From a virus, in the IMG/VR virus record IMGVR_UViG_3300042937_000244, positions 1-34,678 of that record: DNA of 34,678 nucleotides. The stretch is one strand, 5' to 3'. The stretch's first letter is position 1. The number at the start of each line of letters is the position of its first letter. The notes below the pieces were generated by a model that did not search any database, had not been told where the DNA came from, and saw only the letters and a program-made list of their open reading frames with translations. Below are positions 1 through 34,678 of the stretch, piece by piece. The position numbers and the translations under genes are program-made.

Positions 1-14
1 GGCATAGGGCTGAA

Positions 15-293
15 ATGACCGACTACGCCAAGATCAAACAGCGCTGCGCAGAGGATCCTGAGTATCGCAAGAAGTATCTGGCGATGCGTGCGCGTAACAA
101 TCAGAAGGCGCGCGACCGGGCGAAGGCGAAGCTGACGCCGGAAGAAATCGAGGCGCGTCGTCAGCGTAACGAAGAGAAGCGTATCGCGGCCGTCCGCGCG
201 GCGAACACCAAGCGGGTCGCGCCGGAAGTGCCTAAGTGGAAGAAAAGCAAACCGGGGCGCATTGTCGCCCTATGCGGCTGGAAGGGATGGTAA
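15..293 (+). CDS. Small highly charged hypothetical protein (92 aa)
   Basis: I do not recognise a family. The protein is very rich in Lys, Arg and Glu and looks largely helical, with a central stretch of alternating charges and a basic C-terminus, so nucleic-acid binding is possible but unproven. The start ATG follows an AGGG about 5 bases upstream. Its first residues (MTDYAKIKQR) resemble those of the next gene (MTDYSELKKR), which starts one base after this stop, so the two look co-translated. It opens the rightward early operon that leads to the DNA polymerase. Confidence 0.6.
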   Translation: MTDYAKIKQRCAEDPEYRKKYLAMRARNNQKARDRAKAKLTPEEIEARRQRNEEKRIAAVRAANTKRVAPEVPKWKKSKPGRIVALCGWKGW

Positions 294-294
294 G

Positions 295-597
295 ATGACA
301 GACTACAGCGAACTTAAAAAGCGACTGCGCTCTCTAACCAAGCGTCTCGGTAACATGGTGATCTGCCCGCTCAACCCTGATGGCCCAGAAGCCGCCGACG
401 CGCTCGAAGCGCAGGCGAAGGAGATTGCGGAGAAGGATGCCCGCATCGCGGAACTTGAGGAGGCGCTTACGCCTCTTGCAGACATGGACTATTGGATAGA
501 ATCTTATCATAACGCTCACGATTCGATTGAACAGTGCAATCAATTAACTGTTGCAGAAATACTCGCCGCCCGCGCCGCATTGAGTGGGAATAAGTGA
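295..597 (+). CDS. Ea22/Ead-like small early protein (100 aa)
   Basis: The segment IAEKDARIAELEEAL is a short predicted coiled coil and is followed by a C-terminal stretch ending AEILAARAAL. This layout is typical of the variable Ea22/Ead-type early proteins of many phages, whose function is unknown. I chose ATG 295 over an upstream TTG because a GGAAGGGATGG purine block precedes it and it sits one base after the previous stop. The next gene has the same layout, so the pair looks like diverged paralogues. Confidence 0.6.
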   Translation: MTDYSELKKRLRSLTKRLGNMVICPLNPDGPEAADALEAQAKEIAEKDARIAELEEALTPLADMDYWIESYHNAHDSIEQCNQLTVAEILAARAALSGNK

Positions 598-914
598 TGA
601 CGGACGAAGAACGCGAGAAGCTGATTGATAAGATGGTAGTGGCTGTGTCAACGCACATCCCCAGCGACAATGTTCAATCGGGCGATGTATTCGACGCCGC
701 CATCGATTCCCTCGCCATCGCAGAAGAAGCTATCAGTAAGGATTACTGCGCCCGCATCGCGGAGCTTGAGGCGGCGCTGAAACCTTTTGCTGACAAGGCC
801 AATGTCTTTCACGATTATGTGGACGACTACCCGATAATGTTTGGCGCAGAACCGCCACTAAGAGTTGTCCACCTCCGCGCTGCCCGCGCCGCGCTGAGGG
901 GAGAGAGGGGATGA
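597..914 (+). CDS. Ea22/Ead-like small early protein (105 aa), paralogue of the previous gene
   Basis: It contains ARIAELEAALKPFAD, nearly the same as ARIAELEEALTPLAD in the gene before, and ends with the same HLRAARAAL-type tail. The N-terminal half differs. The start ATG overlaps the previous TGA by one base (TGATG), and a GTG three bases earlier is an alternative. Its own stop overlaps the polymerase ATG in an ATGA junction, so it is translationally coupled to the polymerase. Function is unknown; the repeated C-terminal layout suggests duplication followed by divergence. Confidence 0.6.
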   Translation: MTDEEREKLIDKMVVAVSTHIPSDNVQSGDVFDAAIDSLAIAEEAISKDYCARIAELEAALKPFADKANVFHDYVDDYPIMFGAEPPLRVVHLRAARAALRGERG

Positions 915-2809
915 TCTTCTGGTGCGACTTCGAGACAGCCAGCCAATGCGATCTACCGGAGGCGGGTGTGTATAGCTACGCCCGTCATCCGTCGACCCGC
1001 GTGCTGTGCATGTCCTACGCCTTCAACGATGGGCCTGTGATGACGTGGCGGCCGGGTGAGCCCATGCCGGACGTGCGCGGTCAGATCCGCGCGCATAACG
1101 CCGCGTTCGAGCGACTGATCTTCTGGCATGTGCTGGACATGGACATACCATTGGAGCAGTTCTACTGCACCGCTGCGCAGGCGCGGGCGAACTGTGCGCC
1201 GGGTAGTCTGGAAGACGTTGGCCGATTCGCCGGGCTGTCGATGCGTAAAGACCATCGCGGCGCGTATCTCGTCCGCAAGTGCTGTATGCCGCCCTTCAAT
1301 ACCGAGCTGCTGCCCGAGCTGATAGAATACTGCGAGCAGGACGTGCGGACCATGCGCGCCGCCAGTCAGGCGATGCGTGAACTGACGCCGGAGGAACTGG
1401 AGGACTACCATGTTAACGAGCGCATTAATGATCGTGGTGTTCTTGTCGACATCAATCTATGCAGCGCGGCGGTCAAGTATGCGGCTGACGAGCTTCGAGA
1501 GATCGAGGCTGCGGTTGTCGAGATCACGGGCGGAGAGGTTACGAGCGTTCGAAGTCCTCGAATGCGGTTGTGGGTGCAAAATAGACTTGGCCCCGAAGCG
1601 CTGAAGCTCATGCAGCGCGAGGACAAGATGTCGATTGACAAGACTGTCCGCGCTAATCTGCTGGCTATAGATGACCCGGAAGAGGTGCCCCCCGATGTTA
1701 AAGAAGTCATACAGTGCGCCGATGACCTTTGGGCGTCGAGCGTGGCAAAGTTTGATCGTCTTCGCAATCTGGCTTGCGCTGACGGTCGCGTTAGAGGCGC
1801 TTTTGTCTTTGCCGGTGGATCCGCCACAGGACGCGCGTCTAGTTACGGCGCGCAGGTTCACAACTTCACACGTAAATGCGCAGATGATCCCGCCAGCGTG
1901 CGACATGCGATGGTGCGAGGCCACGCCATCGTGCCAAAATACGGACGGCGCGTTACAGACGTATTGCGTGGTATGCTGCGGCCCGCTCTGATTCCGGCCA
2001 AAGGTTCTTCCCTCGTCGTCGCTGACTGGTCGGCTATTGAGGGCCGCGTCAATCCATGGCTGTCCGACAGAGGCGACAAGAAGCTACAGCATTTCCGTGA
2101 AGGTTTGGACGTTTACAAAGTCAACGCCGCGAAGACATTCAACGTGTCATATGACGACGTGAACAAGGAACAGCGTCAGATCGGGAAGGTGCAGGAGCTG
2201 GCCTGCGGATTCGGCGGCGGTATCGGCGCGTTCGCTGCGATGGGCCGCGTCTACGGTGTGAACCTGCCCGAGCCGCAGGCGCGCAAGATGGTGAACGGCT
2301 GGCGCTTGGCGAACGACTGGGCTCCGCCCTTCTGGCGTGATCTGGAGGTCGCATACATTCGCGCGCTGCGTAATAAAGGAAAAGAGTTCACCGCAGGAAA
2401 GATAACCTACCTCGCAGACGGCAAGCATCTTTGGTATTGCCTGCCGTCAGGCCGTGTGCTTTGCTATCCGTTCGCCCGATTTGAAGACGATGGCGGCATT
2501 ACATACGCTAAAGCGTCATGGAAGCCCGCCGCAGATGCGAAGGAATGGCCCCGTGCGCGTCTATGGCCCGGCTTGGCTTGTGAGAACGTCACACAAGCGA
2601 CCGCCCATGACCTTCTTCGTGAGGCTCTTCGCCGTCTTGACAATGTTGTCCTTACGGTGCACGATGAAATTGTGCAAGAAATTAATAGCGATGAAGCTGA
2701 AGAAGCAAGGCAAAATCTAATTAGCGTCATGTGCACACCGCCGTTCTGGGCGAAAGGATTGCCGCTTGATGTTGAGGCAACAATAATGAGCCGCTATGGG
2801 AAGGGATAA
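911..2809 (+). CDS. Family A DNA polymerase with 3'-5' exonuclease domain
   Basis: This is a 632-residue replicative polymerase of the DNA polymerase I family. The N-terminal DEDD exonuclease shows Exo I at D6/E8 (WCDFETAS), an HN pair near residue 62, and Exo III as YCEQD around 140-144. The polymerase domain shows motif A as ADWSAIEGR with catalytic D372, the motif B region QRQIGKVQELACGFGGG around 421-437, and motif C as VHDE with D585/E586. All metal-binding residues appear intact, so both activities are likely. There is no 5'-3' nuclease domain, as is usual for phage enzymes. It starts inside the stop of the preceding gene (ATGA) and is followed closely by a homing endonuclease and a primase-helicase. 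Confidence 0.95.
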   Translation: MIFWCDFETASQCDLPEAGVYSYARHPSTRVLCMSYAFNDGPVMTWRPGEPMPDVRGQIRAHNAAFERLIFWHVLDMDIPLEQFYCTAAQARANCAPGSLEDVGRFAGLSMRKDHRGAYLVRKCCMPPFNTELLPELIEYCEQDVRTMRAASQAMRELTPEELEDYHVNERINDRGVLVDINLCSAAVKYAADELREIEAAVVEITGGEVTSVRSPRMRLWVQNRLGPEALKLMQREDKMSIDKTVRANLLAIDDPEEVPPDVKEVIQCADDLWASSVAKFDRLRNLACADGRVRGAFVFAGGSATGRASSYGAQVHNFTRKCADDPASVRHAMVRGHAIVPKYGRRVTDVLRGMLRPALIPAKGSSLVVADWSAIEGRVNPWLSDRGDKKLQHFREGLDVYKVNAAKTFNVSYDDVNKEQRQIGKVQELACGFGGGIGAFAAMGRVYGVNLPEPQARKMVNGWRLANDWAPPFWRDLEVAYIRALRNKGKEFTAGKITYLADGKHLWYCLPSGRVLCYPFARFEDDGGITYAKASWKPAADAKEWPRARLWPGLACENVTQATAHDLLREALRRLDNVVLTVHDEIVQEINSDEAEEARQNLISVMCTPPFWAKGLPLDVEATIMSRYGKG

Positions 2810-2810
2810 A

Positions 2811-3323
2811 ATGACTTGGGAACCTATACCGGGCTGGCCAAGATACGACATTAATTTGCATGGCGTCGTGAAGTCAGCGGACATGCACGTCCGCGCCAAG
2901 AACGGCGGTCTGGCTATACGAAAAGGTCGCATTTTGCGTCAAGTCATTAAGGCTAACGGCTATGCATATGTAACGCTGACATCTGCCAACAAGCGAGCAC
3001 AGCTAACAGTTCATAGTTTGGTAGCGCGGACTTTTATCGGACCGCGTCCGGTCGGAATGAACGTGCTGCATACGGATGGTGATAAGACTAACAACTATTG
3101 GAAAAATCTGCGCTACGCTACACAAGCTGAAAACCATGCGGATACGTTAATTCATGGCCGTCGTCCGCGAGGGGTTAGCCATCCGGCGGCAACGCTAAAT
3201 GAGCAGGACGTAAAAAAGATACGGGCGAGCAATAAAAGAGGGGCCGAATTAGCCGCTCAATATGGCGTAACCGCCGCGCATATCTCTTCTATCCGGTCGC
3301 GCCGCGTCTGGAAGCACATATAA
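2811..3323 (+). CDS. NUMOD4/HNH homing endonuclease, free-standing
   Basis: Residues 1-30 (WEPIPGWPRYDINLHGVV) match the NUMOD4 DNA-binding motif. The HNH nuclease core follows at about 68-102, with VHSLVARTF, VLHTDGDKTNN and WKNLRY, and residues 129-168 form a helix-turn-helix (AELAAQYGVTAAHISSIRSR) like the C-terminal recognition domain of I-HmuI-type enzymes. ATG 2811 is preferred to ATG 2796 because the domain begins there and AAGGGA lies just upstream. It sits right after the polymerase stop, and the polymerase reading frame is not interrupted, so this is a free-standing selfish gene and not intron-borne. Homologues make site-specific nicks or breaks in phage DNA. Confidence 0.92.
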   Translation: MTWEPIPGWPRYDINLHGVVKSADMHVRAKNGGLAIRKGRILRQVIKANGYAYVTLTSANKRAQLTVHSLVARTFIGPRPVGMNVLHTDGDKTNNYWKNLRYATQAENHADTLIHGRRPRGVSHPAATLNEQDVKKIRASNKRGAELAAQYGVTAAHISSIRSRRVWKHI

Positions 3324-3334
3324 ACGGGTGTCAA

Positions 3335-5662
3335 ATGACATTGTTCGAATACTTTACTTCGCTCGCGCCGGAAGGCGAGACAGCGCTGATCGTCAAACAG
3401 ATCGACACGGGCAAGCTGCACGCTGACGGAACGCCGCGCTATACGTGGCCAGCTTACATGCCGTCGCACAAGCGCCGTGAGGGCGAGAGCTGGTTCATCA
3501 ATACCGGATCGTTCATCATCGACCGATTCAAGAACGGCAAGCCGTCTGCCAGCGTGGCGTACTGCACACATGTTCTGTTTATGATGCTGGACGACATCGG
3601 GACGAAATCGAAGACGCCGCCACTCGCTCCGACCGCTATCGTTGAGACGAGCCCCGGCAACTTCCAATATTGGTATGCCTACAGCGATCAACCTACGGTT
3701 GAGCAGCATTGCGCCGCGCTGTCAGCTATTGCACGCGCAGGCTACACCGATCCGGGCGCGACGAACGCCGTGCGTAACTGTCGTCTTCCGGGCAGCGTAA
3801 ATGTCAAGCCTGGACGCGAAGCGTTCGAGTGCCGTGAAATAGAGTTTTCGAAGCTAGAATATACGTTAGAAGAAATATGCGCCGCGCTTGGCGTTACGCC
3901 CGACGAAGAGAGCAGCCGCGCAAATCATTTACGTCTTACGGATACCGGAAGCGATGACGTGCTGGCGTGGCTCAACGAGCAGGGGCTTGTTACGTCGCGC
4001 GTAAACAGTGAGGGCTGGTGCGGCGTCGTGTGCCCGAACCATGCCGAGCATACAGACGGCCAGCTAGAAGCCCGCTACATGCCGCAGTCGCGTGCGTTCT
4101 GTTGCTACCACGGCCATTGCGAACATCTCGACAGCAATTATTTCTGCGAGTGGGTGGCCGAGCAGGGCGGCCCGAAGCATCGACCGGGGATCCGCGAGGA
4201 ACTGATCGCCGAGGCGATGAAGCCGCTCAGCAGCCTGAAGCCGACGAAGGCCAATCCTGACGTAGCGGCGCAGATCATCGCCGAGACCGAACGCAAGCAG
4301 GCGGGTCGCGAATCGCGCAGCGAGTGGCATGACCGCTTCGCCTATATCATCTCCGATGACGCCTACTTCGACAAATACACATGCAGCGAGATCAGCCGCA
4401 AGGCGTTCAACGCTCTGTTCAAGGGCGTCGAATGCGTGATCTCTAATTCTGAAGGCAAGAAGCGCCGGATCGAGGCGTCGGCGTGGTTTGACACGTTCCG
4501 TGAAGACAAGGGCGCTTACGCCCTGCACGGCCTGACCTACGCAGCCGGCGAGGACTGGATGGTCACGAAAGACGGGCTCGTCTACGGCAACATGTGGCGC
4601 GACGCCCGGCCGGAGATCAAAGGCCCGGTCGGCGACCCGCAGCGGTGGATCGATCACTGCCGGCGGCTCGTCCCCGACGAACAAGAGCTTGAGCATATAT
4701 GGGACGTGATGGCCTATAAGGCCCAGCACCCGGACGTAAAGATCAACCATGCGATCCTGCATGGTGGCAAGGGCGGCTGCGGCAAGGACACCATGTGGGC
4801 CCCCTTTATCTGGAGCGTGTGCGGGCCGCATGAGAAGAACAAGGGCCTGATCGACAACGACAGCCTGACGAGCCAGTGGGGCTATCAGCTAGAGTCGGAG
4901 ATAGTCGTTCTTAACGAGCTGAAAGAGCCGAATGCGGCGGATCGTCGTGCGCTCGCAAACAAGCTGAAACCGATCATCGCCGCGCCGCCGGAGACGCTCG
5001 TTATTAACCGCAAGGGCCTGCATCCTTATCAAATGGTTAACCGGCTGTTCATGCTGGCGTTCACCAATGAGGATATGCCGATCACGCTTGATTCAGACGA
5101 CCGGCGATGGTTCTGCGTGTGGTCCGACGCGCCCAAGATGACGCCGGGCGAGGCGCAGGCGATGTGGGGCTGGTATCACAAGGGCGGCTTCGAGGCCGTG
5201 ACCGGCTGGCTGCGCGCGCGGGACGTATCGAAATTCAACCCGCAGGCGATCCCGCCCATGACGGAATACAAGACTAAACTGATCTATGTCGGCATGAGTA
5301 ACGCCGAGAGCCATGTCTATCACATGATCGAAAAGGGCGAAGCGCCGTTCAACGTCGATGTTATCAGCGGGCCGTGGCATACAATTTTGGATAAGCTAAA
5401 CGATACCATGAAGAATACGACCCGTGTCGTGCGTCCGGCGCTGTTCCATGCGTTGAAGGAAACGGGCTGGGTTGACAAGGGGCTCTGCTACTCGTCAGAC
5501 TTCCCATCGAAAAAGCATTGTTTTGTGAAACCCCATCTGGCGGATTGGAACCGGTCGGACGTGCGGCGTAAGCTGGCCGCAATAACCGGCGAAGGGAAGG
5601 ATAAGGAAAATGTCGTCTCCCTCGCTGAACGTCTACCCAATATTCCTAAAACATCTGGGTGA
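3335..5662 (+). CDS. Primase-helicase (RepB/AEP-like primase plus SF3-type helicase)
   Basis: This 775-residue fusion has an N-terminal archaeo-eukaryotic/RepB-like primase region. An acidic pair sits at D86-D87 (FMMLDDIG), followed by ETSPGNFQYWYAY and NAVRNCRLPGSVN. A Cys/His-rich stretch at about 229-264 (CGVVCPNH, FCCYHGHC) probably binds zinc. The C-terminal helicase has Walker A GGKGGCGKD at 477-485, Walker B IVVLNE near 523-528, sensor AFTNED near 575-580 and an arginine pair at 590-591. This is the DUF5906/D5-like arrangement of phage replication proteins that lay down primers and unwind DNA. It pairs with the nearby polymerase. The last 53 bases overlap the next gene. Confidence 0.88.
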   Translation: MTLFEYFTSLAPEGETALIVKQIDTGKLHADGTPRYTWPAYMPSHKRREGESWFINTGSFIIDRFKNGKPSASVAYCTHVLFMMLDDIGTKSKTPPLAPTAIVETSPGNFQYWYAYSDQPTVEQHCAALSAIARAGYTDPGATNAVRNCRLPGSVNVKPGREAFECREIEFSKLEYTLEEICAALGVTPDEESSRANHLRLTDTGSDDVLAWLNEQGLVTSRVNSEGWCGVVCPNHAEHTDGQLEARYMPQSRAFCCYHGHCEHLDSNYFCEWVAEQGGPKHRPGIREELIAEAMKPLSSLKPTKANPDVAAQIIAETERKQAGRESRSEWHDRFAYIISDDAYFDKYTCSEISRKAFNALFKGVECVISNSEGKKRRIEASAWFDTFREDKGAYALHGLTYAAGEDWMVTKDGLVYGNMWRDARPEIKGPVGDPQRWIDHCRRLVPDEQELEHIWDVMAYKAQHPDVKINHAILHGGKGGCGKDTMWAPFIWSVCGPHEKNKGLIDNDSLTSQWGYQLESEIVVLNELKEPNAADRRALANKLKPIIAAPPETLVINRKGLHPYQMVNRLFMLAFTNEDMPITLDSDDRRWFCVWSDAPKMTPGEAQAMWGWYHKGGFEAVTGWLRARDVSKFNPQAIPPMTEYKTKLIYVGMSNAESHVYHMIEKGEAPFNVDVISGPWHTILDKLNDTMKNTTRVVRPALFHALKETGWVDKGLCYSSDFPSKKHCFVKPHLADWNRSDVRRKLAAITGEGKDKENVVSLAERLPNIPKTSG

Positions 5663-5813
5663 TCTGACCGAGGCCGTCGAACTTTACCTTGACTGGGCGT
5701 CCAGTCCGGGGGACGATGAGTGTCCGTCCGAGCTGATCGACCAGCTATGCCACGCGCATGAGCAGGCTCGGGCGCTACTGGACGGGCTCGGCTATGGTTC
5801 AGAACCTAATTGA
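5610..5813 (+). CDS. Small acidic hypothetical protein (67 aa)
   Basis: I do not recognise a family. The protein is acidic and likely all-helical (LTEAVELYLDWAS, ELIDQLCHAHEQARALLDGL). The start overlaps the end of the primase-helicase gene by 53 bases and is preceded by GGATAAGGAAA, a good ribosome binding site. It is the last gene of the rightward early block, and its 3' end overlaps the 3' end of the convergent leftward gene by 22 bases. A small replication accessory role is possible from position only. Confidence 0.6.
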   Translation: MSSPSLNVYPIFLKHLGDLTEAVELYLDWASSPGDDECPSELIDQLCHAHEQARALLDGLGYGSEPN

Positions 5814-6043
5814 TCTGTTGATCTGCTGCGGTGCATGGCACTTAGAATACGGGTTCGGGTGGCCTCGTCCCGTATCTCGTCCAGCGCCGATTCGAGAGCG
5901 AGCCGCAGCCGTGCGGCCTCGTCCAGCGCCCCGGTGATGGCCCACTGCGCGCGTTGACGCGCTTCGGAATATCCGGCAAGGTAAGCCTTTGATACTTCCT
6001 GTTGGAGCGCCTTAAGGCGTTCCTCATATTCGGGTGCGTTCAT
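5792..6043 (-). CDS. Coiled-coil hypothetical protein (83 aa)
   Basis: The protein is helical and charged (EERLKALQQEVSKAYLAGY, LRLALESALDEIRDEATR). The start at 6043 is chosen because GGAGGG lies about 7 bases upstream; a longer reading from 6121 has no comparable site. The start codon overlaps the start codon of the opposite-strand gene at 6042. The 3' end meets the rightward early block tail-to-tail. Function unknown. It is one of the last genes of the leftward block. Confidence 0.55.
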   Translation of the reverse strand: MNAPEYEERLKALQQEVSKAYLAGYSEARQRAQWAITGALDEAARLRLALESALDEIRDEATRTRILSAMHRSRSTDQLGSEP

Positions 6044-6365
6044 GCCAAAGCCCTCCGGCCGGATTGAATACATGCGGCAGGCCCCTGCGTCCAGCGATCC
6101 TATCGCGGATTTTCTGGGCAAGTCTCCCGAGCAGCAGGCGTTTTGGGAGCGTGCGCGGGCGTTCCAGCAGGCGCAGGACTATAGCGGGCTCGACGACACG
6201 GGCGCGGGCGTCGACGCGTATCTACGCAAGGAAGAGATGCGGCGGCGGCTGCTGTCCTACTTGCAGCCCTATCTCGAAATGACCGGGCTCTATCAGAACA
6301 CCATGGCCCCGCCGTCGCAGAATATGATGCGCGGAATCTTTGGCTTACGCGAGCGCAATCAGTAG
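6042..6365 (+). CDS. Hypothetical protein (107 aa) on the strand opposite its neighbours
   Basis: The composition looks like a real soluble protein: IADFLGKSPEQQAFWERARA, then an acidic DDTGAGVDAYL stretch and a helical, Met-rich tail. I recognise no family. The ATG at 6042 lies head-to-head with the start of the leftward gene at 6043 and has no clear ribosome binding site; ATG 6072 (97 aa) is an alternative. It would be transcribed by read-through from the rightward early block. Its 3' end overlaps the MarR-like gene by 21 bases. Confidence 0.5.
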   Translation: MPKPSGRIEYMRQAPASSDPIADFLGKSPEQQAFWERARAFQQAQDYSGLDDTGAGVDAYLRKEEMRRRLLSYLQPYLEMTGLYQNTMAPPSQNMMRGIFGLRERNQ

Positions 6366-6674
6366 ATCGCGGACGAGCTTCTCCCCTTTCGGGCTCAGAT
6401 ATATGTGCGTCGCTCTCGCGTCGGTTGGCGAGGGTTTCTGTGTCAGCAGCCCCAGCCCTTCGACTCTAACGCCTTTGCTGTAGGTGCGCCCGCGCGAGCC
6501 CAGCCGCGAGATGAGATGCGACGCAGCAGCTTTCTCTATATTCAGCCGGTTTGCATAGGACACGGTCCCCTCGCCCGGATACAGCGCCACCGTCAGAATA
6601 AATTCCATCTGTGCGGAAGTCATGTAGGGGCTCATTTTGCGGAATATTTTTACTAGTCTATGTATATTTTCCAT
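6345..6674 (-). CDS. MarR-like winged helix-turn-helix regulator (109 aa)
   Basis: The helical N-terminus (MTSAQMEFILTVALYPGEG) is followed by a helix-turn-helix (VSYANRLNIEKAAASHLISR, about 38-57) and a wing with GLLTQKPSPTDARATHIYLS near 75-94. A final helix (KGEKLVRDLL) follows. The signature L.P.G…L matches the MarR family, though the protein is shorter than the usual 140-residue MarR because the dimerisation helices are reduced. The start at 6674 follows AAGGTAG. A rho-independent terminator lies just upstream on the same strand, so it is either read-through-dependent or has its own promoter. It is the only recognisable transcription regulator in the window and a candidate for binding the palindromes near 10.8 kb. 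Confidence 0.75.
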   Translation of the reverse strand: MENIHRLVKIFRKMSPYMTSAQMEFILTVALYPGEGTVSYANRLNIEKAAASHLISRLGSRGRTYSKGVRVEGLGLLTQKPSPTDARATHIYLSPKGEKLVRDLLIALA

Positions 6675-6690
6675 TAGACTACCTTTCAGG

Positions 6691-6720
6691 GAAAGAAAAC
6701 GCCCGGTTTTTAGGCCGGGC
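6691..6720 (-). terminator. Rho-independent terminator, leftward
   Basis: On the minus strand GCCCGG (6720-6715) pairs perfectly with CCGGGC (6706-6701) around an 8-base loop, and the stem is followed by GTTTTCTTT. It lies after the stop of the gene at 6746-6946 and about 17 bases before the start of the MarR-like gene. The other strand lacks a T tract, so it should act leftward only. Confidence 0.75.
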
Positions 6721-6745
6721 AGTCGGGGAGAAAACGCGGGACGAT

Positions 6746-6946
6746 CTAGCACGCGCCGTCGCCCATGTAAAGAAGATCGAGACGGCGCACAATCTCTTGT
6801 TCGGTCATTATTGGATGCTCTGGCGCGGATGGCTCCACAGTGCGCCAGAAAGCCCACAGGGGCGGGTTTACCTGATAGGCTGGTATGTCCCTAGGCAAGT
6901 CAGGGATGACGGCCTGTAAGGCTTCATATTGCTCTTCAAAGGTCAT
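6746..6946 (-). CDS. Small hypothetical protein (66 aa)
   Basis: It is an acidic, proline- and tryptophan-containing protein (LPRDIPAYQVNPPLWAFWRT) with a C-terminal helix (TEQEIVRRLDLLY). No family is recognised. The start overlaps the stop of the preceding leftward gene in an ATGA junction and a GGGAAGAG precedes it, so it is coupled to the HNH-AP2 gene. It is the last gene before a leftward terminator. Confidence 0.6.
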   Translation of the reverse strand: MTFEEQYEALQAVIPDLPRDIPAYQVNPPLWAFWRTVEPSAPEHPIMTEQEIVRRLDLLYMGDGAC

Positions 6947-7416
6947 TTCAACTCTTCCCTTATCCGCGCGGCCTTGGCTTCTTCTATTGTGTGATAGTAA
7001 CCTAGATATTTTGTCACGCCATTGGCTTTGATTTTGGCTTGCCAGCGTTTTTTTCTTTTATCGCCGTGAAAGGTTATGCCAGCTACGCCATGCTTATTGT
7101 CGCGACGCAGAGGCATGTTCTGACAATTCTCGGCATGGGTAGCCAGCCGTAGATTGTTTATGCGATTATCTGTTTTGTCTCGGTTTATGTGGTCTATTTC
7201 ATGCGGCGGCCAAAATCCATGGACATAAAACCATGCCAAGCGGTGTGCGCGGTAATTTTTGCGGTCCGCGCATATTATTATGTATCCTTTTTCGGATATT
7301 GTGCCGGCGCGTACGCCGACACGTTGGACTTTACCTCTACCATCTACGCGCCAAGTAAACGTGCCCGTGTCAGGACTATAGGCTAACAATTGTTTGAGCC
7401 GGTCATGTTGTATCAT
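6943..7416 (-). CDS. HNH endonuclease with AP2-type DNA-binding domain
   Basis: An HNH_3-type core spans about 57-92 (AHRLAWFYVHGFWPP, HEIDHINRDKTDNRINNLR). The C-terminal region at about 109-153 (HGVAGITFHGDKRKKRWQAKI, TKYLGYYHTIEEAKAAR) matches the AP2/ERF-like fold used by phage homing endonucleases to grip DNA. A GAGGTAG ribosome binding site lies just upstream. Homologues are selfish nucleases that spread to cognate sites. It is intact and sits inside the tightly packed leftward operon without breaking a recognisable gene. It differs in architecture from the NUMOD4 enzyme at 2811. Confidence 0.9.
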   Translation of the reverse strand: MIQHDRLKQLLAYSPDTGTFTWRVDGRGKVQRVGVRAGTISEKGYIIICADRKNYRAHRLAWFYVHGFWPPHEIDHINRDKTDNRINNLRLATHAENCQNMPLRRDNKHGVAGITFHGDKRKKRWQAKIKANGVTKYLGYYHTIEEAKAARIREELK

Positions 7417-7419
7417 GGT

Positions 7420-7473
7420 CTACCTCAGGCCAAGAACAATTTCGATAAGGACGGCAACGATTATAGCGAACAT
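7420..7473 (-). CDS. Possible 17-residue hydrophobic peptide
   Basis: The reading frame encodes MFAIIVAVLIEIVLGLR, almost a single membrane-spanning helix with one Glu in the middle and a terminal Arg. It starts 4 bases after the upstream stop and ends 3 bases before the next start, filling the gap exactly, with AGGAAAG about 7 bases upstream of its ATG. It is below the length where coding can be judged reliably; it could instead be leader space for the HNH gene. Confidence 0.3.
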   Translation of the reverse strand: MFAIIVAVLIEIVLGLR

Positions 7474-7477
7474 GGTA

Positions 7478-7714
7478 TCATCTTTCCTCATAGGTGCGGA
7501 CTCCCCGCAGGACGGCGGCGTGCGTGCGACGCATAACGCGCCCAATGGCTGGATAGGAGGCTTTCAGTTCAGTCCGCGCCCTCCACATTATCCGTTGACG
7601 GATCGCGCAGCGCCACATCATCCGGTCGTGATTTATCAGCACGCCTACGGTCGTTCCGTTGGCCTTTGCTTCTTCCTCGATTATCCGCATGATCTTTTGA
7701 TCTATCTCGTCCAC
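7478..7714 (-). CDS. Mini-protein resembling DnaA DNA-binding domain IV (78 aa)
   Basis: Residues 38-78 (IRQRIMWRARTELKASYPAIG, then RVMRRTHAAVLRGVRTYEER) follow the pattern of the DnaA domain IV signature, in which S.PEIGR is followed by a basic-His-aliphatic motif that reads the DnaA box. The first 37 residues are helical. No AAA+ part is present. The start is a GTG preceded by GAGGGCGAC. The gene overlaps the end of the preceding leftward gene by 146 bases. It could bind origin-like sites or compete with host DnaA; binding is inferred from motif only. Confidence 0.6.
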   Translation of the reverse strand: MDEIDQKIMRIIEEEAKANGTTVGVLINHDRMMWRCAIRQRIMWRARTELKASYPAIGRVMRRTHAAVLRGVRTYEER

Positions 7715-7883
7715 TGAAGTCGCCCTCTATTGCGAATGTCAAAGCTCGTGCGGCCACGAACAATGCGCGGTCGTCGGCCTTCGGCAGGTAAATCTGGCCC
7801 CATGGCAGGCCGTCAGCGTCGAACAGCGTCAGCGTCTTACGCTCGTTTTGCCATGCTACTTTAGAAAGGTAGACGCGTCTCAT
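7569..7883 (-). CDS. Hypothetical protein (104 aa) with overprinted C-terminus
   Basis: Residues 1-57 look like a compact beta-rich domain (MRRVYLSKVAWQNERKTLTL, GLPWGQIYLPKADDRALFVA). The remaining ~47 residues are very charged and low in hydrophobics and lie in another frame of the DnaA-like gene, so they may be read from overlap and not be conserved. The start follows TTGGAG. Its ATG overlaps the stop of the 50-aa gene upstream. Either the overlap is natural or a single-base change has removed an earlier stop. Confidence 0.55.
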   Translation of the reverse strand: MRRVYLSKVAWQNERKTLTLFDADGLPWGQIYLPKADDRALFVAARALTFAIEGDFSGRDRSKDHADNRGRSKGQRNDRRRADKSRPDDVALRDPSTDNVEGAD

Positions 7884-8032
7884 TTACGTGACTCCAATTC
7901 GGCGCGGATCAGGTCCATGCGTAGCTCGTTTGTCTCATTGCCTAGCATGACCTGCAAAGCGCCCTCTGATAGCACCTTAAGCGCCGCCCGGTAGGGTGCG
8001 TAGTCTTCCCATATTTCTTTCATATAGCCCAT
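7880..8032 (-). CDS. Small hypothetical protein (50 aa)
   Basis: The frame encodes a 50-residue protein beginning MGYMKEIWEDYAPYRAALKV and ending RMDLIRAELESRK, with balanced composition and amphipathic helices. A strong AGGAGG lies about 9 bases before the ATG, and the stop overlaps the ATG of the next leftward gene (ATGA). No family is recognised. The ribosome binding site and junction make it likely to be translated. Confidence 0.6.
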   Translation of the reverse strand: MGYMKEIWEDYAPYRAALKVLSEGALQVMLGNETNELRMDLIRAELESRK

Positions 8033-8036
8033 ATCT

Positions 8037-8123
8037 CTAGCCTCCTATGATGTATGACGCGATAAGGATTAGCGCGGACGCGGCGACAGCCGCGCCCAGT
8101 ATGATGGCTTCAATCGTCCGCAT
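8037..8123 (-). CDS. Possible 28-residue single-membrane-span peptide
   Basis: The frame reads MRTIEAIILGAAVAASALIL followed by IASYIIGG, a short charged head and about 22 hydrophobic residues, as in small phage or toxin-like membrane peptides. Its start lies within the end of the upstream gene (8110 stop), and its end overlaps the strong ribosome binding site of the next gene. A GAGG lies about 11 bases upstream, rather far. Function unknown. Confidence 0.4.
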   Translation of the reverse strand: MRTIEAIILGAAVAASALILIASYIIGG

Positions 8124-8403
8124 GATTCAGACAAGCCTCGACCAGTTTTTCGTCTTTATACAGGGCGGCTTCGATGAGGGGGTAAAGGGGGTGCTTCGTG
8201 TCAAGCATTAACCCCTTCTCGCCTAGCGCGAGCGGATCCAGTTCAATCGCGTGGATGCACCAGTCGCCGATTGTCCGCCGTGGCCAGCCGCTATCGGGGT
8301 CCGGCGGCTCTAACCGAAAGTTTACGTCCGCGACGCCGCTGGCGACGATGTTGCAGCCGGGCAGGATCTGTAGATCATCAAAGTAATATTCCAGATTAGC
8401 CAT
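8110..8403 (-). CDS. Hypothetical protein (97 aa)
   Basis: The protein starts MANLEYYFDDLQILPGCNIV and has an alternating beta-type pattern (VADVNFRLEPPDPDSGWPRR, DWCIHAIELD) ending in helices. No family is named. ATG 8403 is preferred to ATG 8454 because GGGAG lies about 9 bases upstream and it overlaps the end of the previous gene by only 8 bases. It is part of the packed leftward operon. Confidence 0.6.
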   Translation of the reverse strand: MANLEYYFDDLQILPGCNIVASGVADVNFRLEPPDPDSGWPRRTIGDWCIHAIELDPLALGEKGLMLDTKHPLYPLIEAALYKDEKLVEACLNHADD

Positions 8404-8560
8404 TGGTCCATACTCCCAACCAGTATTTTTCCGATTTTTCGTCGTAAATGTCATTTACTTGCGCCCGCAATAGATCGAGCAGCGGCGGGCGCGGGTTTAG
8501 GGTTTCGAGATGGTCGCGAAGCGCCTCGAAAACATCCATGTCCAGTTCAATGGTCAACAT
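8396..8560 (-). CDS. Small acidic hypothetical protein (54 aa)
   Basis: It begins MLTIELDMDVFEALRDHLET and ends KYWLGVWTNG. A GGAG sits about 9 bases upstream of ATG 8560; a longer reading from 8602 lacks such a site. It overlaps both neighbours by short stretches, as elsewhere in this operon. No family is recognised. Confidence 0.55.
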   Translation of the reverse strand: MLTIELDMDVFEALRDHLETLNPRPPLLDLLRAQVNDIYDEKSEKYWLGVWTNG

Positions 8561-8711
8561 CGTGGGTTTCTCCGTATGATTGCAACATCTCGAGCCGTTC
8601 AAGCTCGCGATAGAGCGCGGCGGCGTGTTCTACGTCGCCGGTCCATAGGGCGTCCTGAATCTCGCGCCGGACGCGCATAATCTCGGACCATAGGGGGCGC
8701 GGGTTATTCAT
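8547..8711 (-). CDS. Small helical hypothetical protein (54 aa)
   Basis: The sequence (IMRVRREIQDALWTGDVEHA, AALYRELERLEML) is a helix-turn-helix-like alpha hairpin by composition, but no known DNA-binding signature is visible. Starts at 8717 or 8735 are possible; 8711 and 8717 place the start within the last codons of the upstream gene, which suggests coupling. No convincing ribosome binding site is seen. Function unknown. Confidence 0.5.
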   Translation of the reverse strand: MNNPRPLWSEIMRVRREIQDALWTGDVEHAAALYRELERLEMLQSYGETHDVDH

Positions 8712-9162
8712 CGCCATAATAGAAGCACCGCGCATAGGTTAGCAGCGTCTCTTGCGACGCGTCGAAGTATTGCGACCAAGGCGCCCCCCAATCCTGCACC
8801 TCCAACCACGCGCGGTGCGGCTCGAAGAATTCGTCCAGCTCGCCGCATATGCGCACGGACGGTCCGCCAGTAGTTATAAGGATGCGAAACTCTTCCGCCG
8901 TCAGCGTGTCTGCGGGCGACGCCCAACCGCTTCTGACTTCGACCGATAGCGCATCCTCCTGAATTATATATTCAGCGTCGTCACGGTCGGCGCAGTCGCC
9001 TGCTGCGGCTTTCAGCTCGGCCAGTTCCTCACGCTCGTCGTCGTCCAATGCCTCCCGGTCGCGCAGCTCTTCGAGCCGGGCATAGTCGCACTCAAGCGCC
9101 TCTACCAAGGCCACGATGGATGCGTAGGCGTCGCGTCCGATTTCTTTCAGAGTATCTGTCAT
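8704..9162 (-). CDS. Conserved phage protein of unknown function (152 aa)
   Basis: The N-terminal half is helical and acidic (LEELRDREALDDDEREELAE). The C-terminal half carries TTGGPSVRICGELDE, AWLEVQDWGAPWSQYF and LLTYARCFYYGDE, a pattern I know from a widespread family of small phage and prophage proteins without a proven role. AGGAGA lies about 8 bases upstream. It follows the clamp-like gene in the leftward operon, so an early takeover or replication role is plausible from context only. Confidence 0.75.
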   Translation of the reverse strand: MTDTLKEIGRDAYASIVALVEALECDYARLEELRDREALDDDEREELAELKAAAGDCADRDDAEYIIQEDALSVEVRSGWASPADTLTAEEFRILITTGGPSVRICGELDEFFEPHRAWLEVQDWGAPWSQYFDASQETLLTYARCFYYGDE

Positions 9163-9224
9163 TGTAGTCTCTCCTATGTGCGTTTGTTATGATAGCGCCG
9201 CGCATGGCGCGACGCCAGTGAATG

Positions 9225-9806
9225 TTAGACAGTCGCCCATCCCGGCGCGCGGTCCGATATGGTTGATCCTTGGTTGGCGCGCGTCGGCATAAGCAAGCCG
9301 AATCCGTCAATATCATCACCGAAAGTAACAAGCGCCGGGCCTTGGCCATTTTGGGCGATTTTGACGCAATCGCCTTTGGCGGCGAGAGCTTTGGCTACCT
9401 TGGCGAAATCGCCGACGTATGACGGATTAAACTGCGCCGTCTCGCCTGATATTTCTTTCGGCACAATGCGCCGCCAGTCGGGAAACGAGCCATCAATCGG
9501 CGAAAAGACAATGCTTGTCCCGCAATAGTCAATTCGCCAACGATTCGCGCTCTCTTGCGTCAATTCGGCGCGCTCATCATATTTGCCAGGTTTGATTCCG
9601 GCGATTATGTCCGCCGGGATGATGATATTGACTGGCGCTTGCGCCTCGGCGGACTGACGGAAGGCCATCGCACGGTGGCCGTCAGTCGCCACGATAAACG
9701 CGCCTTCGTCGCTCGCTTGCACGGCAACACCCTTCAAATAATAGCGCGTCTCTTCTTTGCTGGCGACGATGACAGCGGCTTTGAGATATTTGACATTCAG
9801 TTCCAT
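9225..9806 (-). CDS. DNA sliding-clamp-like protein (reduced beta clamp, 193 aa)
   Basis: TRYYLKGVAVQASDEGAFIV followed by ATDGHRAMAF matches the domain II hallmark of bacterial beta clamps (YYLNG…VATDGHRL), and FPDWRRIVPK matches FPDYRRVLPK at the domain end. AQFNPSYVGDF and the terminal GFGLLMPTR then match the second half of domain III (IGFNVSYVLDV, YVVMPMRL). Domain I and the first half of domain III appear missing: 193 residues against about 366. It may act as a processivity factor, a decoy for host clamp partners, or both. The ATG at 9806 has GGGAG 9 bases upstream; a GTG three codons earlier is less likely. Confidence 0.8.
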   Translation of the reverse strand: MELNVKYLKAAVIVASKEETRYYLKGVAVQASDEGAFIVATDGHRAMAFRQSAEAQAPVNIIIPADIIAGIKPGKYDERAELTQESANRWRIDYCGTSIVFSPIDGSFPDWRRIVPKEISGETAQFNPSYVGDFAKVAKALAAKGDCVKIAQNGQGPALVTFGDDIDGFGLLMPTRANQGSTISDRAPGWATV

Positions 9807-9821
9807 TGTATTCACTCCCGG

Positions 9822-10064
9822 TTAGAATGTGTCGAGACGGATTGTCGCGGCGCGGTAATTATGCGGAAACGCGCCACCGCGCGCGCCCCAGTTTTGGCGG
9901 GCGATTTCGCCGCCGTAGCGATTGAAACCGCGCCGCGCGTGGCGCTCCACAATGCGCCATGCTTGCGACAATGTGAGATTGTCGAAGTAGTGCCACGTTG
10001 CGCGCGCCTGTTCCTCTGCGTCGGGCGCGTCTACGAATTCAGATATTGTGACGGTGTATCTCAT
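9822..10064 (-). CDS. Hypothetical protein (80 aa)
   Basis: It starts with a beta strand (MRYTVTISEFVDAPD), continues with a helix, and is rich in Arg and aromatic residues near the C-terminus (ARQNWGARGGAFPHNYRAAT). AAGGAAC lies about 8 bases upstream. No family is recognised. It directly precedes the clamp-like gene in the leftward operon. Confidence 0.6.
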   Translation of the reverse strand: MRYTVTISEFVDAPDAEEQARATWHYFDNLTLSQAWRIVERHARRGFNRYGGEIARQNWGARGGAFPHNYRAATIRLDTF

Positions 10065-10085
10065 TGTCTTGTTCCTTTGTTACAG

Positions 10086-10169
10086 TTAGGCGGAAAGAGC
10101 CGCGACGATTGCGCCGGCAATGGCGAAACAAGCGGCGAAGGTTTGGATTGCGTCTATGATGGTTGGCAT
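10086..10169 (-). CDS. Possible 27-residue membrane peptide
   Basis: The frame reads MPTIIDAIQTFAACFAIAGA followed by IVAALSA, a short amphipathic start and a hydrophobic helix. ATG 10169 lies 2 bases after the stop of the upstream gene and GAGGCG lies about 9 bases upstream. Similar in size and plan to the peptide at 8037-8123. Function unknown; short enough that chance cannot be excluded. Confidence 0.4.
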   Translation of the reverse strand: MPTIIDAIQTFAACFAIAGAIVAALSA

Positions 10170-10171
10170 TG

Positions 10172-10390
10172 TTAGCGCGCCTCGATCGCGTATTGATAGA
10201 GCGCGCCATTCTTGGCCGTCATCATGTCGATTGCGTCATTGGCCGCGTCGACGTCGCGATCGATGATCGAATAGTTGCGCTCGCGCAACCAATCGATTGC
10301 GAACGCTTCCGCCTGCGAACGGCGCGCGAAACCATCTCTGATAACGCGCCAACGCGGGCCGGCTTCCAGCTCTTTGAAGGTATAGGTCAT
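10172..10390 (-). CDS. First gene of the leftward operon, hypothetical (72 aa)
   Basis: The protein reads MTYTFKELEAGPRWRVIRDG then a helical, mixed-charge C-terminus (DWLRERNYSIIDRDVDAAND). An AAGGAGA lies about 9 bases upstream, a strong site. It borders the AT-rich control region, so it would be the first product of the leftward promoter(s). First-expressed phage genes often act on the host, but nothing in the sequence shows such a role. Confidence 0.6.
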   Translation of the reverse strand: MTYTFKELEAGPRWRVIRDGFARRSQAEAFAIDWLRERNYSIIDRDVDAANDAIDMMTAKNGALYQYAIEAR

Positions 10391-10607
10391 TGGACTGTCT
10401 CCTTGTGTTCGATGCTCACAAGATAGCGCGGATCGGAGGCGAGTGCAACAAGATTTTTGTTTTAGGTCATCATTTATCTTGTCTTTATCTGTGATTTAGG
10501 CGCGGGAAACGCGAGCGATAACCGGGCGTTATACTATTTGAGCTGTTTTTATATATTAAAGGTCAAAAAAATATAAATGTTTACATACGTATACATACAG
10601 TAAAAAT

Positions 10608-10637
10608 GTATAGCGACTTAAAACGTCTTTGCTATAC
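10608..10637. repeat. Inverted repeat in control region
   Basis: GTATAGC (10608-10614) pairs with GCTATAC (10631-10637), and just inside them GAC (10615-10617) can pair with GTC (10625-10627) after a 3-base bulge. It could form a cruciform or hairpin, or bind a dimeric protein. It is next to the most AT-rich part of the region. Confidence 0.55.
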
Positions 10638-10774
10638 CGCCTAATAGGATATACCACCAAATCAGTAGACTATGCGCGCGGTCGTCTAGGCGCGCGTTAT
10701 TTGCCCTCGCGCAAAAAGTCTGACTCGACTTCAAACAGAATCGCCTAAATAGCACAAATGGCTCGGCTTATGTT

Positions 10775-10815
10775 TGTTTACATAAACGCATTAACCTTAA
10801 CTGTTTACGTAAACA
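10775..10815. promoter_or_regulatory. Pair of operator-like palindromes
   Basis: TGTTTACGTAAACA (10802-10815) is a perfect 14-base palindrome. TGTTTACATAAACG (10775-10788) differs at two positions. The centres are 27 bases apart. A further half-site TGTTTACAT occurs at 10579. This is the pattern expected for a dimeric repressor bound at two sites. The MarR-like protein at 6345 is one candidate, but no evidence links them. Confidence 0.6.
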
Positions 10816-10816
10816 T

Positions 10817-10858
10817 GTAGACATTAAGCCGTTGACATTGGGCAGTAGACATTCAGGG
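10817..10858 (+). repeat. Three tandem 14-bp repeats (iteron-like)
   Basis: GTAGACATTAAGCC (10817), GTTGACATTGGGCA (10831) and GTAGACATTCAGGG (10845) follow each other with an exact 14-base period. The first nine bases are nearly invariant (GTWGACATT). Direct repeats of this kind mark replication-initiator or activator binding sites. Confidence 0.65.
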
Positions 10859-10938
10859 TGGGGGAGCTGGGCCTTGGGATCTCCTTTAAGAAATACGCAG
10901 CGTCTGCACAAAATTTTTTAATTTTTATTTTTTCGTGC

Positions 10939-10949
10939 TATAACAAACC
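10939..10949 (+). promoter_or_regulatory. Possible -10 element for the late operon
   Basis: TATAAC at 10939-10944 lies 5 bases before the ATG at 10950, following an A/T-rich run of about 35 bases. No good -35 box is seen 17 bases upstream. If used, transcription would begin at or near the ATG, giving a leaderless message, consistent with the lack of a ribosome binding site. Confidence 0.3.
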
Positions 10950-11456
10950 ATGTTTCACTCACTCCCCTATGAGCCGCGCCAAATCGCCGCGACGGAAGCG
11001 GTGCTGGAGCGCATCTATGAAGCGGCGAAGAAGGGCCTGCGCGGCGACTCCATGGCGCTGGCGGCCGGGCTGACGCCGCACGAATACCGGACGCTTGTGC
11101 AGCTCGACCCGATTGCGGAGTATGCCGAGACGAAAGGGCGCGCTGACGGAGAGGCGGAACTGGCCGACGTGATGATGAAAGCCGCGCGGAGCGGCGACAC
11201 CAAAGCGGCCATGGATATGCTGAAGTTCGCGCATAAGTGGACCGCGCCGCAGTCGGTGCAAGTCGAGGTCAACCAGACCATATCTATCACGGCGGCGCTG
11301 GAAGAGGCCAAGCAGCGCGTCATTGAAGGGCTAATCATAGATGCAAGCGCCGATCTTCTCAGCGACGGACGAGCAGAGATTGATGGCGACGCTATGGGCG
11401 TCGCAGGTGAAGGACGACCCGCTGACGTTCGTGAGGCTGGCGTTCCCGTGGGGTAA
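10950..11456 (+). CDS. Terminase small subunit-like protein (168 aa)
   Basis: The position directly before the large terminase, the helical content and the helix-turn-helix-like segment (GDSMALAAGLTPHEYRTLVQ, about 31-50) fit a terminase small subunit, which binds the packaging site and delivers DNA to the motor. A charged helix (AELADVMMKAARSGDTKAAM) follows. The last ~39 residues are read from bases that also encode the start of the large subunit in another frame (overlap 116 bases). No ribosome binding site is visible before ATG 10950. Identity rests on context plus fold pattern. Confidence 0.7.
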   Translation: MFHSLPYEPRQIAATEAVLERIYEAAKKGLRGDSMALAAGLTPHEYRTLVQLDPIAEYAETKGRADGEAELADVMMKAARSGDTKAAMDMLKFAHKWTAPQSVQVEVNQTISITAALEEAKQRVIEGLIIDASADLLSDGRAEIDGDAMGVAGEGRPADVREAGVPVG

Positions 11457-12867
11457 GCCCGGCACGCCGCTGGAGGGCCACAGCGGCCCACGCAAATGGC
11501 AGCGCGAGGTGCTGATCGAGCTGCGGGACCACATCAAGGCCAACGGCGGGCGTGTGGACTTTGAAACCTTCAGGATGGCCACGTCATCCGGGCGCGGTAT
11601 TGGTAAGTCTGCCCTCGTCTCATGGCTCGTTATCTGGATGCTGACGACCCGGATCGGGTCGACGACCATCGTGTCGGCCAACTCGGAAGCGCAGCTACGC
11701 AGCGTCACATGGGCGGAGATTACGAAGTGGCTCAGCATGGCTTTGCACAGCCACTGGTTCGAGGTAAGCGCGACCCGCGTCCTCCCTGCCAAGTGGATCG
11801 CAGAACTCGTAGAGCGCGATCTGAAGCTCGGCACGCGCTACTGGGGCGTCGAGGGGCGGCTGTGGTCGGCGGAGAATCCTGACGCCTACGCGGGCGTGCA
11901 TAACTTCGCGGGCGTCATGCTCGTATTCGACGAGGCGAGTGGTATTGACGATGCGATCTGGTCCGTGGCGGCAGGCTTCTTTACGGAAAATACTCCTAAT
12001 CGCTTTTGGCTTGCTTTCAGCAACCCCCGGCGCAACTCAGGATATTTCTACGAATGCTTCAACTCCAAGCGAGAGTTCTGGCGAACCAAGACTGTTGACG
12101 CCCGAAGCGTGGAGGGAACTGACAAGGCCGTTTATCAGCAGATTATCGACGAATACGGTCCTGACAGCAGCGCGGCCCACGTCGAGGTCTACGGAGAGTT
12201 CCCCAACGCCTCAGACGATCAGTTCATTGGATCCATGCTCGCTGAAGAAGCCATGGCAAGAGCGCCATCAAAGGATCCGTCCGCGCCGATTGTGGTCGGG
12301 GTGGACCCGGCGCGGTTCGGGGCGGATGCGACGGTCATCGCGGTAAGGCAGGGACGCGACATCATCGCGATCCGGCGCTACCGGGGCGACGACACCATGG
12401 AGGTGGTGGGGCGCGTCATCGACGCAATAGAAGAGTTCCGGCCAGCCCTTGTAGTCATCGACGAGGGCGGGCTGGGCGCGGGCGTCGTCGACCGTCTGAA
12501 GGAGCAGCGCTACAAGGTGCGCGGGGTGAACTTCGGCCAGAAGTCCGTCAAACCGTTGATGTATGGCAACAAGCGGGCTGAGATGTGGGGCGCGATGAAG
12601 GAGTGGCTGAAGACGGCCTCGATCCCGAAGGACCGCTTCTTGAAGTCCGACCTGACCGGGCCGATGATGAAGCCTGACAGCAAAGGCACGATCTTTCTGG
12701 AGAGCAAGAAGGACATGAAGGCGCGGGGGCTGGCCTCACCAGATGCGGCCGACGCTATCGCCATAACATTCGCATACCCCGTGGCGCACCGCGAGGCGCG
12801 GCCGATGGACAACAGACGCCGGGTCAGTTATGGTGGGGCGATTTCCTCCGGTTGGATGGCCTCTTGA
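11341..12867 (+). CDS. Terminase large subunit
   Basis: This 508-residue packaging motor shows a Walker A (SSGRGIGKSA, 82-91), Walker B with catalytic Glu (MLVFDEAS, about 193-200) and a coupling-type stretch FSNPRRNSG near 227-234. The C-terminal RNase H-like nuclease has GVDPARFGADATV (D322), VVIDEGG (D373) and ASPDAADAIA (D468/D471). It cuts concatemers and pumps DNA into the prohead through the portal. GAAGGG lies about 11 bases upstream of the ATG. Its stop overlaps the next start (TGATG). Confidence 0.95.
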   Translation: MQAPIFSATDEQRLMATLWASQVKDDPLTFVRLAFPWGKPGTPLEGHSGPRKWQREVLIELRDHIKANGGRVDFETFRMATSSGRGIGKSALVSWLVIWMLTTRIGSTTIVSANSEAQLRSVTWAEITKWLSMALHSHWFEVSATRVLPAKWIAELVERDLKLGTRYWGVEGRLWSAENPDAYAGVHNFAGVMLVFDEASGIDDAIWSVAAGFFTENTPNRFWLAFSNPRRNSGYFYECFNSKREFWRTKTVDARSVEGTDKAVYQQIIDEYGPDSSAAHVEVYGEFPNASDDQFIGSMLAEEAMARAPSKDPSAPIVVGVDPARFGADATVIAVRQGRDIIAIRRYRGDDTMEVVGRVIDAIEEFRPALVVIDEGGLGAGVVDRLKEQRYKVRGVNFGQKSVKPLMYGNKRAEMWGAMKEWLKTASIPKDRFLKSDLTGPMMKPDSKGTIFLESKKDMKARGLASPDAADAIAITFAYPVAHREARPMDNRRRVSYGGAISSGWMAS

Positions 12868-13127
12868 TGGCTAGAAAATCTGTTTCCTTATCTGTTGGCC
12901 GTGGTGAGAAGCTGTCCACCAAGGCGGGCGCTGGCCTGACCGCGAAGGGCAGGGCGCGGTATAACGCGGCGACGGGGAGCAAGCTGAAGGCTCCGGCCCC
13001 TAACCCCAAGACTGAGGCTGACAAGGGCCGGAAGGCGTCATTTTGTGCGAGAATGTCCGCCGTAGCGGCTAAGGCTAAAAATGGCGAACGGGCCAAGGCT
13101 AGCCTCAGGAGATGGAAATGCCCGTAA
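12867..13127 (+). CDS. DUF6321-like small basic protein (86 aa)
   Basis: The sequence GLTAKGRARYNAATGSKLKA, the RKASFCARMSA stretch and the ending SLRRWKC match the DUF6321 family of small phage proteins usually found between terminase and portal genes. The function is unknown; the strong positive charge suggests nucleic-acid or capsid contact. The start ATG overlaps the terminase stop, so translation is coupled. Confidence 0.75.
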   Translation: MARKSVSLSVGRGEKLSTKAGAGLTAKGRARYNAATGSKLKAPAPNPKTEADKGRKASFCARMSAVAAKAKNGERAKASLRRWKCP

Positions 13128-13279
13128 AGAAACCCGGAAGCCCCGGATTGTATGCTGCAATCCACGCCAAACGGGCGCGCATCAAGGCCGGCTCGGGCGA
13201 GAAGATGCGCAAGCCGGGCGTAGCAGGCGCACCGACCGCCAAGGCGTTCAAGCAGTCCGCCAAGACGAGGAAGAAGTAA
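13118..13279 (+). CDS. Small basic phage protein (53 aa)
   Basis: It reads MPVKKPGSPGLYAAIHAKRA and contains AGSGEKMRKPGVAGAPTAKA, a motif I know from small phage proteins encoded next to the portal. No function is established. CAGGAGATGG lies just upstream of the ATG at 13118. The stop (TAATG) overlaps the next start, and the start overlaps the end of the previous gene by 10 bases. Confidence 0.7.
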   Translation: MPVKKPGSPGLYAAIHAKRARIKAGSGEKMRKPGVAGAPTAKAFKQSAKTRKK

Positions 13280-13707
13280 TGGCGAATACTAAGCCAATCG
13301 GTGTCGCTTATGAAGATCAAGATATTATTGGCGCAACGACTGTATCGGCCACTAATATCCTGTCAACAGGGCAGATCGGGTATGCGGCCGGCGCATATGG
13401 AAATGTGACGCAGCAGAACAACAAGACAACAGCGGTGACGGTCAACGCATCGTCAGGCCAAATCATTACGGCTAATTCACAACTTGCGCCTAGTGCTAAC
13501 GCGCTGTTTAAAGTAAACAATAACGTTGTATCTTCTAAAGATGTGGTAATTGTCAGCCCTGCAACGGGCGGCACAAACGGGGCCTATAACGTATTTATAA
13601 CATCTATTGACGATGGGTTTTTTTACATTGAGATTAAGAACGTAACGAACAACGCCTATTCTGAATCAATCCGCCTTAACTTTGCAATCTTACATACGGT
13701 GACATAA
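13279..13707 (+). CDS. Putative virion protein with NTK-GVA N-terminus (142 aa)
   Basis: It begins MANTKPIGVAYEDQDIIGAT and continues with Thr/Ser/Ala/Asn-rich beta-type sequence, typical of capsid decoration or fibre-associated proteins. The gene at 22383 starts with a related motif (MPNTKAVGVAFSDPELVSGT), so both may bind the same site on the virion. The start at 13279 overlaps the previous stop (TAATG), with GAGGAAGAAG upstream. Role inferred from composition and place. Confidence 0.6.
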   Translation: MANTKPIGVAYEDQDIIGATTVSATNILSTGQIGYAAGAYGNVTQQNNKTTAVTVNASSGQIITANSQLAPSANALFKVNNNVVSSKDVVIVSPATGGTNGAYNVFITSIDDGFFYIEIKNVTNNAYSESIRLNFAILHTVT

Positions 13708-13708
13708 C

Positions 13709-13873
13709 ATGCCTCTAGTCAAAAGCACCAGCAAAGAAGCCTTCCGTAAGAACGTAAAGGCTGAGATGAAGGCTGGAAAGCCGCAGAAACAGGCAGTTGC
13801 GATTGCCTACTCGACCAAGCGCGCGGCGGCAAAGAAGCCGGCGATGAAAGGCAAGTCCAGTGGCTGCAAGTGA
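13709..13873 (+). CDS. Small basic phage protein (54 aa)
   Basis: MPLVKSTSKEAFRKNVKAEM is followed by KAGKPQKQAVAIAYSTKR and a Lys-rich tail. The KQAVAIAY pattern is common in small basic proteins encoded just before podovirus portal genes; none has a proven role. Too short for many gene callers. It begins one base after the previous stop and overlaps the portal start by 14 bases. Confidence 0.7.
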   Translation: MPLVKSTSKEAFRKNVKAEMKAGKPQKQAVAIAYSTKRAAAKKPAMKGKSSGCK

Positions 13874-15992
13874 TGTCAGGGACGCCGGCAAGGTAGCCAG
13901 CGCCGACGAGGGCGACGACCGCCTGTCGACGCTGCGGCACCGCTTTACCGTGGCGATGTCCGCCTACAGCGACACCCGCGAGGACGAGCTGGACGATCTG
14001 CGGTTCATGGCGGGCTCGCCGGACAACCAGTGGCAGTGGCCGGCGGACGTGCTGGCGACGCGCGGCTCGGTGCAGGGGCAGACGATCAACGCGCGGCCAT
14101 GCCTGACGATCAACAAGCTGCCGCAGCACGTCCGGCTCGTGACTAACGAGCAGCGGCAGAACCGGCCGCAGGGCAAGGTCATCCCGGCCGACGAGAACGC
14201 GGACCCGGCGGTCGCCGAGGTGTTCGACGGCATCATCAAGCATATCGAGTATTTGTCCGACGCGGACGTGGCCTATGACACGGCCTGCGACAATCAGGTC
14301 ACATACGGCGAAGGCTATATCCGCCTGATAACGGAATATTGCCGCGAGGACTCGTTCGATCAAGACATTAAAATTGTCCGGGTCAGGAACAGTTTCAGCG
14401 TCTACATGGACCCGATGATTCAGGATCCGTGCGGGTCGGACGCGGAATGGTGCTTTATCACGGAAGACATCGCCAAGTCGGAATATGAGCGGCTATACCC
14501 GGACGCGACGCCGATCTCGACGATGATGGCGCAGGGCGTCGGCGACCAGTCGCTGAGCATGTGGCTGACGCAGGAGACCATCCGCATCGCGGAGTATTTC
14601 TACGTCGAGCATAAAAAGGCGACGCTGAACCTTTACCCGGACAACATCACGGCATTCGACGGCACGCCGGAGGACAAGCGGCTAAAGTCAGCCTATGGCA
14701 AGCCGCTGCGCAGCCGGCAGAGCGACCGCCGGCAGGTGAAATGGGTCAAGACCAACGGTTACGAGATCCTCGAAGAGCGGGATTGGGCGGGCAAATGGAT
14801 CCCGGTCGTCCGCGTCATCGGCAACGAGTTCGAGGTCGACGGCCAGCTTTACATCTCCGGTCTGGTGCGCAACGCGAAGGACGCGCAGCGCATGTATAAC
14901 TACTGGGTCAGTCAGGAAGCAGAAATGCTTGCGCTGGCCCCGAAAGCGCCCTTCATTGGCTACGGCGGCCAGTTCGAAGGCTATGAGATGCAGTGGAAGA
15001 CGGCCAATACGAACAACTGGCCGTATCTGGAGGTCAACCCGGATGTTACTGACGGAGCTGGAAGCCCTCTGCCGCTGCCCGAGCGCGCTCAGCCGCCTCT
15101 GGCGCAAACCGGCCTCATACAAGCGAAAATGGGTGCTGGCGAAGACATTAAATCGACAACGGGTCAATACGACAGTTCAATTGGTGCGACCAGTAACGAA
15201 AGAACGGGTCGTGCTATATTGGCACGCGAGCGGCAGGGCGACACGTCAACCTTCCATTATGTAGACAACATGAGCCGCGCGGTGCGCTATATCACGCGGC
15301 AGATGGTCGACCTTATCCCGAAGATCTACGACACCCAGCGCGTCGCGCGGATCGTGGGTATCGACGGCGAAGTCGGGATGGTCAAGATTAACCCGAGCCA
15401 GCCCGAGCCGGTGCGGATTATCAAGGATCCGATCACGGGCGAGACCATCGACAAGATCTACAATCCAAATGTCGGTCTGTATGACGTGATGGTCACGACC
15501 GGCCCGAGCTACATGACCAAGCGGCAGGAGTCCATGGACGCGATGGCGACCATCCTCCAGTCCAACCCGCAGCTCTGGACGGTCGCGGGCGATCTGTTCA
15601 TCAAGAACATGGATTGGCCGGGGGCGCAGGAGATGGCGGCTCGCTTCGCCAAGATCCTCGATCCGAAGGTGCTGGAAGGCTCTGACGAGTCGCCTGAAGC
15701 GCAGATGATGCGCGCTCAGATGAACGACATGGCCAACCAGATGGAGCAGGTTACGGCTATGGTCGGTCAGCTTCAGCAGTCCTATGACATGCAGAAGCTC
15801 CAGATCGACCAGCAGAACAGCCAGATCAAGGCTTACGAAGCCGAAACAAAGCGGATTCAGGCCACGCAGCCGGCCATGACGCCCGAGCAGTTACAAGATA
15901 TTATTCAAGGAACTGTAGCTGCGGCGCTGGACATGGGCGACATCGTGCCGTCTATGCCGCAACAGCAGATCTTACCGGGGTTTGAGCAATGA
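13860..15992 (+). CDS. Portal protein, P22-like
   Basis: At 710 residues it is the size of P22-type portals. Early segments (DDLRFMAGSPDNQWQWPADV, INKLPQHVRLVTNEQRQNRP, DTACDNQVTYGEGYIRL) match the P22 portal family, which forms the dodecameric ring for DNA packaging and ejection. The C-terminal ~120 residues are Gln- and Met-rich coiled coil (MNDMANQMEQVTAMVGQLQQ), as in portal barrels. The start is a GTG at 13860 with AAAGG upstream, overlapping the previous gene. The stop overlaps the next gene's ATG. Confidence 0.93.
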   Translation: MAASDVRDAGKVASADEGDDRLSTLRHRFTVAMSAYSDTREDELDDLRFMAGSPDNQWQWPADVLATRGSVQGQTINARPCLTINKLPQHVRLVTNEQRQNRPQGKVIPADENADPAVAEVFDGIIKHIEYLSDADVAYDTACDNQVTYGEGYIRLITEYCREDSFDQDIKIVRVRNSFSVYMDPMIQDPCGSDAEWCFITEDIAKSEYERLYPDATPISTMMAQGVGDQSLSMWLTQETIRIAEYFYVEHKKATLNLYPDNITAFDGTPEDKRLKSAYGKPLRSRQSDRRQVKWVKTNGYEILEERDWAGKWIPVVRVIGNEFEVDGQLYISGLVRNAKDAQRMYNYWVSQEAEMLALAPKAPFIGYGGQFEGYEMQWKTANTNNWPYLEVNPDVTDGAGSPLPLPERAQPPLAQTGLIQAKMGAGEDIKSTTGQYDSSIGATSNERTGRAILARERQGDTSTFHYVDNMSRAVRYITRQMVDLIPKIYDTQRVARIVGIDGEVGMVKINPSQPEPVRIIKDPITGETIDKIYNPNVGLYDVMVTTGPSYMTKRQESMDAMATILQSNPQLWTVAGDLFIKNMDWPGAQEMAARFAKILDPKVLEGSDESPEAQMMRAQMNDMANQMEQVTAMVGQLQQSYDMQKLQIDQQNSQIKAYEAETKRIQATQPAMTPEQLQDIIQGTVAAALDMGDIVPSMPQQQILPGFEQ

Positions 15993-16351
15993 GCTGCGCT
16001 GATTTCATAGGTCAACTGTTTCTGGCGCGGGATGTCACGCATTCTGTCCATCTAAACACGCGGTCTTACGCCAAACATAAAGCGCTGGGCTCGTTTTATG
16101 GCAAGATTATAGATTTAGCCGATGATTTGGCTGAGATGTATCAGGGTCGACACGGCCTGATCGGGCCGATTACGCTGCATTCGGCTGAAAAAACAGCAAA
16201 TGTCGTTGAATTTCTTGAAGATTCGCTGAAAAAGCTCGAAGATATGCGCTATAAGGTCTGTGACCGCGACGATACGGCCATTCAGAACACGATTGACGAG
16301 ATTATCGGGCTTTATCTGTCGACTCTCTACAAACTCAAATTCTTGGCCTGA
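15989..16351 (+). CDS. DUF5856-like (ferritin/Dps-fold-like) phage protein (120 aa)
   Basis: Conserved segments include FLARDVTHSVHLNTRSYAKH, ALGSFYGKIIDLADDLAEMY and DTAIQNTIDEIIGLYLSTLY. The helical layout with His, Asp and Glu spaced along helices resembles the DUF5856 family, thought to be ferritin- or Dps-like. Whether it binds metal or DNA is unknown. It is coupled to the portal through an ATGA junction, so it may be packaged or help head maturation, but this is inference. Confidence 0.7.
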   Translation: MSCADFIGQLFLARDVTHSVHLNTRSYAKHKALGSFYGKIIDLADDLAEMYQGRHGLIGPITLHSAEKTANVVEFLEDSLKKLEDMRYKVCDRDDTAIQNTIDEIIGLYLSTLYKLKFLA

Positions 16352-16353
16352 CC

Positions 16354-16758
16354 ATGCCGACAGTAAGCTACAACAAGTTCCAGCCGGCCATCGAGAACCT
16401 GTTTGAGAATATCAACGCAGGGTCTGATTCGTGGGCTATAAAGCTCGCCACAGGCGTGGACGCAGCGGCGGGCACGATTACTGAGGTCGCTAACGGAAAC
16501 GGCTACTCGACCGGCGGCAACCCCGCCACGGTCGTGTCTGCGACGCAGACGGGCGGCACGTTCAAGCTGGTGCTGAACAGCCCGTCTACGTGGACGGCGA
16601 CTGGCGCGGGCTTTTCCTTCCGATACGCGGTTCTGACCGACACGACGACCAGCACGAACGTAGCCTACTGGGACTATGGGTCGAGTCAGGCTGTGGCGGC
16701 GGCGGAAACGGTTACGGTTACGTTGGACGGGACTAACGGTGTATTTCAGGCGACGTGA
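16354..16758 (+). CDS. Putative virion protein, beta-rich (134 aa)
   Basis: It is rich in Thr, Ala, Ser and Gly (VVSATQTGGTFKLVLNSPST, TDTTTSTNVAYWDYGSSQAV), with an N-terminal helix (KFQPAIENLFENINA). This is typical of small head or tail decoration proteins in phages with P22-like heads. No clear ribosome binding site is seen, but the start follows the previous stop by 2 bases. Exact role unknown. Confidence 0.6.
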   Translation: MPTVSYNKFQPAIENLFENINAGSDSWAIKLATGVDAAAGTITEVANGNGYSTGGNPATVVSATQTGGTFKLVLNSPSTWTATGAGFSFRYAVLTDTTTSTNVAYWDYGSSQAVAAAETVTVTLDGTNGVFQAT

Positions 16759-17099
16759 TGTCAGACAATATCCTCCTTCTGACGGAGGACGACAACTATC
16801 TGACCGCAGAGAACGGCGATTATCTGATCGCGGTCGTTCAATATCTGTTCACGGCGCAGAATGGGTCGTATGAGGTAGCCGGGCAAACCGCTACCTTGTT
16901 AAAAAGTAAGGTTCTATATGTTCTGAATGGGTCGTATGCGATTTCCGGGCAGAGCATAAACGTCACCTACGGGCACGTTCTGATCGCTTTGAACGGAGAC
17001 TATTCAGTTGTTGGCAATAATGCTAGTATAACATACGTTGCCAACCCGGAACAGAAATATATAGAGCTAAGATCGTTCACGGAACGCAGGAGAATATAA
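16758..17099 (+). CDS. Virion protein with three internal repeats (113 aa)
   Basis: Three ~22-residue repeats share the pattern LNGSYxxxGQxxxxxY: QNGSYEVAGQTATL, LNGSYAISGQSINV and LNGDYSVVGNNASI. The N-terminus has LLTEDDNYL and ENGDYLI, and LLTEDDNYI also occurs near the end of the gp10-like protein at 23569. Repeats of this kind are found in phage surface proteins. ATG 16758 overlaps the previous stop; GTG 16755 is an alternative. Function unknown. Confidence 0.6.
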   Translation: MSDNILLLTEDDNYLTAENGDYLIAVVQYLFTAQNGSYEVAGQTATLLKSKVLYVLNGSYAISGQSINVTYGHVLIALNGDYSVVGNNASITYVANPEQKYIELRSFTERRRI

Positions 17100-17408
17100 G
17101 TGGCTACTACCCTGAAAGCGATTACCTCATGCTTGGGGTATCAGCAGCTTGAAACGCTTTCCGCCTCTACGGGCCTGACCGTTCCGACCCGCGATCCGTC
17201 GACCGGGCTGACCGCCAAGGCTAACTTCGCGCTGATTACGCCTGAATCGAAAGGTGTTCGGTGGCGGGACGACGGCGGCGCGCCGACCGCGACTGTCGGT
17301 ATGCCGCTCGCGGCCGGGGTCACGCTCCAGTATGACGGCGATCTGACGAAGATCCGTTTTATTGAGCAGGAAGCCAGCGCCAAGCTCAACATTAGCTATT
17401 ACGTCTGA
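17100..17408 (+). CDS. Small virion-associated protein (102 aa)
   Basis: The core GVRWRDDGGAPTATVGMPLA, AGVTLQYDGDLTKIRFIEQE and the ending KLNISYYV match a common small beta-barrel protein found in structural modules of phages; its precise place in the virion is not known. Translation starts at a GTG with AGGAGA seven bases upstream, immediately after the previous stop. Confidence 0.65.
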   Translation: MATTLKAITSCLGYQQLETLSASTGLTVPTRDPSTGLTAKANFALITPESKGVRWRDDGGAPTATVGMPLAAGVTLQYDGDLTKIRFIEQEASAKLNISYYV

Positions 17409-17415
17409 GGCCGCT

Positions 17416-17898
17416 ATGAACGTATCAAACGACGCCCCCACCATGGACTACGTCCAGTATTTTACGAAACAGCTTCCGCAAGATTTGGCCAAAATGGCCG
17501 AACTGCGGGACGAGCTGGCCAAGCGGCAGGGCGCGCTGAGCGCGGCTGAGGCGGCGCTGGCTGACCGTGAGAAAGCCAAGGTCGAGCTGGCGAACGCCAA
17601 GCTACAGGCGGCGTCTATCCTGTCGGAAGCAGAGGCTGACCGATCCGAGGCGCGTAAGCTGAAGGCTGACGCCGACGCGCGCGACAAGGACGTAGCCAAG
17701 CGCGAGAAGTCGTTCGAGAGCGTCGTAAAGACGCGCGAGCAGGCGGTCGCAGCGGCCGAGGCAGCGGTCAAGGTCCGTGAGGACGCGGTCAATGGCCGTG
17801 AGGCTCGCATGGCTGAGGCGCAGGGCAAGCTCGACGCCGAGCGTGTCGCGTTGGAGAGCCGCATCAAGGCATTTCAGGACCGCGTTGCGTCCTTCTGA
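17416..17898 (+). CDS. Long coiled-coil protein (160 aa)
   Basis: Almost the whole protein after residue 35 is one charged, Ala-rich alpha-helical coiled coil (ELRDELAKRQGALSAAEAAL, DARDKDVAKREKSFESVVKT). It could be a scaffold-like, chaperone or fibre-connecting protein; sequence alone cannot decide, because coiled coils match many families. ATG 17416 with GAGG upstream is preferred to an out-of-place ATG at 17362. It sits between small virion genes and the first fibre gene. Confidence 0.6.
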   Translation: MNVSNDAPTMDYVQYFTKQLPQDLAKMAELRDELAKRQGALSAAEAALADREKAKVELANAKLQAASILSEAEADRSEARKLKADADARDKDVAKREKSFESVVKTREQAVAAAEAAVKVREDAVNGREARMAEAQGKLDAERVALESRIKAFQDRVASF

Positions 17899-17908
17899 GG
17901 ATAGATAA

Positions 17909-19312
17909 ATGGCCGACGTAAAGATCTCCGCTCTTCCTGCCGCCACGACTCCGCTTGGCGGCACGGAAGTCCTGCCTATCGTCCAGTCCGGCACCACCAA
18001 GAAGGTGTCTATCGCCGATGTGACGGCGGGGCGGGCGATGTCGGCGTCGAGCCTCACCCTTTCGTCGCCGCTCGGCGTCGCGTCCGGCGGCACCGGGCTC
18101 AACTCACTGACTGCTGGCCGCATACCGTATGGCGATGGGACAAGCGCGTTTGGGAATAGCGCGAACTTATTCTTTAACGGAACAAATCTTGGTATTGGAA
18201 CTTCGTCACCAACGTCTTACGGCGCTGGGTATACCACGCTGGCTGTTAATGGTAGCTCTGCGGGCTCCGTTATTGACACATCGGTTGCGGGTGTCCGCAT
18301 TGGAACTTTCTTTGCGTTGAGTGACAATTCGGTCACTGTTGGCAACGTGACGAATAATCCTTTAGCTTTTCGAACAAACAACATTGAGCGTATGCGCCTC
18401 GACGCATCCGGCAATTTCGGTATCGGGACAAGTTCGCCGGGGGCTAAATTAAATGTTGTTGGCCTAACATCAAATGCCACGGCAACCTTTTTATCCGGCG
18501 CTTCGGGATCATTGTGTTCTGTTAATCTTGGGCGGGACACAAGAACCTACACTCTCGGTGTAGCCGCATCTGCAAGTCAATTCTTCAGCGGAACTGCTGC
18601 TGGCGATAGTATTATTGCTTATGGGACCGGCAAGCTATGGATCGGTAGCGGTAATATTGATACGGCTGGCTCGGCTACGGCTGTTTTTGATGCTAGTGGT
18701 ACCCTATTTATAGGTTCCACAAGCGGCCCTAGTAACTCTTTGACTGTAGCTACATCGGCCGCCGCTATTCGTATCAGAGACACGTCAAATACAAATGGTT
18801 CTCAGCTATATGATAGCACGACAGCGTTTAACGTAACGGTAGTTGACGGACGCCCGCTTGTTTTTCAAACAGGAAACACAGAACGGGTCCGCATCGACAG
18901 CAGCGGGAACCTGCTGGTTGGGACGACGAGCCAAGTCGGGAGCGCGCTAACTTCTCTTTTTAGTGGCACGGCTAATAACACCTCATATCGGCCACTGTCA
19001 TTGCGCGGTGGCTCGCAAACGATATTTGGCAACCGAAAAACAACAAGCGTTTCTACATCTGCAACAGTAATATCTGCCGTTAACGAGTGGTGTAATTTGG
19101 TTCTGGTTTTTGGAACCGATGGAACAAATCGTTTCTGCGATTTAGTTCTATGGTCGATTGGCTCGGGAACAGTCAATTCAATCAGTTCTTTAAACTCCAG
19201 CGGGAGCCCTGCCGCTCGAACATATTCGCAGTCATCAAGCACACTCAGACTTGCTATGGCGTCTGGAACTTACTCAGTCCATGTCGTGGAACTAACCTTA
19301 GCGGAAGTATAA
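17909..19312 (+). CDS. Tail fibre-like protein (467 aa)
   Basis: The N-terminus (MADVKISALPAATTPLGGTE then VLPIVQSGTTKKVSIADV) is the usual virion-anchoring start of many phage fibres. Repeated motifs follow: NGTNLGIGTSSP near 90-101, DASGNFGIGTSSPGAKLNV near 165-183, and DSSGNLLVGTTS further on. These are the repeats seen in beta-helical fibre shafts. The C-terminal part would carry host recognition or trimerisation. GAGG precedes the ATG. It lies between portal and scaffold genes, an unusual place for a fibre. Confidence 0.8.
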   Translation: MADVKISALPAATTPLGGTEVLPIVQSGTTKKVSIADVTAGRAMSASSLTLSSPLGVASGGTGLNSLTAGRIPYGDGTSAFGNSANLFFNGTNLGIGTSSPTSYGAGYTTLAVNGSSAGSVIDTSVAGVRIGTFFALSDNSVTVGNVTNNPLAFRTNNIERMRLDASGNFGIGTSSPGAKLNVVGLTSNATATFLSGASGSLCSVNLGRDTRTYTLGVAASASQFFSGTAAGDSIIAYGTGKLWIGSGNIDTAGSATAVFDASGTLFIGSTSGPSNSLTVATSAAAIRIRDTSNTNGSQLYDSTTAFNVTVVDGRPLVFQTGNTERVRIDSSGNLLVGTTSQVGSALTSLFSGTANNTSYRPLSLRGGSQTIFGNRKTTSVSTSATVISAVNEWCNLVLVFGTDGTNRFCDLVLWSIGSGTVNSISSLNSSGSPAARTYSQSSSTLRLAMASGTYSVHVVELTLAEV

Positions 19313-19313
19313 C

Positions 19314-19646
19314 ATGAGCAACACATACACATGGGTAATCGCCCAACTCGACTGCTACCCGCAACAGGACGACCACACGGATGTTGTGTTCACCGTCCAC
19401 TGGAGACGCCAAGCGACTGACGGAACCTACAGCGCCGACATCTACGGCTCACAGTCCGTCACTCTCGCGCCTGACGCACCCTTCACGCCGTATGAAGATC
19501 TGACATTCGATCAGGTCGTCGGGTGGCTCGAAGAGGCGTTTGGCCCTGAGACGCTGGCTGCGCAGGTGGCTGCGCTTGACAAGCAGATTGAAAATCAGAT
19601 CAATCCGCCGGTTGTTAGCCCACCACTTCCATGGAGCAACCCGTGA
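19314..19646 (+). CDS. DUF7936-like fibre-associated protein (110 aa)
   Basis: TYTWVIAQLDCYPQQDDHTD then VVFTVHWRR, YGSQSVTLAPDAPFTPYEDL and the ending IENQINPPVVSPPLPW match the small DUF7936 phage family, usually encoded next to fibre genes. It probably forms an accessory of the fibre or tail; no function is proven. It begins one base after the fibre stop and has GGAAG upstream. Confidence 0.7.
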   Translation: MSNTYTWVIAQLDCYPQQDDHTDVVFTVHWRRQATDGTYSADIYGSQSVTLAPDAPFTPYEDLTFDQVVGWLEEAFGPETLAAQVAALDKQIENQINPPVVSPPLPWSNP

Positions 19647-19798
19647 AATTTACGCTCGAAGAGCTACAGAAACTCGTGAACTTGCTGGACATAGCAACAA
19701 AGGCGGGCGGCCTCGCTGTCGCCAGCGAAGCACTCCCGCTCGTGGCCAAGATTCAGGAAATGGCCAAGTTCGTTGACGTTCAGGAAGAAAACGAGTAA
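19643..19798 (+). CDS. Small helical phage protein (51-55 aa)
   Basis: From the GTG at 19643 the product is about 51 residues (MKFTLEELQKLVNLLDIATK then AGGLAVASEALPLVAKIQEM), and from ATG 19631 it is 55. The GTG is preferred because GGAG lies 6 bases upstream and it overlaps the previous stop in a GTGA junction. The form resembles small helical proteins that precede scaffold genes in podoviruses. Function unknown. Confidence 0.6.
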   Translation: MKFTLEELQKLVNLLDIATKAGGLAVASEALPLVAKIQEMAKFVDVQEENE

Positions 19799-19832
19799 CT
19801 TTGTTTAACCGACTGGCCGGAAAGCTAGGTAA

Positions 19833-20612
19833 ATGACAGAAGACGAACAGGCTGTAGCGGAGATCAGCCCCGCGCCGGAACCGGAAGCCACGGCAGCACC
19901 GGAAACCGTTGTAGAGACGCCGGAGGAACAGCAGCCTACAAAATCGTTCACTCAGGAAGAGCTGGACGCCATTGTAAGCAAGCGCCTTGCAAGAGAACAG
20001 CGGAAATGGGAACGTGAGCAGGCCCAGCGGCTTGCGGAGCAGCAGGTTAGACAACCTGTCGCACCTCCTGCGGACCCCAACGATTTCGAGTCGGCTCACC
20101 AATACGCGGAAGCGTTGGCTGAGCAGAAGGCTCAGGAATTGTTGGCCAAGCGCGAGGCCGCAAGGCAACAGGCCGAGATCATTGAGTCCTATCGCGACCG
20201 TGAAGAGGAAGTAAGGGAAAAATACGAGGACTTCGAGCAAGTCGCGTATAACCCCAACCTGCCCGTCTCGGACGTTATGGCTCAAGCTATTCAGGCTTCT
20301 GATATTGGCCCCGAGGTCATCTATTTTCTCGGATCCAACCCAAAAGAAGCCAGCCGTATATTCCGTCTGCCGCCCGTCTTGCAGGCAAAAGAGATCGGTA
20401 AGATTGAGGCCAAACTGGTTGACAATCCGCCGGTCAAGAAAACATCAACCGCGCCAGCGCCTCTTGCGCCTGTCACGGCAACCCGGTCGAACTCTGGCCC
20501 GAGACGAGACACGACGGACCCCCGGTCCATAAAGGAAATGTCAACGTCGGAATGGATTGAAGCGGAACGTCAGCGGCAGATCAAGAAGTGGGAAGCGCAG
20601 AACCGACGATAA
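19833..20612 (+). CDS. Scaffolding protein (capsid assembly)
   Basis: The 259-residue protein directly precedes the coat gene and is acidic with a Pro/Glu-rich N-terminus (PAPEPEATAAPETVVETPEE). It continues with charged coiled-coil helix (SKRLAREQRKWEREQAQRLA), a middle helical segment and a basic C-terminal helix (EWIEAERQRQIKKWEAQ). This is the layout of P22-like scaffolds, whose C-terminal basic helix binds coat. GGAAAGCTAGG precedes ATG 19833. It guides prohead assembly and is then released. Confidence 0.85.
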   Translation: MTEDEQAVAEISPAPEPEATAAPETVVETPEEQQPTKSFTQEELDAIVSKRLAREQRKWEREQAQRLAEQQVRQPVAPPADPNDFESAHQYAEALAEQKAQELLAKREAARQQAEIIESYRDREEEVREKYEDFEQVAYNPNLPVSDVMAQAIQASDIGPEVIYFLGSNPKEASRIFRLPPVLQAKEIGKIEAKLVDNPPVKKTSTAPAPLAPVTATRSNSGPRRDTTDPRSIKEMSTSEWIEAERQRQIKKWEAQNRR

Positions 20613-20632
20613 GTCTTTGAAAGGACTAGGTT

Positions 20633-21829
20633 ATGTCTAATTCACTTCTTACGATCGACATGATCACGAGAAAAGCACTCGAGATCTTGGAAAACAACCT
20701 TGTGCTTACCCGCACCGTTAACCGCCAATATGACGACTCTTTCGCCGTTGAAGGCGCGAAGATCGGCTCGACCCTCCGCATCCGTCTGCCCGACCGCGCG
20801 CTGGTCACGGACGGCGCGGCGCTTCAGGTGCAGGACGATAACGAGCAGTATACCACGCTCGCGGTTTCCAGCCAGAAGCACATTGGCGTCAACTTCACGA
20901 CCGCCGAACTCACCATGCAGCTCGACGATTTCGCTGAGCGTGTTCTGAAGCCTCGTATTTCGCAGCTCGCGTCGTCCATTGACGCCGACGTTGCGAACGC
21001 CTTCAAATACATCGGCAACTCGGTCGGCACGCCGGGCACGACGCCCGCCACGTCGCTCGTTCTGCTTCAGGCTCAGCAGAAGCTCAACGAGAACGCTGCG
21101 GTCATGTCGCCCCGCTATGCGACGGTCAACCCGGCTGCGAACGCCGCGCTGATCGAAGGCATGAAGGGCCTCTTCAACCCGGTCTCGGCGATCTCGAAGC
21201 AGTTCAAGAACGGCATGTTTGGTGAAGGCATTCTCGGCTATGACGAGCTGAATATGTCGCAGTCCATCAAGCAGTTCACGACCGGCTCGCGCACGGGCAC
21301 GCTGACGGTCAATGCTACGGTTACGTCGGAGGGCGCGACCAGCATCGTCGTTACGGGCCTCGGCTCGACGGTCGTCAAGGCCGGCGACGTGTTCACGGTT
21401 GCCGACTGCTTCGCCGTCAACCCGCAGACCCGTGAGTCCACCGGCTCGCTGTTCCAGTTCGTCTGCCTTGAGGACGTTACGGCGTCCACCACGGCGACGA
21501 TCAAGGTCAACGCGATGTATTCGGCTTCGCAGGCTCTTGCGACGGTTGACGCTCTGCCGCAGTCCGGCAAGACTGTCACCTTCCTCGGCTCGCCGTCGAC
21601 CCAGTATCCGCAGAACCTGATCTACCATCGTGACGCGATTGCGTTTGCGACGGCCGATTTGCTCATGCCGAACGGTGTCGACATGGCCTCGCGTCAAGTC
21701 CACAATGGTATCTCGCTCCGCGTTGTCCGTCAGTATGACATCAACAACGACCGACTGCCCTGCCGTATTGACGTTCTGTATGGCTACAGCGTCATTCGTC
21801 CGCAGATGGCGGTTCGCCTTTGGGGCTAA
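20633..21829 (+). CDS. Major capsid (coat) protein, P22 gp5-like
   Basis: The 398-residue protein matches the P22 coat family start (NSLLTIDMITRKALEILENN, LVLTRTVNRQYDDSFA, GAKIGSTLRIRLP). The middle segment is rich in Thr/Val (TSEGATSIVVTGLGSTVVKA), the likely insertion domain. It forms the HK97-fold icosahedral shell. The AAAGGA ribosome binding site (20620-20625) lies in a short hairpin AGTCTT-TGAA-AGGACT (20612-20627), and a strong terminator follows the stop, consistent with a highly expressed gene. Confidence 0.92.
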   Translation: MSNSLLTIDMITRKALEILENNLVLTRTVNRQYDDSFAVEGAKIGSTLRIRLPDRALVTDGAALQVQDDNEQYTTLAVSSQKHIGVNFTTAELTMQLDDFAERVLKPRISQLASSIDADVANAFKYIGNSVGTPGTTPATSLVLLQAQQKLNENAAVMSPRYATVNPAANAALIEGMKGLFNPVSAISKQFKNGMFGEGILGYDELNMSQSIKQFTTGSRTGTLTVNATVTSEGATSIVVTGLGSTVVKAGDVFTVADCFAVNPQTRESTGSLFQFVCLEDVTASTTATIKVNAMYSASQALATVDALPQSGKTVTFLGSPSTQYPQNLIYHRDAIAFATADLLMPNGVDMASRQVHNGISLRVVRQYDINNDRLPCRIDVLYGYSVIRPQMAVRLWG

Positions 21830-21832
21830 TCA

Positions 21833-21858
21833 GATGGGGCTTCGGCCCCGTCTTTTTC
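21833..21858 (+). terminator. Rho-independent terminator after the coat gene
   Basis: GATGGGGC (21833-21840) pairs with GCCCCGTC (21845-21852) around a C(TTCG)G tetraloop, one G-T pair included, and TTTTT follows. The structure is immediately downstream of the coat stop, so coat mRNA levels would exceed downstream tail genes. Confidence 0.9.
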
Positions 21859-21880
21859 TCTAATTCAGGAGCATTGAACC

Positions 21881-22372
21881 ATGGCTGCTTATGACCCGAT
21901 TACGCAGAGCGCTGCTTATCCGCTCGACACTCTCGGCCCGACGCCGCTTATCCCGAACGCCGTTGGCGGCTACCAGCTCGGCGCTGGCGCGCTGACCGAG
22001 CCGCTTATGACCCCGCAGCCCGCCCCGAGCGCGCTGACGGGTGCGACGGTTACGGTTACTGTTGGCAATCTCGCCAACGGCATCATCACCGTTGACTCTG
22101 GCGGCACGGACGCGGGCACCTACACGTTCCCGACCGGCGCGCTGATCGACGCGGCGTTCCCGAGCATCAAGACGAACTCGGCGTTCGATGTCGTCGTCAT
22201 CAACCTTGGTGACAACGCGGCGAACGACGTGACGTTTGGTGCGGGCGCTGGCAACACCATTGTCGGCAATGCGGTCGTTGCGGATTCCGCTACGGCGACG
22301 TTCCCGGCTTCGGCTCGCTTCCGCTTCCGCCGCACCGGCACGGCCGCCTACACGATCTATCGTATCGGCTAA
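21881..22372 (+). CDS. Putative head decoration/structural protein (163 aa)
   Basis: The N-terminus (MAAYDPITQSAAYPLDTLGP, PTPLIPNAVGGYQLGAG) is Pro/Gly-rich, followed by beta-type sequence rich in Thr, Ala and Gly (TDAGTYTFPTGALIDAAFPS). AGGAG lies 9 bases upstream. The place right after the coat gene and the beta-rich composition fit a decoration protein, but no decisive motif is present. Confidence 0.65.
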   Translation: MAAYDPITQSAAYPLDTLGPTPLIPNAVGGYQLGAGALTEPLMTPQPAPSALTGATVTVTVGNLANGIITVDSGGTDAGTYTFPTGALIDAAFPSIKTNSAFDVVVINLGDNAANDVTFGAGAGNTIVGNAVVADSATATFPASARFRFRRTGTAAYTIYRIG

Positions 22373-22382
22373 GGAGGGCTCT

Positions 22383-22700
22383 ATGCCTAATACCAAAGCG
22401 GTAGGCGTCGCGTTCTCGGACCCGGAGCTTGTCTCCGGCACGACGATCACGGGCGCTTCCATCTCTGGCTCGACGATCACAGGCGCGACGGCCTCTGGCA
22501 CGTTCACGTCCACGGCGACGAGCGGTCCGGTCATCTCAAATGCGACGGCCGGCCTATACTTCCTGACCACGGCCATCACGGCTGGCGTCACGACCACGAC
22601 CGCTCCGGCGGGCTCGCTGGCCACGACGACCAACGCCACGGGCGCTGGCAAGCTGTTCACTTCGGTGGCCGGCAAATGGGAATTCCCCGTTCTCACCTAA
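22383..22700 (+). CDS. Putative virion protein with NTK-GVA N-terminus (105 aa)
   Basis: The start MPNTKAVGVAFSDPELVSGT resembles the start of the gene at 13279. Short repeats follow (TITGASISGSTITGATASGT), with Ser/Thr every second to third position, as in beta-helical shafts. CTAAGGAGGG is a very strong ribosome binding site. Likely a decoration or fibre-anchoring protein; unproven. Confidence 0.6.
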   Translation: MPNTKAVGVAFSDPELVSGTTITGASISGSTITGATASGTFTSTATSGPVISNATAGLYFLTTAITAGVTTTTAPAGSLATTTNATGAGKLFTSVAGKWEFPVLT

Positions 22701-22710
22701 ATCAATCCTA

Positions 22711-22732
22711 CGAGCGGCCTACGGGCCGCTCG
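22711..22732 (+). other. Stable hairpin with UACG loop
   Basis: CGAGCGGCC (22711-22719) pairs perfectly with GGCCGCTCG (22724-22732), closing a C(UACG)G loop of the unusually stable UNCG type. No T tract follows (CCCTTACC), so it is not a normal intrinsic terminator. It lies in the 52-base gap before the 22753 gene, and may be an RNA stability or processing element. Confidence 0.6.
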
Positions 22733-22752
22733 GCCCTTACCATAGGTGTAAA

Positions 22753-23034
22753 ATGGCTGTAATTTACCTGCGGCACCCCAAGCACGGGGTGAAGGTCGCT
22801 ACCATGGATTTGGAAGCCGCCTACGACGAAGAGAACGGCTGGGAAAGGTTCGATCCAGATGACGACAGCGGGCGAGCAGATCAACGGAGCGCTGAGACTG
22901 TTGGGCGTCCTCGCAGAGGGCGAAACGCCCTCGGCCGAGACCTCGCAGGACGCGTTGACGGCGCTCAATCAGATGATCGACTCGTGGAACACCGAGCGGC
23001 TGTCGGTATTTTCGACACAGGACCAAGTTTTTAA
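22753..23034 (+). CDS. Small conserved protein with overprinted C-terminus (93 aa)
   Basis: The first ~36 residues (MAVIYLRHPKHGVKVATMDL then EAAYDEENGWERFDP) match a small protein often encoded just before gp4-like genes in podoviruses. The remaining ~57 residues are read in another frame from the start of the gp4-like gene and are highly charged, so they may not be conserved. AGGTG lies before the ATG. The reading frame has no stop before 23034. Function unknown. Confidence 0.6.
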   Translation: MAVIYLRHPKHGVKVATMDLEAAYDEENGWERFDPDDDSGRADQRSAETVGRPRRGRNALGRDLAGRVDGAQSDDRLVEHRAAVGIFDTGPSF

Positions 23035-23569
23035 CTGGCCCTCGGGCGAGCTGTTTCGCACGCTCGGTCCGACCGGCAATTTTGTAGGCGACCGTCCTGT
23101 CCTGTTAGACGACTCGACTTATTTTCGAGACCCGCAGACCAACGTCTCCTACGGCATAAAATTCATCAACCAGCAGCAATATAACGGTATTGCGGTCAAG
23201 ACAGTGACCAGCACCTATCCGCAGGTCATCTTTGTCAACAACACCTTTCCTGACATCGAAATGTATATCTACCCGAAGCCGCTACGGCTATTGGAGTGGC
23301 ATTTCATTTCTGTGCAGGAGCTGACATCTCCCGCCGAACTAGCTACGCCCTTGACGTTTCCGCCGGGCTATCTGCGCGCGTTCCGGTATAATCTGGCTTG
23401 CGAAATGGCTCCTGAGTTCGGCGTCGAGCCATCGCCGCAGGTGCAGCGGATCGCGATGTATAGCAAGCGCAATCTGAAGCGTATTAATAACCCCGATGAC
23501 GTTATGGCGATGCCTTACAGCATTGTTGGAACGCGCCAGCGCTATAATATTTACGCCGGGAATTACTAA
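22859..23569 (+). CDS. Tail accessory factor, P22 gp4-like
   Basis: The start TTAGEQINGALRLLGVLAEG is characteristic of the P22 tail accessory factor family, followed by DALTALNQMIDSWNTERLSV and a C-terminal segment (QVQRIAMYSKRNLKRINNPD). In P22, gp4 binds under the portal, plugs it after packaging and begins tail assembly. The 236-residue length is close to the usual size. It precedes a gp10-like gene and ends one base before it, an arrangement seen in P22-like phages. Confidence 0.88.
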   Translation: MTTAGEQINGALRLLGVLAEGETPSAETSQDALTALNQMIDSWNTERLSVFSTQDQVFNWPSGELFRTLGPTGNFVGDRPVLLDDSTYFRDPQTNVSYGIKFINQQQYNGIAVKTVTSTYPQVIFVNNTFPDIEMYIYPKPLRLLEWHFISVQELTSPAELATPLTFPPGYLRAFRYNLACEMAPEFGVEPSPQVQRIAMYSKRNLKRINNPDDVMAMPYSIVGTRQRYNIYAGNY

Positions 23570-25296
23570 TGCATACGCCTATTCTTGGCTCTAGTTATCA
23601 GACGCGCAGCCCCAACGCGGCTGATAACCGGATGATTAATCTTTACCCGGAGATTATTCCCGAGAACGGTAAAGAGCCTGCGTGGCTTCAGCGCGCGCCG
23701 GGGCTTCGTCTGCTTACGACTTTTCCGACCGGCCCCGTTCGCGGGCTTTGGCAGTATGGCGACTATGGCTATGCTGTTGCCGGCACCAAACTATACCGCA
23801 TCAATACAGACTGGACCTACGTCGAACTCGGCACGGTAGTGGGCACCGGTCAGGTCAATATGGTCGATAATGGCATTCAGTTATTTATCGCGGCGGGCGC
23901 AAACGGCTACATATACAACAACAGCGATTTTACGCTCGCCGGAGATACGACCAGCGGAAGCGCCAATGTGACAGTGGCCGATACGTCGTCTATTTGGGTA
24001 GGCCAGCCGGTCTCAGGCATCGGCATCCCTGCGTCGACGACGGTGTCCAGCATTACGAACAGCACCACGTTTGTCCTGTCCGCAAACGCTACTGCGACGG
24101 GCACGGGCGTAACGCTGACTTTCTCGCCTTTCTTCAGTGACATCACAGACCCGGACTTCCCCGGCGCAGTCGGCGTCGGCTTTTTGGATGGGTATTTCGT
24201 ATTTAACGAGCCTAATAGCCAACGATTCTGGGTGACTGCGTCCTATAACGGGCTGTCTATTGACGCTCTGGATTTCGCCAGCGCTGAAGGTTCGCCGGAT
24301 AATCTGGTGACGTTGATCGTCGATCACCGCGAAGTCTGGCTGTTTGGCATCAACACGGTTGAAGTCTGGTATAACGCCGGGCTTCCTGACTTTCCGCTCG
24401 CTCGCATCCAAGGCGCGTTCAACGAGATCGGCTGTTTGGCCGCCTATTCGGTCGCCAAGCTTGACAATGGCCTGTTCTGGCTCGGGCGCGACGCGCGCGG
24501 TAACGGTATCGTCTACCGATCCAAAGGCTACTCCGGCGAGCGCGTCTCGACCCATGCGGTTGAGTGGCAGATCCAGCAATACGCCACACTGTCTGACGCT
24601 GTCGCTTACACGTATCAACAGGACGGCCATGCGTTCTATGTTCTCAACTTCCCGACCGCGAATACGACATGGGTCTATGACGTAGCCACAGGCGCGTGGC
24701 ACGAGCGCGCTGGATGGGAGAACAACGAGTTTACGCGGCAGCGCGGCAACTGCCAGATGAACTACAACAATGAAATCGTCATTGGCGATTATGTTGCGGG
24801 CGGCCTGTATGCGTATGATCTCACAACGTATTCCGAAGCGGGCTCCGTTCAGAAATGGCTTCGGTCGTGGCGCGCGCTGCCAACGGGCCAGAATAATTTG
24901 AAGCGCACGACTCATCACAGCCTTCAGTTGGACTGCGAAGCCGGCGTGGGTCTGACAGGTAACGATTTTCTATATCTGGACGGGCGCTATATAACGACCG
25001 AGGATGATCTGAAGTTACTGACGGAGGATGATAACTATATCATCGCTTCGGGCGCTATTGATCTGGGTGTTAACCCGCAGGTTATGTTGCGCTGGTCGGA
25101 TGACGGTGGCCATACATGGTCGAATGAACATTGGAAGTCGATGGGCCGCATCGGCGAGTATGGCTACAGGACGATCTGGCGGCGTCTCGGCATGACGTTG
25201 AAATTGCGCGACCGGGTGTATGAGATTTCAGGCACCGATCCGGTCAAGATAGCCATTATGGGGGCTGAACTTATAATGGACCCCACAAATGCCTGA
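23569..25296 (+). CDS. Packaged DNA stabilisation / tail hub protein, P22 gp10-like
   Basis: The start (RSPNAADNRMINLYPEIIPE, RAPGLRLLTTFPTGPVRGLW) and the WLFGINTVEVWYNAGLPDFP, ARIQGAFNEIGCLAAYSVAK segments match P22 gp10, the tail hub that closes the head. A ~68-residue Thr/Ser-rich beta module (about 119-186) is inserted into the N-terminal region, and a C-terminal stretch near residue 480 contains YITTEDDLKLLTEDDNYIIA, sharing LLTEDDNY with the 16758 protein. Both look like added modules. Length is 575 residues, longer than the ~470 of P22 gp10, consistent with insertions. Confidence 0.85.
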   Translation: MHTPILGSSYQTRSPNAADNRMINLYPEIIPENGKEPAWLQRAPGLRLLTTFPTGPVRGLWQYGDYGYAVAGTKLYRINTDWTYVELGTVVGTGQVNMVDNGIQLFIAAGANGYIYNNSDFTLAGDTTSGSANVTVADTSSIWVGQPVSGIGIPASTTVSSITNSTTFVLSANATATGTGVTLTFSPFFSDITDPDFPGAVGVGFLDGYFVFNEPNSQRFWVTASYNGLSIDALDFASAEGSPDNLVTLIVDHREVWLFGINTVEVWYNAGLPDFPLARIQGAFNEIGCLAAYSVAKLDNGLFWLGRDARGNGIVYRSKGYSGERVSTHAVEWQIQQYATLSDAVAYTYQQDGHAFYVLNFPTANTTWVYDVATGAWHERAGWENNEFTRQRGNCQMNYNNEIVIGDYVAGGLYAYDLTTYSEAGSVQKWLRSWRALPTGQNNLKRTTHHSLQLDCEAGVGLTGNDFLYLDGRYITTEDDLKLLTEDDNYIIASGAIDLGVNPQVMLRWSDDGGHTWSNEHWKSMGRIGEYGYRTIWRRLGMTLKLRDRVYEISGTDPVKIAIMGAELIMDPTNA

Positions 25297-25867
25297 GAAT
25301 ATAACACAGATCCCGGCAGCGCGTATTCCGATTTCGGATAGTTTTACGCGCTACATATCCCGTGAGTGGTATAGGTTTCTTAATAATATATACTCAATTC
25401 TGGGTAGCGGGTCGCTTCGCTATGGCACGTTTTTCGACACGACCGACCAGATTGCGGCGTCGCCAGATACGCCCTACGCGGTGACGTTTAATAATACTGA
25501 TCTTACGGCTGGCGTCTATTTGGGGTCGCCCTCGTCGCGGCTTTATGTGGATCGGCCGGGCGCGTATAACTTTCAGTTTTCGCTGCAACTTTCCAGCACA
25601 AACGCAAGCACCAAAAATGTGTATATATGGGCGCGCATAAACGGCGTTGATGTGCCTGATTCGGCGACGCGGATAACCATGAAGGGCTCGAATGAAGAAT
25701 ATGTCGCGGCGTGGAATTTCGTGCTAAGAATGAATACAGCCGATTATTTTGAGCTTATGTGGGCGACATCCAATGTAAACGTGCAGATCCTCGCAGACCC
25801 CGCGACGGCGTTCTGCCCGGCAATCCCTTCGGTCATTATGACCGTGTCCTGTAACATAGGTGCATAA
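25289..25867 (+). CDS. Putative tail/virion protein (192 aa)
   Basis: The N-terminus is helical (ISDSFTRYISREWYRFLNNI). The rest is a beta-rich domain (YAVTFNNTDLTAGVYLGSPS, YNFQFSLQLSSTN) with WARINGVDVPDSATRITM, resembling jelly-roll head or tail proteins encoded between the tail hub and fibre genes. The family's function is unknown to me. Its ATG overlaps the previous stop by 8 bases and its last base begins the next gene. Confidence 0.6.
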   Translation: MPENITQIPAARIPISDSFTRYISREWYRFLNNIYSILGSGSLRYGTFFDTTDQIAASPDTPYAVTFNNTDLTAGVYLGSPSSRLYVDRPGAYNFQFSLQLSSTNASTKNVYIWARINGVDVPDSATRITMKGSNEEYVAAWNFVLRMNTADYFELMWATSNVNVQILADPATAFCPAIPSVIMTVSCNIGA

Positions 25868-27423
25868 TGGCGGTCGTAACTCCCACGCCTAAAACGCAGT
25901 TCCTGACCGCAGACGGCGCGCCGCTGGTCGGGGGGCGCGTCTATACTTATGAGGCGGGCACGACGACGCCGCAGGCTACCTATACGGACTCCAGCGGTTC
26001 GACGGCTAACAGTAACCCCATTATCCTTGACTCGCGTGGCGAGGCCAATATCTGGCTCGGCGAATCGGTCTATAAGTTTAAACTTGCTGACGCCGACGAT
26101 GTCGAGATCTGGACGGTTGACTACGTCGCGGCTCCGACAACGTCGCTCTCCCCGGTTCTGTCCGGCAACGTCACGATTTCCACTAACTCGTCCGGCCCTG
26201 CGCTGAAGATCACCCAGACCGGCACGGGCGAAGTTCTGCGCGTGCAAGACAGCGCGGATCCTGACACGACACCGTTTATCATCAACTCGGCAGGGCTTCT
26301 CGGCCTCGGAACTGTGTCGCCGACCGAGGCACTGGACATAGACAATAATGGTAAGATTCAGTTTTCTTCGGCCGGCGTGTCGCGCACAGTCATCGAAGCT
26401 GACGCCACAAATTCCACGTTCGACGTAAAAGATAACCGCAATTTTGTCGTGCGCACCAATGGCAGCGCGCGGTTTACTGTCGCGGGCAACGGAAACGTAA
26501 CTTTTGCCGGGGGCATAACCATATCGTCTGGCGGTGTCGCCGTGACGGGTAATAGCACGGTTACTGGCACGCTGGGCGTTAGCAGCACGTTGACCGTATC
26601 GTCCGGCGGCCTCACCGTATCGGCGGGCGGCGCGGCCATTACAGGCAATAGCACCGTAACCGGAACTTTTGGCACGACAGGCGTTCTGACTGCTCAATCT
26701 GGCGTCACGGTGTCGTCTGGCGGCCTTACGGTGTCGTCTGGCGGCGCGGGTATTACGGGCAACAGCTCCGTTACGGGCACGCTGGGTGTCAGCAGCACAT
26801 TGACCGTGTCGTCAGGCGGCGCGGCGATTACCGGCAACAGTTCGGTCGTCGGCACGCTCACAGCCACGACGTTCTCGGGCGCGTGGGCGAATATTCCCGC
26901 CGGCACCGTCATGCTGTTCGTGCAGACTTCAGCTCCGACCGGCTGGACTAAGTCCACGGCGCATGACAATAAAGCACTGCGCGTCGTGTCAGGCTCAGCC
27001 TCGTCAGGCGGCAGCGTCGCGTTCACGACGGCGTTTGCTTCGCAGGCTGTTACCGGCACAGTCGCCAGCTATACGCTGACAACGGCGGATATTCCGTCGC
27101 ATAATCATAGCGCCACCAGCACCAGCACTAGTTCCAGCACCAGTTCGGTGACGGATCCGGGCCATACACATAGCTACACCGCGCCCGCTACAGGCGCGGC
27201 GGCAGTGTCTCTGGGCGGCGTGCCTATTGTAACGGCGGGCACCGCAGCAGGGACTACCGGATCGGCTACGACTGGCATAACAGTAGGAACGACAACCACA
27301 ACTTCTACCTCTACATCTATCGGCAACACAGGTGGGGGTGGCGGTCATGCTCACGGCTTCTCCGCGCCAAACATAAACCTCGCCGTTCAGTATGTAGACG
27401 TAATCATAGCGACGAAAGACTAA
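25867..27423 (+). CDS. Tail fibre/collar protein with repeats (518 aa)
   Basis: Residues 1-90 (FLTADGAPLVGGRVYTYEAG, TTTPQATYTDSSGSTANSNP, IILDSRGEANIWL) match the N-terminal virion-binding domain found in tailspikes and fibres. The central part has four GNS(S/T)V units at residues 228, 260, 298 and 323 with blocks such as SSTLTVSSGG and SGGAAITGN. The C-terminal part, beginning with IPAGTVMLFVQTSAPTGWTK, is a tail-collar domain and holds HNH, GHTHSY and GHAHGF motifs, the His-x-His metal-binding sites of gp12/gp37-like collar domains. It is probably a receptor-binding protein. Confidence 0.85.
   Translation: MAVVTPTPKTQFLTADGAPLVGGRVYTYEAGTTTPQATYTDSSGSTANSNPIILDSRGEANIWLGESVYKFKLADADDVEIWTVDYVAAPTTSLSPVLSGNVTISTNSSGPALKITQTGTGEVLRVQDSADPDTTPFIINSAGLLGLGTVSPTEALDIDNNGKIQFSSAGVSRTVIEADATNSTFDVKDNRNFVVRTNGSARFTVAGNGNVTFAGGITISSGGVAVTGNSTVTGTLGVSSTLTVSSGGLTVSAGGAAITGNSTVTGTFGTTGVLTAQSGVTVSSGGLTVSSGGAGITGNSSVTGTLGVSSTLTVSSGGAAITGNSSVVGTLTATTFSGAWANIPAGTVMLFVQTSAPTGWTKSTAHDNKALRVVSGSASSGGSVAFTTAFASQAVTGTVASYTLTTADIPSHNHSATSTSTSSSTSSVTDPGHTHSYTAPATGAAAVSLGGVPIVTAGTAAGTTGSATTGITVGTTTTTSTSTSIGNTGGGGGHAHGFSAPNINLAVQYVDVIIATKD
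26548..26880 (+). repeat. Imperfect internal repeats in the fibre gene
   Basis: Four repeat units begin at 26548, 26644, 26758 and 26833 and encode GNSTVTGT or close variants followed by SSTLTVSSGG-like blocks. The distances are 32, 38 and 25 codons, so the units are not identical in length. Such repeats let fibre shafts change length by recombination. Confidence 0.7.
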
Positions 27424-27689
27424 TGGAACTCAAAAACGGAACCTTCTGTCCGCTTATCAAAAAAGACTGCGTGCAATTAAAATGCGCGTGGTTTACATTG
27501 TTGCGCGGGACAAACCCCAATACGGGCAAAGAAATAGACGAATGGATGTGCGCTATTACGGCTATGCCTATGCTTCAGATTGAAGTGGCAAAGGAAGTCC
27601 GTCAGGGCGCAGCCGCGACCGAGTCTTTCCGTAATGAAGTGGTTGCTATATCATCGCAACCCGTCACGCCGCTTATCGGCAGGAGCTAA
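27423..27689 (+). CDS. Small conserved Cys-containing phage protein (88 aa)
   Basis: FCPLIKKDCVQLKCAWFTLL and the WMCAITAMPMLQIEVAKEVR, QGAAATESFRNE segment form a pattern found in small proteins encoded between fibre and ejection genes of several podoviruses. Four cysteines could bind metal (C-P-L…C…C…C). No function is known. The start overlaps the fibre stop (TAATG). Confidence 0.65.
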   Translation: MELKNGTFCPLIKKDCVQLKCAWFTLLRGTNPNTGKEIDEWMCAITAMPMLQIEVAKEVRQGAAATESFRNEVVAISSQPVTPLIGRS

Positions 27690-27691
27690 CA

Positions 27692-29245
27692 ATGGACCCT
27701 TTTACCATAGCCCTTCTCGGCAGCTCCGCCGCCAGCGGTCTGGGGTCCATTCTGGGCTCCCGCGCTTCAGGTAAGGCTTCCGCCGCGCAGGCGCAGGCAG
27801 CTATGCTGGGCGCGGTCCTTCAGGCGCAGGCGCAGGAGCGCGCTCGGGCTGACATTCTTCAAGGTAAGGCGGGCGGCGAACAGGCCCTGAGATCGGCCGT
27901 TGGTCCGACGCTTGAAGCCTTGCAAGCGTCAAGCGCGCGCGCTGAAGAGGCGCGGCGGGCCGGCGCAGGGGAGGCTGCGGCCGAGCTGGAGCGCGGACGC
28001 ATGGCGTCCATCATGCCGCTACTGGCGGCGCAGCAGTCCCAGCAGGAGGCGCTTTTGGGCGCTACCGGCGGCCAACTGGCGGCGTTGCGCGGTGGAGCGG
28101 GTCAGGCCGCTGGAGCCATCCAGCGCGGTATGGGGCAGGGCGCGGGCGCGCTCACGGGCGCGGAACGCCGCGCGGCGGGAGAGCTGACCGCAGGCGAGAT
28201 GGGCGGTCTCGGCGCGCTGGGCGGCGCGTTCGGAATGCAGGCCGGCTATCAGCAGCCATATGTATCGACGGGCGCAGGCGCGCAGAATCAGCTTGCGGCG
28301 CTCTACGGCGTTGGCGGCGATGTCAACGCGCCGGGCTATGGCTCGTTTATGCGTCAGCCGACGCTCGAAGAGCTTCAGATGGACCCCGGCTATGCGTTCC
28401 GTGTGGCGGAGGGCGAGCGGGCGATGCAATCAACGCTCGGCTCGTCGGGTATGCGTCAATCTGGAGCGGCGTTGAAAGCTGCGACGCGCTACGGACAGGA
28501 AGCGGGCAGTCAGGAATACCAGAATGCTTACGCGCGGTTCATGGCCAACCGTCAGGCCGCGCTGTCCGGCCTTCAGGGCCTTGCGGGCTCGGGTCAGGGC
28601 GCGGCTAATGTTATGACGCAGGCTGCGGGCGGTCTTGGCGCGGGAGCTGCCGGACTCATGCAAACCGGCGCTACAGGCCGTGCGGGGCTTGCGTCTCAGA
28701 CCGGCGCTAATCTTGCAAACATTTACGGGACCGGCGCGCAGAATCTTGCGAACATATACGGCGCGCAGGGGCAAAACGTCGCAGGTGTGTTGGGCCAGAC
28801 AGGCGCTAACCTTGCGAATGTCTATGGCACAACGGGCCAGAATGTCAGCAATATTCAGGGTGCGACTGGGCAAAACCTTGCCGGGCTGCGCGGCGCGCTC
28901 GGCACGGGGCTGTCGGCGGATATTCTTGGCAGCGGCCAGAACATCGCCAATGTATATTCTGGTCTCGGCACCGGTCTAGCGAATATCGCCACGGGCTCCG
29001 CCGTCCCGCTTGCCAATCTGGCGACCGGCGGCGGGCAGGCGCTCGCGACCGGGCTGGAGAACGCCGCGCAAGCCCGCGCGTCCGGCTATATGGGCGGCGC
29101 GTCGGCGCTGTCTCAGGCGCTGGGCAATGTCGGGCAGAACGCGCTGGCATATAGCATGATGGACCGCATGTATGGTCAAGCGCGGCCGGCGACGGCGCAG
29201 CCGTTTAACCGAAATTATGGTATGGGTTACGGCCCGCAGCTTTGA
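27692..29245 (+). CDS. DNA ejection / internal virion protein (517 aa)
   Basis: Gly/Ala/Gln-rich, mostly helical and ordered before the other ejection proteins, as P22 gp7, gp20 and gp16 are. The segment MDPGYAFRVAEGERAMQSTL and QSGAALKAATRYGQEAGSQE are typical of phage internal virion proteins. Six consecutive 11-residue repeats with the core QNLANIYG span about 337-402. It is probably ejected with DNA to form a conduit across the cell envelope. The N-terminal segment (ALLGSSAASGLGSILGSRAS) is hydrophobic. Confidence 0.75.
   Translation: MDPFTIALLGSSAASGLGSILGSRASGKASAAQAQAAMLGAVLQAQAQERARADILQGKAGGEQALRSAVGPTLEALQASSARAEEARRAGAGEAAAELERGRMASIMPLLAAQQSQQEALLGATGGQLAALRGGAGQAAGAIQRGMGQGAGALTGAERRAAGELTAGEMGGLGALGGAFGMQAGYQQPYVSTGAGAQNQLAALYGVGGDVNAPGYGSFMRQPTLEELQMDPGYAFRVAEGERAMQSTLGSSGMRQSGAALKAATRYGQEAGSQEYQNAYARFMANRQAALSGLQGLAGSGQGAANVMTQAAGGLGAGAAGLMQTGATGRAGLASQTGANLANIYGTGAQNLANIYGAQGQNVAGVLGQTGANLANVYGTTGQNVSNIQGATGQNLAGLRGALGTGLSADILGSGQNIANVYSGLGTGLANIATGSAVPLANLATGGGQALATGLENAAQARASGYMGGASALSQALGNVGQNALAYSMMDRMYGQARPATAQPFNRNYGMGYGPQL
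28700..28897 (+). repeat. Six 33-bp (11-residue) repeats
   Basis: The six 33-base units each encode an 11-residue repeat: TGANLANIYGT, GAQNLANIYGA, QGQNVAGVLGQ, TGANLANVYGT, TGQNVSNIQGA and TGQNLAGLRGA. The bases have diverged while the pattern is kept, so selection acts on the protein. An 11-residue period fits a right-handed coiled coil or amphipathic membrane helix. Confidence 0.85.
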
Positions 29246-29255
29246 GGTCTGACTA

Positions 29256-30953
29256 ATGGCCGTTCGATATGACATTGCGTCTATGGTGCCCCAAATGAGT
29301 GGCGGCGGCATAGATCCGCTTAACATGATGGCTCAGTTGCGTCAGCAAGAATACCAGCAGGCGCAGCTTGCGCGTATGGCGCAAAGCATGGACGTGCAGG
29401 ATCTTCAGGCGCAGATTGCTGCGCAGCGAGAACTTCGCCAAGCTGAAGCAGCGCAGCGTCAGGCGGGGCTATATGGCGCGCAGCAGCAGGAAGCGGAACA
29501 GAAAATTCAGGCCGGCAAGATCGACCTCTATAAGAATATGTTCCAGAATTTCGTCAACGACCAAAAGTCGCTCGATAGTTTTGTGACTATGATGGAGCGC
29601 GACTTTCCGCAGGGCGTTGCGGCGTTCAAGGGCAAAACCTATTCGGACGACTGGAAACAGAGTCTTCTGAAGCCTGAAGGCGACTATATGGAAGCCGGCG
29701 GCGAAGTATATCAGAAGACCGCAAGGGGTCTCAGACCGGCCCCTATCATCCAGCCCGAGGCCATCCCCGGCCCGCGTCAGGACATGGCGACGGCGCTTAT
29801 TAAAGAGCGCGAAGGATTTATCGAGAAGCCGAAATACGACGTGAACGCCTATCGTGCCGGGTATGGTAGCGACACCGTGACGTTGCCGGACGGCACTGTC
29901 CAGAAGGTGACGCCCGGTATGCGCGTGTCGCCCGAGGATGCTGAGCGCGATCTTCAGCGGCGCATTCAGACTGAGTTTGTCCCGAAGGCTGCGGCCAAGG
30001 TCGGCGAAGAAGTCTGGTCTACGCTGCCCGAGAATACGCGCGCCGCGTTGACTTCGGTCGCTTATAACTACGGCACGGTCCCCAGCCGTATTGTCCCGGC
30101 TGTGCAGTCAGGCAACCCTGAGACGATTGCGCGGGCTATCGAGAGTCTGGCCGGCGACAATAAAGGCGTCAACGCCGGGCGGCGTATGCAAGAGGCCAAT
30201 ATCGCTCGTGGCACGGCTATGCCCGGCTCGCGCGCTGTGCCGGCTTTCGCCGCTGGCGGCGCGCCGTCGTTCATGGGCGGCCCCGAGATCATGCCGCCAA
30301 TCAATATGATGGCTCCCCCGGCTGCGCCTATGAACGCGATGGCTGCGCCTGCTCTGCCGACGCCGTCCGCACCGCAGCCAGCGCAGCCGGCTACGGCTGC
30401 TACGGTTGGCACTCGCAAACAACTTAAAGGCCAGTCGAACATTGATAAGACGCTAGATAAGATGCTTGGGTCCTACGAAAAATTATCGGCGTCTGGCGAT
30501 ATAGTGAGCAGCGCGACCGCTGCCGCTAGTCCTCTATCGACTATCGGAACCTACCTCAAAGGAACGGCGCTCGGTCAGGATGTAGAGCGCGCGCGCGGCT
30601 CCAAAGCGCAAGACGTGCGCAATCGCATTTCCGCTCTGCGCGGGCAACTTCTTCAGGATATTAAAGAAGCTACAGGTCAGACCTCTAAAGAGTTGGATTC
30701 TAATTTTGAGTTGAAAATGGCTCTGGAGCGCCTCGGCGATCCTACCATGTCAATTGAATCTATCCGCGCTATTGTAAGTGACTTGTCAGCCCGTTACGGG
30801 TCTGGAAAAGTCAAACTGCCTGAAGAAGAAGCGGCCCCCGCACCGGCTGCCCCCGCCGCTGCGGCTACGCAACGAACTATCGTAAAACGCGGGACATACA
30901 ATGGCCGCCCTGTGGTGCAATATAGTGACGGAACCATAGACTATGCCGATTGA
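29256..30953 (+). CDS. Ejection protein with lysozyme-like domain (565 aa)
   Basis: The N-terminal region is Gln-rich coiled coil (QQEYQQAQLARMAQSMDVQD). Residues 180-318 form a lysozyme-like domain: ALIKEREGFIEKPKYDVNAY, RAGYGSDTVTLPDGTVQKVT, and TLPENTRAALTSVAYNYGTV. E186 and D195 are spaced 9 residues apart as in T4 lysozyme (E11, D20), but the Thr that follows in T4 (T26) is not obvious; T207 in GSDT may substitute. The rest is Ala/Pro-rich linker and helices. Likely a virion-borne muralytic enzyme that opens peptidoglycan during DNA entry. Confidence 0.8.
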   Translation: MAVRYDIASMVPQMSGGGIDPLNMMAQLRQQEYQQAQLARMAQSMDVQDLQAQIAAQRELRQAEAAQRQAGLYGAQQQEAEQKIQAGKIDLYKNMFQNFVNDQKSLDSFVTMMERDFPQGVAAFKGKTYSDDWKQSLLKPEGDYMEAGGEVYQKTARGLRPAPIIQPEAIPGPRQDMATALIKEREGFIEKPKYDVNAYRAGYGSDTVTLPDGTVQKVTPGMRVSPEDAERDLQRRIQTEFVPKAAAKVGEEVWSTLPENTRAALTSVAYNYGTVPSRIVPAVQSGNPETIARAIESLAGDNKGVNAGRRMQEANIARGTAMPGSRAVPAFAAGGAPSFMGGPEIMPPINMMAPPAAPMNAMAAPALPTPSAPQPAQPATAATVGTRKQLKGQSNIDKTLDKMLGSYEKLSASGDIVSSATAAASPLSTIGTYLKGTALGQDVERARGSKAQDVRNRISALRGQLLQDIKEATGQTSKELDSNFELKMALERLGDPTMSIESIRAIVSDLSARYGSGKVKLPEEEAAPAPAAPAAAATQRTIVKRGTYNGRPVVQYSDGTIDYAD

Positions 30954-32499
30954 TCCGTCCAAAGTCCAATGGACCGAAACTATTGACCCGTCCAAGGTCC
31001 AGTGGGACACAGGTCTGACTATGGGCCGCGCGGCGGAAGTCGCGGGCGGCGCTGTAGCGCCTATCGCTGCCGCAGCCGGTTTGGGCGGCCTTGTCGCAGG
31101 GCCGGTCGGCGCTGTCGCGGCTCCTGCTGCGCTCGGCGTCGCGGATCTGGCGACGACGCTCTACAATTTGGCCGCCCCCAAGATGGGCACGTCGCAGGTC
31201 CGCACGCCGTCTGACATTGCGCGCCAGTATCTGACGCCGGAATCATTCAAGCCCCGCACGCAGGCTGAAGAGCTGTTGGCCGCCGCCGCTGAAGGTGGCG
31301 CGGGCGCACTGACGGGCGCGGGCGCAGCGAACGTGCTGGCGCGCCGCGCGGCCCCCGGCGTCGTGCGTAACGTCATGGCCACCATGGGCGAGCGCCCGCT
31401 TGTGCAGGCGGGCGCTGGCGCAGGCGCAGCCGCCGCTCCGGTTCGGGCCGAGCAGATGGGCGTCGAAGATCCTCGCGCGCTGCTGGCGACGAGCCTTGTC
31501 GGCGGGTTGGCCGGTGCGCGCGGCGCAGCCGGGCTACAGCGCGGCGTCGAGTCCGCGACAGCGGCGGGGCAGCGCGGGCTTATGGGTCTTACGGGCGGAT
31601 TGCCTACGACAGAGGCTTTGAAGCAGCGCGCTTCTGAGTCCTTTGAACGCGCCACAACTATGGGCGTGCAATATGACCCGCAGGCGTATCAGACATTTAA
31701 GAGTGGTCTAGCGTCTGGGCTCAAAGGCTATGACCCGGATTTTAGCAAGTTCGCCGATGTCAAAGTCGCTATCAATAAACTAGAAAATCTGGACGCTCAG
31801 CCTCTGACTATTGAGCGGCTGCATCATATGAGAGAGACGTTAGGCATACTGCGGCAAGATGCCGAAAAAGATGTGCGGCGGCTGGGGGGTATTCTTACAG
31901 ACAAACTTGATGAGTTTGTCACTAACGACAAGAATACAAACATCGCGGCGCGTATGTCAGGCGCGGGGCAGGAAGCCGCCGACGCGCTCATGTCCGGTAT
32001 CCGTGACTACCGCATGATGTCGAAAAGTTCGGAGATTGAACGGCTTATCGACCGCGCCAATCTGTCGGGCGGATCAGCCGAGAACATTGAGTCTCAGTTC
32101 CGTTCGTTGGCTAAGAATGAAGCTCGTATGCGGCGCTTCACAGAAGACGAGCGCGCAATGATTCGACGCATTGCGGAAGGTAAAGAAGAATCAAAGATAG
32201 CTAAGTATTTGAGCGGATTCGCGCCCTCTTTTCGCAGTCCGGGTATGCTTATGACGCAAGCCGTTGTAGGTGGATACGGATATTCCAAAGATGACCCCTA
32301 CGCGCTCTACGGGGCCACAGGCGCAGCGCTAGCCGGTGCGGGCGGTCGCGCTGTCCGCAATGTCATGGCGCGGCGGGCGGCGTCCAACGTAGCGGCTATG
32401 ACGCGCGGCGCGCCGACAGCCGTTCCTTTCTCAGTTCAATTTGCGCCGCTGGCCGCTCCTATTGCGACACAGGGCGTCAACGCGATGGCGAAGCGATGA
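30943..32499 (+). CDS. DNA ejection / internal virion protein (518 aa)
   Basis: The start has a tandem repeat (IDPSKVQWTET, then IDPSKVQWDTG). An Ala/Gly-rich hydrophobic region (GGAVAPIAAAAGLGGLVAGP) of several helices follows, then long charged helices (QPLTIERLHHMRETLGIL). This pattern fits a P22 gp16/gp20-type ejected protein that enters or crosses the cytoplasmic membrane. Start overlaps the previous gene by 11 bases. No enzymatic motif is visible. Confidence 0.7.
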   Translation: MPIDPSKVQWTETIDPSKVQWDTGLTMGRAAEVAGGAVAPIAAAAGLGGLVAGPVGAVAAPAALGVADLATTLYNLAAPKMGTSQVRTPSDIARQYLTPESFKPRTQAEELLAAAAEGGAGALTGAGAANVLARRAAPGVVRNVMATMGERPLVQAGAGAGAAAAPVRAEQMGVEDPRALLATSLVGGLAGARGAAGLQRGVESATAAGQRGLMGLTGGLPTTEALKQRASESFERATTMGVQYDPQAYQTFKSGLASGLKGYDPDFSKFADVKVAINKLENLDAQPLTIERLHHMRETLGILRQDAEKDVRRLGGILTDKLDEFVTNDKNTNIAARMSGAGQEAADALMSGIRDYRMMSKSSEIERLIDRANLSGGSAENIESQFRSLAKNEARMRRFTEDERAMIRRIAEGKEESKIAKYLSGFAPSFRSPGMLMTQAVVGGYGYSKDDPYALYGATGAALAGAGGRAVRNVMARRAASNVAAMTRGAPTAVPFSVQFAPLAAPIATQGVNAMAKR

Positions 32500-32756
32500 C
32501 GAGCGAAACACAGATCTTCTTTGACGTGGCCGTGGCCGTCATCGGCGCTATGGGCGGCTGGATCCTCAATACCGTTTGGGTTTCTGTGAAGGAACTCCAA
32601 AAGGCTGACAAGGATCTGGCTGACAAGGTCGGCGAGATCGAGGTGCTGGTCGCCGGGCGATATATGACCCGCGACGAGTTCAACAACACGCTCGCGCAAG
32701 TCTTCAACAAGCTCGACACGATCCGCGACATGATCGCCAAAAAGGCTGACCGATGA
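32496..32756 (+). CDS. Membrane-anchored coiled-coil protein (86 aa), holin- or i-spanin-like
   Basis: One N-terminal membrane span (IFFDVAVAVIGAMGGWILNT, about 7-27) is followed by a charged coiled coil (KADKDLADKVGEIEVLVAGR, NTLAQVFNKLDTIRDMIAKK). This topology fits an XhlA-type haemolysin-like protein or an inner-membrane spanin. It lies just before the endolysin, in a lysis cassette. Sequence alone does not separate the two options. Confidence 0.6.
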   Translation: MTSETQIFFDVAVAVIGAMGGWILNTVWVSVKELQKADKDLADKVGEIEVLVAGRYMTRDEFNNTLAQVFNKLDTIRDMIAKKADR

Positions 32757-33397
32757 ATCTGGCCGTCTTCTTCGACGAGGTCCGCAACAGCCTGTTCGGT
32801 GGCAGGCTGACGCAGGATCAGGTCGTCGGGATGGAGAACATCATCAACTACCGCGACGACAACTATCGCGGCGTCACGGACGACCAGCTCGCCTACATGC
32901 TCGCCACGGTCAAGTGGGAGACGGCGCACACGATGCAGCCGATCAAGGAGTATGGCTCGCAGGCGTATCTGAAGTCGAAGCCCTATTTCCCCTACTATGG
33001 GCGCGGGCTGGTCCAGCTTACGTGGAAAGCCAATTACGAGCGCTACAAGATCGCCAACACGCCCGAGAAGGCGCTGGAATGGCCGACATCGCTCTTTGTA
33101 ATGTTCGACGGCATGACCAAGGGTATTTTTACAGGCAAGAAATTATCCGACTATATTGCAGACGGCCGACGCGATTACGTGAACGCGCGCCGTATCATCA
33201 ACGGCACCGACCGCGCCAAAGAGATCGCGGCCATAGCGGACGACTATCGCGACGCTATCATCAAGGCTCAAGACGCCGTCGAGCCGCCCGCTCCTCCCCC
33301 TGACGATCTGCAAGCCCGTTTCGACGCCATGCTCATTGTGGCTCTCCAGACCAACCCCCAAGTTCAGGAGTTGGTTCGGCAACTCAAAGAGGACTAG
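32753..33397 (+). CDS. Endolysin, GH19 chitinase-like
   Basis: YYGRGLVQLTWKANYERYK is the GH19 signature (GRGxxQLTW) at residues 83-91. Acidic residues in VKWETAHTMQPIKEYGS (E56, E66) are the probable catalytic pair. The C-terminal Pro-rich linker (PPAPPPDD) leads to a helical tail that may bind the cell wall. It would degrade peptidoglycan at the end of infection. No signal peptide is seen, so a holin should release it. Starts overlapping the previous gene by 4 bases. Confidence 0.9.
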   Translation: MNLAVFFDEVRNSLFGGRLTQDQVVGMENIINYRDDNYRGVTDDQLAYMLATVKWETAHTMQPIKEYGSQAYLKSKPYFPYYGRGLVQLTWKANYERYKIANTPEKALEWPTSLFVMFDGMTKGIFTGKKLSDYIADGRRDYVNARRIINGTDRAKEIAAIADDYRDAIIKAQDAVEPPAPPPDDLQARFDAMLIVALQTNPQVQELVRQLKED

Positions 33398-33401
33398 ATC
33401 A

Positions 33402-33575
33402 ATGATTAGCAGCCCCTACACCACTATCTCCGGCCTTCTCGCCCTCGTGACCGTCCTCTGGCACGCGTGGCAGACGAAGACGGTCAACTGGGAAGATCTC
33501 CAGAACGCTCTGGTCGGGCTTGGCCTTATCGCCGCCAAGGACTGGAACGTGACCGGCGGCACCAAGAGCAACTGA
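33402..33575 (+). CDS. Holin-like small membrane protein (57 aa)
   Basis: MISSPYTTISGLLALVTVLW contains a hydrophobic segment and is followed by NALVGLGLIAAKDWNVTGG, a pattern common in small phage membrane proteins next to endolysins. One or two weak membrane spans are plausible. Holin function is inferred from place and size only. The start is ATG 33402, four bases after the endolysin stop. Confidence 0.65.
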   Translation: MISSPYTTISGLLALVTVLWHAWQTKTVNWEDLQNALVGLGLIAAKDWNVTGGTKSN

Positions 33576-33591
33576 AGGCGACAGGCTGAAA

Positions 33592-33810
33592 TTGCCAAAC
33601 CCAAGACTACGGAAGAGACTGCTTCTGATCTTGACGCTGGTCGGTTCTAGCGGCTGTCAGTCGACGAGCGGGGGTTGCCCTCCGCTCGTAAATTACACGG
33701 TCGATCAGCAGTTACGCGCCGCGCGGGAACTGCGCAGCCTCCCGAAGGGAAGTCAGCTCGCTCAGTTTGTCACTGACTACGGGAAGTTTCGCAGCGCGTG
33801 TCGGCTTTGA
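33592..33810 (+). CDS. Rz1-like outer-membrane spanin lipoprotein (72 aa)
   Basis: A basic N-terminus and hydrophobic stretch (RLRKRLLLILTLVGSSGC; the frame begins MPNPRL) end in a lipobox-like SSGC near residue 22. The mature part (CPPLVNYTVDQQLRAARELR then KGSQLAQFVTDYGKFRSACR) matches small o-spanin-like phage lipoproteins. The start is a TTG, with AGG upstream. The last 99 bases lie opposite the end of the leftward DUF6378-like gene. It would act with an i-spanin to disrupt the outer membrane. Confidence 0.7.
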   Translation: MPNPRLRKRLLLILTLVGSSGCQSTSGGCPPLVNYTVDQQLRAARELRSLPKGSQLAQFVTDYGKFRSACRL

Positions 33811-34140
33811 CGCCTGCGCTACCTTCCGGTTAGCCTTCTTCTGATAGGCGATCGCTTCCGACCCCTGCTTCGACATGATGTAGTCCTCGGCGAAGGTCGC
33901 CGCGAACATCTCATAGTTCATCGCGTCAACATGGCTGTCGAGGTGATTCGGCGACGCAAACGCACGCGCATTCTTCACGCACGCCATAATGACGGCGATC
34001 TCGTAAGGATGGAAGTCGCGCCCAAGGCGCAGACTGGCAAGGTCGGAGATCAACTGGAAGTTGTCTTCGATTCCGCCGTAGTTAGCGCCGCGCTCGGCGA
34101 TTACGTCCCCGGCCAGCTTTAGAAGTTCGTGCGGTGTCAT
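33712..34140 (-). CDS. DUF6378-like protein (142 aa)
   Basis: Residues 8-80 (LAGDVIAERGANYGGIEDNF, QLISDLASLRLGRDFHPYE, IAVIMACVKNARAFASPNHL, DSHVDAMNYEMF) match the DUF6378 family of phage proteins, thought related to MazG-like nucleotide pyrophosphatase folds; activity is unproven. The C-terminal 33 residues lie opposite the spanin gene. GAGAG lies upstream of ATG 34140. It belongs to the same leftward operon as the helicase. Confidence 0.75.
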   Translation of the reverse strand: MTPHELLKLAGDVIAERGANYGGIEDNFQLISDLASLRLGRDFHPYEIAVIMACVKNARAFASPNHLDSHVDAMNYEMFAATFAEDYIMSKQGSEAIAYQKKANRKVAQASKPTRAAKLPVVSDKLSELTSLREAAQFPRGA

Positions 34141-34315
34141 CTATTTCTCTCATCAATTCGGCCCGTTCACGCAACATCCGCAGCGTCGTAAAACGCTGGT
34201 GCAGACGTATGATGAATGTAGACCGCCGAGCGTTACGGCGCTCGTCCTCCAAGAGGTCCAATACCTCTCGTTCCGTCAGGCTGGTCAGCACGTTCTGGAG
34301 TTCCGGCCAATTCAC
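34082..34315 (-). CDS. Small conserved helicase-linked protein (77 aa)
   Basis: NWPELQNVLTSLTEREVLDL and STFIIRLHQRFTTLRMLRER match a small family commonly encoded between helicase and nucleotide-metabolism genes in podoviruses; no function is known. It begins at a GTG that overlaps the helicase stop (GTGA) with GGAGGAAC close upstream. The end overlaps the start of the next gene by 59 bases, in a basic tail. Confidence 0.7.
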   Translation of the reverse strand: MNWPELQNVLTSLTEREVLDLLEDERRNARRSTFIIRLHQRFTTLRMLRERAELMREIDDTARTSKAGRGRNRRARR

Positions 34316-34678
34316 TTCAGTTCCTCCAAGGCGATCTCAGCCAATGTTCGCTTGTCTTTTAGACTTTCGAATATCCGCTCGTCAATAGTTTTATTACAGA
34401 GGATGACGTAACACCACACGTCGCGGGTCTGGCCGCTGCGGTGCAGCCGGCCGATGGTCTGTTCGTAAAGCTCCAGCGACCACGGCAGCGACAAGAAGAC
34501 AATCTTGTTACCGCCGAATTGCAGGTTGAGCCCGTGCCCGGCGCTCTTGGGGTGGATGGCCAATAGCTGAATTTTGCCGGCGTTCCAGTTATCCACAGCG
34601 TTGTCTTCGTCGATGGTGGTCAGCTTGTAGCGGCGCTTCAGCTCGGCCAGCTCTTCCTTGTAGTTGTAGACAACGATA
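34312..34678 (-). CDS. SNF2-type helicase, C-terminal part, cut by the window edge
   Basis: The visible ~122 residues contain VVYNYKEELAELKRRYK, motif V SAGHGLNLQ and motif VI QTIGRLHRSGQTRDV, the C-terminal helicase domain of SF2/SNF2-family proteins. It would move along or remodel DNA using ATP, perhaps in replication or recombination. The N-terminal domain with Walker A lies beyond the right edge. The reading frame is open to the edge. Its stop is coupled to the next leftward gene. Confidence 0.9.
   Translation of the reverse strand, partial: IVVYNYKEELAELKRRYKLTTIDEDNAVDNWNAGKIQLLAIHPKSAGHGLNLQFGGNKIVFLSLPWSLELYEQTIGRLHRSGQTRDVWCYVILCNKTIDERIFESLKDKRTLAEIALEELK

Follow-up and report, generated by a model that had tools for sequence, protein, structure and literature searches.

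Sliding clamps are known as rings of whole domains, and the question raised by this locus is what a phage does with a clamp protein that has only some of those domains. The gene, which we call the mini-clamp gene, lies in virus record IMGVR_UViG_3300042937_000244 of IMG/VR, and "the window" below means the whole stretch of 34,678 nucleotides of that record that was analysed. The open reading frame is real and well placed for translation, having an ATG start with GGGAG upstream of it (Table 1). Putative promoters and terminators near the gene were no more than expected by chance, and the repeats found there are weak and short.

As judged from sequence profiles and a predicted structure, the protein is made up of both halves of DnaN domain II followed by half-domain IIIb, the second of domain III, corresponding to DnaN 128-366. 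In Pfam the DnaN central domain, PF02767, matches residues 12-113 (40.6 bits for a cut-off of 27, E 3.5e-10) and is the sole match at E up to 1; none was obtained for the C-terminal part by itself. In the PDB, significant sequence similarity is to solved DnaN clamps. In profile-profile comparison a profile built from 27 mini-clamp relatives aligned with full-length DnaN continuously from 137 to 366 (probability 99.9, E 9.6e-32), with only one gap, of about 60 residues. What the gap removes is half-domain IIIa, the first of domain III (about E. coli 254-313). The spacing from the FPD motif to the Asn of the domain III helix tells the same story, being 19 residues (range 19-30) in 85 mini-clamps and 79 (range 78-87) in 16 full clamps. 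Of domain III the protein thus has IIIb and lacks IIIa, and PF00712, the family for domain I, has no match in the protein.

The AlphaFold2 model of the mini-clamp (pLDDT 87.4, pTM 0.82) superposes on residues 128-366 of the E. coli clamp 6fvl_D with Z 17.5 and 2.2 A over 171 residues, and on clamp 7evp_A with Z 18.3 and 1.9 A over 172 residues. As domain II and IIIb superpose simultaneously on solved clamps, both parts are in their native mutual position. A distant member of the family, only 30% identical (L027), gave a model with pLDDT 82 that matches the E. coli clamp with Z 12.3 and 3.8 A; the arrangement is the same but less sharp, and the linker is of low confidence. The half-domain assignment is far beyond chance, and the protein consists of three consecutive DnaN-type half-domains, in the ring order IIb-IIa-IIIb.

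Table 1. Features of the mini-clamp gene, its product and its surroundings in the window
Feature	Position	Strand	Basis or remark
Mini-clamp CDS, 193 aa	9225..9806	-	ATG 9804-9806, stop 9225-9227
Shine-Dalgarno-like GGGAG before the mini-clamp ATG	9815..9819	-	sequence
Half-domain IIa, residues 1 to ~56	9639..9806	-	profile alignment, model and superposition
Half-domain IIb, residues ~57-117	9456..9638	-	profile alignment, model and superposition
Half-domain IIIb, residues ~118-178, abuts IIb	9273..9455	-	profile alignment, model and FPD spacing
C-terminal tail, residues 179-193	9228..9272	-	low model confidence
Pocket motif RYYLKG, residues 21-26 (E. coli R152, L155)	9729..9746	-	
Pocket motif TDGHR, residues 41-45 (E. 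coli T172-R176)	9672..9686	-	
Pocket motif DGSFPDWRRI, residues 105-114 (E. coli P242, R246, V247)	9465..9494	-	
Pocket motif FNPSY, residues 126-130 (E. coli N320, Y323)	9417..9431	-	residues of IIIb first helix
Pocket motif LLMPTR, residues 171-176 (E. coli V360, M362-R365)	9279..9296	-	
Phage family A DNA polymerase, 632 aa	911..2809	+	no canonical CBM
Primase-helicase, 775 aa	3335..5662	+	RepB_primase and DUF5906
Upstream neighbour ORF, 80 aa	9822..10064	-	no family match
Downstream neighbour ORF, 152 aa	8704..9162	-	no family match
Helicase_C, C-terminal piece of a phage DNA helicase	34312-34596	-	near record end, probably cut there
DUF6378 protein	33712-34140	-	PHROG relatives labelled phosphofructokinase, a doubtful label

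The first-pass annotation of this DNA had described hallmarks of domain II running straight into the second half of domain III, with domain I and IIIa absent and the usual two-subunit ring ruled out, and this account of the architecture stands. The alignment goes well beyond domain II, the C-terminal part has domain III similarity right up to DnaN 366, and the homologues lack the same half, which argues against misassembly. The dimer residues Ile78, Phe106, Ile272 and Leu273 are all missing, as they are sited in the absent domain I or IIIa, Ile272 and Leu273 being in the first half of domain III. With domain I and IIIa both gone the usual two-subunit DnaN ring is impossible for the mini-clamp. 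The same annotation had also suggested that the protein might work with a family A polymerase, and that part is not supported, as discussed below.

The mini-clamp is not peculiar to the window. We collected 84 distinct mini-clamp sequences from IMG/VR and phage loci, and a genome-wide search with a narrower alignment gave 4 further ones in bacterial assemblies. The member in phage SE1 is matched by 252 phage records. The family is widespread in phages, and its carriers differ in replication type and gene context. One junction is common to the 84 distinct relatives, which come from many samples and include sequenced isolates. The dN/dS ratio of the mini-clamp against close relatives is about 0.08, and it is under purifying selection. 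The C-terminal tail is missing from enterobacterial relatives, which end with MPMR(L/I). In a tree of 46 mini-clamps and 21 full-length clamps, phage-borne ones among the latter, a single branch separates the two types (SH-aLRT 90). This agrees with one deletion long ago, and repeated independent truncation of host DnaN is thus not favoured.

With regard to what has been kept, the clamp-binding-motif (CBM) pocket of DnaN has its lining residues in domain II and in IIIb (PMC11139829), and the three half-domains of the mini-clamp are exactly those that form it. Among 46 non-redundant relatives the same or a related residue is found in most of them at most of the 18 aligned pocket positions, and the equivalents of R152, L155, T172, G174, H175, P242, R246, M362, P363 and R365 are nearly invariant. 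Since pocket residues are conserved in clamps too, we tested for an excess over that baseline, and the pocket columns are kept above it (p 0.003). Within clamp-conserved columns, mini-clamps have a conservation of 0.81 at pocket positions, compared with 0.65 outside them. Of the pocket cells 79% carry the clamp-consensus residue, as against 52% in the other clamp-conserved columns. By this comparison the predicted CBM pocket is retained.

Other parts have changed. R197 and K235, basic residues on the inner side of the clamp, are nearly invariant in full clamps and not conserved in mini-clamps (0.23 and 0.26), and the equivalent of K198 is acidic in 76% of mini-clamps. There are new lysines on all three mini-clamp helices, and the net charge of the IIIb helix is +1.0 as compared with -0.25 in clamps. 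The new lysines make a DNA-binding face possible for the mini-clamp.

We looked for the partners that a clamp would need. Domain I was found in none of 38 mini-clamp records (the window and 37 others), while the same search matched 3 of 3 full-clamp phages used as positive controls, and the idea that the missing halves are encoded elsewhere was dropped. A search of 35 mini-clamp records for a clamp-loader subunit of DnaX/HolB type gave no match. Some of the records searched are fragments, but those of the named phages, eight to eleven in number, are deposited as complete genomes. A family A polymerase (PolA) is present in 20 of 41 records, but 17 of the 20 polymerases fetched are at least 66% identical to that of the window, so the association is mostly that of one lineage. 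None of 21 phage PolA proteins has a canonical CBM pentapeptide, one having a hexapeptide-like QIDMDL, and pairing with a family A polymerase through the pocket is thus not supported. CBMs are not in excess in ten phage proteomes either, with 7 pentapeptides seen for 7.5 expected and 8 hexapeptides for 10.3 expected. The hexapeptide QMHLSL, which four related phages have in a ParB-like protein encoded in the mini-clamp operon, was considered as a CBM and rejected, as it lies in what reads as the HTH recognition region and motifs of this kind are not above chance. The lack of a CBM in PolA and of any excess in the proteomes makes host proteins the likely ligands.

We tentatively favour the reading in which the mini-clamp is a phage-specific, non-encircling pocket protein that captures clients of the host clamp. 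The three half-domains hold the complete CBM pocket and are unable to build the normal dimer interface. During infection a soluble, non-encircling mini-clamp would bind the CBMs of host clamp clients, candidates being clamp-loader delta, Pol III and regulators of repair or initiation, and by competition with host DnaN it would divert or damp host replication and repair. Of the single targets delta is probably the likeliest, as its reported binding to monomeric beta is about 50-fold tighter than that to the ring (PMC11139829). Against this reading, the gain of helix lysines could be for contact with DNA. Phages yong1 and Bas78 have no PolA or Pol III alpha match; in yong1 a strong block on clients would harm the phage itself, which makes an adaptor role or a narrow target possible, and for these two phages one or other of these is more likely.

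Rather less probable, but the best of the alternatives, is a new type of processivity clamp. Its subunits, each of three half-domains, would form a closed ring, for example of four, in which each IIIb packs against the IIIb of its neighbour where IIIa would normally be. The arithmetic is attractive, as four subunits of three give the usual twelve half-domains in even division, the fold is fully clamp-like, the new helix lysines are conserved, and many of these phages are replicated by their own polymerase. However such a ring needs a pairing of subunit halves unlike any in known clamps, R197 and K235 of full clamps are not conserved, the phage PolA proteins lack canonical CBMs and no phage clamp loader was found in 35 records. 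A ring of novel stoichiometry, such as four subunits, that either depends on the host loader or needs none is unlikely.

It is also unlikely that the mini-clamp serves the replication or recombination proteins of the phage itself as an adaptor, its pocket binding a phage protein or a recruited host protein by a non-canonical motif and tethering it to another factor without encircling DNA. In BcepC6B the mini-clamp gene comes directly after PolA, in the lambdoid Hafnia phage yong1 it lies between CII and an O/P-like replication pair, and among near neighbours (105 proteins scanned) there are replication initiators and helicase loaders, together with ArdC, ArdA, methyltransferases and DUF932 proteins. 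However the neighbours vary across lineages, CBMs are not in excess in the phage proteomes, and in several genera the gene is isolated amid head genes on the other strand, as in Dhillonvirus, Kagunavirus, other Guernseyvirinae and Skatevirus-like phages, in the last of which it is behind ParB-like and methyltransferase genes. In the window it is within a leftward run of small genes of unknown function, apart from the polymerase and primase-helicase genes. The recurrence of these neighbour types was counted without a control set and is only suggestive.

Some other features of the neighbourhoods deserve mention. Genes for anti-restriction proteins (ArdC, ArdA), DUF932 proteins and DNA methyltransferases recur within two genes of mini-clamps. 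In five loci a small DUF7249 gene stands no more than two genes from the mini-clamp, and the DUF7249 protein and the mini-clamp may work together. Candidates for this gene are small neighbours of about 92-96 aa in several viral contigs, for example at +1 in L021, L022, L012 and L027.

That the mini-clamp poisons the host clamp by joining or capping DnaN is improbable: phage inhibitors of DnaN are known (PMC11139829), but both half-domains that make the DnaN dimer interface are absent. Decay or an assembly artefact, for which nothing speaks except the missing parts, can be dismissed as most improbable of all given the purifying selection and the junction common to so many relatives, sequenced isolates among them.

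The family is already in the databases under other labels. The protein matches the PHROG_3007 profile with E 5.2e-35, residues 3-181 aligning with 2-187 of its 190 positions, and this profile is labelled "RusA-like Holliday junction resolvase", as are genes whose annotation seems to derive from it. In EP23, Kagunavirus and Skatevirus the label for mini-clamps is "DNA polymerase III beta subunit". The aligned members with one or other label (SE1, Bas78, BcepC6B and others) are all mini-clamps, of about 171-200 aa. The RusA domain PF05866 was not found in the mini-clamp by Pfam at E up to 1, and the structural matches listed for the model are clamps. Neither Pfam nor the listed fold matches support the RusA identity, and the label is apparently wrong. 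The "beta subunit" label in turn hides the fact that most of the clamp is absent. The RusA-like label is also on PHROG_12598 and has spread to RefSeq and to recent phage records; examples are L034:8088-8603 and L038:5974-6510.

Among the open-access papers searched we found no study of mini-clamp function or of the half-domain architecture, and those on phage clamps and on BASEL phages do not discuss the gene. Many phage genomes would be better annotated if the RusA-like label were corrected. A large phage family that keeps only the pocket would be either a natural competitor for clamp clients or a new way to build a clamp, and in the first case it would open a way to host takeover and provide a natural template for drugs against the pocket. 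The mini-clamp is easy to test, as there are members in phages that grow on E. coli K-12.

In comparison with known systems, the mini-clamp is closest to DnaN (PF00712, PF02767, PF02768), with which it shares the sequence and fold of domain II and IIIb and the CBM pocket, but it differs in having no domain I, no IIIa and no normal dimer, and in not keeping R197, K235 and K198. Full-length DnaN homologues are also borne by phages (Microcystis phage Mae-JY04, Paracoccus phage Psul1 and Rhizobium phage RHph_X2_25), but these, unlike the mini-clamps, have domain I and a whole domain III and group with bacterial clamps in the tree. A further phage clamp homologue, L030:2938-5367, is an open frame of 810 aa with a long charged C-terminal extension. 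T4 gp45 and PCNA share with the mini-clamp the general clamp fold and smaller subunits, but they have two whole domains per subunit and form trimers, whereas the mini-clamp has one whole domain and one half, three half-domains in all, and matches DnaN best. The DnaN inhibitor Gp168 of phage Twort would have the same host clamp system as its target, if the decoy reading holds, but Gp168 fills the DNA channel of the clamp, whereas the mini-clamp imitates part of the clamp itself.
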